Below are positions 1 to 53,966 of a stretch of 53,966 nt of DNA, piece by piece (the stretch's first letter is position 1; the number at the start of each line of letters is the position of its first letter). Origin of the DNA: Cyanobacteria bacterium GSL.Bin1 (GTDB lineage Bacteria; Cyanobacteriota; Cyanobacteriia; Cyanobacteriales; Rubidibacteraceae); assembly GCA_009909085.1 (NCBI GenBank), contig JAAANX010000172.1, positions 1 to 53,966 of the forward strand, given 5' to 3'. A program made the position numbers and the translations under genes. Under the pieces are notes generated by a model. That model had not been told where the DNA came from. It worked only from the letters and a program-made list of their open reading frames with translations, and searched no databases.

Positions 1-237
1 CCTTGGCGGATTTATCACTCTTAGGCTGTGACGAATAAAGACTCCCAGAGCAACCGTTCTCATTTTAGCCTCGGGGAACGGACAATGTGACAGTTGGGGT
101 GCGGAATGTGGGTTAGAAAGTTCAACTAGCCAAGAAAGTAAACGATGAGCGTTTTTACCAATAATGTGACGAGAATGCCCCCATAATACCGTTAGGTTAA
201 TGGGGGATGAATCGTCGCCAAAATGAAATAGAAGCAT
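1..237 (-). CDS. possible partial gene at left window edge, unknown
   Basis: A minus-strand frame starts with ATG at 237 and stays open for 79 codons to the window edge. An AGGTG stretch lies six bases before the ATG and could act as a ribosome-binding site. The predicted peptide begins MLLFHFGDDSS and is rich in His and Leu; no family is recognised. It would be transcribed divergently from metH. An open frame of this length can occur by chance, so this is a weak call. The sequence left of the window would settle it. Confidence 0.3.
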   Translation of the reverse strand, partial: MLLFHFGDDSSPINLTVLWGHSRHIIGKNAHRLLSWLVELSNPHSAPQLSHCPFPEAKMRTVALGVFIRHSLRVINPPR

Positions 238-315
238 AGTAGTCACCTGCACCTCAAACAACGGTTGAATCGCCTTGGGTTTTTCTCTTTTACCAGTGCA
301 TGGGATGATAGTCTT

Positions 316-321
316 TATAAT
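316..321 (+). promoter_or_regulatory. putative -10 box upstream of metH
   Basis: A perfect TATAAT lies about 70 bases before the preferred metH ATG. No convincing -35 hexamer is seen at 17 bp spacing. I also looked for cobalamin or SAM/SAH riboswitch structure in 240-391 and recognised none. Confidence 0.35.
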
Positions 322-391
322 ATGTAATAAATGCGACCAAAACTAGAAGCTAGAAAGCGATTGCGTGGTCAACAGAAGAATCTCTGAGCTT

Positions 392-3300
392 ATGACAACA
401 ACTAAAACGAAAGTAAAAAGTGCATTTCTGGAAAGACTGCATTCTCCAGAACGTCCTGTCCTCGTCTTTGATGGCGGGATGGGAACGTCATTACAAAGGC
501 AAGAACTCACGCTAGAAGATTTTGGCAGTGCTGAACTCGAAGGATGTAATGAATATCTTGTAAAATCTAAACCGGAAGCCATTGAACAGGTTCACCGTGA
601 ATTTTTAGAAGCGGGTGCGGATGTCATTGAAACCGACAGCTTCGGTTCGAGTTCTGTAGTGTTAGCGGAATATGATATTCCTGAACAAGCCTACGAACTG
701 AGTAAAATGGCAGCGGAACTCGCGAAGCGCGTGGCGAAAGAGTATTCAACCCCAGAAAAACCGCGTTTTGTTGCTGGGGCAATGGGACCCACCACGAAAC
801 TTCCCACTCTGGGTCATATTGACTTTGACACGATGAAAGAGTCCTACCGTGTCCAAGCCTCTGGGCTTTATGATGGCGGTTCCGACTTATTTATCATCGA
901 AACCTGTCAAGATGTGCTGCAAATTAAATCTGCTTTGAACGCAGTAGAAGAAGTCTTTGCCGAAAAAGGCGATCGCATTCCCATTATGGTTTCTATCACG
1001 ATGGAAGTTATGGGAACCATGCTGGTGGGAACGGAAATTGATGCAGCGCTGACCATCCTCGAACCTTATGACATTGACATTTTGGGATTAAACTGCGCAA
1101 CGGGTCCCGACAAAATGAAAGAACACATCAAATATTTGTCGGAACACTCACCGTTTGTTATTTCCTGTATTCCCAACGCAGGACTGCCTGAAAACGTCGG
1201 TGGACAAGCCCACTATAAACTGACACCAATGGAATTACGAATGGCGTTAATGCACTTCGTCGAAGACCTCGGTGTCCAAATTGTTGGCGGCTGTTGTGGA
1301 ACCCGACCGGACCACATTGAACAACTTTACGATATTGCTAAAAACCTCAAACCGAAAGAGCGTCATCCGAAAAATGAATGTGCTGCTGCTTCCATTTACA
1401 GCACCCAAAATTATATTCAAGACAACTCCTTCTTAATTATTGGGGAACGCCTGAATGCCAGTGGGTCGAAAAAAACCCGTACCCTCCTCAACGAAGAAGA
1501 CTGGGATGGTCTGGTTTCCATTGCCAAATCCCAGGTAAAAGAAGGGGCGCACGTCCTCGACGTTAATGTGGACTATGTAGGACGTGACGGCGAACGGGAT
1601 ATGTATGAAGTGGTTTCCCGTTTGGTGAATAACGTGACCCTTCCTCTCATGGTGGACTCCACGGAATGGACGAAAATGGAAGTGGGGTTAAAAACCGCCG
1701 GTGGGAAATGCCTCATCAACTCCACCAACTACGAAGACGGCGAAGAACGTTTCTTCAAAGTTTTAGAGTTGGCGAAAAAATATGGCGCCGGTGTCGTCAT
1801 CGGAACCATTGATGAAGATGGGATGGCACGAACCGCCCAGAAGAAATTTGAAATTGCCCAACGTGCTTATCGACAAGCAGTAGAATATGGCATTCCTCCC
1901 TCGGAAATCTTCTTCGATTCCTTAGCTTTACCAATTTCTACCGGGATTGAAGAAGACCGGGTCAACGGCAAAGAAACCATGGAGTCGATTCGGATGATTC
2001 GGGAAAACTTACCCGAATGTCATATCATGCTGGGGGTTTCTAACCTCTCCTTTGGCTTGAATTCAGCCGCAAGGGTTGCCCTCAATTCTGTTTTTCTTCA
2101 CGATGCCGTTGAAGCAGGAATGGATGCAGCCATTGTCAGCGCGAGTAAGATTGTTCCCCTAGCAAAAATCGAAGAAGAACATCAGCAGATTTGTCGTGAC
2201 CTCATTTATGACCGTCGTGAGTTTAATGAAGACGGAATCTGCACCTATGATCCGCTAACAAAATTAACCGAAGTCTTTGCGGGTAAAAAAGCAGACGTTG
2301 CTGCCTCTAGCATGGAAAATCTTTCCATCGAAGACAAACTCAAACAGCACATTATTGATGGGGAACGGATTGGCTTAAATGATGTTCTTGATGAAGCAAT
2401 GAACACTTATCCGCCGTTGGATATTATTAATAAGTTCCTCCTTGATGGGATGAAAGTGGTTGGGGAACGTTTTGGTGCTGGCGAAATGCAGCTTCCCTTC
2501 GTCTTACAGTCTGCCGAAACGATGAAAGCGGCAGTAGCGCATCTTGAACCCCACATGGAAAAAGATGAAGCGGGCGATAATGCCAAAGGAACCTTTGTCA
2601 TCGCAACCGTAAAAGGCGACGTGCATGATATCGGTAAAAACTTAGTGGATATCATTCTGTCTAATAATGGCTACCGTGTGATTAATATTGGGATTAAACA
2701 GCCGGTGGATAATATCATCGCGGCTTACGAAGAACATAATGCTGACTGTATTGCGATGAGTGGGCTATTAGTAAAATCCACTGCCTTCATGAAGGACAAT
2801 TTAGAAACCTTCAATGAAAAAGGGATTACCGTTCCGGTTATTCTCGGTGGGGCTGCGTTAACGCCGAAATTTGTCTATGGTGACTGTCAAGAAGCCTACA
2901 ATGGCAAAGTGGTTTACGGGAAAGATGCCTTCTCTGACCTCAACTTCATGGATAAACTCATGCCAGCGAAAGAAGCTGGACAATGGGACAATCTCCAAGG
3001 TTTCTTAGGCGAGTTTGCTGAGGGAGAAGAAGAAGGAAAAGGCATTAAAGCCAAAGCCAAAGCGGAAAAAGCCCAAAGCAATGGCAAAGCAGACGCTGAA
3101 CAAAACGGAAAAAGCGACAAACCTGAAGAACCGAAAGTCGTGGATACCACTCGTTCCGAAGCGGTGGATGTCAATATTGAGCGTCCCACGCCGCCTTTCT
3201 GGGGATATAAGCGCTTAAATCCCGATGATATTCCCTTTGATGAGATGCTGTGGTATCTCGACAAACAAGCCCTGTTTGCGGGTCAATGGCAATTCCGCAA

Positions 3301-4012
3301 GAAGAAAAGTCAATCGCGGGAAGAGTACGATCAGTTTTTACAAGAAACGGTCGAACCGATTCTTGAAGAGTGGAAACAACGCTCGCAGGATGAAAACTTA
3401 CTCCATCCCCACTTGATTTATGGCTACTTTCCTTGTTACGCGGAAGGGAATACGGTGTATCTGTTTGATCCGAAACTGATGGAAGAGAAAGGAACCATTC
3501 CTGAAGGATCAGAACCTGTGGCTGCGTTTGAATTCCCTCGTCAACGGTCAGGACAACGGATGTGTATTGCCGACTTCTACGCGCCGAAAGAATCGGGGAT
3601 TATTGACGTCTTCCCCATGCAAGCGGTAACTGTCGGTGAAATTGCCACGGAATATGCGAAAGAATTGTTTGCAGCGGATAAATATACCGAATATCTCTAT
3701 TTCCATGGCTTTGGAGTACAAGCAGCTGAAGCCCTTGCAGAGTGGGGACATACCCGTATTCGTCAAGAATTAGGCTTTGGTGATGAAGATCCCGATAATA
3801 TCCGTGATATCTTAGCCCAACGCTATCGCGGTTCCCGCTATAGCTTCGGTTATCCCGCTTGTCCCAATATTGAGGATCAGTACACGCTTTTAGATCTGTT
3901 AGAGACAAAACAAATTAATCTCTACATGGATGAAAGTGAACAAATCTATCCTGAACAATCTACTACCGCGATTGTTTCTTACCACCCGATCGCGCGTTAC
4001 TTCAGTGCTTAA
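392..4012 (+). CDS. metH: cobalamin-dependent methionine synthase MetH
   Basis: Cytosolic enzyme that transfers a methyl group from methyl-tetrahydrofolate to homocysteine via cobalamin. Visible domains are: homocysteine-binding barrel (about 15-320) with zinc ligands Cys235 and the Cys-Cys pair 301-302; pterin-binding barrel (about 345-630); B12 cap and B12-binding domain (about 660-870) with the base-off signature DVHDIGKN at 743-750, whose His ligates cobalt; and the AdoMet reactivation domain (about 930-1206). A Lys/Ala/Glu-rich, low-complexity linker (about 877-930) joins the last two. The frame opens at a GTG at 365, but the ATG at 392 fits the family's N-terminus better. It reads alone, and a strong hairpin terminator follows the stop. 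Confidence 0.97.
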
Positions 4013-4049
4013 TTACTGAGTCACTTCTTTTTGAATTAAAACTAAGCAG

Positions 4050-4080
4050 CGATCGCGTTTTAGGGCGCGATCGTTTTTTA
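4050..4080 (+). terminator. rho-independent terminator after metH
   Basis: An 8-bp GC-rich stem (CGATCGCG with CGCGATCG, loop TTTTAGGG) is followed by six T. The stem is built from HIP1-like sequence. It lies 38 bp after the metH stop. Confidence 0.8.
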
Positions 4081-4196
4081 CTTTGGGGTATCAATGCGAT
4101 CATTTATGCAAGGAAAGTACGTGCTAAGAGAAGTTAACGCTAAAGTGGGAGACAGTGAATTATTCCGAGAAACATGATTCTGAGTTCAACTACGTA

Positions 4197-4883
4197 ATGC
4201 TTCATTCCGACCACTACCAAGTCCTTGGCGTAACTCCTGATGCTAGTCAAAAAGAGATTAAACAAGCCTATCGGCGCCTAGCTAAACAGTATCATCCTGA
4301 TCGCAGCGGAGAGCAGAAGAGTCACGACAAAATCATCGCAATTAATGCTGCCTACGAAGTTCTCAGTAACCCCACCTTGAGAGCTTCTTACGATCGCGCG
4401 TTTTCTCAGAAGCGATCCGAACGCAATACCCAAGCCCAACAACAATATCACAACCATCGACAGAAAAAACGCCACAGTAATGATCACACCGATTACTGGT
4501 TAAAGTACGTTTATCATCCCATCATCCAACAAGTTGAACAAATCACTGCTCCTCTGGAGGCACAAATCGACCACCTAGCAGGGGATCCCTTTGATGATGA
4601 ACTGCTAGACATTTTTCAAACTTATCTTGAATCCTGTCGGGGATTAGTTCAAAACGCCAAACAAGCCCTCAGTTCCCAACCCAACCGTGTTAATCTCGCC
4701 GGAACAGCTGCTAATCTCTATTATTGTTTGAATCAACTCGATGATGGCATTGAAGAATTAGCGTATTTCCCCTTTAATTTTGATGAACACCATCTCCACA
4801 CTGGAAAAGAGTTATTTCGGATTGCCACGGGATTACAGGAAGAAGCTCAAATTAGAGTCAATCATCATTTTTCTAAAATCTGA
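4197..4883 (+). CDS. DnaJ (J-domain) protein
   Basis: J-domain co-chaperone that should stimulate a DnaK-type Hsp70. The N-terminal 70 residues form a classic J domain (HYQVLGVTPDAS at the start, HPD motif in YHPDRSGE, NAAYEVLSNP helix). There is no Gly/Phe linker or zinc-finger region, so it is not a canonical DnaJ. The remaining ~150 residues are helical and contain a His/Gln/Lys-rich stretch and no membrane segment. The frame can also start at GTG 4155; ATG 4197 puts the J domain at the N-terminus as is usual. It is a single gene between the metH terminator and the convergent carotenoid oxygenase. Its specific client is unknown. Confidence 0.85.
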   Translation: MLHSDHYQVLGVTPDASQKEIKQAYRRLAKQYHPDRSGEQKSHDKIIAINAAYEVLSNPTLRASYDRAFSQKRSERNTQAQQQYHNHRQKKRHSNDHTDYWLKYVYHPIIQQVEQITAPLEAQIDHLAGDPFDDELLDIFQTYLESCRGLVQNAKQALSSQPNRVNLAGTAANLYYCLNQLDDGIEELAYFPFNFDEHHLHTGKELFRIATGLQEEAQIRVNHHFSKI

Positions 4884-4922
4884 ACAGAAAACTTTCTGAA
4901 TCCTTCATCTGATCCGGTTGCG

Positions 4923-6419
4923 TTAAAAACACTGTGGCGTCCAACTCCCATGCAGTCCGTAGGGAATGTGCTGCTGCAATCCTAAACGGGCTACCGGTTC
5001 TAAAGTTTGACCATCCAAAATGACTAATTCTGAAGCATGGTTTTGAGCATTATAAACAAGCGTTAAAACCCAGCCCTCATCTTCATCATGACTACCTGGT
5101 TTAGGTACAAAAATGGGTTCACTGACGAAGCCGTGAGGGGCTGCACTCCAAACAAGGCGTTCTTGCGTTTCCCAATCATATTTCAGAATTGCTTGCAAAG
5201 GGGCATTTCCTCGGGGTTGATGGGCGGTTCCCATGAATAAATATCGATAGGGTTGTCCCACTTTGTTGGGATGGGCATAGGGAAATTCACAGCAACGAGG
5301 TTCGATTAAGTCTTTTTCTACTGTCGCTATATCTAAATTCAGCGTAAAGCGCCAAAGTTGACCCGGATAAAGGGCTTCAAAATCAACATCTCGAAAATCA
5401 GATTCAGGGTCAACTTCTGGGAAATCAGCATAGCAAATTGAGTCCATACAAAGCTGATTATTATTTACTTCAAAGGCATTAGCATGATGGAATATAAATC
5501 CAGCATTAACTTCTAATTTTTTAACTATTTCACCCCGATTTGGATCCCGAGGAATAATCCAAATCTGACTATTTTTTTCGGGTTTAAACTTAATACATTC
5601 TCCTGCGCCTCGAAAGCCTAACACAAAAGGAATGGGATTAAATTCAACTGGATTTTGGAAGAAAATATAGTAGTGAGGAGTAATCGCAAAATCGTGAATA
5701 AAGGCAAAGCCAGGAACACTGGTACTTTGTTTCCTTAAAAGCTGAAAGTTGAGGTCGAATTCATACGTATGAATAGTGGTTGATAAACCGGGTTCGATAT
5801 AAAAATTAATTAAACAAGGCTGATCGTTATTAATAACAGATTGGGGTTCCAGCCAAGGATGGGCAGCAAAAGCTTCTCCCTCTCCTAAAACACCATCTAA
5901 TTGATCAACACCTCTTGTTTCTAAGGTTTTGGGATCGAGACGATGAGGGAGTCCGCCTTCCCATAGAGCCAGTAATTTACCTCCCCAATAAATAATATTG
6001 GTATTGGCAATATTTTTTTGTTTAAAGTCAAAGGCATTATTGAGCCAACCGCCGGGTTTTTGCGTACCAAAGACGTTGCGATAAAGAATGGTTCCTGCTG
6101 CTTGTTCTTCCACAAAACCTTGTGTCCGCACAAAGCGGTTTTGGAAATGAACGTTTCCCTCCTGAAACGAAAATTGACAAACCATGCCATCCCCATCAAA
6201 GGGATGTTGAACCGGAATGCCGTTGATGTCGAGTAAGCCGGGTCCATTGCGAAATAAAGTGCCGTTTAATTCTTTGGGAACACTTCCAGATAGCGTTTCT
6301 AGCCAATAACTTGCTTCCTGTCGTTGCGACTGATAGCCTTGACGCCATTCTTGCTTCGAGTAAGGGTGTTCTTTTTCCGGACTGTGTTTACTGACCAGGG
6401 AAGTCATAAGCGGACTCAT
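4923..6419 (-). CDS. carotenoid (apocarotenal) cleavage oxygenase, RPE65 family
   Basis: Non-haem iron oxygenase of the carotenoid cleavage family. It closely resembles the Synechocystis apocarotenal-15,15'-oxygenase (Sll1541), which forms retinal from apocarotenals. The four iron-binding histidines are at about H187 (AAHPWL), H242 (FIHDFAITPH), H311/312 (FHHANAF) and H490 (YGLHGSW). The 498-residue length matches the family. No signal peptide is seen; a short hydrophobic patch may let it dip into membranes to reach its substrate. It is divergent from the two MFS genes with about 95 bp between starts, so a shared control region is possible. Substrate preference cannot be read from sequence alone. 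Confidence 0.93.
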   Translation of the reverse strand: MSPLMTSLVSKHSPEKEHPYSKQEWRQGYQSQRQEASYWLETLSGSVPKELNGTLFRNGPGLLDINGIPVQHPFDGDGMVCQFSFQEGNVHFQNRFVRTQGFVEEQAAGTILYRNVFGTQKPGGWLNNAFDFKQKNIANTNIIYWGGKLLALWEGGLPHRLDPKTLETRGVDQLDGVLGEGEAFAAHPWLEPQSVINNDQPCLINFYIEPGLSTTIHTYEFDLNFQLLRKQSTSVPGFAFIHDFAITPHYYIFFQNPVEFNPIPFVLGFRGAGECIKFKPEKNSQIWIIPRDPNRGEIVKKLEVNAGFIFHHANAFEVNNNQLCMDSICYADFPEVDPESDFRDVDFEALYPGQLWRFTLNLDIATVEKDLIEPRCCEFPYAHPNKVGQPYRYLFMGTAHQPRGNAPLQAILKYDWETQERLVWSAAPHGFVSEPIFVPKPGSHDEDEGWVLTLVYNAQNHASELVILDGQTLEPVARLGLQQHIPYGLHGSWTPQCF

Positions 6420-6513
6420 TCTTTATAAAACTTTACATCTATCATAACTGAAGAATAACGAAATTCCTCAAGCCATGAATCTGCGTTGAGAATGAGGTTT
6501 TTAACGTTAAGAA

Positions 6514-7758
6514 ATGTTAAAAACGAGACATAAGATTATTTCCTACTGCACCATGTCTGAGTTTAATTGCAACTCCCTGCCAGTGAAGGCGGTTCTCTTG
6601 GGAGCCAGCCCAATTGTTATCTTACCGAGTTCAGCCATTTCTCCTGCTTTACCGGCAATCCAGGATTATTTTGCTGAAGTGAACAATTCTGAATATTGGG
6701 TCCGGTTGGTTTTAACCATGCCTGCCCTCTCAATTATTATTGGCGGCTTACTCGCCGGTCAACTGATTGACCGTGTGGGGCGCAAAACCTTGCTGATCAC
6801 TGCGATGATTTTAGCTAGTATTTCAGGCGTGATGGGTTATGGCTTAGATAGCCTCACCTTGCTTATTCTCACCCGCATTGCCCTTGGTTTTGCTGTTGCT
6901 GGCGCCATTACCAGCGTGACAACGCTCATCGCAGATTATTACGAACCCAAGACCCGCTCGACTTTAATGGGGCTACAATCCACTTGTATTGCCACAGTGG
7001 GAGTAGTGGTGCTCTCTTTAAGTGGGGTCTTGGCTGATATTAGTTGGCGCGCACCGTTTCTGATTTATTTGTCGCCGTTGATCCTCGTTCCCTTTATGAT
7101 TTTGTGGTTGCGGGAACCGATTCATGAGGTAGAGGCAGAAGCTGCATCTGTCTTTTCTTGGTCGCAATTGCCCTTACTGACCATTGGCATCATTTATGGA
7201 GTGGAACTCCTGCATATGTTCCTGTTTTATCTGACACCCGTGCAGTTGCCATTTTATCTACGCTCTTCTTTTGATGCGTCTGCTTCTCTGAGTGGGGTTG
7301 CCATTGCGACAATGACCTTTTGCCAAGCGGGTTCTTCTCTCGGTTACGGCTGGTTAAAAGCAAGATTGACGTTTGTGAATATTCTCGCGATCGCGTTTGC
7401 CTTCGGCTGCATCGGACACATCATCGTTGCGGTTGCCCCTAGTATTAAGTTTATTGTTTTGGGTTTAGCCGTGAGTGGACTTGGCTTTGGTTTACTGTTT
7501 CCCAACTGTAAAGTTTGGGTGACACAAACTGTTGCGCCGAAAATTCGGGGACGAGCCTTAGGCGGGTTAACAACTGCCTTCTATATTGGTGAGTTTCTCT
7601 CGCCCTTTGCCAGTCAAACGGCAGTGAAGTGGGTTGGTGCGAGTGGCACTTATGCTCTAGCTAGTGGCATTTTAGGCGTGGTTGCTGTCTTGGCATTGGC
7701 TTCCAGTACGAAAACGGCTCTCATGCCTTCACAAGAATCGTTTTCACGTCATTCTTAA
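6514..7758 (+). CDS. MFS transporter (DHA1-like drug/metabolite efflux)
   Basis: Inner-membrane major facilitator with about 12 predicted helices in 414 residues. The loop 2-3 signature is visible as GQLIDRVGRKTLL, with a related second-half copy near KIRGRALGG. The first 13 residues may be untranslated, because a second ATG at 6553 begins closer to helix 1. The next gene starts five bases after this stop and is a clear paralogue, so the two form one transcription unit. The substrate is unknown; efflux is inferred from family resemblance. Confidence 0.88.
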   Translation: MLKTRHKIISYCTMSEFNCNSLPVKAVLLGASPIVILPSSAISPALPAIQDYFAEVNNSEYWVRLVLTMPALSIIIGGLLAGQLIDRVGRKTLLITAMILASISGVMGYGLDSLTLLILTRIALGFAVAGAITSVTTLIADYYEPKTRSTLMGLQSTCIATVGVVVLSLSGVLADISWRAPFLIYLSPLILVPFMILWLREPIHEVEAEAASVFSWSQLPLLTIGIIYGVELLHMFLFYLTPVQLPFYLRSSFDASASLSGVAIATMTFCQAGSSLGYGWLKARLTFVNILAIAFAFGCIGHIIVAVAPSIKFIVLGLAVSGLGFGLLFPNCKVWVTQTVAPKIRGRALGGLTTAFYIGEFLSPFASQTAVKWVGASGTYALASGILGVVAVLALASSTKTALMPSQESFSRHS

Positions 7759-7763
7759 GTGAT

Positions 7764-8951
7764 ATGGAACGTTCTCCCGATTCGCTTGGGGTAAAGTTAA
7801 CGCTTTGGTTAACCAGTACCGTTTTGATTATGACGGGGTTAACTATTTCCCCTTCCTTACCGGGAATGGAAGACTATTTTTCTGATGTTGACAATAGCGA
7901 ATTTTTAGTCAGGTTAGCGTTAACCATATCGGCGTTACTGATTGTTATTGGTAGCCCGATCGCGGGTCAAATTGTGGATCAATTTGGTCGCAAACCGCTT
8001 TTAGTAGTGTCTGTCCTTATTTACGGCTTAGCCGGTGGCGCAGGATTAGTTGTCGATTCCATCTGGCATTTGATTATTGCCCGCGCCATTTTAGGCTTTG
8101 CCGCAGGAGGCGTCGCCACCAGTGTCACGACATTAATTGCCGATTATTATGATCCAACAATACGCTCTCGCATCATGGGGATTCAGTCAGCATTTATCGG
8201 GGCAGGAGGCTTTATCTTCTCCTCAGTAGGGGGAATTTTGGCGAATGTGGACTGGCGTTATCCCTTTGCCATTTATCTCTCCCCTTTACTGCTGTTGCCG
8301 TTGATTCTCTTTGTTTTATATGAGCCGCCACGAGAAAAAACGGCTGCAGTTGATGGCTCACAACAGCAATTTCAAATTCAGATCCCTTGGCGGTTATTGG
8401 GATTGATTTACATTATTGAGTTTCTGCACCTACTGACGTTTTATATTACACCCACTCAGTTACCGTTTTATTTGAAAACCAACTTTAGTTTGCCTTCGAG
8501 TGGCAGTGGTTTTGCAGTAGCGACCCTAACCCTCTCCCAAGCAGTGGTATCTCTTGCTTATGCCAAAATTAGAGGAAAATTGGGGTATTTACCCATTGTG
8601 GGCTTAGCGTTTATTTTAGCGGGGTTGGGGTATGGCATAATTAGTTTTGCTCTCAATTACACTGTGATTCTATTCGGAGCAATGATTAGTGGGTTCGGCT
8701 TTGGTTTACTAATGCCCAATGCAAAAGTTTGGATTTCAGAAAAAGTACCCGAACCGATTCGAGGACGGAGTTTAGGGGGACTCAATACCTTCTTCTTTCT
8801 CGGTGAATTTGCTTCGCCGGTAGTGGTGCAACCATTGGTGAGTGCAGTCGGAATTGGTCAGGGTTATGCCGTGATTAGTAGTAGTTTGTTACTTTTAGGC
8901 GCGATCGCGCTGGGTAGCAGTTTATATAACGCCAGTCAAACGAACAAGTAA
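7764..8951 (+). CDS. MFS transporter, tandem paralogue of the preceding gene
   Basis: Inner-membrane major facilitator of 395 residues with about 12 helices. It aligns along its whole length with the upstream transporter: shared motifs include SALLIVIGSPIAGQ, VDQFGRKPLLV, VTTLIADYYDP and PIRGRSLGGLN. The five-base gap to the upstream gene and the shared motifs indicate a tandem duplication kept as an operon. The two could act alone or as a pair; MFS proteins normally work as single polypeptides. The substrate is unknown. Confidence 0.88.
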   Translation: MERSPDSLGVKLTLWLTSTVLIMTGLTISPSLPGMEDYFSDVDNSEFLVRLALTISALLIVIGSPIAGQIVDQFGRKPLLVVSVLIYGLAGGAGLVVDSIWHLIIARAILGFAAGGVATSVTTLIADYYDPTIRSRIMGIQSAFIGAGGFIFSSVGGILANVDWRYPFAIYLSPLLLLPLILFVLYEPPREKTAAVDGSQQQFQIQIPWRLLGLIYIIEFLHLLTFYITPTQLPFYLKTNFSLPSSGSGFAVATLTLSQAVVSLAYAKIRGKLGYLPIVGLAFILAGLGYGIISFALNYTVILFGAMISGFGFGLLMPNAKVWISEKVPEPIRGRSLGGLNTFFFLGEFASPVVVQPLVSAVGIGQGYAVISSSLLLLGAIALGSSLYNASQTNK

Positions 8952-8990
8952 TACCATCTCTCTGATTGGAAGTGACAGTCCCAGTGCTTC

Positions 8991-9022
8991 CATTCTCTGT
9001 GTTCTCTGTGACTCTGTGGTTC
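8991..9022. repeat. CTCTGTG-type degenerate intergenic repeat
   Basis: The stretch repeats a CTCTGTG unit several times at short spacing, in the 190-bp spacer between the MFS operon and hslO. Such tracts are scattered through many cyanobacterial intergenic regions. No protein or RNA is evident here. Confidence 0.45.
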
Positions 9023-9223
9023 AATTTGTAGCAATCGTTTTCAGAAATAGTATAACCCCTTTAGGGCATTTACAATCTTTCCAACTCTGAGCATCTCTCC
9101 TAAATGTTTTTTTAGCCGCATTTTCTGATTAATGTCTTAGCAGTGAGGGCAATTCAGTATTTTTCTGAAATACCGAATACCATAGAAAAAGCAGCAAATG
9201 TAAAGAAATGTAAGGGACTACTT

Positions 9224-10120
9224 ATGGCAGATCAGTTGATTCGAGGGACAGCAGCAGATGGTGGGATTCGGGCGGTTGGGCTGATTTCAACCCGACTGAC
9301 AGAAGAAGCCCGACAACGACACAATCTATCTTATGTTGCGACTGCAGCCTTAGGACGTGCGATGTCCTCCAGTTTATTATTGGCTTCAAATATGAAGCAG
9401 GAACAGTCGCGCGTCAATCTTCGCATTAAAAGTAATGGTCCCCTTGGTGGACTGTTAGTGGATGCCGGGGTAGATGGTACCGTTCGGGGTTATGTGCAGA
9501 ATCCTACCGTTGAATTACCGCCTAATGACCGGGGAAAACTCGATGTTGGCGGTGCTGTCGGACAAGATGGCTATCTTTATGTGATTCGAGATGTTGGTTA
9601 TGGCTATCCCTACTCCAGTACAGTGGAACTTGTTTCTGGAGAAATTGGTGATGATGTGGCAAATTATTTAGTTACTTCGGAACAAACGCCGTCAGCATTG
9701 CTGGTTGGGGTATTTGTTGGTGCGGAAGGGGTAACCGCTGCTGGAGGAATTTTATTACAAGTCCTTCCCAAATCATCCCATGATGAAGCGTTAATACAAA
9801 CCTTAGAAGGAAGAGTGAGTCAATTATCTGGTTTTACTCCCTTAATGCGACAAGGGAAAACCCTATCAGAAATTTTTGAGGAATTATTGGGCGATATGGG
9901 ATTACACATCTTCCCTGATGTGCAAATGGTGCGCTTCCATTGCGGTTGTACTTTTGAGCGCATGATGCGGGCCTTAAAGTTACTGGGAATCGCCGAGTTA
10001 GAGGATATGATTGAAAAAGATGAAGGAGCAGAAGCGACGTGTCACTTCTGCGGGCAAGTTTATCAAGCGAGTCGGGAAGAATTAGTCGAGTTAGTCGAAA
10101 AAATGAAAGTGGAAGGCTAA
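9224..10120 (+). CDS. hslO: redox-regulated chaperonin Hsp33
   Basis: Cytosolic holdase chaperone that is switched on by oxidation. The C-terminal zinc-switch cysteines are present as CGC (240, 242) and CHFC (273, 276), the four ligands whose oxidation releases zinc and activates the protein. The N-terminal domain shows the family pattern from RGTAADGGIRA onward. The frame opens at GTG 9143, but the ATG at 9224 begins at the family N-terminus (MADQLIRGT) and has an AAGGGA ribosome-binding site upstream. It is followed convergently by a small minus-strand gene, with 13 bp between stops. Confidence 0.96.
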   Translation: MADQLIRGTAADGGIRAVGLISTRLTEEARQRHNLSYVATAALGRAMSSSLLLASNMKQEQSRVNLRIKSNGPLGGLLVDAGVDGTVRGYVQNPTVELPPNDRGKLDVGGAVGQDGYLYVIRDVGYGYPYSSTVELVSGEIGDDVANYLVTSEQTPSALLVGVFVGAEGVTAAGGILLQVLPKSSHDEALIQTLEGRVSQLSGFTPLMRQGKTLSEIFEELLGDMGLHIFPDVQMVRFHCGCTFERMMRALKLLGIAELEDMIEKDEGAEATCHFCGQVYQASREELVELVEKMKVEG

Positions 10121-10133
10121 CTTTCTTCTGTTT

Positions 10134-10469
10134 TTAAAAAGTTATCTTTCTCCGCAGCCAGTTTGTAATCAGTTGCGGAGAATTCCCTTTAAACCATCGC
10201 CAAGCAACTGCCCGAAAAGCAGGCTTAGTCAAACGCGCGATCGCCTTTAAAAACCGATTCATCGGACGGAAGCCAACTTTTTGATTAATAATATTAATTG
10301 AGCCCACATCATAAAGACAATCTAGGATAATTTTTACTGTTGCTTCTTCCCGTTCTACTAAATTATCTAGTAATAGCAGAACGTCATGCATTCTCTCTTC
10401 TTTAATGCGTTCTTCTTCTAAACGTTTTTCTAACTGTAATTTCACTGATTTTTCCGCCGGTACTAGCAT
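10134..10469 (-). CDS. conserved-looking small protein, function unknown
   Basis: A 111-residue soluble protein. The first ~50 residues are a charged helix rich in Glu/Arg/Lys (EKRLEEERIKEERMHD), followed by a hydrophobic segment and a basic C-terminus with WRWFKG and NWLRRK. No catalytic motif or signal peptide is seen. The composition and the absence of overlap with other genes support it being real. A terminator separates it from the upstream VKOR gene, so it should have its own promoter in 10470-10502. I do not recognise the family. Confidence 0.65.
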   Translation of the reverse strand: MLVPAEKSVKLQLEKRLEEERIKEERMHDVLLLLDNLVEREEATVKIILDCLYDVGSINIINQKVGFRPMNRFLKAIARLTKPAFRAVAWRWFKGNSPQLITNWLRRKITF

Positions 10470-10502
10470 TTTTCCTCATAAAAAAAGTGATAAACAATAT
10501 TG

Positions 10503-10539
10503 AAAAATGCTGTTTTAGTTTATTTAAAACAGCATTTTT
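10503..10539 (-). terminator. rho-independent terminator after the VKOR gene
   Basis: A perfect 15-bp inverted repeat (AAAAATGCTGTTTTA with its complement, 7-nt loop) ends in a U-run when read on the minus strand. It lies 34 bp after the VKOR-Trx stop. Its symmetric A/T ends would also work on the plus strand. Confidence 0.8.
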
Positions 10540-10573
10540 ATTAGTAACTCATAGGTAATCAGAGTAACTTATC

Positions 10574-11551
10574 TCATGGTAATTGATATTGGAAGTCTGT
10601 TGGTCCCTGATAATTAGAAAGTTGTGATAAACGTTCGAGACTTTGGGTCCCTCGATACAGTTCACCCTTAATTTCCCAGGTGGGGTAAGATTTAATTGCG
10701 GCGTCTTGACAGGCTTCTGGTTGCGGATCGATGCCTCGCGGATCGCATTCAATATAATTCACTTTGTCAAAAGCCGTTTTGCCAAATAGTTGTTTTTGCT
10801 CGAAACAGTGGGGACACCAAAATGCTCCATATTTTTTCGCATCGATCGCGCTTAAGTGTTCAGCAAGAGCAATTTCTGCGGGACCAGAAGTGGTGGTAAT
10901 TTCCCAGCCTTTGGGCGGTTGAGGAGCAGAGTCAGCTAAAGGAATCACACTTACTTCTTGATTAGAGGCATTAACGGTGTTATTGACATCAGAGTAAATC
11001 CCCAAGGTCCCAACTAAGGTCACCATGACCACAATAATCCCCGTGAAAAACACTTGTCCTAAATCGTCCCAATCTTTACCGAGTAAGGTTAAGGCTAATA
11101 AGCTTAGAGAAAAGAAAGCTGACCCAATACAATAGGGGCAGAACGTTTGTAATTCAAAAGATAAAACATACATTAAGTAACCGCTAAAAGCAGTCATGGC
11201 GGTTGCCCCAATCAGGAGGAGGAACCAACTCCATTGTTCTAACTGTTTGCGCAGGCTTTTCTTTTGGTCTGCGTTGACAAAGAGAGGACCCAGAGAGAAA
11301 AGGACCATTGCGCTGTAAGCTCCAAACCCAAATAAACTTAAAGGCAGTCCAAAAACTGTCGCATAAGGGCTATTGAGGACATTACTGCAACTTTCCCCTG
11401 CTGCTTGGGCACCAGCGACACAACCTACCGTTTGACCAGTGAATTTTTGTACAGTGAGATAAGCAGTGAGAATAGCTCCCAAAAGCGCGATCGCGCCAAT
11501 TATTGGACGAGACCAGCGATAAATCCAAGGCGTAGAACGTCGTCGTACCAT
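10574..11551 (-). CDS. VKOR-thioredoxin fusion, thylakoid/periplasmic disulfide-forming enzyme
   Basis: Membrane enzyme that makes disulfide bonds in exported proteins and passes electrons to quinone, replacing DsbB plus DsbA. The VKOR half has four to five membrane helices, the loop cysteine pair Cys44 and Cys55, and the CPYC active site (138-141). After a fifth helix (about 168-186) comes a thioredoxin-like domain with CPHC (246-249). The 325-residue length is normal for the cyanobacterial fusion. The frame is open to a TTG at 11611 that overlaps the btpA stop, but ATG 11551, preceded by AGAGGA, suits the first helix better. It lies directly behind btpA, so co-transcription is likely. Confidence 0.93.
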   Translation of the reverse strand: MVRRRSTPWIYRWSRPIIGAIALLGAILTAYLTVQKFTGQTVGCVAGAQAAGESCSNVLNSPYATVFGLPLSLFGFGAYSAMVLFSLGPLFVNADQKKSLRKQLEQWSWFLLLIGATAMTAFSGYLMYVLSFELQTFCPYCIGSAFFSLSLLALTLLGKDWDDLGQVFFTGIIVVMVTLVGTLGIYSDVNNTVNASNQEVSVIPLADSAPQPPKGWEITTTSGPAEIALAEHLSAIDAKKYGAFWCPHCFEQKQLFGKTAFDKVNYIECDPRGIDPQPEACQDAAIKSYPTWEIKGELYRGTQSLERLSQLSNYQGPTDFQYQLP

Positions 11552-11607
11552 CAATGATTTCCTCTCACAAATTGCGAAATGGGATGAGAATAATTCAATC
11601 CTAGCAG

Positions 11608-12447
11608 TCAAGCTTTTGCCGAAAAGGGATACCGCTCTTCCGGGGGATTTTCGGTTTCTCGTACTGCTTCTACGAATTGACTAACTCGAATCGGATCAAT
11701 GGGATTGTGAATATTGCCATTCCGCTTCAGAGAACTGGCAACAATCACACCATCGGCTGCTTTGAAAAGACGAGGGACATTATCCCACGTTGCCCCACTA
11801 CCAATCAAAACAGGTTTACCAGAAGCCACACTAGCCGCAGTTTCCAAGTCTTCTAACCGAGGGGGGTCACCAGTGGTACCACCGGAAATAATGATGCCAT
11901 CTGCTAACCCTCGTTCCACCGTTTCTTGTACTGCCGTTGCTAAGGGAGGATTGCCCAACGGATAGGCATGTTTGACACAAACATCAGCAAAAATGCCAAT
12001 GTCTGAGCCCAATTCCCGTCGATAGCGCATTAAATCATGGGCTTCCCCTTCAATAATACCTTGATCGGTTGCCATAATACCGGTGAGTACATTCACCCGA
12101 ATAAACTGGGCATTGACACAAGACGCGATCGCGATCGCGCTTTTCGCATCATTGCGCAAAACATTAATCCCTACCGGTAACATCACCAAATTCATCACCC
12201 GTTGCACAATCAAAGTCATTGCGCTAACCACTGCCGGATCAACTTGATTTTTAGCAAAAGGAGCATCAAAGAAATTTTCAATAATAATACCGTCAACACC
12301 ACCGGCAGCTAAAGCCGTAGCTTCTTGTTCGGCACGTTCTCGGACAGCTTTTAAGTTACCGCCCCAACGGGGAGAAGAAGGAAGGGGCAGCAGGTGTACA
12401 ACACCAATCACGGGATGGGAAGTTTGAAAAATTTGTTCTAAGTCCAC
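11608..12447 (-). CDS. btpA: BtpA-family photosystem I biogenesis protein
   Basis: TIM-barrel-like protein of 279 residues. In Synechocystis the family member BtpA is a thylakoid-associated factor needed for stable accumulation of photosystem I reaction-centre proteins. Visible family blocks are VIGVVHLLPLPSSPRWGG, GGVDGIIIENFFDAPF, DVCVKHAYPLG and ISGGTTGDPP. No membrane helix or signal peptide is seen. It is followed at once by the VKOR-Trx gene, so a photosystem assembly factor and a disulfide oxidoreductase are probably expressed together. A double HIP1 site sits inside the gene near 12124. Confidence 0.93.
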   Translation of the reverse strand: MDLEQIFQTSHPVIGVVHLLPLPSSPRWGGNLKAVRERAEQEATALAAGGVDGIIIENFFDAPFAKNQVDPAVVSAMTLIVQRVMNLVMLPVGINVLRNDAKSAIAIASCVNAQFIRVNVLTGIMATDQGIIEGEAHDLMRYRRELGSDIGIFADVCVKHAYPLGNPPLATAVQETVERGLADGIIISGGTTGDPPRLEDLETAASVASGKPVLIGSGATWDNVPRLFKAADGVIVASSLKRNGNIHNPIDPIRVSQFVEAVRETENPPEERYPFSAKA

Positions 12448-12771
12448 GTTGTTTACTCGAACGCACTGCGAATAGAGTTCTTGAAGCAGTAACCAGGCGC
12501 AAATTATAAATTAATTACGTGATCCACCAGCTACTGTTTAACCCTAACCAACGGTCGCTGCAGGCAAGGGGTCGTCTGCAGAAATAACTTCCACAATCGG
12601 TTACCCCCACATCGGAAGGCCTTCCAACGTATTCTGCGACCACAAACTTTTTATAATAGCGGGTTATCGTCATTAAGACTACCACTATCTGACTCACTTC
12701 CGACACTGAGCAATCGCTCCTTACCTCAAACCATCCCAATCAAAACTCATATCTGAACTAAATCTAAAACT

Positions 12772-12879
12772 TTACCGCCGGGTTGTAAAAACAGTGGTAA
12801 ACATCATTAAGAAACCGCCAATCCCAATCAAAACGGCAATGGCGACTGGAATAACGTTCATCAATTGCTCTTGATCCAT
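12772..12879 (-). CDS. 35-residue single-helix membrane microprotein (unlisted small ORF)
   Basis: An ATG at 12879 opens a 35-codon frame ending in TAA. The product begins MDQEQLMNVIPV, continues as one uninterrupted hydrophobic, Gly-containing helix (about 9-31) and ends with two Arg. An AAGGA stretch three bases before the ATG could be a ribosome-binding site. The plan (short acidic N-terminus, one helix, positive C-terminus) resembles small photosystem, cytochrome b6f or NDH subunits, but I cannot match it to a named one. It lies between DUF1815 and btpA on the same strand. The function is unknown. Confidence 0.55.
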   Translation of the reverse strand: MDQEQLMNVIPVAIAVLIGIGGFLMMFTTVFTTRR

Positions 12880-12954
12880 GATTCCTTTATCCTTACTTAC
12901 TGCATCTACCAGTCTCTCAGACCAAGCTTGATCACAACCATCTGTAATTGAAAA

Positions 12955-13317
12955 TTAATGCTCAGTTTTTAGTAAGTGATGAGATTGAGAATGCGGTTCA
13001 ATATCAGTGGTACAAACTTGCGTTTTCACCAAATTCGCCAACTCTTGAAGTTGATTAATCGCTTCTGCACCTTCTAGTTTCATCAGTTCGCGGTCATCAC
13101 ACAGTTCTGTCCAAGTAATCCCATAATCAGACACCAGAAAGCGAATGAGGTGATTATCGCCTAAGCTAACCATGAATGAAGCACTATTCATTTCTTGACC
13201 ACAGGTGTAGCAAGATGCAAGGTAGCCCCGCCTTTCGAGAACAATCGCGAGGGCTTGTAAATTCATGACCAAGTCCTGAATAAATTGGCGATGTTGGTGA
13301 GCTAGTCGTGTAAACAC
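12955..13317 (-). CDS. DUF1815 family protein
   Basis: A soluble 120-residue protein of a family found essentially only in cyanobacteria. Recognisable blocks are FTRLAHQHRQFIQDLVMNLQ at the start, CYTCGQEMN, and SDYGITWTELCDDREL. The two cysteines in CYTCG could form a redox or metal site. The frame is open further upstream, but GTG 13317 follows a strong GGAGG six bases ahead and gives the usual N-terminus. The function is unknown. It is followed on the same strand by the 35-residue microprotein and btpA. Confidence 0.85.
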   Translation of the reverse strand: MFTRLAHQHRQFIQDLVMNLQALAIVLERRGYLASCYTCGQEMNSASFMVSLGDNHLIRFLVSDYGITWTELCDDRELMKLEGAEAINQLQELANLVKTQVCTTDIEPHSQSHHLLKTEH

Positions 13318-13323
13318 TTTTAT

Positions 13324-13328
13324 CCTCC
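13324..13328 (-). promoter_or_regulatory. ribosome-binding site that fixes the DUF1815 start
   Basis: A GGAGG on the minus strand is followed after six A-rich bases by GTG at 13317. This decides for the GTG over the longer open frame, whose first codons cover this site. Confidence 0.75.
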
Positions 13329-13528
13329 AGCGGCACACAATTTTCTTATTGTAGCCTATTTTTTAAGAATTTCTTTAGAATTTGTGACCGTTCTCCAATG
13401 ACAACAGTTATCTATACGCTAGCAAAGTTCATCCCAAACGACGCCAAGTAAGGTTCAGTTTGATCGATTGACCACTCAAATCAACAGTTGAGGAAGCAGA
13501 TTCAGTAAATTGATGACAAGCAATTTTC

Positions 13529-13558
13529 TTGTATTCCCTCTTTCCGATAAGATATAGA
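13529..13558 (+). promoter_or_regulatory. putative sigma-70-type promoter of acpP-fabF
   Basis: TTGTAT and TATAGA are separated by 18 bp, roughly 100 bp before the acpP ATG. The rest of the 13339-13655 spacer holds no ORF of interest. Confidence 0.4.
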
Positions 13559-13655
13559 ATGCTAAGAACAATAATTAACCAATGCTCGTAGCAGATTAAG
13601 GAACCGTATCATCGCGTGTTCCTCTGGTATTGAATGAATCAAGGAAGATTAACGA

Positions 13656-13910
13656 ATGAATCAAGAAACATTTAATAAAGTCAAAGGAATTGTTGCTGAA
13701 CAGCTCGAAATTCAAGATCAAGAAACGATTAAGCCTGAATCCAAATTTGCTGAAGATTTAGGCGCTGATTCCCTGGATGTGGTTGAATTAGTCATGGCTT
13801 TAGAAGAGGAATTTGACATCGAAATTCCTGATGAAGCAGCGGAAAAAATTGCCACGGTCCAAGCGGCAGTAGAATACATTGAGGAAAAAGCAGCGACTCC
13901 TTCTTCTTAA
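13656..13910 (+). CDS. acpP: acyl carrier protein
   Basis: An 84-residue acidic protein that carries growing fatty acyl chains on phosphopantetheine. The attachment serine is in the [10 protein letters not shown] motif. The downstream helices ([16 protein letters not shown]) are typical. An AAGGAAG ribosome-binding site precedes the ATG. fabF follows immediately, so the two form the common acpP-fabF unit of type II fatty-acid synthesis. Confidence 0.98.
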
Positions 13911-13961
13911 GGTTCCGAGTGCATGACTCCGGTACACTCCCCAAAAAACACATCGAAAATT

Positions 13962-15218
13962 ATGGCAAATTCGCAAAATCAACGAGTGGTAGTGACGGGA
14001 CTGGGTGTTGTGGCTCCCGTCGGTAATACCTTAGAGGCATACTGGAACGCCCTCTTAGCAGGGCAAAACGGAATTGGCAAAATTACCCAATTTGACCCGA
14101 GTGCTCACGGGAGCCAAATTGCAGGGGAAGTCAAGGGATTTGACCCCCATGAATATTTAGACCGCAAGCAAGCCAAACGCATGGATCGGTTTTCTCAATT
14201 TGCCTTGGCTGCTAGTTTACAAGCCTTGAGTGATGCCAAGTTAGAAATCAACGACTTGAATGCCGATCAAGTTGGGGTAATGATTGGGACCGGAATTGGT
14301 GGGATTAAAGTGCTAGAAGATCAGCAAGAAGTGTATTTGAATCGGGGACCCAGTCGCTGTAGTCCCTTTATGGTACCAATGATGATTGCCAATATGGCAG
14401 CTGGCTTAACGGCGATTCATGTGGGGGCAAAAGGACCAAACTCGTGTCCAGTGACCGCTTGTGCAGCGGGTTCAAATGCAGTGGGAGATGCGTTTCGTGT
14501 CATCCAACGGGGAGATGCTCAAGCCATGATTTGTGGTGGAACCGAGGCAGCTGTTACCCCTTTGACTGTTGCAGGGTTTGCTGCTGCTAAAGCCCTCTCC
14601 AATCGCAATGATGATCCACAACATGCTTGTCGTCCTTTTGATAAAGATCGGAATGGATTTGTCATTGGTGAAGGATCAGGCATCTTGATTCTGGAATCCT
14701 TGGAACACGCGGCAGCAAGAGGGGCAAAAATCTATGGCGAAATAGTGGGATATGGGATGACCTGTGATGCTTACCATATGACTTCCCCGACTCCCGAAGG
14801 AACAGGAGCTGCTAAAGCGATCGCGCTAGCCCTCAAAGATGGCAATCTCAAGCCCGAAGACGTGAGCTATGTGAATGCTCATGGCACCAGTACCGCTGCT
14901 AATGATGTGACTGAAACCAAAGCGCTCAAAAAAGCGCTTGGAGAATCGGCCTATCGGGTAGCGATTAGTTCGACAAAATCCATGACTGGGCATTTACTCG
15001 GCGGTTCCGGCGGTATCGAAGCAGTGGCAACAGTCATGGCAATCGCGAATGACAAAATTCCCCCGACAATTAATCTCGAAAATCCTGATCCCGAATGCGA
15101 TCTCGACTATGTTCCTCAAATTGCCCGGGAGAGAGTTGTCAACTGTGCTTTGTCAAACTCCTTCGGATTTGGGGGGCACAATATTACATTAGCCTTTAAA
15201 AAGTATCCTTCTGGTTAA
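13962..15218 (+). CDS. fabF: beta-ketoacyl-ACP synthase II
   Basis: Cytosolic condensing enzyme that elongates acyl-ACP with malonyl-ACP. The catalytic triad is visible: Cys in CPVTACAAGS, His in NAHGTSTAANDVTET, and His in KSMTGHLLGGSGG. The C-terminal NSFGFGGHN block is also present. The frame opens at ATG 13923, only 12 bp after acpP; ATG 13962 (MANSQNQRVVVTGLG) matches the normal length of about 418 residues. It is the second gene of the acpP-fabF operon. Confidence 0.96.
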   Translation: MANSQNQRVVVTGLGVVAPVGNTLEAYWNALLAGQNGIGKITQFDPSAHGSQIAGEVKGFDPHEYLDRKQAKRMDRFSQFALAASLQALSDAKLEINDLNADQVGVMIGTGIGGIKVLEDQQEVYLNRGPSRCSPFMVPMMIANMAAGLTAIHVGAKGPNSCPVTACAAGSNAVGDAFRVIQRGDAQAMICGGTEAAVTPLTVAGFAAAKALSNRNDDPQHACRPFDKDRNGFVIGEGSGILILESLEHAAARGAKIYGEIVGYGMTCDAYHMTSPTPEGTGAAKAIALALKDGNLKPEDVSYVNAHGTSTAANDVTETKALKKALGESAYRVAISSTKSMTGHLLGGSGGIEAVATVMAIANDKIPPTINLENPDPECDLDYVPQIARERVVNCALSNSFGFGGHNITLAFKKYPSG

Positions 15219-15432
15219 ATGAGTTTTGTCAATATACAAACCACTCAGCATGAGTGCCTTCACCTGAAAAGGCGTCCGCTCTCAATTAGGATCAAAAACT
15301 CGCTTGCCCCTCAATCCCACTTTCTGTAAAGATAGAAGGGAATTATGGGCGCTGCTCAAATTTCGCTAGGGTTCTCGGAGAAAACCCATTAAAAAAATTT
15401 TCCAATAAACCGTAGTTACAGAAAAATCAGTT

Positions 15433-17451
15433 ATGGTCGCTGCTACTCAATCACTCGAACAACTTTGTATCAATTCAATCCGCTTTCTGGCGATTGATGC
15501 CGTCGAAAAAGCCAGTTCAGGACACCCGGGCTTACCGATGGGGGCTGCTCCGATGGCATTTGTCCTCTGGGATAAATTCCTGCGCTTCAACCCGAAAAAT
15601 CCCCATTGGTTCAATCGCGATCGCTTCGTTCTCTCCGGTGGACATGGGTGTATGTTACATTATGCCCTCCTCTATCTCACCGGTTACGATAGCGTCAGTT
15701 TAGATGATATTAAGCAATTCCGTCAATGGGAGTCGAAAACGCCCGGTCACCCTGAAAACTTCATGACCGAAGGGGTAGAAGTGACCACAGGTCCTTTAGG
15801 ACAAGGAATTTCTAATGCAGTTGGCTTAGCGATTGCAGAAGCTCATTTAGGCGCTCGCTTTAATAAGCCCGATTGTGAACTAGTTAATCACTATACCTAT
15901 GTGATTGCCACTGATGGTGATTTAATGGAAGGGGTTTCTAACGAAGCCTGTTCTCTCGCGGGACACCTCGGACTCGGCAAACTCATTGCTCTCTACGATG
16001 ACAACCACATCTCCATTGATGGTGAAACCGAACTCTCCTTCACCGAAGATCGGATGAAACGCTATGAAGCCCTGGGTTGGCATACACAAGTCATTGAAGA
16101 TGGCAATACCGATCTCGAAGGTTTGGAAAAAGCCATTGCTAATGCCAAAGCAGTGAAAGATAAACCCTCAATTATTGGTATCAGAACCATTATTGGTTTT
16201 GGCTCTCCCAATAAAGCCAACAGCCATGATGTTCACGGTGCTGCATTAGGAAAAGATGAAGTCGCAGCAACTCGGAAAGAACTGGGTTGGGAATACGGAG
16301 AGTTTGAAGTGCCTGAAGACGCCCTCAACCATTTCCGGAAAGCGGTTGATCGCGGCGCAGAAGCAGAGCGAGAGTGGAAACAACGCTTTGCTGAATATAA
16401 GGGCAAATATCCTGAAGAGGCAAAAAACTTCGAGCAACTGATTAATGGTGAACTGCCTGCCGGTTGGGAAGATGCACTGCCCACTTATACCCCCGATGAC
16501 AAAGCCGATGCAACTCGGAACCAGTCTGGAGCCGTTTTAAATGCGCTTTCTCCTGTCTTACCCGGCTTACTCGGCGGTTCAGCAGACCTCGCCCCTTCTA
16601 ATAAAACCTACGTTAAATCCAGTGGCGACTTCCAAAAAGGAGCCTACGAAAATCGTAACTTCCGCTTTGGGGTGCGGGAACATGGTATGGGTGCCATTTG
16701 TAATGGTATTGCCCATCATAACTCCGGCATTATCCCTTATGGTGCAACCTTCCTGATCTTTACTGATTATATGCGCGGCGCGCTCCGTCTCTCAGCGCTT
16801 TCGCGGGCAGGGGTCATCTGGATCATGACCCATGATTCAATTGGTTTAGGAGAAGATGGTCCCACTCACCAACCCGTTGAACATATTGCCTCTTTACGAG
16901 CAATGCCGAATTTAGCCGTTTTCCGTCCCGCTGATGGCAATGAAACCTCGGCTGCTTACAAAGTAGCGGTTGAGCGCGCAGTGGGCAATCCTCATGCACC
17001 GACTTTACTGTCTCTTTCTCGGCAAAAGCTGCCTAACTTAGCGGGAAGTTCCATTGAGAAAGCAGCGAAGGGCGCTTATGTCCTTTCTGATAGCAACGGT
17101 ACCCCAGAATTAATCCTGATTGGTACTGGTAGCGAAGTGGAACTCTGTGTGAATGCTGCCGAACAACTCCGTCAAGAGGGCAAAAATGTCCGTGTTGTTT
17201 CCATGCCGAGTTGGGAACTATTTGAGGAACAAGACCAAGGATATAAAGAGTCCGTCTTACCTCAAGTAGTGACGAAGCGAGTAGCGGTAGAAGCAGGAAC
17301 GACCTTCGGTTGGTGCCAGTATGTTGGCGCACAAGGCGCGGTCATTGGTCTTGATCGCTTTGGCGTTTCCGCCCCTGGTCCGGTTGCGATGGAAAATCTT
17401 GGCTTTACCACAGCGAATGTGGTCGCAACAGCGAAGAAAGTTCTCGGTTAG
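15433..17451 (+). CDS. tktA: transketolase
   Basis: Thiamine-diphosphate enzyme of the Calvin cycle and pentose phosphate pathway that moves two-carbon units between sugar phosphates. The 672-residue length is standard. Visible are the N-terminal [13 protein letters not shown] block, the ThDP/Mg site ([17 protein letters not shown]-type motif), and the transketolase signature in the second domain around [14 protein letters not shown]. The gene stands alone: a 214-bp spacer without genes precedes it and a strong terminator follows. Confidence 0.97.
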
Positions 17452-17466
17452 TCGCAAGCCTAAAGA

Positions 17467-17504
17467 AAAAGTCACAGGTGTTATGACATCTGTGGCTTTT
17501 GTCC
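17467..17504. terminator. strong symmetric terminator after transketolase
   Basis: A 15-bp stem (AAAAGTCACAGGTGT with its partner, TATG loop, two G-T pairs) with A-run and T-run ends lies 15 bp after the tktA stop. Confidence 0.8.
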
Positions 17505-17561
17505 TTCGTCGATCTCAAATGAGTGAATTGTTACTACCAATTGATTAGAGTCTGGGAGTCG

Positions 17562-17590
17562 TGAGTAACCAATAACTAATGACCAATAAC
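17562..17590. repeat. AATAACTAATGACCAATAAC-type intergenic repeat
   Basis: Short repeat built on ATTGGTCATTAGT units. The same core recurs at 34194-34220 in the opposite orientation, and a looser relative lies at 43831-43854. It covers the first ATG of the gatD frame, which argues that this ATG is not the true start. Confidence 0.5.
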
Positions 17591-17599
17591 AAACCCTCC

Positions 17600-18385
17600 A
17601 TGGAACTAACCTTAGGCTGGTTATATCCCACTTTAATGAGTACTTACGGCGATCGCGGCAATGTCATCTGCTTACAACAACGCAGTCAGTGGCGCGATTT
17701 GCAAGTTAACATCGTTCGTCTTGATTTAGATGCAACGGCTGATGCCTTCCAGGATATTGATTTATTTGTGGGGGGCGGCGCCCAAGATCGACAACAAGAA
17801 ATTGTCATGCGAGATTTAAAGGGAGCCAAAGCCCAAATCTTGCGGAATAAAATCGAAGGCGGGACACCCGGCGTTTTTACCTGTGGTTCGCCGCAACTAT
17901 TAGGACACTATTATGAACCGGCTTATGGGGAACGCATTGAAGGGTTAGGAATCTTCGACTTAGTGAGTAAACACCCAGGCAACAAAGCGGACCGTTGTAT
18001 TGGCAATATTGTCTTTCGTTTAACGGCTTCTCCCCTGGCACAGATGGTACAAGCCCGTACCGGTGGACCGCCCATTGTCATTGGCTTTGAAAATCATGGC
18101 GGACGGACGTATTTGGGTAATGTGCAACCTTTGGGGCGGGTCATTGTTGGTAATGGGAATAATCAGGAAGATGGCTATGAAGGGGCATTTTATGGCAACG
18201 CGATCGCGACCTATGCTCATGGTCCCCTACTCCCCAAAAATCCCTTTCTTGCCGACTGGTTAATTGAAACGGCGCTGGAATTGAAATATCAAAAAACAAT
18301 CCAACTCTCGCCTCTAGAAGATGAGTTAGCCCAAAAAGCACGTAAAGCAATGTTTAAACGCTTAGAAGTTGGGAATTTAGCTTGA
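17600..18385 (+). CDS. gatD: lipid II isoglutaminyl synthase, glutaminase subunit GatD
   Basis: Class I glutamine amidotransferase (CobB/CobQ-like) that supplies ammonia to MurT to amidate the D-Glu of lipid II. The nucleophile is Cys95 in VFTCGSPQLLG and the catalytic His is in TYAHGPLLPKNP. The N-terminal LGWLYPTLMSTYGDRGN block is typical. A frame-matched ATG at 17579 lies inside an intergenic repeat, so ATG 17600 is preferred. The partner murT is not in this window, although the two are adjacent in many bacteria. The 3' end overlaps the convergent decarboxylase gene by nine bases. Confidence 0.88.
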   Translation: MELTLGWLYPTLMSTYGDRGNVICLQQRSQWRDLQVNIVRLDLDATADAFQDIDLFVGGGAQDRQQEIVMRDLKGAKAQILRNKIEGGTPGVFTCGSPQLLGHYYEPAYGERIEGLGIFDLVSKHPGNKADRCIGNIVFRLTASPLAQMVQARTGGPPIVIGFENHGGRTYLGNVQPLGRVIVGNGNNQEDGYEGAFYGNAIATYAHGPLLPKNPFLADWLIETALELKYQKTIQLSPLEDELAQKARKAMFKRLEVGNLA

Positions 18386-19855
18386 TTCAGCTTTCATGAC
18401 TTGTAATTCTTCCAAACTGGGGTCACTACACCCAGTCATACTCACTTGAGAGCCGAGTTGCAGTACCTGCTTTAAATAAGCAAGGGCTTCTTCTGTAATT
18501 GTTTCTCCAGGCATTAAAACCGGTATCCCCGGTGGGTAAGGACAAACCAATTCTGCACTAATTTTGCCCACTGTTGCGGATAAGGGGAGGGTTTCCTTTT
18601 CGCCAAAAAAAGCGTGACGAGGCGAAAGACAAGGGGCAAGCGGGGGTAAAGATGATAGGTTCAGGTTGATTTCTTCTGCTGTTTTCTTCTCTCTGAAAGC
18701 TCTCAACCCTGCTAATAAAGCTACTATATCTGTTTCTGTGTTACCAAAGGTAACAACAAAGGTCAGGGTTTTTGCGGTAGGTAATTCTGCCGTTACCCCA
18801 AACTGATGATGTAAAATTTCATCGGCGGTAAAACCGGTTAAGCCTAAGCCGGAAACATCAATGGTCAGGCGAGTGGGGTCAATGTTCCTGCAACCGGGTT
18901 GAGGAGACTGAGGAGAAAACAACGCTAATTCTGGAATGCTTTGTATTCCTGCTTTTGCCCGTTGGGCTAAGGTCAACGCTTGTCCGAGTAAGGTTTCCCC
19001 TGCTGTTGCCACTTGGTGACGCGCGGCATCGAGGGATACCAAGAGGAGATGACTGGGACTGCTTGATTGTAAACATTGTAGCGCTGCGGTGAGAGCCGTT
19101 GCACTGACTCGTTTTCCCTTTAAATGAAGTAAAGACGCCTGGGTGAGGGCGCCTAGGGTTTTATGTAACGACTGGATGACCACATCAGCACCGAGGGTGA
19201 GAGGAGAGGCGGGAAACTGCGGATGAAACCCAAAATGAGCGCCGTGGGCAGCATCCACAATTAGCGGAAGCTGATGAGAATGAGCAATTTGACTCAGGGC
19301 TTGAATATCAGCGCACACTCCTTGATACGTCGGAGAGGTAATGAGAACGGCTTTTGCTTGGGGATATTGCGCGATCGTTTGTTCTAAAGCGTCTGGTGTA
19401 ATGTTGTAAGGCAGATCAAATGTAGGATCATACACCGGGTGCATAAAAATCGGAATGGCACCTGAGAGAATTAATCCCGCGATCGCGCTTTGATGAACAT
19501 TACGCGGTAATATAATTTGATCCCCATTACGACAGGTCGCTAAGATTGCCGCCATCACCCCAGCGGTTGACCCATTGGTTAAAAACCAAGTTTGATCCGC
19601 CCCAAATGCCCCTGCTGCTAAATCTTGCGCCGTTTTCATGACTCCCTCTGCCGGGAACAAATTACCAAATTCTGGTAATTCCGGTAAGTCATAACGAAAG
19701 ACCGCCTCTCCCCATATATCTGATAACTGCGAAGCAATGCCTTTGCCTCGTTTATGCCCTGGAACATAAAATTCAGCATGAGGACGATTGCCACTTGCCT
19801 TTAGAACATCTAAAAGCGGAGTCTCACCTTGGGAGAAAGCATCAGCATCTGTCAT
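18377..19855 (-). CDS. Orn/Lys/Arg decarboxylase family PLP enzyme
   Basis: Fold-type I PLP enzyme of the Orn/Lys/Arg decarboxylase family. The PLP lysine is Lys232 in QSLHKTLGALTQ, and the PLP-contacting DAAHGAHFGFH stands just before it. The N-terminal FYVPGHKRGKG is the family signature. At 492 residues it matches the short cyanobacterial/Firmicute form without the response-regulator-like wing domain. Its ATG overlaps the stop of the upstream agmatinase-type gene (TAATG), so the two are translationally coupled. That suggests an arginine decarboxylase making agmatine for its neighbour, but lysine or ornithine activity cannot be excluded. Confidence 0.88.
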   Translation of the reverse strand: MTDADAFSQGETPLLDVLKASGNRPHAEFYVPGHKRGKGIASQLSDIWGEAVFRYDLPELPEFGNLFPAEGVMKTAQDLAAGAFGADQTWFLTNGSTAGVMAAILATCRNGDQIILPRNVHQSAIAGLILSGAIPIFMHPVYDPTFDLPYNITPDALEQTIAQYPQAKAVLITSPTYQGVCADIQALSQIAHSHQLPLIVDAAHGAHFGFHPQFPASPLTLGADVVIQSLHKTLGALTQASLLHLKGKRVSATALTAALQCLQSSSPSHLLLVSLDAARHQVATAGETLLGQALTLAQRAKAGIQSIPELALFSPQSPQPGCRNIDPTRLTIDVSGLGLTGFTADEILHHQFGVTAELPTAKTLTFVVTFGNTETDIVALLAGLRAFREKKTAEEINLNLSSLPPLAPCLSPRHAFFGEKETLPLSATVGKISAELVCPYPPGIPVLMPGETITEEALAYLKQVLQLGSQVSMTGCSDPSLEELQVMKAESS

Positions 19856-20931
19856 TATTTCCCTGCTGCAAAAATAGAAGAATTTTGAGAAGCAAACATC
19901 AAATTTGCTAATTTATAAGCCAGCCTAGCCCCAACATTGGCATCCCATTCATCCTCAGGATCATTGAGATTAGGAGAAACTTCACATAAATCAAAACCGA
20001 TAATTTGTTTCCCTGCTTGAACCAACATTTCTAGCAAATAAATCGCCTGATTAAAATCTAACCCGCCAGGCACCGGTGTTCCCGTATGAGGGCAAAATTG
20101 CGGGCTTAAACCATCCACATCAAAGCTAATATAAATCTTCTCAGGTAAACTAGTTATAATTTCTCGACATTGCTCGGCCCAAACATAACCGTGATAAGCT
20201 TTTTCTTTTAATTGCCAATCAGTAAACCATTGCACGCGCTGATCTGCTTTTGCTCTTTCTATTTCTCCTCGTGAAAAATCTCGAATTCCCACTTGAATTA
20301 AATGAGAAATTCCAGATAATTGGAGCACGTTATACATAATTGATGCATGAGAATAAGTAAATCCTTCGTAAGTATTTCTTAAATCAGCATGAGCATCAAT
20401 TTGTAAAATTCCATAGCAACCATATTTTTCAGTTAATGCTTTTATAAAGCCTAAAGGAACACTATGATCACCGCCAATTAAACCAATTAATTTATTTTGC
20501 TTTAGCAAGGAACTCGTTTCTTCATAAACCCATTGATTTAAACGATCAGACGCGTGATTGACTTCTCTTAATTGCGCTTGGATTGCTTGATCTTGAAAAT
20601 GACCTCCTGCTTCTTGATATTCAATCACCTGTTTAGCAACTGTTCGCGTTTGATCATTTTTTGCCAATAGTTCTGTATTGACTGGTCTTGTATAATGCCC
20701 AATTTTCCATGCTTCAGAAACATAAGAGTCAGTTGGTTCTAGTTGTATAGAAGCATCAATAATCGCTTGCGGTCCTCTTGCTGTTCCTTCGCTGTAAGAG
20801 GTTGTGACATCCCAAGGAACTGGATGAAAAATAATTTTTGCTTCCTCTGAAGAGTAAGGATAGCCTAAAAATTGACCGTTTGGCCGAGAAATATCATCGG
20901 GATCAATAAAATTTGTAGAGAACTTTTTCAT
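19855..20931 (-). CDS. speB: agmatinase/arginase-family ureohydrolase
   Basis: Binuclear manganese ureohydrolase. Metal ligands are visible as GGDHSVPLG (His156), DAHADLR (Asp179, His181, Asp183) and SFDVDGLSP (Asp271, Asp273). At 358 residues it is longer than typical agmatinases, with an extra N-terminal 40 residues and an insertion around 95-135. It is upstream of, and overlaps by one base with, the PLP decarboxylase, which supports a role in agmatine hydrolysis to putrescine and urea. Other guanidino substrates are possible, because some cyanobacterial homologues act on different guanidino compounds. Confidence 0.82.
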   Translation of the reverse strand: MKKFSTNFIDPDDISRPNGQFLGYPYSSEEAKIIFHPVPWDVTTSYSEGTARGPQAIIDASIQLEPTDSYVSEAWKIGHYTRPVNTELLAKNDQTRTVAKQVIEYQEAGGHFQDQAIQAQLREVNHASDRLNQWVYEETSSLLKQNKLIGLIGGDHSVPLGFIKALTEKYGCYGILQIDAHADLRNTYEGFTYSHASIMYNVLQLSGISHLIQVGIRDFSRGEIERAKADQRVQWFTDWQLKEKAYHGYVWAEQCREIITSLPEKIYISFDVDGLSPQFCPHTGTPVPGGLDFNQAIYLLEMLVQAGKQIIGFDLCEVSPNLNDPEDEWDANVGARLAYKLANLMFASQNSSIFAAGK

Positions 20932-20980
20932 AAAGAAAAAAGTTAGCGTATTTGGATTGAAAGAAATTGTAACGATCAGC

Positions 20981-22738
20981 CTAAAATGAAGATTTTAGTA
21001 TGGGTTGTCCATTTTGATAAAAAGGACGGAGGGACTGTATAACTGCACCGACAACCTGGGTTAATCCTTGTTCCTCATTAAAATGTCGAGCGGTTGCATA
21101 TAATCGGCTTTCTAGTTCAGTTAAACTCGGAAACATTTCTATGACTTGTTTCAGTAAACTATCGAGTTGATGGCTCATCATTAAAGACCAATCTTGTTCA
21201 TTAAACTCGATTTTATAATAGAGCATCGAAAATAATAAAATCTTAATCCGAAGCGGAGTGGTATAGCGAGTGATTTCATAGCGGAGATCAAATAAACTGC
21301 AATAATTTTTTGTCTCTTCTGCAATTTGTTGTTCTGCTGTTGCTGGAGATTGATGAGAATTTGTGTTTACACTGGAGTTTATTGATTCTAAGGCTTGTGC
21401 TTGAGACGCTTGTTGATGCTCTTCTCGTAATTGTTGGGAGATTACTAAACTATTTGAATGATCCTCTTGTTGAATATTCGTATAACCCGTAGAAGCACCT
21501 GTTTGATCTGAGCCCTCTCCTCTAATTTCAGTAACTTTTGAAGAAAGCCCATCATCATGATCATTGTCTACTAAAGGTTTTGACGACTCATATAGCAATT
21601 TCACTTCATTAATAATTGCATTAGCAACAATTTGATATTTATCTTTCTTATTTAAAGTCTTAACCACATCATTGATACATTGACTAAACGCATCTAAACT
21701 CGTTTCTCTTTGACAAAGTTCTTGTATTAAAAACTTAGTCCGATATTGGGAAAGGATATGAGGACTATTTTCCCAACGGTGCATATAGGCGCAGAAGAGT
21801 AATTTTTTGATACGCGTAATTTCTGGATTTTTTTTCAAACTACGAACAATTTGATCAAGTGGAGATAGGATTGGTTTTTGGTTATTAGTAAGAGGGAGTG
21901 ATCCAGTAGAAAAATTTTTGAAGTAAGGGGTTAAATCACGAATAACATCGACAACAGTTTGATAGCGATCGCGCGCATTCCATTTCACCATCCGGCTTAA
22001 AATGTTGGCGAACTCATCATCAACATTCACTAAATGCCGCCATAACAATTCTCCTGTTTTTGGATCGTCCTTGAGTCGTTTAGGCGCCATTCCGCTTAAT
22101 CCTTGAATAACGATTTTTCCCAAGGCATAAATATCACTGTTATATGATGGTCTTCCTCCCTGCTGCTCAATTGGCATGTAAGCAGGAGTGCCAATGGCAA
22201 CTGTAAATTCCGAATCTTCTTTTTCTTCATCATACAGGGTGGCAATTTTTTTCACTGAACCAAAATCAATCAGGACTAGTTTATGATCACTCTTACGCCG
22301 GATAATATTTTCTGGTTTGAGATCACGGTGAATCACTTTATTTTCATGAATAAAACGTAAAATCTCAAGGGTATCTTGAAGAAAAATAATTGCCTTTTCT
22401 TGGGTCCAAACGGGTCCTTCTTTCAGTTCTTTTGATAATAAGTCGCCCTCAATATACTCTTGGACTAAATAAAATTGTTCATTTTCTTCAAAATGAGCTT
22501 TCAGTTCGGGAATTTGCGGATGACTGCCAATACGAGCCAGAACCGCCGCCTCTAAGTTAAACAGACGCCTTGCTGTTTGTAACATCCAAGGTTCTTTGGC
22601 TTGAGGCTTGAGTTGTTTCACTACGCACCAAGGATGTCCTGGAAAGTCACAATCTTGAGCCAGAAAGGTTTGACCAAATCCCCCCACCCCCAATTCTTGA
22701 ACAATATAATAGCGATTGCGTAGCTTGGTTCCCAACAT
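20981..22738 (-). CDS. Ser/Thr protein kinase with duplicated C-terminal helical domain
   Basis: Eukaryote-type kinase of 585 residues. The catalytic domain (about 10-272) has the glycine loop LGVGGFGQTF, Lys41, HRDLKPEN (Asp139) and DFG (Asp158). No membrane helix is seen, so it is probably cytosolic. After it come two similar helical blocks (about 300-388 and 490-577) that align on RIKKLLF/RIKILLF, ELCQ.../QVIEMFPSL and a final LLYES or PFYQNGQP. A polar, Gln/Ser-rich linker (about 390-485) separates them. The gene has its own transcription unit. Targets are unknown. Confidence 0.9.
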   Translation of the reverse strand: MLGTKLRNRYYIVQELGVGGFGQTFLAQDCDFPGHPWCVVKQLKPQAKEPWMLQTARRLFNLEAAVLARIGSHPQIPELKAHFEENEQFYLVQEYIEGDLLSKELKEGPVWTQEKAIIFLQDTLEILRFIHENKVIHRDLKPENIIRRKSDHKLVLIDFGSVKKIATLYDEEKEDSEFTVAIGTPAYMPIEQQGGRPSYNSDIYALGKIVIQGLSGMAPKRLKDDPKTGELLWRHLVNVDDEFANILSRMVKWNARDRYQTVVDVIRDLTPYFKNFSTGSLPLTNNQKPILSPLDQIVRSLKKNPEITRIKKLLFCAYMHRWENSPHILSQYRTKFLIQELCQRETSLDAFSQCINDVVKTLNKKDKYQIVANAIINEVKLLYESSKPLVDNDHDDGLSSKVTEIRGEGSDQTGASTGYTNIQQEDHSNSLVISQQLREEHQQASQAQALESINSSVNTNSHQSPATAEQQIAEETKNYCSLFDLRYEITRYTTPLRIKILLFSMLYYKIEFNEQDWSLMMSHQLDSLLKQVIEMFPSLTELESRLYATARHFNEEQGLTQVVGAVIQSLRPFYQNGQPILKSSF

Positions 22739-22961
22739 AGCTTTTTTTTGTCTGTTTCCATCTCAACTATGGTCAATTAACCGCTCAGTTGCGTTTTTAG
22801 ACTCTCTGACGATCTCAACTAATCTCATTACTGTGATGCGTGCAGAATGATTTTGAGTGGCACTAATCCTATGGTAGTTATTTCAATGATATCGATGACT
22901 AAATCTTAACATTTTGATGAACTTTAAAGCTGTTATTTAAATCACTTTAATCAATAAAATC

Positions 22962-23423
22962 ATGTTGAAAGTTGTCTTATACGAACCTCAAATTCCCCCC
23001 AATACAGGAAATATCGCTCGCACCTGTGCTGCAACTCAGACGGAGCTTCATCTCGTTGGTCAATTAGGATTCGATATTAGCGATCGCGCTGTCAAACGAG
23101 CGGGGCTGGATTACTGGCCCTATGTCGATTTACACCAGCATCCCGACTGGCGGACTTTCATGGCGATCAAAAATCAACAAGGAGGTCGCTTGATTGCCTT
23201 TAGTGTCAAAGGACAATCGTCTCATCTGAGTTACACATTCCAACCCCAAGATTGGCTGTTGTTTGGCCAAGAGAATAAGGGATTACCTTCAGCAATTATG
23301 GCAAGTTGTGACCAAATTTTAAGGATTCCGATGTCTCATCCCAAGGTACGGAGTCTCAACTTATCGGTAAGTGTGGCGGTTGGTTTATATGAAGCGAAAC
23401 GACAAATTGGTGATTTTACTTAA
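22962..23423 (+). CDS. trmL: tRNA (cytidine/uridine-34-2'-O)-methyltransferase
   Basis: SPOUT-fold methyltransferase that modifies the wobble ribose of tRNA-Leu isoacceptors. The 153-residue length and motifs fit TrmL: PQIPPNTGNIARTCAA at the N-terminus, LLFGQENKGLP, and the knot region IPMSHPKVRSLNLSVSVAV. No neighbour on the same strand is close enough to suggest an operon. The upstream 22739-22961 spacer holds no other feature I recognise. Confidence 0.93.
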   Translation: MLKVVLYEPQIPPNTGNIARTCAATQTELHLVGQLGFDISDRAVKRAGLDYWPYVDLHQHPDWRTFMAIKNQQGGRLIAFSVKGQSSHLSYTFQPQDWLLFGQENKGLPSAIMASCDQILRIPMSHPKVRSLNLSVSVAVGLYEAKRQIGDFT

Positions 23424-23752
23424 GTTAATTTTCTAGACTTTACTAGAATTTATTTGTGATTTATAGAAAATATAAAGATGCTTCAAATCATTTTTTTTGG
23501 AATTGAATAAATTAATTGAAAAAACTCGAAAACAGTTTATTATGGGCTTGTGCTTTTATAGAAACTGAGCAAAATAACTTATCTAGTCACAGAATCTACT
23601 GGAATCTAACTTCAGTAACTGCTGCGACTCCTGATTAACCTTACTCTCAAATCAAATCATCATCTAGCAGAAGCGATCAGAGATGCTGTTAATCAACCCA
23701 CCGCCCATTCAACTACAGACAACTTTTATTCTCAATATTTAAGGCAGAGCAA
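23424..23752. other. AT-rich spacer without a recognised gene
   Basis: About 330 bp between trmL and the peptidase gene. Only very short frames are present, and I recognised no riboswitch core, tRNA or repeat. It probably carries the peptidase promoter and leader. Confidence 0.5.
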
Positions 23753-23759
23753 AAGGAGG
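23753..23759 (+). promoter_or_regulatory. strong ribosome-binding site fixing a TTG start
   Basis: AAGGAGG followed after five bases by TTG at 23765 supports this rare start for the LysM/M23 gene. Confidence 0.7.
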
Positions 23760-23764
23760 TTTTC

Positions 23765-25042
23765 TTGAAGTATTTACTGAATCGTATTCGTTGTTTATCC
23801 TTACCTTGGCTCGTCTCTCGTCCTCAGATGGCTTCCCTGACCCTTCCTATCCTAGCCATTTCTGCAGTCGCAGAACCAGTAGGAGCTTGGCAAAAAAAAG
23901 CTAGTGTGAGTCATCCGGACTCCCGAGTGAACGTCGGGAGCTTGCGGATGAGCGTTGGTCAACCAGGCGAATTCGAAGCGATTTCCCCACAGTTGACAAT
24001 TCAGCCGATTACTTATCACCAAATCCAACCGGGAGATACCCTGTGGGAATTGGCTCAAAAGTATGATATTTCTACTCGTGAGCTAGCAGAATATAATGCA
24101 ATCACAACCCAAGACTTGCTCCAAATTGGCGAGACTTTAGAAATTCCCTTACCTCAGAATCTAGCTCAACAAGAGCCTCAATTGCTCAATTTTCGCTCAG
24201 GAGCCATTGGAGGAGCTATTTCCTCGGATCATTCAGAAAATATTGTCTTAGAATCTTTTGTTGAGGAAACATCAATTTCTCCTGTGCCTCGTGTGATTAA
24301 TCAGGACACACTTGCGCCAAGAGAGGAAAGTGAAAATTCATTATCACAAGTCCCGATTCAACAATTTCTAGCTGATGTTCAAAAATTACAGGCTAACTAT
24401 GAAAAAGAGCCTGTGGAACCATTAGAGGGAAGCGATTTAGAGTGGAGTAGTCATTCAGAAGGCGATCATCAAGGCAAAGTTTTCTCTCCAGTCGAATCAT
24501 CTGAATCATCTCCTAGCTCCTATCCCAATTCACTTGCCACCGCTCCAATTAAGGTTGAGTTTTATAATCCCTCATTGTCTGCACCCATTGGCGAAATGGT
24601 AAGCCCAGAATTGCCTCCTCTCTCTTCTCCCGAACAATATCTTCCGAGTCACCCTCAAAAATTTGATGGCTATATTTGGCCAGCAGAAGGGGTTTTCACT
24701 TCTGGATATGGGATGCGATGGGGCAGAATGCACCGGGGCATTGATATTGCTGCTCCCATTGGGACTCCAATTTTGGCGGCTGCTCCGGGAGAAGTGGTGG
24801 TTGCCGGTTGGCATAATGGTGGCTATGGTAATCTTGTCAAACTAAAGCATCCTGACGGCAGTTTGACTCTCTATGCCCACAATAATAAAGTTTTGGTGCA
24901 GAAAGGGCAGGAAGTCGATCAGGGACAACAAATTGCTGAAATGGGCAGTACCGGACGCAGTACGGGTCCCCATTTACATTTTGAAATTCATCCTGCTGGA
25001 ACAGGTGCAAAAAATCCGTTAGCTTATTTGCCAAAACGTTGA
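23765..25042 (+). CDS. LysM-M23 peptidoglycan endopeptidase
   Basis: Exported murein-binding protein of 425 residues. The start is TTG behind a near-perfect ribosome-binding site. The N-terminus has a basic stretch and a hydrophobic segment (about 22-38) that may act as a signal or anchor. A LysM domain follows (about 84-128: YHQIQPGDTLWELAQKY, GETLEIP), then a long Ser/Glu/Pro-rich linker, then an M23 peptidase domain (about 305-420) with HRGIDIAAP and HLHFEIH zinc motifs. With both zinc motifs intact it could be active, in contrast to the NlpD/EnvC activators. A terminator follows. Confidence 0.93.
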   Translation: MKYLLNRIRCLSLPWLVSRPQMASLTLPILAISAVAEPVGAWQKKASVSHPDSRVNVGSLRMSVGQPGEFEAISPQLTIQPITYHQIQPGDTLWELAQKYDISTRELAEYNAITTQDLLQIGETLEIPLPQNLAQQEPQLLNFRSGAIGGAISSDHSENIVLESFVEETSISPVPRVINQDTLAPREESENSLSQVPIQQFLADVQKLQANYEKEPVEPLEGSDLEWSSHSEGDHQGKVFSPVESSESSPSSYPNSLATAPIKVEFYNPSLSAPIGEMVSPELPPLSSPEQYLPSHPQKFDGYIWPAEGVFTSGYGMRWGRMHRGIDIAAPIGTPILAAAPGEVVVAGWHNGGYGNLVKLKHPDGSLTLYAHNNKVLVQKGQEVDQGQQIAEMGSTGRSTGPHLHFEIHPAGTGAKNPLAYLPKR

Positions 25043-25067
25043 TTGTCTCGAAGAGATTACTTTCAAT

Positions 25068-25110
25068 AAAGTAGAGGTATTCATCAGTGTGAATGTCTCT
25101 ACTTTTGTTT
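25068..25110 (+). terminator. terminator after the LysM-M23 gene
   Basis: AAAGTAGAG pairs with CTCTACTTT and the stem extends through a G-T-rich inner part; TTTTGTTTT follows. It lies 25 bp after the stop. Confidence 0.7.
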
Positions 25111-25159
25111 TATGGGGCTTAAAGAAAACCGCTCAATTTAAAGTTTTAATCTGATCTGT

Positions 25160-26011
25160 ATGTCTAAATTACCGCAAATCGATTGTATTTATACCGATGG
25201 TGCTTGCACTGGAAATCCTGGACCTGGCGGTTGGGGAGCTGTCTTTTATTTTGAAGATGGTTCAGTTTATGAAATAGGAGGGGCTGAGCAGGAAACGACA
25301 AATAATCGGATGGAAATGCAAGCCGCGATCGCGTCATTAGAATTATGGCAAGCCAGTGAACAACGTCAGCCGGTGACCCTCTACAGTGACAGTCAATATC
25401 TGATTAAAGGGTTGACCCAATGGATCAAAGGATGGAAAAAAAAGGGCTGGAAAACAGCAACCGGGAAAGCGGTACTCAACCGAGACCTCTGGACCACTCT
25501 CGACGCACTCAATGACCCTCTGATCCGTTGGGAACACGTGCGCGGTCATGAAGGAATCGCCGGCAATGAACGATGTGACGCGATCGCGCGCGCTTTTGCC
25601 GCTGGACAACACCCCCCTTTAAAGAAAAATTTAGAATTTCCCGTTCTGGCTAACTCCGATACCGTAATTAGTGTTAACAAAACGATACAATCAGAAGCGC
25701 CTGCCAGAATACCAACTTCGGATGAAATCGATATGCAAGAACTAGAGGAACGCACACTAGAAGATTCTCGCCTTGTGCAAGGGGATCGCATGGAAGGACT
25801 CACTCATTTGATCGAATCCCTGAGAATTGCCGATGAAATTGCCGAAAAAGGCTACCTCATCAGTAGTTCGGAACTCGCTGATTTAATGAATGTCAATGCA
25901 AGCGCCGTTACCAGTAGAGGGAATCACTGGTCTTGGCGTAATTGGGTGGTTTCCCGAGTGCGACGGGAAGGAAACCAAATCCTGTGGCAATTAGAGCGAG
26001 CAGAGGGTTAA
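25160..26011 (+). CDS. rnhA: ribonuclease HI with C-terminal extension
   Basis: Endonuclease that cuts the RNA strand of RNA-DNA hybrids. The RNase HI domain (about 6-150) has the four acidic active-site positions: YTDGACTGNPG (Asp), NNRMEMQAA (Glu), YSDSQYL (Asp) and the C-terminal NERCDAIA (Asp). The basic protrusion around GWKKKGWKTATGK is present. A further ~130 residues contain a helical domain (about 200-275) of the kind seen on cyanobacterial RNase HI. The stop codon overlaps the stop of the convergent cruG. Confidence 0.95.
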   Translation: MSKLPQIDCIYTDGACTGNPGPGGWGAVFYFEDGSVYEIGGAEQETTNNRMEMQAAIASLELWQASEQRQPVTLYSDSQYLIKGLTQWIKGWKKKGWKTATGKAVLNRDLWTTLDALNDPLIRWEHVRGHEGIAGNERCDAIARAFAAGQHPPLKKNLEFPVLANSDTVISVNKTIQSEAPARIPTSDEIDMQELEERTLEDSRLVQGDRMEGLTHLIESLRIADEIAEKGYLISSSELADLMNVNASAVTSRGNHWSWRNWVVSRVRREGNQILWQLERAEG

Positions 26012-27195
26012 TATAATCGTCCTCGCCATTGTTTCGGACGTTGACTGGCTGATAGGAAAATCCGTAACACCGCCCCCAGATCAGCCAAAGGGGATAGCCA
26101 AAATACCCAAGAAGCAGAGGTGGCAGTGCGATCATAAGACGGGGAGACCGCAAATAATAAGCCGATGCGCACGCATAACAATCCCCCATTCAGTCCCCCC
26201 ATGAGGAGAAACATCAAGTTCGTTTCTCCCTTCAATAATCCGACAAGAAAACCCAGGAATAAGGGTAAGGGTAGTGCTTGCAGCACCAACAATAACCACA
26301 GCTCAAGCAACAAGAGGCTTGGTGTCGAAGCATCTTTGAGATCAAGAGAACGCCCCCACTCTTGCCAGGTTTCTTTCATCCCTTCATACATTCTGACTTT
26401 GATGACATTTGCCCCATCTAAAAAGCCAACTCGATAGCCTTGACACGCTGCATACCGCGCGAGGGTTACATCATCGCAAAATGATGCTTTCGCTGCACTA
26501 TAACCGCCTAGCGCCGAAAGCACTTCCCGCCGAGCCAAAAAACACTGTCCATTCGCCATGACCCGGTCTGGGGGATGAGGACGTACACCAGCCACATCAA
26601 AGCGATAGAGTAACGTCATAAGTAACGCCGGTTGTAGCCACCATTCTCCTGGTGATTTCAGCTTAAATTGAGGCGATAAAGATAAGACATCGTATCCTTG
26701 CGCATTGGCAGTGGCAATGAGGGCAGCCACAAGACCAGATTGCGGCTGGGTATCGGCATCGATGCCTAAAATCCAGTCACTTTTTTCAGAACTCGCTAAA
26801 AAACCATTATGGAGCGCCCAAGGACGACCCACCCAGTCTGCAGGTAAGGGATCATCTCTGAGTAAACGAAATCGCGGATCATGCTGTTGCGCTTGCTTCA
26901 CTAACTCAGGGGTCCCATCCGTGGAATGGCTATCCACCACTAAAATTTCCCGTACTTCATAGCCTTGCTGGCTTAATCCTTTTAAGCAGGGAGAAATGCG
27001 AGAGGCTTCATTTAAGGTCGGGACGACAATGCTCACTGTTCCCAACTGTTCGGGAGTCGTCGGTCTTGGTGCAAGCGGAGGCAGCCGTTTTGCCCCTTTG
27101 AGTAAACGAGAGAGAAAAATCAATGTTGCCGGGACTTGGAGGAGAATCAGTAAAAAAATTCCCGCCAGCCCAGCTGTTTCTAAATTAACTGTCAT
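26008..27195 (-). CDS. cruG: carotenoid 2'-O-glycosyltransferase CruG-like
   Basis: Membrane-anchored family 2 glycosyltransferase of 395 residues. An N-terminal helix (about 8-28) precedes the GT2 domain (VSIVVPTLNEASRISP, the DSHSTDGTPE and GIDADTQPQ acidic motifs), and three to four C-terminal helices follow (about 295-375). Its upstream neighbour is cruF; in Synechococcus PCC 7002 CruF hydrates the psi end of carotenoids and CruG adds the sugar at C-2' to make myxoxanthophyll. The assignment rests mainly on this pairing and the GT2 architecture. The sugar donor is not predictable. Confidence 0.83.
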   Translation of the reverse strand: MTVNLETAGLAGIFLLILLQVPATLIFLSRLLKGAKRLPPLAPRPTTPEQLGTVSIVVPTLNEASRISPCLKGLSQQGYEVREILVVDSHSTDGTPELVKQAQQHDPRFRLLRDDPLPADWVGRPWALHNGFLASSEKSDWILGIDADTQPQSGLVAALIATANAQGYDVLSLSPQFKLKSPGEWWLQPALLMTLLYRFDVAGVRPHPPDRVMANGQCFLARREVLSALGGYSAAKASFCDDVTLARYAACQGYRVGFLDGANVIKVRMYEGMKETWQEWGRSLDLKDASTPSLLLLELWLLLVLQALPLPLFLGFLVGLLKGETNLMFLLMGGLNGGLLCVRIGLLFAVSPSYDRTATSASWVFWLSPLADLGAVLRIFLSASQRPKQWRGRLY

Positions 27196-27354
27196 TAACT
27201 ACATTATTGAACAAATTTGAACATTACTTGGCGAGTGCCAAATAACGCAATCATACCGCGCTGTTGGGGGTGACAAGGAGGCATTTTAATTGTTAAGTGC
27301 TCATTGCTAACTGACACCTTGCCACCTTCTGTTCTCAATTACCGCTGCCAAGCC

Positions 27355-28272
27355 CTATAACTGAGCAACAGACACAGCATTTTGTTCATGTTCTTCAGTG
27401 GAAACCATTGTGGATTGAGTGACACTCGGTGTAATCCAGTACAGTAATGAACAGGGAATAACCGCAAATACTAAGCCGATAACAACCGGGATCCAAATTC
27501 CGCCAGCGAGACTGAGAACTGCGCCAAACAAAATATTAAAGAAATAAATTGCAAAGGGAAGTGCTAGATGACGACGCACTAAAGCTAAGGGTTGATTTCC
27601 CCAAAAGAGATGAGCGGTCGTCATGAAAATCACGCCCGTGATAAACCAACCGGCAAAGTTTTGATAGGGCATCCCAAAGAAGGCACCCGGTTGTTCCCAT
27701 ACCCAAAACGGAACATCGGTTTGACTCATTGCAGGATCAAGGACAAAATCCCAGAAGGTGAGGAGTAACGAACCGATCGCGATCGCGCCAACGCTGCGCA
27801 CCCAACTTGGTAAAGGACGACTTTCTAAACCAACACGAGCAATCAAATAAGTACAAAATCCTACATAAAACCAAGATAAAGGAATTGTAAACGGAACTAA
27901 ATCCGCAATTTTATAGCCTAATCCACTTAAATAACGATATTCACCGAAAGGAAAGCCAGTGCTGGTTCCGAGCAGTTCACTCGCTAAAGAAAGACTGATC
28001 GCTGGCACCATAAAGGTGAGCAAGCGTCTGGCACCCAAAATTTGATAGCCATAAAAGGCGACAGCACCTGCACCCAGTAACATATAAACCACGCCACCGC
28101 CAGCCATCGAGTAGCGAAAAGCCACTTGTCCAATGGGTGGCAGACTGGCAATGAATTCCCCATTGGGCAAGACCAAAACTAAACCGGCAAGGCCAAAAAG
28201 CATGGCCAAGATATGACCAATCAGCATTCCTGTTGCCGGGGAGAACCCGCTGCCATATTGTTGTAATTTCAT
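27355..28272 (-). CDS. cruF: carotenoid 1',2'-hydratase CruF
   Basis: Multi-spanning membrane protein (about eight helices in 305 residues) of the CruF carotenoid hydratase family, which adds water to the psi end of gamma-carotene-type intermediates in myxoxanthophyll synthesis. Characteristic blocks are SELLGTSTGFPFGEYRY, PLSWFYVGF and the DFVLDPAM motif. The frame is open from 28299, but ATG 28272 has an AAGGAAG site seven bases ahead. cruG follows on the same strand after 159 bp, so the two form a likely operon for the outer-membrane carotenoid glycoside. Confidence 0.88.
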   Translation of the reverse strand: MKLQQYGSGFSPATGMLIGHILAMLFGLAGLVLVLPNGEFIASLPPIGQVAFRYSMAGGGVVYMLLGAGAVAFYGYQILGARRLLTFMVPAISLSLASELLGTSTGFPFGEYRYLSGLGYKIADLVPFTIPLSWFYVGFCTYLIARVGLESRPLPSWVRSVGAIAIGSLLLTFWDFVLDPAMSQTDVPFWVWEQPGAFFGMPYQNFAGWFITGVIFMTTAHLFWGNQPLALVRRHLALPFAIYFFNILFGAVLSLAGGIWIPVVIGLVFAVIPCSLLYWITPSVTQSTMVSTEEHEQNAVSVAQL

Positions 28273-28456
28273 TAAAGTTTCTTCCTTGTATTGATACAAC
28301 TGGTTAAATGATAAAAAGGTTTGGTTGAGAGAATAGCACTCAAGTTAAACTGAGGCTGATCGACAAATATTAATTAATAGTTTACAAAAATTTACAAAAA
28401 ATGTTGCAAGTTTAGCGAAAATCTTTTATTTACTCCCGGTTAATCCCAAGGCTTTT

Positions 28457-28600
28457 GTGAATGAAGGCAAAAGACCGGAGCCCTTCCTTTCTGATTGGCA
28501 GTGGGGGCCCATCGGGAAAATCGTTAAAATCAAAGCAACTGTGCGGAATCAGATCGCCGCAACTCCTGAACAGTTACTGGTTCTTGGTGAGTGGTTGTAG
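28457..28600 (+). CDS. 47-residue small ORF, unknown (unlisted)
   Basis: A GTG at 28457, five bases after AAGG, opens a 47-codon frame ending in TAG. The peptide contains PEPFLSDWQWGPIGKIVKIK and then ATVRNQIAATPEQLLVLGEW, a composition that looks like real protein and unlike the AT-rich spacer around it. The frame stays open upstream to 28349 without another good start, so it could also be the tail of a decayed longer gene. It lies in the cruF-GNAT divergent spacer. I do not recognise the family. Confidence 0.5.
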   Translation: MNEGKRPEPFLSDWQWGPIGKIVKIKATVRNQIAATPEQLLVLGEWL

Positions 28601-28647
28601 TCGATTGAGTCATCTCTAATGCAAAACCTATTAAATAATAGATCAAA

Positions 28648-29838
28648 ATGAATTTTATTCTTCCTGAAGAAAACAACTTAACCATTCGCTCGGTCCAATA
28701 TCGAGACTTAGCAGCGATTGAATCTCTAGTCAGCAAATCTCAAGAACTCCATCATAGTGGTTCAGCGTTTGCCTTAAGCCAAGACTTGGGCAACCTTCGC
28801 CAATGGTATAGCCCCTTAAAACTCTTAAGTCTCTTTCCTAACCCTGCCCAACATCAGTTTTGTCTTTATGTTGCTGAACAAGAGGAACAAGTCGTAGGAG
28901 CAATTAAAGTTTCTCCGGCCAATAGTACCCGCAGTACCTGGCAAGTGGAACATATTTTAGTTGACCCCGACTATCCGGTGGCGGGAAAGCGGATTGGGTC
29001 GCAACTGCTTCGGTATTGCTTTGAAAGCATTTGGGAAGCGAGGACTTGGATTTTGGAAGTGAATATTCACCAAAAAAGTATTTTGGCGTTATATCGTAGT
29101 AATGGCTTTCAACCGTTGGCTCAATTTACCTATTGGTCGATCGCGCCGGAGAAACTTCAGGCTTTAGCCCAACATGAACCGAAACTGCCGAATTTACTAC
29201 CGGTGAATAATGCCGATGCACAATTGTTGTATCAGCTAGATACGGTTTCTATGCCCCCCTTACTGCGGCAAGTATTTGATCGTCATATCAATGACTTTAA
29301 GCGGAGTTTGCTGGAGATTACTGTTGACCGTTGCCAACAGTGGCTCGGTCAAAAACACACGCGACAAGGATATGTTTTTGAGCCCCAAAGAAAAGCCGCG
29401 ATCGCGCACTTTCAATTGAACCAAACCCAAAACAATCAGCCGAATCAGTGTCAATTAACCGTTCATCCTGCCTATACTTGGCTCTATCCCGAATTATTGG
29501 CGAAAATTGCTCAATTTTTCTCCGAAACCGACAATCCGCAACTCCTCCTGGCATCGGCTGACTATCAACCCGAACGCGAGGAATATCTCGAAGAAATTGG
29601 CGCCGAACGGGTGGAACATACCCTCCTCTTATCTCGGTCGGTCTGGCATAAATTAAGAGAAGCCCCTTCTTCCCTGGAAAGATTGCAATTATCCGGTGTA
29701 TTACAAGGTTTACGACCCGGTCGCGCTCCCATTCCTAGCCGTTTGCCCTGGCTCAATTCATTTTCTTACGACTCCCCTGAGGAACAACGAGAACAACCAG
29801 AAACTAATTCTGAAGCGGAAGAGGTGGAAGACAATTGA
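28648..29838 (+). CDS. GNAT-family acetyltransferase with long C-terminal half
   Basis: The first ~150 residues form a GNAT fold: LTIRSVQYRDLAAIESL at the start, HILVDPDYPVAGKRIGSQLL as the acetyl-CoA loop, and LALYRSNGFQPLAQF near the end. The second half (about 190-345) looks like a degenerate second GNAT domain without a clear CoA loop. The acidic, Glu-rich tail ends in a TGA overlapped by the TTG of ruvX, so the two are translationally coupled. The acetyl acceptor is unknown. Confidence 0.8.
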   Translation: MNFILPEENNLTIRSVQYRDLAAIESLVSKSQELHHSGSAFALSQDLGNLRQWYSPLKLLSLFPNPAQHQFCLYVAEQEEQVVGAIKVSPANSTRSTWQVEHILVDPDYPVAGKRIGSQLLRYCFESIWEARTWILEVNIHQKSILALYRSNGFQPLAQFTYWSIAPEKLQALAQHEPKLPNLLPVNNADAQLLYQLDTVSMPPLLRQVFDRHINDFKRSLLEITVDRCQQWLGQKHTRQGYVFEPQRKAAIAHFQLNQTQNNQPNQCQLTVHPAYTWLYPELLAKIAQFFSETDNPQLLLASADYQPEREEYLEEIGAERVEHTLLLSRSVWHKLREAPSSLERLQLSGVLQGLRPGRAPIPSRLPWLNSFSYDSPEEQREQPETNSEAEEVEDN

Positions 29839-30290
29839 AAGCAAAACTCTCAGTTTTAGGGCTCGATATTGGTAAAAAACGGATTGGAATTGCCGGTTGC
29901 GATGGCACCGGATTGATTGCCACACCGATTATGACCCTGGAACGTACCGGGTTTACCGATGATGTGGAACAATTTAAGTACCTAATTACGGAACGTCAAG
30001 TGACCCGCTTAGTCATCGGCTTACCCTACGCGATGAATGGTGATCTAGGTCAGCAAGGACAACGCATTGCAAAATATGCACGACGACTGGAACAAGTTTT
30101 AAATCTGCCGATTGAATATGTGGATGAACGTTTAACGTCTATTGAAGCGGAAGCACGACTCAAAACAAAGCGGGGCTTTTCTCCCCGCCGAGATAAAGCA
30201 CAAATTGATGCTCATGCCGCTGCTATTATCCTGCAACAGTGGTTAAATCAGCGTCGGACACAGCAAGAAAACACTGTCAACTCCCAATAA
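29835..30290 (+). CDS. ruvX: RuvX/YqgF Holliday-junction resolvase-like protein
   Basis: RNase H-fold protein of 151 residues, with the family motifs LGLDIGKKRIGIA, VIGLPYAMNGDLG and EYVDERLTSIEA, and a final DAHAAAIILQ. The family is linked to 16S rRNA 5'-end maturation and to Holliday-junction resolution. The TTG start overlaps the stop of the upstream GNAT gene by four bases. Confidence 0.92.
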   Translation: MKAKLSVLGLDIGKKRIGIAGCDGTGLIATPIMTLERTGFTDDVEQFKYLITERQVTRLVIGLPYAMNGDLGQQGQRIAKYARRLEQVLNLPIEYVDERLTSIEAEARLKTKRGFSPRRDKAQIDAHAAAIILQQWLNQRRTQQENTVNSQ

Positions 30291-30377
30291 CAAATGATGG
30301 CCAGGATTCGTTCCGAAAGTGCTATCATGGAAAGTCGCATGACCAGATATTGGTAGGATACTGAAGAACAAAAAACT

Positions 30378-30647
30378 ATGAGTCTGACCCAAGAAAAAAA
30401 GCAGGAAATCATTAACGATTATCAAGTTCATGAAACGGACACGGGCTCTGCTGAAGTCCAAATTGCTATCTTAACGAAGCGGATTACTCGTTTAACTGAA
30501 CATCTTAAATTTAACGATAAGGATCACTCCTCACGCCGGGGACTATTGAAGTTAATTGGTCATCGTCGCAGTTTGTTATCCTATCTACAGAAAGAAAATC
30601 AACAACGCTATCAAGACTTAATCCAACGACTTGGTATTCGTGGCTAA
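30378..30647 (+). CDS. rpsO: ribosomal protein S15
   Basis: An 89-residue 30S subunit protein that binds the central domain of 16S rRNA. The [19 protein letters not shown] block and the C-terminal [19 protein letters not shown] are diagnostic. A PAM68 homologue starts 18 bp after the stop. Confidence 0.98.
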
Positions 30648-30665
30648 CTCCTTTTTGTTATAGTT

Positions 30666-31145
30666 ATGGCTTCTCAACCAGAAGAACAACGCACTAACTT
30701 ACCCTTTGAACCCAATCGAAAGCGTAAGAAGAAACCCAAAACCGCACCGGCAACTGCTGAGTCCACATCTGAGCCTCAGCCCTCAACACAAGCTCAACGC
30801 AAAGCGCAAGCTTCTCTCTCTGCCATTCCTGAAGGCGTGAGCCAACGCATGGTGCGCCGGATGGCTTTCTTTTCAGGAATTCCCACTAGTTTAGGGATTT
30901 TGAGCTTTTTTATTTTTTACTGGATTGTTACCCAGGAATTACTAGACCTGCCTCCCTACACCGTTGTTTTGGTCAGTATGGGGCTGTTTGGGCTTGGTGT
31001 TTTAGGTCTTAGCTATGGTCTAATTTCTGCTTCTTGGGATGAACAGCGAATTGGCACCTGGTTGGGTTGGGAAGAATTTACCACGAATCTTAAACGAATT
31101 TTTGCCGCTTGGCGGAGTGCAAGGCAAGAACGCCGTCAAGAATAA
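30666..31145 (+). CDS. PAM68-family photosystem II assembly factor
   Basis: A 159-residue protein with a polar, basic N-terminus rich in Lys/Pro/Ala/Ser, two membrane helices (about 68-88 and 95-118, around a short LDLPPYT loop), and a conserved tail with GTWLGWEEFTTNLKRI. This matches the thylakoid PAM68 family (Synechocystis Sll0933), which promotes photosystem II assembly with CP47. It directly follows rpsO and is probably co-transcribed. Confidence 0.9.
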   Translation: MASQPEEQRTNLPFEPNRKRKKKPKTAPATAESTSEPQPSTQAQRKAQASLSAIPEGVSQRMVRRMAFFSGIPTSLGILSFFIFYWIVTQELLDLPPYTVVLVSMGLFGLGVLGLSYGLISASWDEQRIGTWLGWEEFTTNLKRIFAAWRSARQERRQE

Positions 31146-31281
31146 TTAATTAAAAGATGTGATTAATTGAAAATTGTCTTGAAATTAGAAAAGATAGATC
31201 ATAAAAGAAGAGAACAATTCTGAGGAATTTCTCTTATTAAATCAAACTGAAAACACAACTTTAGCAAAACTGTAACGAACT

Positions 31282-32340
31282 ATGATCATTGTGATGAAAG
31301 TCGGCTCACCCGAAGCCGAAATTAGCCGTCTCTGCGAAGATTGTTCTGCCAAGGGTCTAACGCCAGAAAAAATTGTGGGTAAGCATAAAGTCGTTATTGG
31401 CTTAGTCGGGGATACGGCTTCGATGGATCCCTTACAAATCCAAGAAATGAGCCCTTGGATTGAAGAAGTCCTTCGCGTCGAACAGCCCTTTAAACGCGCG
31501 AGTCGGGAATTTCGTCATGGTGAACCCAGTGAAGTTTGGGTTGATACCCCGAATGGGGCAGTTCCCTTTGGTGAAAATCATCCGGTAGTACTCGTTGCCG
31601 GTCCTTGTTCTGTCGAGAATGAGGAAATGATTGTCGAAACGGCAAAAGCAGTGAAGGCATCAGGAGCGAAGTTTTTACGCGGCGGTGCTTATAAGCCTCG
31701 TACCTCGCCTTATGCCTTCCAAGGTCATGGTGAAAGTGCATTAGGATTACTGGCAGCCGCTAGAGAAGCCAGCGGTTTGGGCATCATTACAGAAGTGATG
31801 GACACTGCTGATGTGGAAAAAATCGCGGAAGTGGCGGATGTCTTACAGGTGGGGGCGCGCAATATGCAAAACTTCGCGCTGTTGAAAAAAGTCGGTGCTC
31901 AGGATAAGCCGGTATTACTGAAGCGCGGGATGTCGGCAACGATTGAAGAGTGGATTATGGCCGCAGAATATATTTTAGCGGCAGGGAATCCGAATGTGAT
32001 TTTATGTGAGCGCGGCATTCGCACCTTTGATCGTCGTTATACGCGCAATACCTTGGACTTGTCGGTCATTCCGGTGTTGCGGACCTTAACCCACTTGCCC
32101 ATTATGATTGACCCGAGTCATGGCACGGGCAAGTCGGAATATGTCCCAGCTATGGCAATGGGCGCGATCGCGACGGGAACCGATTCTTTGATGATTGAAG
32201 TCCACCCCAATCCCTCGAAAGCCTGGTCCGATGGCGCACAGTCGCTTACGCCTGCCCGTTTTGATGAACTTGTACAAGAATTAAGTGTCATTGCGAAACC
32301 TTTAGGCCGTTGGGCAAGTTCTCCAGTTACTGTGGCTTAG
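31282..32340 (+). CDS. aroF: 3-deoxy-7-phosphoheptulonate (DAHP) synthase, AroF/type I-beta
   Basis: First enzyme of the shikimate pathway: condenses phosphoenolpyruvate with erythrose-4-phosphate. The 352-residue protein has an N-terminal ferredoxin-like/ACT-type regulatory domain (about 1-70) and then a barrel with AGPCSVENEEM, the KPRTSPYAFQG substrate loop, GARNMQNF, and the metal/PEP site DPSHGTGKSEYV. The fusion is typical of the Thermotoga/Bacillus-like class, where the N-terminal domain senses aromatic amino acids. Confidence 0.95.
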   Translation: MIIVMKVGSPEAEISRLCEDCSAKGLTPEKIVGKHKVVIGLVGDTASMDPLQIQEMSPWIEEVLRVEQPFKRASREFRHGEPSEVWVDTPNGAVPFGENHPVVLVAGPCSVENEEMIVETAKAVKASGAKFLRGGAYKPRTSPYAFQGHGESALGLLAAAREASGLGIITEVMDTADVEKIAEVADVLQVGARNMQNFALLKKVGAQDKPVLLKRGMSATIEEWIMAAEYILAAGNPNVILCERGIRTFDRRYTRNTLDLSVIPVLRTLTHLPIMIDPSHGTGKSEYVPAMAMGAIATGTDSLMIEVHPNPSKAWSDGAQSLTPARFDELVQELSVIAKPLGRWASSPVTVA

Positions 32341-32387
32341 GGCTTCAGCAATTGCCTAGACAATTAATCGTGTTCCCATAGCACAAT

Positions 32388-32418
32388 AAAAGTGGGGCAG
32401 TTCTCCTGTCCCACTTTT
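32388..32418. terminator. bidirectional terminator between aroF and hsp20
   Basis: A 13-bp stem (AAAAGTGGGGCAG with CTGTCCCACTTTT, loop TTCTC) lies midway between two convergent stops and has A/T ends on both sides. Confidence 0.85.
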
Positions 32419-32438
32419 AGCATTCACGGTTTGTGCTA

Positions 32439-32906
32439 CTAGTTGTTTTCGTTCAGTGCTGGATTGGGTTGGCTACCGAGATTAATTTTTACCGGGCGAT
32501 TCACCTCATCTTCAACTTTGGGCAGGGTTAAGGTAACAATCCCATCTTTGTAGGTGGCTGTCACTTTGTCTTGTTGGATTTCAACCGGTAAATTAATCGT
32601 GCGGCTGAACTTACCATAGCGGAATTCAGAGTGATAGGTGTTTTCCCCTTCACTTTCTTCTTCGCTGCGATATTCGCCGCTAATGGTTATGGAATCGCGA
32701 CTGGCACTAATATCTAAGTCATCCGCTTTCAAACCTGGCACTTGAACTTTCAGCACTAAGTTTTCACCATTTTCATCCAGTTCAATCGCGGGTTGCCAAG
32801 CATGTTCGCCCGCAGTCGCTTGATTTGCCATTTCATCGAACAGACGATCCAGTTGACGACGGAAGGCACTCATTTCTGCATAAGGATTCCAGCGTACTAA
32901 AGCCAT
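32439..32906 (-). CDS. hspA: small heat-shock protein Hsp20
   Basis: Alpha-crystallin-domain chaperone of 155 residues that holds unfolding proteins and, in cyanobacteria, also binds thylakoid membranes. The N-terminus (MALVRWNPYAEMSAFRRQLD) and the alpha-crystallin domain (about 45-140: VLKVQVPGLKADDL, KFSRTINLP, DGIVTLTLPKVE) are clear. The C-terminal V-K-I motif (PVKINLG) for oligomer contacts is present. It is followed by a shared terminator with aroF. The leader just before the ATG may fold over the ribosome-binding site. Confidence 0.95.
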   Translation of the reverse strand: MALVRWNPYAEMSAFRRQLDRLFDEMANQATAGEHAWQPAIELDENGENLVLKVQVPGLKADDLDISASRDSITISGEYRSEEESEGENTYHSEFRYGKFSRTINLPVEIQQDKVTATYKDGIVTLTLPKVEDEVNRPVKINLGSQPNPALNENN

Positions 32907-32930
32907 ACAGGATTCACCTCCTTGAAACAG
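32907..32930 (-). promoter_or_regulatory. possible RNA thermometer in the hsp20 leader
   Basis: On the minus strand, TTCA and TGAA flank AGGAGG so that the ribosome-binding site sits in the loop of a small hairpin; an outer G-C pair follows after one mismatch. The alternative pairing AGGA with TCCT would block it directly. A short hairpin thermometer is known for Synechocystis hsp17, so the arrangement is suggestive. The stem is weak. Confidence 0.35.
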
Positions 32931-33091
32931 TAAAGTTATAAACGGTTTGCATCTGATGACTTTGACCTTTCACTTTCTATCATGACCGATCAATGAAGAA
33001 TTGAGGGTGAGGTTTACCACAAAAAAAGTAGTCCGTATTACCGTATCACCCCCTTTTTTTGCCACAATAGGGGAGGCATATCTAGGAGAAA

Positions 33092-33736
33092 GTGGTTTTG
33101 ACGGACTCGGTAATTATTTCCCCTCATGGGGGCGATGTTCAGTTATCGCAGCCCCTTGCCTTGGGGGTAATGGCTTCGGGAAAAGGAAGTAATTTTGTTG
33201 CTCTTGCCAACGCGATCGCGCAAGGACAACTCAATGCAGAGATTAAGGTTGTCATTTACAATAAACCCCAGGCTCAGGTGAGGGAAAAAGCGGAACACTT
33301 TGGCATTCCGGCAATTCTCTGTAATCATCGGGACTATCCGAACCGAGAAGCGTTTGATCAAGTGTTAGTGGAAACGTTAAAGGCACAAGCTGTGGATTGG
33401 GTGGTGATGGCGGGTTGGATGCGAGTGGTAACGCCCGTATTAATTAATGCCTTTCCGGATCGGCTGATCAATATTCATCCCAGCTTGCTACCGAGTTTTA
33501 AAGGGATTAATGGGGTAGAACAAGCCTTAGCGGCTGGGGTTAAAATTGCTGGCTGTACGGTGCATTTAGTGCGCCCAGAAGTGGATAGCGGTCCCATTTT
33601 AATGCAAGCTGCTGTCCCCGTTTTAGACAACGATACTGCCGAAACCTTGCACCAACGGATTCAAGTGCAAGAACACAACATCTTACCTCGCGCGATCGCG
33701 ATCGCGGCTCAAAACGAGCAAAAACGCAAATCATAG
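33092..33736 (+). CDS. purN: phosphoribosylglycinamide formyltransferase
   Basis: Purine pathway enzyme that formylates GAR using 10-formyl-tetrahydrofolate. The motifs LGVMASGKGSNF, MAGWMRVVTP, INIHPSLLPSFKG (catalytic Asn/His) and the Asp in VRPEVDSGPIL are all visible. The start is GTG at 33092, four bases after AGGAG. The 214-residue length is normal. Confidence 0.95.
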   Translation: MVLTDSVIISPHGGDVQLSQPLALGVMASGKGSNFVALANAIAQGQLNAEIKVVIYNKPQAQVREKAEHFGIPAILCNHRDYPNREAFDQVLVETLKAQAVDWVVMAGWMRVVTPVLINAFPDRLINIHPSLLPSFKGINGVEQALAAGVKIAGCTVHLVRPEVDSGPILMQAAVPVLDNDTAETLHQRIQVQEHNILPRAIAIAAQNEQKRKS

Positions 33737-33787
33737 AAAAAATCAATCTATTTTTTAGCTGTCTACGATTAATCATTTATTGTTCAA

Positions 33788-34054
33788 ATGCCCTTATTCG
33801 TAAAAATTGAAAAAGGAATTGTCGAAAAAACTGTTTTTGACCAGTATGTTCCCGCCCATATTGACTATGTTAAAAAGCTAGTCGCGGAAGGACATAAAGC
33901 CCGCAGCGGTTACTGGGGCGATTTTGGCGGCGGTATGCTGTTATTTGAAGCCGATAGTTTAGAAGAGGCGCAAAGGATTGTGGAAAATGACCCGCTCATT
34001 AAAAATGATTGTGTCACTTACGAACTTCATCAATGGTGTATTGTTGTGGAGTAG
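33788..34054 (+). CDS. YciI-like protein
   Basis: An 88-residue ferredoxin-like (YciI/YCII dimeric alpha-beta barrel) protein: PAHIDYVKKLVAEG with the conserved His, GGGMLLFEADSLEEAQ, and a C-terminal NDPLIKN stretch. Some YciI proteins have weak peroxidase-like or dehydrochlorinase-related activity, but none can be assigned here. It follows purN by about 50 bp and precedes the SRP RNA gene. Confidence 0.8.
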   Translation: MPLFVKIEKGIVEKTVFDQYVPAHIDYVKKLVAEGHKARSGYWGDFGGGMLLFEADSLEEAQRIVENDPLIKNDCVTYELHQWCIVVE

Positions 34055-34090
34055 TCGCCGTTCCAGAAGATTTTATGTTATTGTGTAATT

Positions 34091-34189
34091 GATCCGGACT
34101 AGCGCGATTGTGACGCCCGAACCTTGTCAGAACCGGAAGGTAGCAGCAATAAGGGATGCTTGCAATAGGCGCTAGATGCCGGGTCTTTT
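34091..34189 (+). ncRNA. ffs: signal recognition particle RNA (4.5S type)
   Basis: The universal helix 8 core is present: TGTCAGAACCGGAAGGTAGC, then GCAATAAGGGATGC. The ends pair as one long hairpin (GATCCGGACTAGCG with CGCTAGATGCCGGGTC), and a short T-run follows. The ~97-nt size is the bacterial short form, which binds Ffh for co-translational targeting. It sits between a YciI-like gene and the convergent tadA. Confidence 0.93.
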
Positions 34190-34193
34190 CTAG

Positions 34194-34220
34194 TTAGTCA
34201 TTAGTCATTGGTCATTAGTC
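34194..34220. repeat. TTAGTCATT/GGTCATTAGTC intergenic repeat
   Basis: Imperfect tandem of TTAGTCATT and TTGGTCATT units directly after the SRP RNA. It shares its core with the repeat at 17562-17590 in opposite orientation. Confidence 0.55.
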
Positions 34221-34244
34221 CTTAGGGAGTAGGGAATTAAAAAA

Positions 34245-34727
34245 TTACCCTTCTTCTCTTTTTTGCTGGAACCAAGCTTGTAACTGCTGGCGACAAGCAC
34301 GTCCTAGAATACCGCCAATGACTGTTAAACGATGATTAGAAGCAGCGCTATCGGGCAGGTTGAGAACGCTTCGCACAGCCCCTGTCTTGGGGTCATCCGC
34401 CCCATAAACCAGAGTTCCAACGCGCCCTTGAATAATTGCCCCGCTACACATCGGACAGGGTTCTAGGGTGACATAAAGTGTTAAGTTATTGAGATGCCAA
34501 TTAGAGATTTTTTGAGCAGCAGCCCGAATCGCAATGATTTCCGCATGGGCAGTCGGATCGCGATCGCGCTCTTTGCGATTATTCCCTTCTCCCAAAATGT
34601 TACCTTCTGCATCAACTAACACTGCGCCAACTGGAATTTCTCCTGCCTTTCCTGCTTCTGCTGCTAGTTCCAGCGCATACTGCATCCAGCGACAGTGTTG
34701 TTGATAACTTTCTTTATCCAGCCGCAT
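34245..34727 (-). CDS. tadA: tRNA-specific adenosine deaminase TadA
   Basis: Zinc deaminase that converts A34 to inosine in tRNA-Arg(ACG). The 160-residue protein has the HAE motif (TAHAEIIAI, catalytic Glu) and the PCPMCSGAI zinc cysteines. The start lies 14 bases inside the end of the upstream glutaredoxin gene, so the two genes are overlapping and probably coupled. Confidence 0.93.
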   Translation of the reverse strand: MRLDKESYQQHCRWMQYALELAAEAGKAGEIPVGAVLVDAEGNILGEGNNRKERDRDPTAHAEIIAIRAAAQKISNWHLNNLTLYVTLEPCPMCSGAIIQGRVGTLVYGADDPKTGAVRSVLNLPDSAASNHRLTVIGGILGRACRQQLQAWFQQKREEG

Positions 34728-35037
34728 TAGCTGGCTGCATTAATCGTTTATCAAGTTCTCCACTTTTATCGAGGGCATAGAGTTCATCGCACCCTCCAAT
34801 ATGTTCATTATTAATAAAAATTTCAGGGACACTCCGGCGACCATTGGCACGTTGCGCCATTTCATTTCTTGCCGCTTCGTCACCGTCGATTTTATATTCA
34901 GTAAACTTGACGCCTTTCCAACCCAGCAGCATTTTTGCCCGAATGCAAAACGGGCAAGTTTGCCAAGTATAGATTTCGACATCTGCTGCATAATTTCCCG
35001 GTTGTCTGCCCAGTAAAGCCAGGAGAGATTTAAGCAT
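34714..35037 (-). CDS. grxC: glutaredoxin 3 (GrxC-type)
   Basis: Small thiol oxidoreductase using glutathione. The active site is CPFC near residue 31 (TWQTCPFCIRAK), with the cis-Pro glutathione-binding loop RSVPEIFINNEHIGG. At 107 residues it carries a short N-terminal extension (MLKSLLALLGRQPGNYA) ahead of the usual core. It overlaps tadA. Confidence 0.92.
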   Translation of the reverse strand: MLKSLLALLGRQPGNYAADVEIYTWQTCPFCIRAKMLLGWKGVKFTEYKIDGDEAARNEMAQRANGRRSVPEIFINNEHIGGCDELYALDKSGELDKRLMQPANAAG

Positions 35038-35126
35038 GGCTGTTGTTCCTCATTGTCAATTGCCTTACTTCCTATTTTATTCCCAAGCTCCCCTCCGCCC
35101 CAAGCAATGGGGAGAGGGACTTCGGA

Positions 35127-35735
35127 TTAAACTTTTCGGGAGTAGTACTCAACCACGAGGAGTTCATTAACTTGTAGCGCCACCCATTCCCGTTCAATGA
35201 TGCCATTGACTTTACCGGTATAGGTGTTTTTGTCAAATTCTAGATGACTGGGAAGGTTGGCTAACCCAGGATATTCCATATTTCGTTCGACTAGCTGTCG
35301 TGAGCGATCGCGATCTCTAACAGCAATCACGTCACCGGCACGACATTGATAACTTGCAATATCCATCACCCGTCCATTCACTAAAATATGACCATGATTC
35401 ACTAGCTGACGGGCAGCGGGGATGGTTCCTGCCATACCCATGCGGAAAACCGTATTATCCAAACGCATTTCCAGCATTTCTAGGAGGGCAGTTCCCGTAG
35501 AACCTGTTGCCCGACGGGCTTTTTTCATATAGCCCATCAACTGCTTCTCTGTAACACCATAGTTGTAGCGAAGTTTTTGTTTTTCTTCGAGACGAATTGC
35601 ATATTCCGAGCGTTTGCGTCGGGCTTGACCATGTTGACCTGGGGGATAGGCTTTGCGAGGACTTTTACGCGTGAGACCCGGCAAATCCCCTAAACGTCGC
35701 GTAATCCGCAGACGAGGACCTCGATATCTAGACAT
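35127..35735 (-). CDS. rpsD: ribosomal protein S4
   Basis: Primary 16S rRNA-binding protein of the small subunit, 202 residues. The N-terminus [20 protein letters not shown] and the S4 RNA-binding domain ([30 protein letters not shown]) are diagnostic. The frame is open to 35804, but ATG 35735 is the standard family start. Apart from the 35805-36400 region behind it, no other ribosomal gene is adjacent. Confidence 0.97.
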
Positions 35736-35804
35736 ATAGCTTTCACTTAATTGATCAATTTTCAAAAAATCCACAGACCTTTTATTATAACAAGAGTCAG
35801 TCAC

Positions 35805-35988
35805 TCGTTACCAGCCTTTAGCATTAAGAAACCTGCTCAGACCTCACCAATTCGACAAAAAAATAGTGTATCTCTCCGCGTCCTGAGACAAATTAAGCAA
35901 CGAATAAATGATTTCTCCTGATTTTACCCCAAATTCACATTCCCACTGACAGCGCGATCCTTTTCCCTACTGCACCCCAACTAACCCT
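35805..35988. other. spacer without recognised gene, rpsD to mfd remnant
   Basis: No frame, RNA or repeat is recognised here. It contains the rpsD promoter region on the minus strand and the outer junction of the mfd remnant. Confidence 0.5.
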
Positions 35989-36282
35989 CTAAGGATTCTC
36001 TCAATTCTCCGAGCCAACTAATTAAGTGATCTAATCTGTTGTTGGGTTTTCAAAATACCCAATCCGCGCACCGTTACTTTTCCTTTGCTGTAAAAAAACG
36101 CGAAGCAATCTGTTTGGGAAGATGTTCTTGTAGGCGTTTCCAAGCGGGTTCTTCCATGGGCGTTTCTAAGGCAACGTGCTGTTTTCCTTCCGGTTTGATG
36201 CGAGAAAATACCGAGAGATTTGGTGATTTGTTTGAGTTCCATTACCTGTAATAATTGTTGAATGGGTGCAGGTAATTCGCCA
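35989..36282 (-). pseudogene. decayed second copy of the mfd 3' end
   Basis: This segment aligns base by base with 38313-38605 inside intact mfd. It begins at the codons for GELP before [11 protein letters not shown] and runs almost to the end of the gene. Against the intact copy I see three single-base indels: an extra T near 36037, a missing base in the A-run near 36090, and an extra base near 36206. The reading frame is therefore broken. Identity by eye is high (above about 80%). It is in the same orientation as mfd and lies on the far side of the two cassette genes. Confidence 0.88.
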
Positions 36283-36400
36283 AGCGCGATCGCGCTTCTT
36301 GCTTCCTAATCTTTAACTAAAATAGAGAGAACTATTCTTGTTCTAGTTTGGCTTTATTATTCAGCACTTGTCAGTTTTAATAAGTTGACATACTGCTTTT

Positions 36401-37078
36401 TCAATTATCTAAGTATTCTTTATTGTCTAGATAAATTTCAATATTACTTAAAATACTGCTTAAATATTTTACAATTTTCTTTTCTATTTGTAGTAATTCT
36501 TCTACACTTACATCTTTTCCAACTTGATTAAATGAAGAAAATCCATGGGCTAAATTGTTTCTATGAGATTTAATAGTTAGTAAGTCTGCACCATTATTAG
36601 TTTTTCTAGCATCAGTATTTACTGAAAATCCGTAAATATTAGCTATTTCTTTAACTTCTCTAGCATCAATATTTCCAGAAAATAAATTATTTTCATCAAA
36701 TGTTGCAGAAATTATATCAATAGAAATTGAGCTTATTTTATCTAAAAGTGTTTGTGGATTATGATTTTTAATGCTTTTGATTATAGTTTTCTTGATTTCT
36801 GGTTTGATCTGATCGAAAGAAATTTTCTGATTTTTTATTTCATCAAAAATTGCTTGCATTGCATTTCTCATCGTGGCTTCTACTAAATTATAAAGTAATA
36901 AAAAAGCAGAAGCCTTTAAAGTTTTTATTAGATCCTCATCTACTTTTTTAGTTTTTTCTTTTGGAGAAATTCCTAGTTTTATATTAATACTTTCACTTTC
37001 TAAGCCTTTTAAAAAGATTAAATATTTCCTAACTTCTTTAGCTCTTTCTTTAAAATCAGAAAATAGAAAATCAGTCAT
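36401..37078 (-). CDS. HEPN-domain protein (MAE_28990/MAE_18760-like)
   Basis: A 225-residue, Lys/Ile/Asn-rich helical protein. The HEPN signature R-x4-H is present as RNNLAH (Arg173-His178) in SHRNNLAHG, with an upstream helix LLLYNLVEATMRNAM that fits the family. HEPN proteins of this kind are often metal-independent RNases in toxin-antitoxin and defence systems; RNase activity here is inferred. Its ATG overlaps the stop of the DUF262 gene (TAATG), so it is translated right after it. Base composition is strikingly AT-rich compared with neighbours, which suggests acquisition. Confidence 0.8.
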   Translation of the reverse strand: MTDFLFSDFKERAKEVRKYLIFLKGLESESINIKLGISPKEKTKKVDEDLIKTLKASAFLLLYNLVEATMRNAMQAIFDEIKNQKISFDQIKPEIKKTIIKSIKNHNPQTLLDKISSISIDIISATFDENNLFSGNIDAREVKEIANIYGFSVNTDARKTNNGADLLTIKSHRNNLAHGFSSFNQVGKDVSVEELLQIEKKIVKYLSSILSNIEIYLDNKEYLDN

Positions 37079-38187
37079 TATGAAGTACCTAATATTTGAT
37101 TCTTTACATACTCAATACGTTTTCTAACTTTATTATTAGAACTACTCGCATCACCTTTAGTATATTCCTTAAATTCTTGCGACTCTATAAAATGCACTGA
37201 AGCAGGTATAAGATGATCTCTTTCCTTTAACGCTATTGCAATTCCTACAGATATAGATTCAAATTTAATACGAGTTATTGGTCTTTTAATTTTCTTTCCT
37301 GTCCGAAGACTTTCAGGAAAATATTGCTCTATAAAACTTAGAGTTAATTTAAACTCATCTCTCATTTTCTGAATTTCGTTATTTCTTTCACTCTCGGGCT
37401 GATTACGAAGATATTCATTACACTCCTCTAAGTAATTATTAAGAAAATCATGAACTTTACCTTTACCAGGAAATTTTTCATAATTATGTAAAAAAGCAAA
37501 GAAGCGTAAAATAAATTCATTTGGATCTTTTCTCTTAGTATTAGCTTCTGAAAAAGAACATAAATCCAAAAAAGTCTTATCTTCTGATAACTCTTCTATG
37601 AGATCTAATAAAGGACCTTGCTTAATCCCTCTACGTTTTTCCATCTCATTAAGTTCAACGCTACCTGTATTAATTCTCTCAAATAAATCTCTACGAACTT
37701 CTTCATCAGCTTTTTCTGTTAATTGAATCATACGGATAGTTGCTCTTTTAAAGCGCCTCTGACGAGATGGCAGGAAGTCTTTAAAGTAAAAATTATTTAG
37801 ACTTTTAAGTTTTTCAAGATTTACTAATTTTAATTGGTTATTAATAAATTTTGATAAAGTACGAATACGTTGCGTACCATCTATAATTTCCAAGCGTCCA
37901 TCATAGTTATCATCTTCGCTTTTTATATCTGCAACATAAATATAGGGAAGAGGTAAACCTAAAAATATGGATTCGATAAATTTAGATTGATGTTTTTCAT
38001 CCCAGGCTTCCTCTCGCTGATAATCTGGAATAAAAATCTCATTAGTATCTTCATCTTCCCCGTCGAGAAATTTTTGAACCAATATTTCGATAGGATATTC
38101 TACGGTAGAATAATCTACAGGTTTTCTTCTTTCACGAATTTCTTCTTCCGCAATTTCTTGTTTTGTTACTTTTGTTTGGTTTGACAT
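37078..38187 (-). CDS. DUF262 protein (GmrS-like/ParB-fold)
   Basis: A 369-residue protein. The DUF262 core (about 30-200) shows IPDYQREEAW (53-62), the IIDGTQR motif (103-107) and FERIN (169-173). This family includes the N-terminal NTPase/nuclease half of GmrSD and BrxU restriction systems and of SspE. There is no DUF1524 HNH domain fused to it, so the nuclease partner role may fall to the downstream HEPN protein. The gene is AT-rich and is the first of two coupled genes behind mfd. Confidence 0.82.
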   Translation of the reverse strand: MSNQTKVTKQEIAEEEIRERRKPVDYSTVEYPIEILVQKFLDGEDEDTNEIFIPDYQREEAWDEKHQSKFIESIFLGLPLPYIYVADIKSEDDNYDGRLEIIDGTQRIRTLSKFINNQLKLVNLEKLKSLNNFYFKDFLPSRQRRFKRATIRMIQLTEKADEEVRRDLFERINTGSVELNEMEKRRGIKQGPLLDLIEELSEDKTFLDLCSFSEANTKRKDPNEFILRFFAFLHNYEKFPGKGKVHDFLNNYLEECNEYLRNQPESERNNEIQKMRDEFKLTLSFIEQYFPESLRTGKKIKRPITRIKFESISVGIAIALKERDHLIPASVHFIESQEFKEYTKGDASSSNNKVRKRIEYVKNQILGTS

Positions 38188-38249
38188 AATTTTTGCAATA
38201 TTTATATCTTATTGAAGGTAATATAAAATGGATAATTGAAAAGGAAATT

Positions 38250-38280
38250 TGGTTGTTATATGAATAAAATATAATAACCA
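38250..38280. repeat. AT-rich inverted repeat between cassette and mfd
   Basis: A 12-bp inverted repeat (TGGTTGTTATAT with ATATAATAACCA, one G-T pair, loop GAATAAA) lies four bases past the mfd stop. It may terminate mfd transcription or mark the cassette boundary; the flanking T-run expected of a terminator is weak. Confidence 0.6.
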
Positions 38281-38284
38281 CTTT

Positions 38285-41200
38285 CTATGATTTAATAATC
38301 GCGCTGTCTTGATCTAAAGATGCTCTCAATTCTCCTAACCAGCTAATTAAGTTATCTAACTGTTGTTGGGTTTTCAAAACACCCAATCCGCGCACCGTGA
38401 CTTTCCCTTGGCTGTAAACAAAACGCGACGCAATCTGTTTGGGAAGATGTTCTTGTAAGCGTTTCCAAGCGGGTTCTTCCATCGGAGTTTCTAGAGTAAC
38501 GTGCTGTTTTCCTTCCGGTTTAATGCGAGAAAAGCCAAGGGATTTGGTGATTTGTTTTAATTCCATGACCTGTAATAATTGTTGAACCGGAGAAGGTAAT
38601 TCGCCATACCGATCGCGCCAATCTTGTCTGATTTGATCGAGTTCTTTCTTGCTACTTGCCATCGTTACTGTGCGATACGCATCCATTTTTTGATCCATAT
38701 CGGTGATGTAATTATTCGGAACAAATGCCGTTAATTTCAGATCAATTTGCGTATCTTCCACTTGCGGAATATCTTGTCCTTGGACTTCCTGAATTGCTTC
38801 TTGTAGCATACTCATATACAAATCGAAGCCCACTGCATTCATTTGTCCCGACTGTTTCGCACCGAGTAACTCGCCAACGCCCCGAATCTCTAAATCACGC
38901 ATGGCTAGTTGATATCCCGAACCGAGTTGGGTAAACTCTTGCAACGCCCGCAGTCGTTTTTTTGCGGTATCGCTGAGACTACTTTGCTTGGGATAGAGTA
39001 ACCAGGCATGGGCTTGAATCCCCGACCGTCCAACACGCCCTCGCAGTTGATACAGTTGGGATAAGCCGAATTTTTGCGAATCTTCCACAACAATGGTATT
39101 CACGCGGGGAATATCTAACCCAGACTCAATAATGGTCGTACAAACGAGAATATCCGCATCCCCATTGTTGAACGTTAGCATGGTGGATTCTAATTCCCCT
39201 TCGTCCATTTGTCCGTGCGCGATCGCGATCCGTGCGCCAGGAACCATTTCTCGCAGTTTTCCGGCTGTTTCTTCAATCCCTTCTACTCGCGGAACCACAT
39301 AAAAGACTTGTCCACCGCGATCTAATTCATTGCGAATTGCCGTGCGAATCGCTTCTCCATCGTAAGGGGATAAATGGGTTTTAATCGGACGACGGGAGGG
39401 CGGTGGCGTAGTAATCAGACTCATTTCCCGAATCCCAGAAAGAGACATATATAAAGTTCGCGGAATCGGGGTTGCAGTTAAGGTGAGAACATCCACCTCG
39501 GTTTTCATGGATTTGATTTTCTCTTTTTGGTTCACCCCAAACCGTTGTTCTTCATCCACCACCAACATTCCCAAGTCTTTATATTTCACACTCTTATTGA
39601 GAAGTTGGTGCGTTCCGACCACGACATCTAATTCACCAGTAGAGAGACGCTTCAAAATATCTTTCCGTTCGTTAGCGGTACGGAAACGATTGAGTAACCC
39701 AATATTGATCGGATAAGGGGCAAACCGTTCTTTGAGGGTGTGATAATGCTGTTGGGTGAGAATCGTGGTGGGTGCGAGAAACGCCACTTGTTTCCCTGAC
39801 ATGAGAATTTTAAAGATCGCCCGAATCGCCACTTCTGTTTTCCCAAAACCCACATCCCCACACACCAAGCGATCCATTGGCAACTCACTTTCTAAATCGC
39901 GTTTTACATCCTGAACCGCTTTTAACTGGTCGGGGGTGGCTTGATACGGGAAGGAATCTTCTAATTCTTGTTGCCAAGGCGTATCCTCAGGATAGGAATA
40001 ACCGGAAAGCTGCGATCGCTTTGCGTATAAATCGAGTAAGTCAATGGCAACTTTTTTAACCGCTTTCTCGACCTTATTTTTCGTATTTTGCCAGGCTTTT
40101 CCTGACATTTTATTTAGTTGCGGTTTTCCTTCTCCCAAATGGCGGTAACGAGAGAGGGATTCTAAACTATCGGCGGGAACTCTTAACAAGCCATCCGCAT
40201 ACTCAACCACCAAATATTCTCGGGTTTCCCAACTTTCTAGTTTTAAAAACTTGCCAACGCCATGCTGACGATGAACCACATAATCTCCCGGACGCAGCTT
40301 GTTGAGATCAACTTGCTTCGATGCAGCCCGTCGGCGTTTGCGAATATAACTGGGTGTGGTTAAAACGTGCTGTCCGAAAAATTCCCGGTCAGTAACAACT
40401 GCAATACGAAACGTGGGGAGGATAAAGCCTTCCACTTCCCCTAACCCCGAATATTTCACCGCAACGGCTGTTTTTTCGCGCTGTAACTTTTCAATCGCAG
40501 GATAATCGCGGGGGTTGGGAACAAATTGCGCCGGACAATCGTGTTCTTGGAGTAAGGAAACCGATCGCGAGGGTTGGGCGGAAATAATCCAAGTGTCATA
40601 ATTTTCTAGGGTCATCCCACTGTAAATTTCTCGTTTTCCTCTGATGATTTCCGCTAGCTTGGCAAATTGGTGTGGAGTAACGGGAAGGGGACGACTGGCG
40701 AGATTGACTCCTGAGTCATTTTCTTCGGTAATTTCAGACAAATGAAGCTGATAGAACAGTTCTGCATCTTCTAAACAGGTTGGCAAGTCCGCATGAAGGC
40801 GAGGAAGGTCAGGATTACTTTCTTGATATTGGTCTTCGGTATGTTCTAACCAGCGATCGCTGTGGGCTTGACATTGTTCTGGTTCATCCACCACAACGAG
40901 AGTATTCTCGGGAAGATAATCTAGTAAGGAAGCAGGTTCAGGATACGCTAACCCTAAGAACCGGTGCATCCCATCCGGATAATTCTCTTCTTCAAAGGCG
41001 GACTGTTCTTCTGAAGAAAGATAAGAATACAGACGATCTAAGTTTTCTTGTTCGGTAATACCTTTGGCAATCAGAGGCGAAAAACTAGTCGGAGTTAAGG
41101 TCAGGCTTTCAATTTGATCTAAGGATCGTTGACTCACCGGATCAAACTCGCGCAGTTGTTCCAGTTCATCGCCAAACCACTCTAAGCGAATGGGAAGTTC

Positions 41201-41785
41201 AGACGCAACGGGAAAGATATCCACTAAATCCCCTCTTCTTGTCCATTGTCCTTCCGTTTCGACTAAAGAGACTCGTTCATAGCCTAATTCGGTGAGGCGA
41301 TGATCAATGGTTTTGCTAGCGAGAGACATTCCCTTCTCAAAAGAAAGACAAATCTGTTCAAATTCCTTTTGTGGGGGAAGATGAGGCTGTAAAGCTTTTT
41401 CCGTCGCGACAATTGCCGTGGGTTTTTCCGGTTGTTGCTGAAGCGTTAATAAAACTTGAATCTGTCCCCAAATCATCTCTGATTCCGGGTTAAAGGGTTC
41501 GTAAGGCGTGGCTTCAGAAGTGGGATAAAACTGCACGGTTTCCCAGCCCATACTTTGCAGTTGCGTCGCCCAGCGTCCCGCTTCTTCTAAGGTGGCACAA
41601 ATAACGAATAAATGGGAGGTTTCTGCTTTGTTAAGCGACTGTTGCGCAAACGCAGAAGCCATTAATCCCTTCGGCAAGCGAGGGATTCCGGTCAGTTTTA
41701 AGCTGTGATTATTGACAAGATTTTGACGAAGTTCTTGAGTTAAGCGCGATCGCGCTAATGTCCGAATAACTGAAGCAAATGCCAT
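38285..41785 (-). CDS. mfd: transcription-repair coupling factor Mfd
   Basis: ATP-driven translocase of 1166 residues that removes stalled RNA polymerase and recruits UvrA. Domain order: UvrB-like N-terminal module (about 1-350), CarD-like RNA polymerase-interacting domain (about 490-560, [14 protein letters not shown]), helicase core with Walker [12 protein letters not shown] (about 640) and DEEQRFGV (about 745), and the TRCF C-terminal domain (about 1010-1150). The frame is intact to TAG. The last ~98 codons are nearly duplicated at 35989-36282, so this 3' end may have been supplied by the inserted cassette. Confidence 0.97.
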
Positions 41786-42257
41786 GAACTAAATGGGATG
41801 AAGGCAATCATTCGTTTTTATTTTAAGGGAAAAGTTTCCGGTGTTTACGGAGGAAATTTCTGCTGTGAACAGCTTAGCGCAATTCTTCTTTTACCCTTCT
41901 CCTCTGAATTCTGAAAAATATGATGAAATAAATGAAGTTTTGTAACGCTCTTCAGAAATAATTAGAGAAAGCGCGATCGCGCTCATTTTCTCTCCTGATC
42001 CAGAAATTCCTCACCCAACAACCTTTTCATGTTTTAAGCTCTGTAAAGAAAAGTGCCCCCCGTGACCCATTTTCTCGCAAATAACCTGAGAAGATTGGAA
42101 ATCATCTATGATTTTAGTAAAGTTATATTACTATCTCCTCATTTTCAAAATAATCATGGCTATACTGAATTGTTATCAGGTGAAGCTAAGAAAATAGCCA
42201 AACTCCATAAAAAAACGAAAGTTATAGTTCTGTGATAACAAATCGGAGGTCAAATTA
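41786..42257. other. spacer, mfd promoter side and small-gene leader
   Basis: About 470 bp with no convincing gene. It contains a HIP1-type palindrome flanked by AGAGAAA and TTTTCTCT near 41965-41995, which may fold. A GTG-started 60-codon frame at 42053 lacks support. A GGAGGT ribosome-binding site for the next gene is at its end. Confidence 0.45.
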
Positions 42258-42635
42258 ATGCAATTAAGTCAAAATAAAAGCCTAACCCAAAACCAATTTT
42301 TAGCGGTTATTAAGAGCTTTTTAATTTGGTGTTTTACACTCACGGTGTGCTTTTTAGTCGTTGGATTTCCGGTTGTTGCAGTGATTACTGCTATAACTTC
42401 TGTTTTCGCGATCGCGCTCCAATCGATTTTACCCGTGAGTGCCGTTTTGCTGGTTGCCAGTAGTGTGATCGGCATGAATATTTTAGCCATTCTCTTAATT
42501 TCTGCCGGATTAACTCTTAAAGGAATTCATCCCCAACAAGTGAGTTGGTTACGTTGGTTACATGGAAAAGGAAGCCTTAAACAAACCGCTCAATTTGCAT
42601 CTTGCCCCATTACTTGTAACTTAATTAAAGAATAA
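42258..42635 (+). CDS. small membrane protein, unknown
   Basis: A 125-residue protein with a polar N-terminus (MQLSQNKSLTQNQF) and two to three membrane helices (about 18-45, 47-65 and 62-88), then a basic tail containing LRWLHGKGSLK. A GGAGGT lies before the ATG at good spacing. I do not recognise the family. It sits alone between mfd and psbI, with no obvious partner. Confidence 0.6.
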   Translation: MQLSQNKSLTQNQFLAVIKSFLIWCFTLTVCFLVVGFPVVAVITAITSVFAIALQSILPVSAVLLVASSVIGMNILAILLISAGLTLKGIHPQQVSWLRWLHGKGSLKQTAQFASCPITCNLIKE

Positions 42636-42998
42636 AAAAACTGCCATTTCAATCTCCTTTGGCTGTTATTTAATCCTCTCTCAGGGCGAATGATCAAATG
42701 ATTGTTCGTCCTGAAATGATAAAGGTCGCCCATGAATCACAAGTTTCAATGGGTTGAATTCTGAAAAATCAAGAACAAATAACATTAACCGCTCTCCTGA
42801 GGCGCTCTCACCCAACTAAAAAACCGCTCAATGTTATTGCAAGAAGCGACTTGGGTTAAGTATCATGAAGATGTTATTGTCTAAATTTAAGAAAACCCCT
42901 GCCCTTGCGCTGGGATGAGTCAGAGATCATGTCTTCTGTCATCGAAGGCACCTACTCTGACCATTGTTCAACCCTTAGTTAACTCAAACCTCTAGACT
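42636..42998. other. spacer upstream of psbI with a hairpin
   Basis: No ORF is recognised. A 10-bp stem (TCAGGGCGAA with TTCGTCCTGA, one G-T pair) at 42681-42714 has no T-run and may be a leftover structure or processing site. The psbI promoter must be within the right half. Confidence 0.45.
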
Positions 42999-43118
42999 AT
43001 GCTCACACTAAAAATTGCTGTTTATCTCGTTGTTGGTTTCTTTGTCAGCTTATTCATCTTTGGTTTCTTATCCAATGACCCCGCTCGTAACCCCAATCGT
43101 CAAGACTTAGATAACTAA
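42999..43118 (+). CDS. psbI: photosystem II reaction-centre protein I
   Basis: A 39-residue single-helix subunit of the photosystem II core, next to D1 and Cyt b559. The sequence [15 protein letters not shown], then [13 protein letters not shown] and ARNPNR, matches PsbI end to end. It is too short for ordinary gene-length cut-offs but cannot be mistaken. A classic terminator stands 24 bp after the stop, so it is monocistronic. Confidence 0.97.
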
Positions 43119-43141
43119 AAAACTCCGCGATCAGATAATGG

Positions 43142-43170
43142 ATCGGGCGGGACCTTCTCGCTCGATTTTT
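43142..43170 (+). terminator. rho-independent terminator of psbI
   Basis: An 11-bp stem (ATCGGGCGGGA with TCTCGCTCGAT, CCT loop, two G-T pairs) is followed by TTTTT. Confidence 0.85.
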
Positions 43171-43323
43171 AATTTTCATTACAGATAAGCTAAAGTAGTA
43201 ATGAGTATGAATAGTTTAAGTTTGCCCAAACTAGATCATTAGAGACTATTCCCTAGCGAGAAGTTTATCTTTTATGAATAGCTGGGGTGTCCCTGTAGCA
43301 AGAACGACAACCCGCTTAACCTT

Positions 43324-43806
43324 ATGATTAGAATTGAAAACAATCGTCATTTCCAAAAAACGCAAGCCTCTACCACGCCAAGGGAAACCGTAAAATCGTT
43401 AGAAGATGCCTTAGCGCAATGTCAAGAACAAGGAATGCGCCTTAGTCGTCAACGACGCTCCATCTTAGAATTGTTGTGGCGATGTGAGGAACATCTCTCT
43501 GCGCGAGAAATTTATGACCGTTTAAATCACGAAGGAAAAGACATTGGACACACATCTGTCTATCAAAACTTAGAAGCCCTCTCGAGCCATGGCATTATTG
43601 AATGTGTAGAACGGTGTGAAGGACGCTTGTATGGGCATATTAGTGAAGCCCACAGCCACATTAACTGCGTCGATAGCGGTAAAATAATGGATGTTTACGT
43701 GGAATTGCCAGACGACTTAATCCAAGAAATTGAAGCCCGGACTGGACTCGAAATTACCGACTACCGGATTAATTTCTATGGTCGCGAAAAAGGTTCAGTT
43801 GAGTAG
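43324..43806 (+). CDS. Fur-family regulator, FurC/PerR-like
   Basis: Metal-dependent repressor of 160 residues. The winged helix (about 35-95: MRLSRQRRSILELLW, SAREIYDRL, GHTSVYQNLEALSSHGIIE) is followed by a dimerisation domain with EAHSHINCVDSGKIMDV. It is closest to the cyanobacterial PerR/FurC type that senses peroxide. It lacks the CxxC zinc-site pairs of canonical Fur/PerR. Target promoters are not visible here, although the helicase gene is next. Confidence 0.85.
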   Translation: MIRIENNRHFQKTQASTTPRETVKSLEDALAQCQEQGMRLSRQRRSILELLWRCEEHLSAREIYDRLNHEGKDIGHTSVYQNLEALSSHGIIECVERCEGRLYGHISEAHSHINCVDSGKIMDVYVELPDDLIQEIEARTGLEITDYRINFYGREKGSVE

Positions 43807-43830
43807 TTGCCAGTAGACAAGTCACAAAGG

Positions 43831-43854
43831 ACGAATGACAAATAACGAATAACG
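43831..43854. repeat. AATGACAAATAACGAATAACG intergenic repeat
   Basis: Short tandem-like ACGAAT/AATAAC units in the spacer between furC/perR and the helicase gene, loosely related to the repeats at 17562 and 34194. Confidence 0.4.
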
Positions 43855-43863
43855 AGAATATAA

Positions 43864-46521
43864 GTGAGTGTTTTTTCCACCGACCTAGATTTAGAGACGC
43901 TTTTTCCCTTTGAACTCGATAATTTTCAAGTCCGCGCGATCGCTGCTCTTGAAGCGAACAAATCCGTTGTCGTATCAGTCCCCACCGGTTCTGGGAAAAC
44001 CCTGATCGGAGAATATGCGATTCATCGCGCCCTGGCGAAGGGGAAACGTGTCTTCTATACAACACCGCTCAAAGCACTCTCGAATCAAAAACTCCGCGAT
44101 TTCCAAGAGAGCTTTGGTTGGGAGCAAGTGGGGCTACTCACTGGGGATGTTTCCATCAATCGCAATGCCGGTGTCGTGGTCATGACCACAGAAATTTTCC
44201 GCAATATGCTTTACGGCACCTCCATTGGTGAAGTCGGCACCTCGTTGGAAAATGTGGAAGCGGTGGTTTTAGACGAATGTCATTATATGAATGATCCCAA
44301 TCGGGGAACGGTTTGGGAAGAATCGATTATTTACTGTCCGAAAAGTGTGCAGTTGGTGGCACTCTCGGCAACCATTGCCAACGCCGGACAACTCACCGAC
44401 TGGATTAATGAAATTCATGGTCCCACAGAACTCGTCAAATCCGATTTTCGCCCCGTTCCCCTAGAATTTTATTTTAGTAATCCGAAAGGGCTTTTTCCAC
44501 TCCTCAACGAACAAAAAGCGAAACTCAATTCTCGTCTCAAGCCGAAGAAAAAAGGAAATAACAAAACTCGGGTGAGCAAAGCGGATTGCCCCAGTTTAAC
44601 CACAGTGGTGGAACAATTAGCTCAACGGGAAATGCTACCTGCGATCTATTTTATTTTTAGTCGTCGCGGGTGTGACCAATCCGTCGAGCAATTGGATGGG
44701 CTTTCTTTGGTGACACCGGAAGAAAGTGAGCAAATTCAGCAACATCTACAGCAGTTTTTAGAGCGACATCCCGAAGGGGCGCGTGCGGGGCAAATTGAAC
44801 CATTAACGCGAGGCGTTGCTGCCCATCATGCGGGTGTCTTACCGGCGTGGAAAGGCTTAGTGGAAGAATTGTTTACTCATGGTTTAGTGAAGGTGGTTTT
44901 TGCCACCGAAACCCTTGCCGCTGGAGTGAATATGCCTGCCCGGACAACGGTGATTTCTTCCCTGTCGAAACGAACCGATCAAGGACATCGCTTATTACGC
45001 GCATCAGAATTTTTGCAAATGTCAGGACGGGCGGGACGGCGAGGAATGGATGAACGGGGGAATGTGGTTTGTGTGCAAACGCGGTTTGAAGGGGCAAAAG
45101 AAGCTGCTTACTTAGCCACCCAAGAGTCTGACCCTTTAGTCAGTCAGTTTACCCCCACTTATGGCATGGTGTTGAATTTACTGCAACGCCAAACGATTCA
45201 AGAAGCAAAAGCCCTATTAGAGCGCAGTTTTGCGCAGTATTTGGCGAATCAAAAACTGATTCCGGAACAAAAGGCGATCGCGCAGTTAAGCCAAGAAATC
45301 ACCCGCATTGATTTTGAAATCGCTTCGATTCCCCGAGAGTACTTTCAGCAATACGAAAAACTGCAAGGCCATCTCAAAGAAGAACGGCGCATTCTCAAAT
45401 ATTTAGAACGTCAAGCCCAGCGCGATCGCGCCCCGGCTTTAACCGCAGCCGTTTCTGAAGCCCGCAGCGGCGATCTCCTCTACCTCAAAGGCAAATATGT
45501 CACCGTCTCTTCTCCCTTACCGGCTGTTCTTGTCGATACCGAACCCAGTCCCGGAAAATCCTCCCTCTTAATTTGCCTGGCTGCAGATAATCGCTGGTAT
45601 ATTGCCACCCCAGCCGATGTTTGCGCGATCGGAGAAGTCTTACTTCCCCAATCTGCCCTCACTGGCATTCATCCGCCCGGAGATTTAGAAATGAAACCGG
45701 GGAAACGGCGTAAAGGAGACGAAACCACCGCTGAAATTGCCCAAAGAATGTCGGGCATCACCCCGCCCAATTTAGATGCCCCGGAAGTAGAAGCGCAAAA
45801 AGCAAAAATTAAAGATTTACAACAGCGACTTAATCATCATCCCCTCCAACAATGGGGACAACCCAAACAACTCCTGAAAACCTATAATCGTCGCCAGCAA
45901 CTGCAAGAAGAACTCGAAAGACATCAGATCAATACTCGGGAAAACCAATCGCAACATTGGCGAGAATTTATCGAGATTTGCGAAGTCTTAGAAACCTTTG
46001 GCGCTTTAGACAATTATCAACCGACTTCTTTAGGGGAAACCGCCGCTGCGATTCGTGGGGACAATGAATTATGGTTAGGGTTAGCCTTACGGTCGGGTTG
46101 CTTAGATGAACTGAGTCCTGCTGATCTAGCTGCTGCGGCTTGTGCTTTAATCATCGAAACCCCCCGCCCGGACAGTGAGAGCCATTTTCCGCCGCCCATG
46201 CCTGTGATTAGCGCTCTCAGCGAATTGCGAGGAACCCGGCGGGAGTTATTCCAAACTCAGCGACGCCATCGCGTGGCAATTCCCCTCTGGTTAGAACCGG
46301 ATTTAATTGGTCTGGTAGAACAATGGGTAGAAGGGATTGAGTGGAATGAACTCTGTGAAGGAACTAGCCTCGATGAAGGCGATTTAGTCCGAATTTTACG
46401 ACGAACCCGAGATTTTCTTTCTCAAATTCCCCATGTTCCCCATTTAGCCAATTCCCTACGCACAAATGCCCGACTTGCAGTTGAACAAATGGAACGTTTC
46501 CCGGTTCTAGAATTTGAATAA
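43864..46521 (+). CDS. Ski2-like DExH RNA helicase with DSHCT domain
   Basis: An 885-residue helicase of the Ski2/Mtr4 family. Motifs: SVPTGSGKTLIGEY (Walker A, about 38-52), DECHYMND (DExH, near 138), SATIAN, and QMSGRAGRRGMDERG (motif VI). The C-terminal part (about 700-885) is the DSHCT region typical of RNA-processing members; plant plastid homologues act in RNA maturation. The start is GTG at 43864, with no better upstream option. It ends convergently with the next gene. Confidence 0.9.
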   Translation: MSVFSTDLDLETLFPFELDNFQVRAIAALEANKSVVVSVPTGSGKTLIGEYAIHRALAKGKRVFYTTPLKALSNQKLRDFQESFGWEQVGLLTGDVSINRNAGVVVMTTEIFRNMLYGTSIGEVGTSLENVEAVVLDECHYMNDPNRGTVWEESIIYCPKSVQLVALSATIANAGQLTDWINEIHGPTELVKSDFRPVPLEFYFSNPKGLFPLLNEQKAKLNSRLKPKKKGNNKTRVSKADCPSLTTVVEQLAQREMLPAIYFIFSRRGCDQSVEQLDGLSLVTPEESEQIQQHLQQFLERHPEGARAGQIEPLTRGVAAHHAGVLPAWKGLVEELFTHGLVKVVFATETLAAGVNMPARTTVISSLSKRTDQGHRLLRASEFLQMSGRAGRRGMDERGNVVCVQTRFEGAKEAAYLATQESDPLVSQFTPTYGMVLNLLQRQTIQEAKALLERSFAQYLANQKLIPEQKAIAQLSQEITRIDFEIASIPREYFQQYEKLQGHLKEERRILKYLERQAQRDRAPALTAAVSEARSGDLLYLKGKYVTVSSPLPAVLVDTEPSPGKSSLLICLAADNRWYIATPADVCAIGEVLLPQSALTGIHPPGDLEMKPGKRRKGDETTAEIAQRMSGITPPNLDAPEVEAQKAKIKDLQQRLNHHPLQQWGQPKQLLKTYNRRQQLQEELERHQINTRENQSQHWREFIEICEVLETFGALDNYQPTSLGETAAAIRGDNELWLGLALRSGCLDELSPADLAAAACALIIETPRPDSESHFPPPMPVISALSELRGTRRELFQTQRRHRVAIPLWLEPDLIGLVEQWVEGIEWNELCEGTSLDEGDLVRILRRTRDFLSQIPHVPHLANSLRTNARLAVEQMERFPVLEFE

Positions 46522-46577
46522 GTATTTAGTTCCGCAGGGAAGAAATTTAATTGAACTCAAACCAGTTAATCACAAAA

Positions 46578-46931
46578 TTATTCGTTGCTATCGCGCTCTT
46601 CTAGATGTCTTAGTTGATATCTAACGGCGTTGAGATAGCCTTCATCATTTAATTTATCTTGAGAAAGTCGTCCTTGATTGATTGCGGTTTGCACTAAATC
46701 TTCGGCTTCAATTTGACCGCTTTCATAGGCGATCGCTAAGCCATGAAAACCGGGAATATCTTGGTCGGTAAAGTGACCGCTATAAGCACGGTGCACTAAA
46801 TTAAAAGGCTGAATTTCACGGTTATTCTCACTTGAAGAAACGGCTGCTACTTCACCAGCTAGTGCAACAGGAGAAGCAATAACTAAGCTTGCCGTTAGAA
46901 GACTACTGGTTAGAACATGAAAACCTTTCAT
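46578..46931 (-). CDS. small exported protein, unknown
   Basis: A 117-residue protein with a clear signal peptide (MKGFHVLTSSLLTASLVIAS, probable cleavage after PVALAG). The mature part is acidic and helical, with a HFTDQDIPGFHGLAIAYESG stretch. The frame opens at 46952, but ATG 46931 is preceded by GGAGGT seven bases ahead. I do not recognise the family. Its EITYESG-like segment is reminiscent of AITYESG in the exported protein at 49122, but the two are otherwise different. Confidence 0.7.
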   Translation of the reverse strand: MKGFHVLTSSLLTASLVIASPVALAGEVAAVSSSENNREIQPFNLVHRAYSGHFTDQDIPGFHGLAIAYESGQIEAEDLVQTAINQGRLSQDKLNDEGYLNAVRYQLRHLEERDSNE

Positions 46932-46938
46932 GATGTTG

Positions 46939-46944
46939 ACCTCC
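46939..46944 (-). promoter_or_regulatory. ribosome-binding site fixing the start at 46931
   Basis: GGAGGT seven bases before ATG 46931 on the minus strand; the longer frame would start upstream of it. Confidence 0.7.
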
Positions 46945-47095
46945 AAATTCATCTTTATCCTTAATGTAACTATTTAACTAGTTAGTAATTTAGTATTTAA
47001 TACTTATTTTTATGGGGAAGGATTAAAATTCAATCTTTAGAAATAGCTCTAACGTTAGAGATAGCTAGACCAAAGAGCCATTTTCTTAAACGTTA

Positions 47096-48568
47096 TTACG
47101 AAAAATTTTGTTCTTCTTCTTCAGTTTCATTTTGACTATGATTGACTTCTGTTTCACTGTCTTCTGGCGGCGAAGGTTCATGGCGGTAGATGCGAATTTG
47201 AGATAAACGGGGACCATCGGCAGAAACAACTGTGAACTCTAAGTTCTCGTAAGGAAGAGTTTCGCCTTGGGTGGGTATTTTTTGAAACTGATAGAGTAAA
47301 AACCCGCCAATGGTTTGATATTCATCTGTGATTGGCAATTCTAAATCTAAGAGTTCATTGACCTCTTCCAGGTTCATTTGTGCTTGAACCAGAAACGTTT
47401 GTTCATCCAACATTTGTAAGGCAATTTCTTCTTCTCCAGAAACATTGCCTCCTAACTCACTTTCATCACCAATAATTTCATCAATTAAATCTTTCAAGGT
47501 CACTAAACCGGCTGTTCCTCCAAATTCATCAACGACCATCACCATTTCTAAGCGAGAACGGCGCATCGTGCTGAGAAGTTCTCCGAGGGGGGTAAATTCT
47601 GGGACAAAGCGTACAGGGCGTATCCATGAATTGATCGGAGTTTCAGGAGTAAGATGCCCCTTAGCCAGGGGCACTGCTAATTCTTTGAAGTCAATCATGC
47701 CAACAATGTCGTCTAAAGAGTCGCCAGTGACTGGGAAACGGGAATGTCCACTATCAACCACTTCGTTCAATAACAAAGAAAACGTGGCATCGCGGGGAAC
47801 AGAAGTAATTTTCGTTCGCGGGACCATGATTTCTTCCACGACGACTTCGCTAAATTCAAAAACGTTGTTGAGGAGTTCTCTTTCTTCCGCTTCCAGTCCA
47901 ATCGATTCACGTTCAGTTGCGATAATTAATTTCAACTCTTCGGAGGTAACACGGTTATACCAACTGTGAGGACTGTATTCTAAACCGACTAAATGTAAAA
48001 GGGTTTGCGTGGAACGATTGAGGACCCAAATGAAGGGATGGAAGAGTCGAGAAATAACGAGACTCGTGGGAGCTAATAAACGAGCAACTTGTTCAGCGTG
48101 GTGGAGGGCAATGGACTTAGGCGAGAGTTCTCCTAAAATGATTTGCAAGTAGGCAATGAGGAAAAAGGCAACCGGAATGGCGATGGAATGAGCAATGATG
48201 CCCGTCCAAGCGGGAGGAACGGGGAGTTGGGTTAACCCGGTTGCCACCACGACTGCCATGGTACTTTCGCCAATCCAGCCTAATGCCAAACTCGAAAGGG
48301 TAATTCCTAATTGTGTGGTTGATAAGAGACGATCAAGGCGTCTTTGCAAGGTTTGCACTGCTTGTGCGGCATGATCGCCGGTTTCAACTAATTGGCTGAT
48401 GCGCGATCGCCGAACCGCTACCATAGAAAATTCTGCGGCAACAAAAAACGCATTAATGGCAATTAACAAAAATACAGACAATAGTCGGAAGAGAAGATCC
48501 TGTACCGTCAGATTAGTCTCTGATGCCACTACTGCCAACAATACAGAACTCAAAGCACTGCCACACAT
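47096..48568 (-). CDS. CNNM/CorC-type membrane protein with CBS domains
   Basis: A 490-residue protein of the HlyC/CorC (CNNM) family, often linked to magnesium or cobalt efflux. Order: N-terminal DUF21/CNNM membrane domain with four helices (about 20-205), two CBS domains (about 225-350, from IMVPRTKITSV to DLIDEIIGDE), and a C-terminal CorC_HlyC domain (about 380-460). A Glu/Ser-rich tail ends it. The transported ion is not determined by the sequence. Confidence 0.9.
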   Translation of the reverse strand: MCGSALSSVLLAVVASETNLTVQDLLFRLLSVFLLIAINAFFVAAEFSMVAVRRSRISQLVETGDHAAQAVQTLQRRLDRLLSTTQLGITLSSLALGWIGESTMAVVVATGLTQLPVPPAWTGIIAHSIAIPVAFFLIAYLQIILGELSPKSIALHHAEQVARLLAPTSLVISRLFHPFIWVLNRSTQTLLHLVGLEYSPHSWYNRVTSEELKLIIATERESIGLEAEERELLNNVFEFSEVVVEEIMVPRTKITSVPRDATFSLLLNEVVDSGHSRFPVTGDSLDDIVGMIDFKELAVPLAKGHLTPETPINSWIRPVRFVPEFTPLGELLSTMRRSRLEMVMVVDEFGGTAGLVTLKDLIDEIIGDESELGGNVSGEEEIALQMLDEQTFLVQAQMNLEEVNELLDLELPITDEYQTIGGFLLYQFQKIPTQGETLPYENLEFTVVSADGPRLSQIRIYRHEPSPPEDSETEVNHSQNETEEEEQNFS

Positions 48569-48625
48569 GAAGTTGAAATTAGGGGAGAACGGCTTTCCTC
48601 AATTCTACGCTGCTTGGGAAGGCAT

Positions 48626-48955
48626 CTAAGGAGACTCAATAAAACTATCATTATTGGCGGCATTTGAGGTAGCTTTTTGTCCATTTAAGGGAATTGCTTT
48701 CTCTTGATCCTGGTTCATCGCTACATTCACCTTTTCTATGATCTCGGCTTCGGAAACAATTATGGTTTGTTTTTCTGAAGACTGATTATTTTGCTCAGCT
48801 AATTGTTTTTGACCAGGTTTTACATCTGGCTGCGACACTTGTTTGAGTGCTTCATAGCCTAGGGTATATCCCACCAAAAGGCTAAGGAAACCACTACTAA
48901 TGGTCACCACAACAAAGAGTAAAATAAAGGCAAAAGTAGAATTAAATTTGATCAT
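48626..48955 (-). CDS. single-helix membrane protein, unknown
   Basis: A 109-residue protein with one N-terminal helix (about 5-35: AFILLFVVVTISSGFLSLLVG) and a polar, Gln/Ser/Asn-rich tail without a recognisable domain. The frame opens at TTG 48985; ATG 48955 is preferred because it starts nearer the helix. Weak ribosome-binding site. The function is unknown; it is the first gene upstream of the CNNM gene on this strand. Confidence 0.55.
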   Translation of the reverse strand: MIKFNSTFAFILLFVVVTISSGFLSLLVGYTLGYEALKQVSQPDVKPGQKQLAEQNNQSSEKQTIIVSEAEIIEKVNVAMNQDQEKAIPLNGQKATSNAANNDSFIESP

Positions 48956-49017
48956 TAGAAAAAGTTGCGTTGAGAATGACCGCAAATGTTAAATTATAAT
49001 TGAAAATACTATTTTGA

Positions 49018-49090
49018 CCAGGGTTGGCCGAGCGGTTGAGGCAGCGAACTCATAATTCGCCTTAGGCAGGTTCAACTCCTGCACCCTGGA
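49018..49090 (+). tRNA. tRNA-Met (CAU)
   Basis: A complete cloverleaf of 73 nt: acceptor stem CCAGGGT with ACCCTGG and discriminator A; D arm GCC-GAGCGGTTGA-GGC; anticodon stem GCGAA/TTCGC with loop CTCATAA (anticodon CAT); T arm GCAGG-TTCAACT-CCTGC. The 3' CCA is not encoded. The anticodon could also belong to tRNA-Ile2 or initiator tRNA. A 3-bp D stem and C1-G72 pair leave this open, since initiator tRNAs have a mismatched 1-72 pair. Elongator Met is the most likely. Confidence 0.9.
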
Positions 49091-49121
49091 TTCTTTCTTA
49101 CGGCTAAGGACTCACCTAGCG

Positions 49122-49550
49122 CTACTCCTCGAAATCCCTAAGAGAACGGAGCGAGGCAGTATAGGGGTTTTTTAAATCCCTGGTCCGGATGGGTTGTTGT
49201 CCCACCTGCTGTTGGAGATAGTCTTCATAAATTGTATGTAGTAAACGGGCATCCCGTGCAATTTCATTTTCAGGGAAAGCAGACAGCCCCTGTGTGTTAA
49301 CACTGCCAACACCAAAAATTAATTGCAGTTGTTCTCCCACCGAGCGATTCGTGAAGAAATTTCCTGACTCATAGGTAATTGCTTCTTGAAATAAATCTTG
49401 AACATTGTTATAAGTAATCACGCTCGGGTCATTGGATTGATGAGATTCTGTCTCGGTTGGATTTGGATTAGCAAGAACACTTGACCCAAAACTACTCAAG
49501 ATCAAGGTAAGGGTTGTTGCTAAGATCAGTCGGGATTGAGATATCATCAT
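49122..49550 (-). CDS. small exported protein, unknown
   Basis: A 142-residue protein with a signal peptide (hydrophobic 8-24, cleavage probably after VLAN or SVLA). The mature part has no cysteine and contains YESGNFFTNRSVGEQL and a final DLKNPYTASLRSL. I recognise no domain. It lies just downstream of tRNA-Met, oriented convergently to it. Probably periplasmic or secreted. Confidence 0.7.
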   Translation of the reverse strand: MMISQSRLILATTLTLILSSFGSSVLANPNPTETESHQSNDPSVITYNNVQDLFQEAITYESGNFFTNRSVGEQLQLIFGVGSVNTQGLSAFPENEIARDARLLHTIYEDYLQQQVGQQPIRTRDLKNPYTASLRSLRDFEE

Positions 49551-49893
49551 GATTGAGCTACCATACTAATTTTTGGCTTAATTCTAGCAGATTAGGGGCC
49601 ACAAGAATTCAGGTTAAACACTGAATATTAGTAACGGGCTTATTGATAAATTGGAGATTTTGCTCACTTTCACCAAATCTTATTTCTTAAGTGAAATTAT
49701 GATCGTTACTTGTTTCTGAAAATCAGGATCAGGAATTAATCTTGAGATTACTTAGGATTAAACTTTTCTTAACAAAATGAATAGAAACTTATGTTAAGTT
49801 ATCTCTAGCTGATAAGAGAAAATTAGTCAATAATAATTAGAGAAAATACGAACCATAGCACATATTCCTCTAGCCAAAAAGAGAGTCGTTGAG
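49551..49893. other. divergent promoter region, no gene
   Basis: About 340 bp between two divergent genes. It is AT-rich and contains no ORF or RNA I recognise. It should hold both promoters. Confidence 0.5.
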
Positions 49894-50460
49894 ATGGCTT
49901 TAACTACAGAATTCCCCAGTGTTCCCAAACAATTGACGCGTCTTCCCTTTAGTCGCAATGATCATCTGCCCTCGCGCCAAGATTTACTGTGGTCGTTAGA
50001 GTGGGGAATTGTCCGGACTTTGACCTGGAATGAAGAAGGAGTGAGTATTACCCTTGGCTATTGGGGAGCTGGCGATGTGGTGGGTCAACCCCTTTCCGGT
50101 GCTTATCCTTACCAAATTGAATGTTTAACCAGTGTCGAAGCAACCTCAGTCCCTGTGGATCAATGGCATCATTTTATTGACGGTATTATTAGACACTCCC
50201 AAGCGACTGAGGAATTATTTAGTATCGTCCGTAGTGAGCGTGTCTATAACCGCTTGGATCAACTCCTCATTTGGTTAGGAAATAAATTTGGTCGTAGCGT
50301 TGCCCAAGGGATTTTAATTGATCTACGTTTAACCCATCAGAATATTGCCGAATTAATTGGCACCACTCGAGTCACTGTAACTAAGTTATTGAAAGAACTT
50401 GAAGCAGAAGGCAAAATCCTCCGTCAGCAGCGACACTATATCATCCTTTGTCGGGGATAA
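49894..50460 (+). CDS. short Crp/Fnr-family transcription regulator
   Basis: A 188-residue Crp-family protein. The cNMP-like fold (about 20-115) is present but shortened at its start, with no phosphate-binding cassette of the cAMP type (the RxS arginine-serine pair is not visible). The C-terminal helix-turn-helix (about 145-180: THQNIAELIGTTRVTVTKLLKELE) is intact. It resembles NtcA-related regulators in cyanobacteria but is too short to be NtcA. The ligand is unknown. Two genes follow on the same strand and may be co-regulated. Confidence 0.82.
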   Translation: MALTTEFPSVPKQLTRLPFSRNDHLPSRQDLLWSLEWGIVRTLTWNEEGVSITLGYWGAGDVVGQPLSGAYPYQIECLTSVEATSVPVDQWHHFIDGIIRHSQATEELFSIVRSERVYNRLDQLLIWLGNKFGRSVAQGILIDLRLTHQNIAELIGTTRVTVTKLLKELEAEGKILRQQRHYIILCRG

Positions 50461-50487
50461 TAGAAGAAAGCTGAACTGGAAAAACCA

Positions 50488-51093
50488 ATGATGGGTGGAT
50501 GGCGCGATCGCGTAGAAAAATTAAGAGGTCGGACTCGTTTTGTTGTCTTAAGAATAATGTTGCATCTCTCCGGGGAAGAAGCCCCACCGCAGTTAGGGGT
50601 CTTTAACCGAGTCGCTCAAAGCGCAATTGAGGCGGAAGGAGATTTAGAGGTCATGGGAGAGGGCTTAGTCGAAATTTGCGAATCCCTTTTGAGAATTCCT
50701 AGTAGTTGGCAAGCCGTTGCAAATGAAGGAGATGTTTTTTGGGATGAAGGTGAAGCGGGAGATTACGTCAATGAGCTGTTTACTGACTCTGCTCAGCGCT
50801 ATCTTAGTGATGTGATTGCTGATGACAATGTAAACGCAGATGATACTCTATCCCTACCCATCAGCCGTAATGTCGTTTTGATGCTCACTGTTGCTTACAC
50901 TGGAGAAATGGCATCTTTAGAAACCGACTTATCCAATTTTGAAGCCCTTCAAGACGCACTAAAAGATTTAATTCATCTGCATTATCAAAATCGTTTTCGA
51001 GCGATTCAAATTCATTTCTCACCGGCTCATTTTGGTGATGAGCTGACCAATGACCAAGTGATTGAAAATTTTCCCGAGTTAATTCCTTTATAA
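50488..51093 (+). CDS. DUF1517-like protein without membrane segment
   Basis: A 201-residue acidic, soluble protein. The second half (NVVLMLTVAYTGEMASLETDL, then LHYQNRFRAIQIHFSPAHFGDELT) matches the C-terminal region of DUF1517 proteins, which usually carry an N-terminal transmembrane part that is missing here. It follows the Crp-like gene by 27 bp and precedes the lipoprotein gene by 4 bp. The function is unknown. Confidence 0.7.
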   Translation: MMGGWRDRVEKLRGRTRFVVLRIMLHLSGEEAPPQLGVFNRVAQSAIEAEGDLEVMGEGLVEICESLLRIPSSWQAVANEGDVFWDEGEAGDYVNELFTDSAQRYLSDVIADDNVNADDTLSLPISRNVVLMLTVAYTGEMASLETDLSNFEALQDALKDLIHLHYQNRFRAIQIHFSPAHFGDELTNDQVIENFPELIPL

Positions 51094-51097
51094 ATTT

Positions 51098-51982
51098 ATG
51101 ATGATCAACCCTTTATTGCGACGGAGTCTCATTGGCATCATGGTAGTGTCCCTTTCTTGGACCACTGTTGCTTGTGGTGGTAACGATCGCGCTCAACAAC
51201 AATTTCAACAACCGACTCAGCAAACCAGCCCAAATACGCAACGCACTCTTCCCGATGGGAAATATGAACTGCAACAAGCAAGCTACGACGATGTCAGTGG
51301 TGACTACCGCCTCTTCCTCTTTAATGCCAATCCTCCGGTTTTAGAAAAAGACAACATCAAAATGGCACGATTGACGCCAGAAGAAGTGGAAAACGGACAA
51401 AAAAGTTATCTCCTGGTAGAAAATAGCGAGTACTCCCTTCACTTAGCAGAAGACTTCCGCATTGAATATATTCACGGCGTTGCTGAAACCCGTACTGATC
51501 CCAATACAGGGCAACAAGAAAGAGTGATTGTTCGCCGGGAATCCAACTTTTGGACACCATTTGCTGGGGCACTTGCTGGTCAAGCCATTGGGAGTATGCT
51601 GTTTACCCCGCAATATTACGTTCCTCCGGCTTATCAACCGGGAAGGAGTGTCCTAACGGGTTATGGCGGTTATGGCTCAACTTATTCTCAAGCCGTTGAT
51701 CGTTACCAAGACCGCTATCAATCTCAACCGCCCTCGGTACAGAATAAACGGGCAAATGTGAGAACAACTGGCGGTATCAATCGTTCCACAAACAGAAATA
51801 CCAATCCCCGCAGCAGCACCAGCACATCTGGTCGAAGCACGGGTTCTGGCGTGGGCAGTAGCACCCTCCAAAACAATGGCACTCGGGGGTCTTCTACCAC
51901 TCGTACTCGCAAATCAAGCGGGAGTCGCTTTGGGACAGGGAGTCGTTCTCGCAGTCGTTCGACTGGGCGCAGAAGACGCTAG
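51098..51982 (+). CDS. predicted lipoprotein with low-complexity Ser/Arg tail
   Basis: A 294-residue protein with a lipoprotein signal peptide ending in the lipobox SWTTVACGG (acylated Cys). The middle part is soluble. After about residue 165 the chain becomes Gly/Tyr-rich and then Ser/Arg/Thr/Gly-rich (NRNTNPRSSTSTSGRS and similar), probably disordered. It starts four bases after the DUF1517-like stop. No enzymatic motif is seen. Confidence 0.75.
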   Translation: MMINPLLRRSLIGIMVVSLSWTTVACGGNDRAQQQFQQPTQQTSPNTQRTLPDGKYELQQASYDDVSGDYRLFLFNANPPVLEKDNIKMARLTPEEVENGQKSYLLVENSEYSLHLAEDFRIEYIHGVAETRTDPNTGQQERVIVRRESNFWTPFAGALAGQAIGSMLFTPQYYVPPAYQPGRSVLTGYGGYGSTYSQAVDRYQDRYQSQPPSVQNKRANVRTTGGINRSTNRNTNPRSSTSTSGRSTGSGVGSSTLQNNGTRGSSTTRTRKSSGSRFGTGSRSRSRSTGRRRR

Positions 51983-52089
51983 ATCGGATACAAATTTTTG
52001 CTGAGGGTAACTGAGGTAACCAAAGTCATCGGACCCCTATCTAATTGCTTTTGCCAAGTTCTGAATCCTGTCATAGACGAAGAGTCTTA

Positions 52090-52341
52090 CTATTTTTTAG
52101 GGGAGGACTCTTCATTACCTAATTTCTCTAAACGACGAGAGACTTCATCATCTGAACCCATGCTATCGATTTTCTCCTCTAGAGTTTCAGTAGAAGTTTT
52201 AGAGAGTTTGGAAATGGCTTGCAATTCGTCTTTTCGTTCATTCACTGCTTTTTTAGTCGCTTCAAACTGAGATTTAGCTAAGTCAATATTGTAATCGTTA
52301 TTGGCTTCTACTACTTGCTCTAGGATTTGATTTATAGTCAT
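52090..52341 (-). CDS. small coiled-coil protein, unknown
   Basis: An 83-residue protein, mostly one Lys/Glu-rich helix (about 10-75: DLAKSQFEATKKAVNERKDEL). No membrane segment or signal. It precedes nothing on the same strand within 100 bp; the 52424 gene lies upstream. A family is not recognised. Confidence 0.55.
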   Translation of the reverse strand: MTINQILEQVVEANNDYNIDLAKSQFEATKKAVNERKDELQAISKLSKTSTETLEEKIDSMGSDDEVSRRLEKLGNEESSPKK

Positions 52342-52423
52342 TCCAATTGATTTCCGTACAGCAGAGTTAAAGGCATGTTCTGTATTTGCCCCTCATTGAT
52401 TGTATGGTTCTTACTTGGAATCA

Positions 52424-52915
52424 CTATAAATTATGAATCACTTGCAGATTCGCCCATTCACTTTTGTAGATTTCGAGCTTTTCTTTTTGCCACATCAATT
52501 CTTCTTTCGCTACATTGACGTGCTTCTCAGTGCTTTCAACCGCTTCTTTGAGCCGCGGTAAAATTTTCTCCAAGTTGATTGCTTGGATCAGAGTTAAGCG
52601 CGCAGCTTCTGTATTGCCCTGAGCTTTCAAAATTTTTGCTTTGGTTTCTAAGTCTTTAACTTCTTGAACTTTAGCACTATATCTTTCTTCTACTTGCTGA
52701 TAATTATTGACTTGTACTGCGACAGCTTGAGTCAAGTTGTCCACTGAGTTTTGCATTTCCCTTATTATCTCTTTCATATGAGTTGGATCTGGATCAATCG
52801 GCTCTTTCTCCTGTTCTGATGCTTCAGAAATTCCCCATAGCCAATTCCAACTGACAATAATCAGTCTGCCTGCTGTTTCGCCAAAAAAACCATAGATAAA
52901 CTTTTTCATGCTCAT
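52424..52915 (-). CDS. coiled-coil protein, resembles part of PspA/IM30
   Basis: A 163-residue protein. A short hydrophobic N-terminus (about 5-28) is followed by a long Gln/Glu/Lys-rich coiled coil (about 45-160). The segment ARLTLIQAINLEKILPRLKEAV has the look of PspA/IM30 helices that bind membranes, but it is shorter than PspA (~220). It is divergent from the substrate-binding gene at 53071. The function is uncertain. Confidence 0.5.
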   Translation of the reverse strand: MSMKKFIYGFFGETAGRLIIVSWNWLWGISEASEQEKEPIDPDPTHMKEIIREMQNSVDNLTQAVAVQVNNYQQVEERYSAKVQEVKDLETKAKILKAQGNTEAARLTLIQAINLEKILPRLKEAVESTEKHVNVAKEELMWQKEKLEIYKSEWANLQVIHNL

Positions 52916-53070
52916 TACTTTCTAGTTTGACTATTGATCTTCAATAATAATAATTAAGCAGTATTTCTTTGTAGTGTATCGAATTTTTGAAAATGAGACA
53001 GAACGGTCTGGTTCGCCATATCAAATTGATGATGGCAAAATAACAAGGGAGTGTTATTCCAAAGTTGATT

Positions 53071-53805
53071 ATGGCTTCTAAAAAAGGACCTCCTCCTGTC
53101 GTGTACGTCGTTTTAGGTATTATTGTGATTGTTGGCGGTTATCAGCTTCTCCCAACAATAATTGATATTTTCCAAGATGATAATCAGGAACTGACGGAGC
53201 TTTTCAGCGATGGTGACAAAGAATTAGTTGAACCAAGCGTAAAGAATCCAGCCTTTGTCCAAAGTAAACAACGAGGGCTGCAAGCGATGGGGGCAGAAAA
53301 TTACTCCCAAGCTGTTCAACATTTTGAAGCAGCATTACAAGAAAAACGAAATTCTCCTGAAACTCTCATTTATTTGAATAATGCTCGCATTGGAGAAGAA
53401 AAAGCCTTTGAAGTTGCTGTTACTGTTCCCCTAGGTACTGATACACAGCTCTTTGCTTTAGAACTGTTGCGAGGTTATGCCCAAGCCCAACAAGAAATTA
53501 ATCAAGCAGGAGGAGTCAATAGGACACCCATTAAACTAACCTTGGTTGATGAAGATGATGATCCTGAAATTGCCCAAAAAGTGGCAACAGAACTGGCACA
53601 ACGAAACTATATCCTTGCTGTTACTGGACATTGGAGTAGTAGCACTACGCTTGCGGTTGCTCCCATTTACGACAACAATGAACTTGTCTTAGTCAATCCA
53701 GTCAGTACCAGTACAGAAATTTCTGGGATTAGCAACTATGTTTTCCGAACGATTCCCAGTAATTTTATCGTTGGCGCAACTATGGCTAATTATGCCCTTC
53801 AATGA
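53071..53805 (+). pseudogene. ABC-type substrate-binding protein, truncated by insertion
   Basis: An N-terminal membrane helix (about 6-28), then a TPR-like stretch (about 70-110: GLQAMGAENYSQAVQHFEAALQ) and the start of a type I periplasmic-binding domain (about 120-244: VTVPLGTDTQ, INQAGGVNRTPIKL, VTGHWSSSTTLAVAPIYDN). Such proteins normally run well past 400 residues. Here the frame ends after NYALQ, right where a palindromic non-coding segment begins, so the C-terminal lobe is missing. ATG 53071 is preferred over TTG 53065. Confidence 0.78.
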
Positions 53806-53966
53806 CCCCCACCTACTTCGTGAGGTGGGGGATTGGGGAGAGATCACCTCCCCGTAGCTGCGAATAGAGCCATGAGCGGTTAGCGAGTAAACACTTCCAG
53901 ATGTTTCTCTAGTTTGGATTAGATGTAAGAGGGCGGAATCTCGCCCAACTGGGTTAGTCCAGGACA
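53806..53966. mobile_element. end of a transposable element (IS200/IS605-like), partial
   Basis: Two hairpins stand side by side: CCCCCACCT with AGGTGGGGG (53806-53831) and GGGGAG with CTCCCC (53835-53853). They directly abut the broken reading frame. Such subterminal palindromes are usual at the ends of IS200/IS605-type elements that carry tnpB. No transposase ORF is visible in the 113 bp left before the window edge, so the family and orientation are inferred. Confidence 0.5.

Follow-up and report, generated by a model that had tools for sequence, protein, structure and literature searches.

In e14 and phage 21, which integrate at icd, an integrase works with a fixed att core; the outcome is an intact gene whose 3' end is new, followed by the insert and a displaced old end, icdC. 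The locus described here, in Cyanobacteria bacterium GSL.Bin1, has the same layout, except that no integrase was found. Insertion with long target duplication has been described for restriction–modification (R-M) genes (Nobusato 2000; Furuta 2010; via passages of PMC3874152 and PMC3031569). For E. coli Lac− recombinants obtained with a lacZ-end fragment, passages of PMC3240628 give a partial lacZ duplication in 56 of 60, read by its authors as the outcome of a recircularised molecule and a single crossover, with duplications of 109–950 bp in the 14 that were sequenced.

The present locus appears to be a variant of insertion with long target duplication. It shares with the R-M insertions the presence of selfish or defence genes without an integrase between direct host repeats some 100 bp long or longer; this locus and others like it differ from them in a cargo that includes DUF262-HEPN and toxin-antitoxin genes, in copy starts that favour HIP1 sites, and in repeats that can be mosaic. 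A gene-end duplication behind an insert also recalls the E. coli case, although the latter, as those passages describe it, involved a laboratory plasmid, no HIP1, and no defence cargo. We read the repeat, at a probability of about 0.53, as the scar of an integrase-free capture, in which one crossover in a shared tail was combined with an illegitimate join, often at HIP1. Defence and toxin-antitoxin genes often change genomes without a visible vehicle, and tail copies behind housekeeping genes offer a readable record of such moves, at about 2–3% of genomes per gene (mfd, ileS).

The mfd 3' End Is Duplicated around a DUF262-HEPN Pair

The window—the whole stretch of DNA analysed, 53,966 nt of the forward strand of contig JAAANX010000172.1 (GCA_009909085.1)—carries, in order, intact mfd, DUF262, HEPN, a methylase stub, a HIP1-type joint, a decayed mfd tail, and rpsD (Table 1). 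The original prediction, made from the letters alone, had placed a repeat of about 294 bp here (35989–36282 versus 38313–38605, with three single-base indels). Alignment bears this out and gives direct host-sequence repeats of about 308 bp (35988–36295 versus 38313–38618; 89% identity, E 6e-109) around the cargo, of the kind, at least about 100 bp long, that marks long target duplication. An own-genome search with the tail returned, besides itself, the other copy as the sole match.

Decay is confined to the rpsD-side copy, in which an insertion, a deletion, and an insertion, each of a single base, are accompanied by one extra base at the junction; the cassette-adjacent mfd end is intact, as had been proposed, and its reading frame is open. 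The two AT-rich genes said to lie exactly between the repeats are indeed AT-rich (G+C 0.305 for DUF262 and 0.245 for HEPN, versus 0.437 for the window), but the interval also holds the methylase stub. They are the sole genes identified there and no integrase was seen between the repeats, in agreement with the earlier reading.

Table 1. Features of the mfd–rpsD locus (window coordinates)
Feature	Position	Strand	Basis
mfd, intact, 1166 aa	38285..41785	(-)	Open frame; Pfam DEAD, UvrB_inter, TRCF, CarD_TRCF_RID
Repeated 3' tail of intact mfd	38313..38618	(-)	89% to 35988-36295
HIP1-type site CGATCGCGC within intact mfd tail	38610-38618		Read from sequence
DUF262 (GmrSD_N) protein, 369 aa, motif IDGTQR	37078..38187	(-)	Pfam PF03235, E 3.2e-29
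HEPN protein, 225 aa, motif RNNLAH (R173-H178)	36401..37078	(-)	Pfam HEPN_MAE_28990, E 1.4e-41; HEPN_RiboL-PSP, 8.9e-10
Stub: decayed 3' end of HindIII-type methylase gene and ~20 bp beyond	36296..36382	(-)	Match to G001 locus L155
HIP1-type joint GCGCGATCGCGC, methylase stub / mfd tail copy	36284..36295	.	Read from sequence
Decayed second mfd 3' tail, three frameshifting indels	35988..36283	(-)	Alignment to intact tail
rpsD, next gene downstream	35127..35732	(-)	Pfam Ribosomal_S4 and S4; start set at MSRYRG

A Methylase Stub at the Joint

In G001, the nearest relative compared (91% identity in mfd), a HindIII-type R-M pair comes next after mfd: an N6_N4_Mtase methylase gene beside RE_HindIII, the endonuclease gene being apparently interrupted. 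Window positions 36287–36382 match this locus (L155, 14208–14305) at 83%, a stretch that covers the methylase 3' end and about 30 bp behind it, with a HIP1-type site among those bases. The stub, flanked by the HEPN stop (36401) on one side and the mfd tail copy on the other, is all that is left of R-M cargo here, and the methylase had no match in the bin's own genome at E 1e-30. Judged by this match, the stub shows that a HindIII-type R-M system apparently once stood in the slot now holding DUF262-HEPN. With an R-M pair behind mfd in G001 and a methylase stub here, the cargo behind mfd has therefore changed; and because the stub marks an earlier R-M occupant of the same slot, DUF262-HEPN need not have brought the mfd tail, as the original prediction supposed.

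No relative was found that lacks the cassette and yet carries a second mfd end, the counterexample foreseen at the outset: none appeared within the 7.7 kb examined behind mfd in G001, nor within the sequence compared in any of the same-genus genomes with an mfd match (G001–G004; G005 has no mfd match). The mfd–rpsD interval, whose comparison among relatives had been suggested, is not conserved; all four genomes have one mfd end, yet rpsD adjoins mfd in none of the comparators. An empty mfd–rpsD site was accordingly not found among them, and no donor molecule was seen.

A methylase stub at the joint, together with the target duplications, variable in length and on the order of 100 bp, that passages of PMC3874152 describe for R-M genes, would also suit an R-M pair that inserted itself, with DUF262-HEPN taking over later. 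We consider this improbable: it names the pattern and not a mechanism, many other intervals are without an R-M gene among the ORFs scanned, and a self-made duplication should start out identical, contrary to the mosaic described next.

Relation of the Two Tails

The two tails are 11% apart and do not group together across their full length, contrary to a recent tandem duplication unrelated to the cassette. Over the first 165 bp, identity to G001 is about 96% for the decayed copy and about 91% for the intact one; over the next 98 bp both tails of the window group together (bootstrap 99). A single-breakpoint permutation gives p 0.002 for mosaic tails, on 29 informative sites and with a bootstrap of 57 for the clade of copy and G001 in the first part. 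The tail ends thus appear mosaic. A clean exchange of an old terminus for a new one does not fit this pattern, but crossing over within the tail, or subsequent gene conversion, does. The proposal that the cassette supplied a replacement terminus while the old one decayed survives in part: the second copy is decayed, lacks a counterpart in G001–G004, and is well diverged from the first, but the ends are mosaic.

Testing for a replaced terminus in Nodosilinea gave a mixed result. In L039 the intact tail is foreign (94.4% to L042, with the upstream gene just 84.2% to L042); in L046 the copy, not the intact tail, is nearest a foreign tail; in L190 neither is favoured. The L039 and L046 patterns can both arise because a single crossover can fall at different places.

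Slippage between HIP1 sites of the same chromosome might instead have produced a tandem mfd tail and R-M pair, with one R-M pair then lost and the other swapped. The HIP1 joint is as such slippage would leave it, and tails are nearly identical at some other loci (99.1% at L192, 97.5% at L197). Here, by contrast, the tails have the divergence given above, part of the copy is nearer G001 than its sister tail, and extra deletions would be needed to place the tail beside rpsD, all of which makes slippage quite unlikely.

Integrase-Free Capture as the Favoured Reading

In an integrase-free capture, a related cyanobacterium would have donated a fragment bearing an mfd tail and the defence cargo downstream of it. 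The far end of the fragment, a HIP1-type site behind the cargo, would have been joined illegitimately to a HIP1-type site in mfd, most simply in a circularised fragment, and a single crossover between the shared tail and the resident mfd would then yield the resident mfd with a hybrid tail, the cargo, the HIP1 joint, a second tail, and the resident downstream DNA. The upstream mfd, being whole, would remain under selection while the second tail decays. The cargo would have been a HindIII-type R-M pair at some stage before it became DUF262-HEPN. Homologous recombination with a putative donor, which the original prediction listed as an alternative where no integrase is visible, is thus favoured here.

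This capture is supported because the copy starts at a HIP1-type site, GCGCGATCG, that is common to mfd and to the sequence behind the G001 methylase, because G001 has the R-M pair without a second tail, and because of the mosaic, the L039 and L046 patterns, and the recurrence and HIP1 excess given below. It is weakened because neither an empty mfd–rpsD site nor a donor molecule was found, because gene conversion could yield the same mosaic (those 29 sites and that bootstrap of 57), because DUF262-HEPN replacing R-M needs a second event, and because L190 favoured neither tail as foreign.

A linear fragment could give the same junctions in one step during transformation, through homology-facilitated illegitimate recombination that combines a tail crossover with a HIP1 microhomology join inside the resident mfd; according to passages of PMC3240628, 3–10 bp of microhomology is usual at the illegitimate junction. 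By the same passages, the general outcome of this route is a deletion rather than a duplication, and its second tail would be wholly resident, which does not predict the mosaic. We regard the one-step route as rather unlikely.

Tail Copies Recur behind mfd and ileS

Of 367 other genomes with an mfd match, 11 carry tail copies behind that gene; for ileS, taken as a control, the figure is 7 of 355 (with mfd entered as 11/368, Fisher p 0.48). Because ileS shows them at a like rate, they are not peculiar to mfd, and a special insertion hotspot in mfd, entered by a site-specific element roughly 145 bp ahead of the stop, was rejected. A wider local control leans the opposite way: it covered 306 ORFs of at least 200 aa, mfd genes among them, from 44 cyanobacterial loci, and partial copies downstream on the same strand belonged to two mfd genes and one other gene (HsdS by eye), besides two weaker pairs read as tandem paralogues. 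Genes may thus differ in tail-copy rate. The search covered gene 3' ends alone, repeats of other gene parts being outside its reach, and its count excludes the extra mfd matches of genus g87 (a few cut by contig ends), which are not tails but full-length-scale Mfd-like genes, with about 36% identity, located on other contigs.

Part of the ORFs in 12 other mfd intervals (11 genomes of the class and L039) were scanned, and in seven of these intervals a named domain of toxin, Fic, or PIN type is present: BrnT (L039), Fic (L192), ParE (L193), HigB (L196), the HigB-like gene of L196 again, assigned by likeness (L197), PIN with MazE (L200), and PIN with T5orf172 (L201). Others carry DUF6883 and DUF4926 (L190), DUF4145 and DUF5343 (L198), or DUF2283 (L199); L191 and L194 have no gene of toxin or DUF kind among the ORFs scanned. 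In the seven ileS intervals, Pfam finds a toxin in one (YoeB, L207), and Uma2 is present in L202 and L207 by Pfam and in L203 by eye. We do not claim toxin enrichment, because the scan was partial and the first ORFs behind 27 tail-less mfd genes, read by eye, also include a few R-M-like or antitoxin-like ones.

A site-specific element that once attached at the mfd 3' end and later lost its integrase would give the same intact gene, insert, and displaced gene end as e14 at icd. Such an element could also account for the copy starts of 8 of 12 mfd loci, 122 to 170 bp before the stop, and for a phage-integrase N-terminal fragment (PF13495) just before the tail copy of L196. That fragment, however, is the only integrase gene among the ORFs scanned in the other mfd intervals; the window interval has no nameable gene besides DUF262 and HEPN; copy starts over all mfd loci spread from -77 to -360 relative to the stop; and ileS carries tail copies too. 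A decayed element of this type is very hard to credit. The clustering of starts also weakens integrase-free capture, because that model does not require it.

HIP1-Type Sites at Copy Starts

HIP1 is an over-abundant cyanobacterial palindrome. Copy starts lie within 3 bp of HIP1 at 6 of 18 loci, where 0.96 would be expected (p 0.0002), and at 5 of 17 once the window locus is removed (0.93 expected, p 0.002). Capture is weakened because the starts at 12 of the 18 loci are more than 3 bp from HIP1 and copy ends show no clear excess near it. Tentatively, HIP1 might be the joint at which defence and toxin-antitoxin modules are captured without an integrase, so that housekeeping genes across cyanobacteria collect arrays of exchangeable cargo between copies of their own tails: cargo and gene tail, cut or closed at HIP1, would enter any relative by homology, behind that relative's version of the gene. 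HIP1 joints would so link an old puzzle about cyanobacterial genomes to a process testable in transformable laboratory strains.

The DUF262-HEPN Pair

The pair probably serves in phage defence, with DUF262 as a predicted nucleotide-dependent sensor and HEPN as a predicted RNase effector. PD-T4-2 (Vassallo 2022, as given in passages of PMC10952713) is a DUF262 plus HEPN system, and here too DUF262 and HEPN genes are neighbours with intact motifs—IDGTQR, conserved across 16 proteins, and RNNLAH, whose R and H reach at least 90% across 17 proteins—and the DUF262 protein matches PD-T4-2_A in PADLOC (3.8e-32). The pair differs from PD-T4-2 in that its DUF262 scores higher to PADLOC NsnA (3.8e-62) and its HEPN is best in MAE_28990, with PF18735 second. 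GmrSD type IV restriction combines DUF1524 with DUF262; no DUF1524 nuclease domain was found here, both proteins matching just GmrSD_N and HEPN models at E 0.001.

MAE_28990 HEPN operons include ParB nuclease and DNA methylases, according to passages of a 2013 HEPN survey (PMC3710099). In the same direction, one phage has a cytosine methylase gene close to its DUF262 gene, and on a plasmid such a gene adjoins the annotated pair. We nevertheless rejected the stub as part of a DUF262-HEPN operon; its match extends into non-coding bases behind the G001 methylase gene. At E 0.001, no HindIII-type methylase was found near 16 HEPN loci (up to 1.5 kb scanned each side, less at L178 and L181) or near the 15 best DUF262 loci (those scoring above L141–L154), the two sets being largely the same places.

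Locus Organization and Cargo

In the genome of Cyanobacteria bacterium GSL.Bin1 (G000), a cyanobacterium of 4.82 Mb in 210 contigs, the minus strand carries mfd, a DUF262 gene, a HEPN gene, a short stub, a second mfd 3′ end, and rpsD, in that order; glutaredoxin-like and deaminase-like genes, read by eye, lie beyond. The second end has no readable frame, and its sole other match in the genome is the intact end within mfd. The repeat predicted around the DUF262–HEPN pair is thus borne out, at 89% identity and with three single-base indels in the copy.

Coordinates of the features discussed
Feature	Location	Strand
Intact mfd 3′ end	window, 38313–38618	minus
Second mfd 3′ end (decayed copy)	window, 35988–36295	minus
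Methylase-like stub	window, 36296–36382	minus
Match to G001 methylase end	window, 36287–36382	
HindIII-type endonuclease gene	G001 locus L155, 12413–13258	
In-frame stop in that gene	L155, 12542–12544	
Small gene, two copies	Nodosilinea P-1105 locus L046, 11693–11929 and 15072–15401	
Decayed ileS copy	G268 locus L203, +2407 to +2686	
Array of ileS tail pieces and cargo	G383 locus L207, +0 to +3.8 kb behind ileS	

The cargo genes encode the Pfam domains GmrSD_N and HEPN_MAE_28990. The motifs IDGTQR (DUF262 protein) and RNNLAH (HEPN protein) are conserved, and the DUF262 protein matches NsnA (3.8e-62) and PD-T4-2_A (3.8e-32) in PADLOC; PD-T4-2 is listed under both DUF262 and HEPN in a review (PMC10952713, citing Vassallo 2022, PMC9519451). 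We infer a role in phage defence. Among 60 genomes, the best-matching DUF262 relative reaches 66% identity, and relatives also occur on phages and plasmids, including one Klebsiella plasmid where the gene adjoins an annotated HEPN gene.

Mosaic Tails

The nearest genome (G001, one of the same-genus genomes G001 to G005; mfd 91% identical) provided 29 sites grouping the copy either with G001 against the intact end or with the intact end against G001. These fell 11 to 1 in the first 165 bp, 3 to 12 in the next 98 bp, and 1 to 1 in the last 33 bp, where four further sites joined the intact end with G001. A single breakpoint is best placed between 149 and 166 (permutation P = 0.002). In trees of the mfd 3′ end, the copy grouped with G001 in the first part (bootstrap 57) and with the intact end in the second (bootstrap 99). 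Neither tail is therefore purely “old” or “new”: The original prediction of a replacement terminus beside a decaying old one is partly supported. The pattern, from few sites, fits a crossover within the tail, though gene conversion could yield the same.

Two Nodosilinea loci also carry a tail copy behind mfd. At L039 (127 bp aligned), with a BrnT toxin gene in between, identity to another locus, L042, is 94.4% for the intact tail and 84.2% for the 1 kb of gene upstream; at L046 (144 bp), the copy is nearest to the L039 tail (91.2%, against 84.8% for the gene upstream). A foreign intact tail in the former and a foreign copy in the latter could both arise from one crossover at different places. 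At a further locus, L190, the comparison favors neither tail as the foreign one.

Methylase Stub, HIP1 Joint, and Proposed Mechanism

Downstream of mfd, G001 carries a HindIII-type endonuclease gene (RE_HindIII, E = 4e-78) and then a DNA methylase (N6_N4_Mtase, E = 3e-38). The endonuclease gene is apparently broken by one in-frame stop into two ORFs in the same frame, so G001 may retain the methylase alone of this R-M pair. The last methylase codons and ~30 bp beyond match the window at 83%, terminating in GCGCGATCG, after which G001 has non-mfd DNA and the window has the mfd tail. Since the mfd tail has its own GCGCGATCG at the corresponding gene position, the joint is a HIP1-type site that both parents share; for Halothece PCC 7418, PMC4390886 gives the extended HIP as gCGCGATCGCGc.

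The methylase has no match at E 1e-30 in G000 itself. In other cyanobacteria, the 15 best DUF262 loci and 16 HEPN loci, two largely overlapping sets, carry both genes together, and over the stretches examined none matches the HindIII-type methylase. We therefore reject the stub as a component of the DUF262–HEPN pair and take it as a probable remnant of an R-M pair that formerly occupied this position.

A single crossover of a circularized donor fragment in the shared tail, joined at the HIP1 site, would produce this arrangement; we favor this route at slightly better than even odds (about 0.53). A one-step linear route, which would share the HIP1 joint, appears unlikely. In E. coli, single-crossover events with recircularized fragments depend on recA, as described in PMC3240628. 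In Synechococcus, HIP1 has been connected with both illegitimate and site-specific recombination (PMC4390886, citing Akiyama 1998 and Robinson 1997); the authors of that paper state that no evidence ties it to homologous recombination. R-M genes are known to insert with target duplications that are long and variable (PMC3874152 and PMC3031569); the recurrence, the arrays, and the HIP1 joints merit closer study. A gene-capture scar is more likely than one left by a lost integrase.

The original prediction also looked to the mfd–rpsD interval in relatives, which gave no pre-insertion arrangement. By coordinates, 1.5 to 2.3 Mb separate rpsD from mfd in G001, G002, and G004, and rpsD was absent near mfd from all 81 loci, about half cyanobacterial, over the 266 bp to >10 kb examined downstream (84 entered; L059, L074, and L086 dropped, having no stop in reach). 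That the pre-insertion state was not seen among these loci is the weakest point for every account.

Recurrence Behind mfd and ileS

Across the class, 368 of 388 genomes, G000 included, matched the mfd end. Re-searching the 26 other genomes with more than one match, plus 12 more of genus g87, with a Nodosilinea query located a partial copy ~0.4 to 7 kb downstream of mfd, sharing its contig and strand, in 11 (G302, G358, G113, G412, G359, G243, G268, G148, G332, G092, and G369), a count that misses weak or short copies and leaves out one-match genomes. G113, G412, and G358 (the L046 genome) have more than one piece each. The extra g87 matches were rejected as tail copies: They are up to four long Mfd-like genes on other contigs (e.g., G209, G260, G197), ~36% identical at the query end, possibly plasmid-borne paralogues.

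Individual loci vary in content. Behind mfd, G113 (L192) has two copies: The nearer, 99% identical, continues beyond the stop, and the farther is 91% identical; a Fic gene occupies the first interval. Two congeneric species (G243, L196; G268, L197) share a copy after intervals of 2.2 and 3.5 kb, preceded in one by a phage-integrase N-terminal fragment, presumably IntI-like, and in the other by a transposase-like gene (by eye). A DUF4145–DUF5343 pair that separates mfd from its tail copy in G148 (L198) may be another HEPN-type two-gene module. In L046, a small gene, without a Pfam match in its nearer copy, twice adjoins an mfd tail piece, as if the two had moved together.

As a control, the ileS end, searched the same way, matched in 355 of 376 genomes, 24 of them more than once. 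Seven of these 24 (G236, G268, G047, G389, G263, G383, and G264) had a 3′-end piece behind ileS, on the contig and strand of the gene itself; the remainder had a single gene with a split match or a second match on another contig. The frequencies do not differ (11 versus 7; P = 0.48); tail copies of this sort are not confined to mfd. Some copies (L194, L202, L205, L206, and others) end before the stop codon. In G383 (L207), three ileS pieces alternate with cargo, namely pentapeptide-like, YoeB toxin, and Uma2 genes; repeats of one kind of event would be expected to leave arrays like this. The gene beyond the last piece is DUF262-like by eye (VDGLQR).

HIP1 at Copy Starts

HIP1 cores (CGATCG, extended to 10 bp) were located in the final 500 bp of each gene, and copy starts were measured against them. 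At a threshold of E 1e-9 there were 24 copies in all, of which 8 start ≤3 bp from HIP1 (1.35 expected; P = 0.0001) and 11 ≤8 bp (2.2 expected); ends showed no clear excess (3 of 24 versus 1.35; P = 0.15). With one start per locus, dropping L197 as the same event as L196 and leaving out L192, whose copy extends beyond the 500 bp, the count at ≤3 bp was 6 of 18 (0.96 expected; P = 0.0002), and 5 of 17 (0.93 expected; P = 0.002) once the window, source of the HIP1 idea, was removed. Because the other 12 of 18 starts lie away from HIP1, the site is favored, not required. At 8 of 12 mfd loci the copy starts 122 to 170 bp before the stop, with HIP1 close by only in L196, L197, and L199; this cluster counts against the HIP1 reading and possibly marks a preferred region of another kind. 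The decayed ileS copy in L203 has an exact deletion between two HIP1 sites, both kept in the intact gene.
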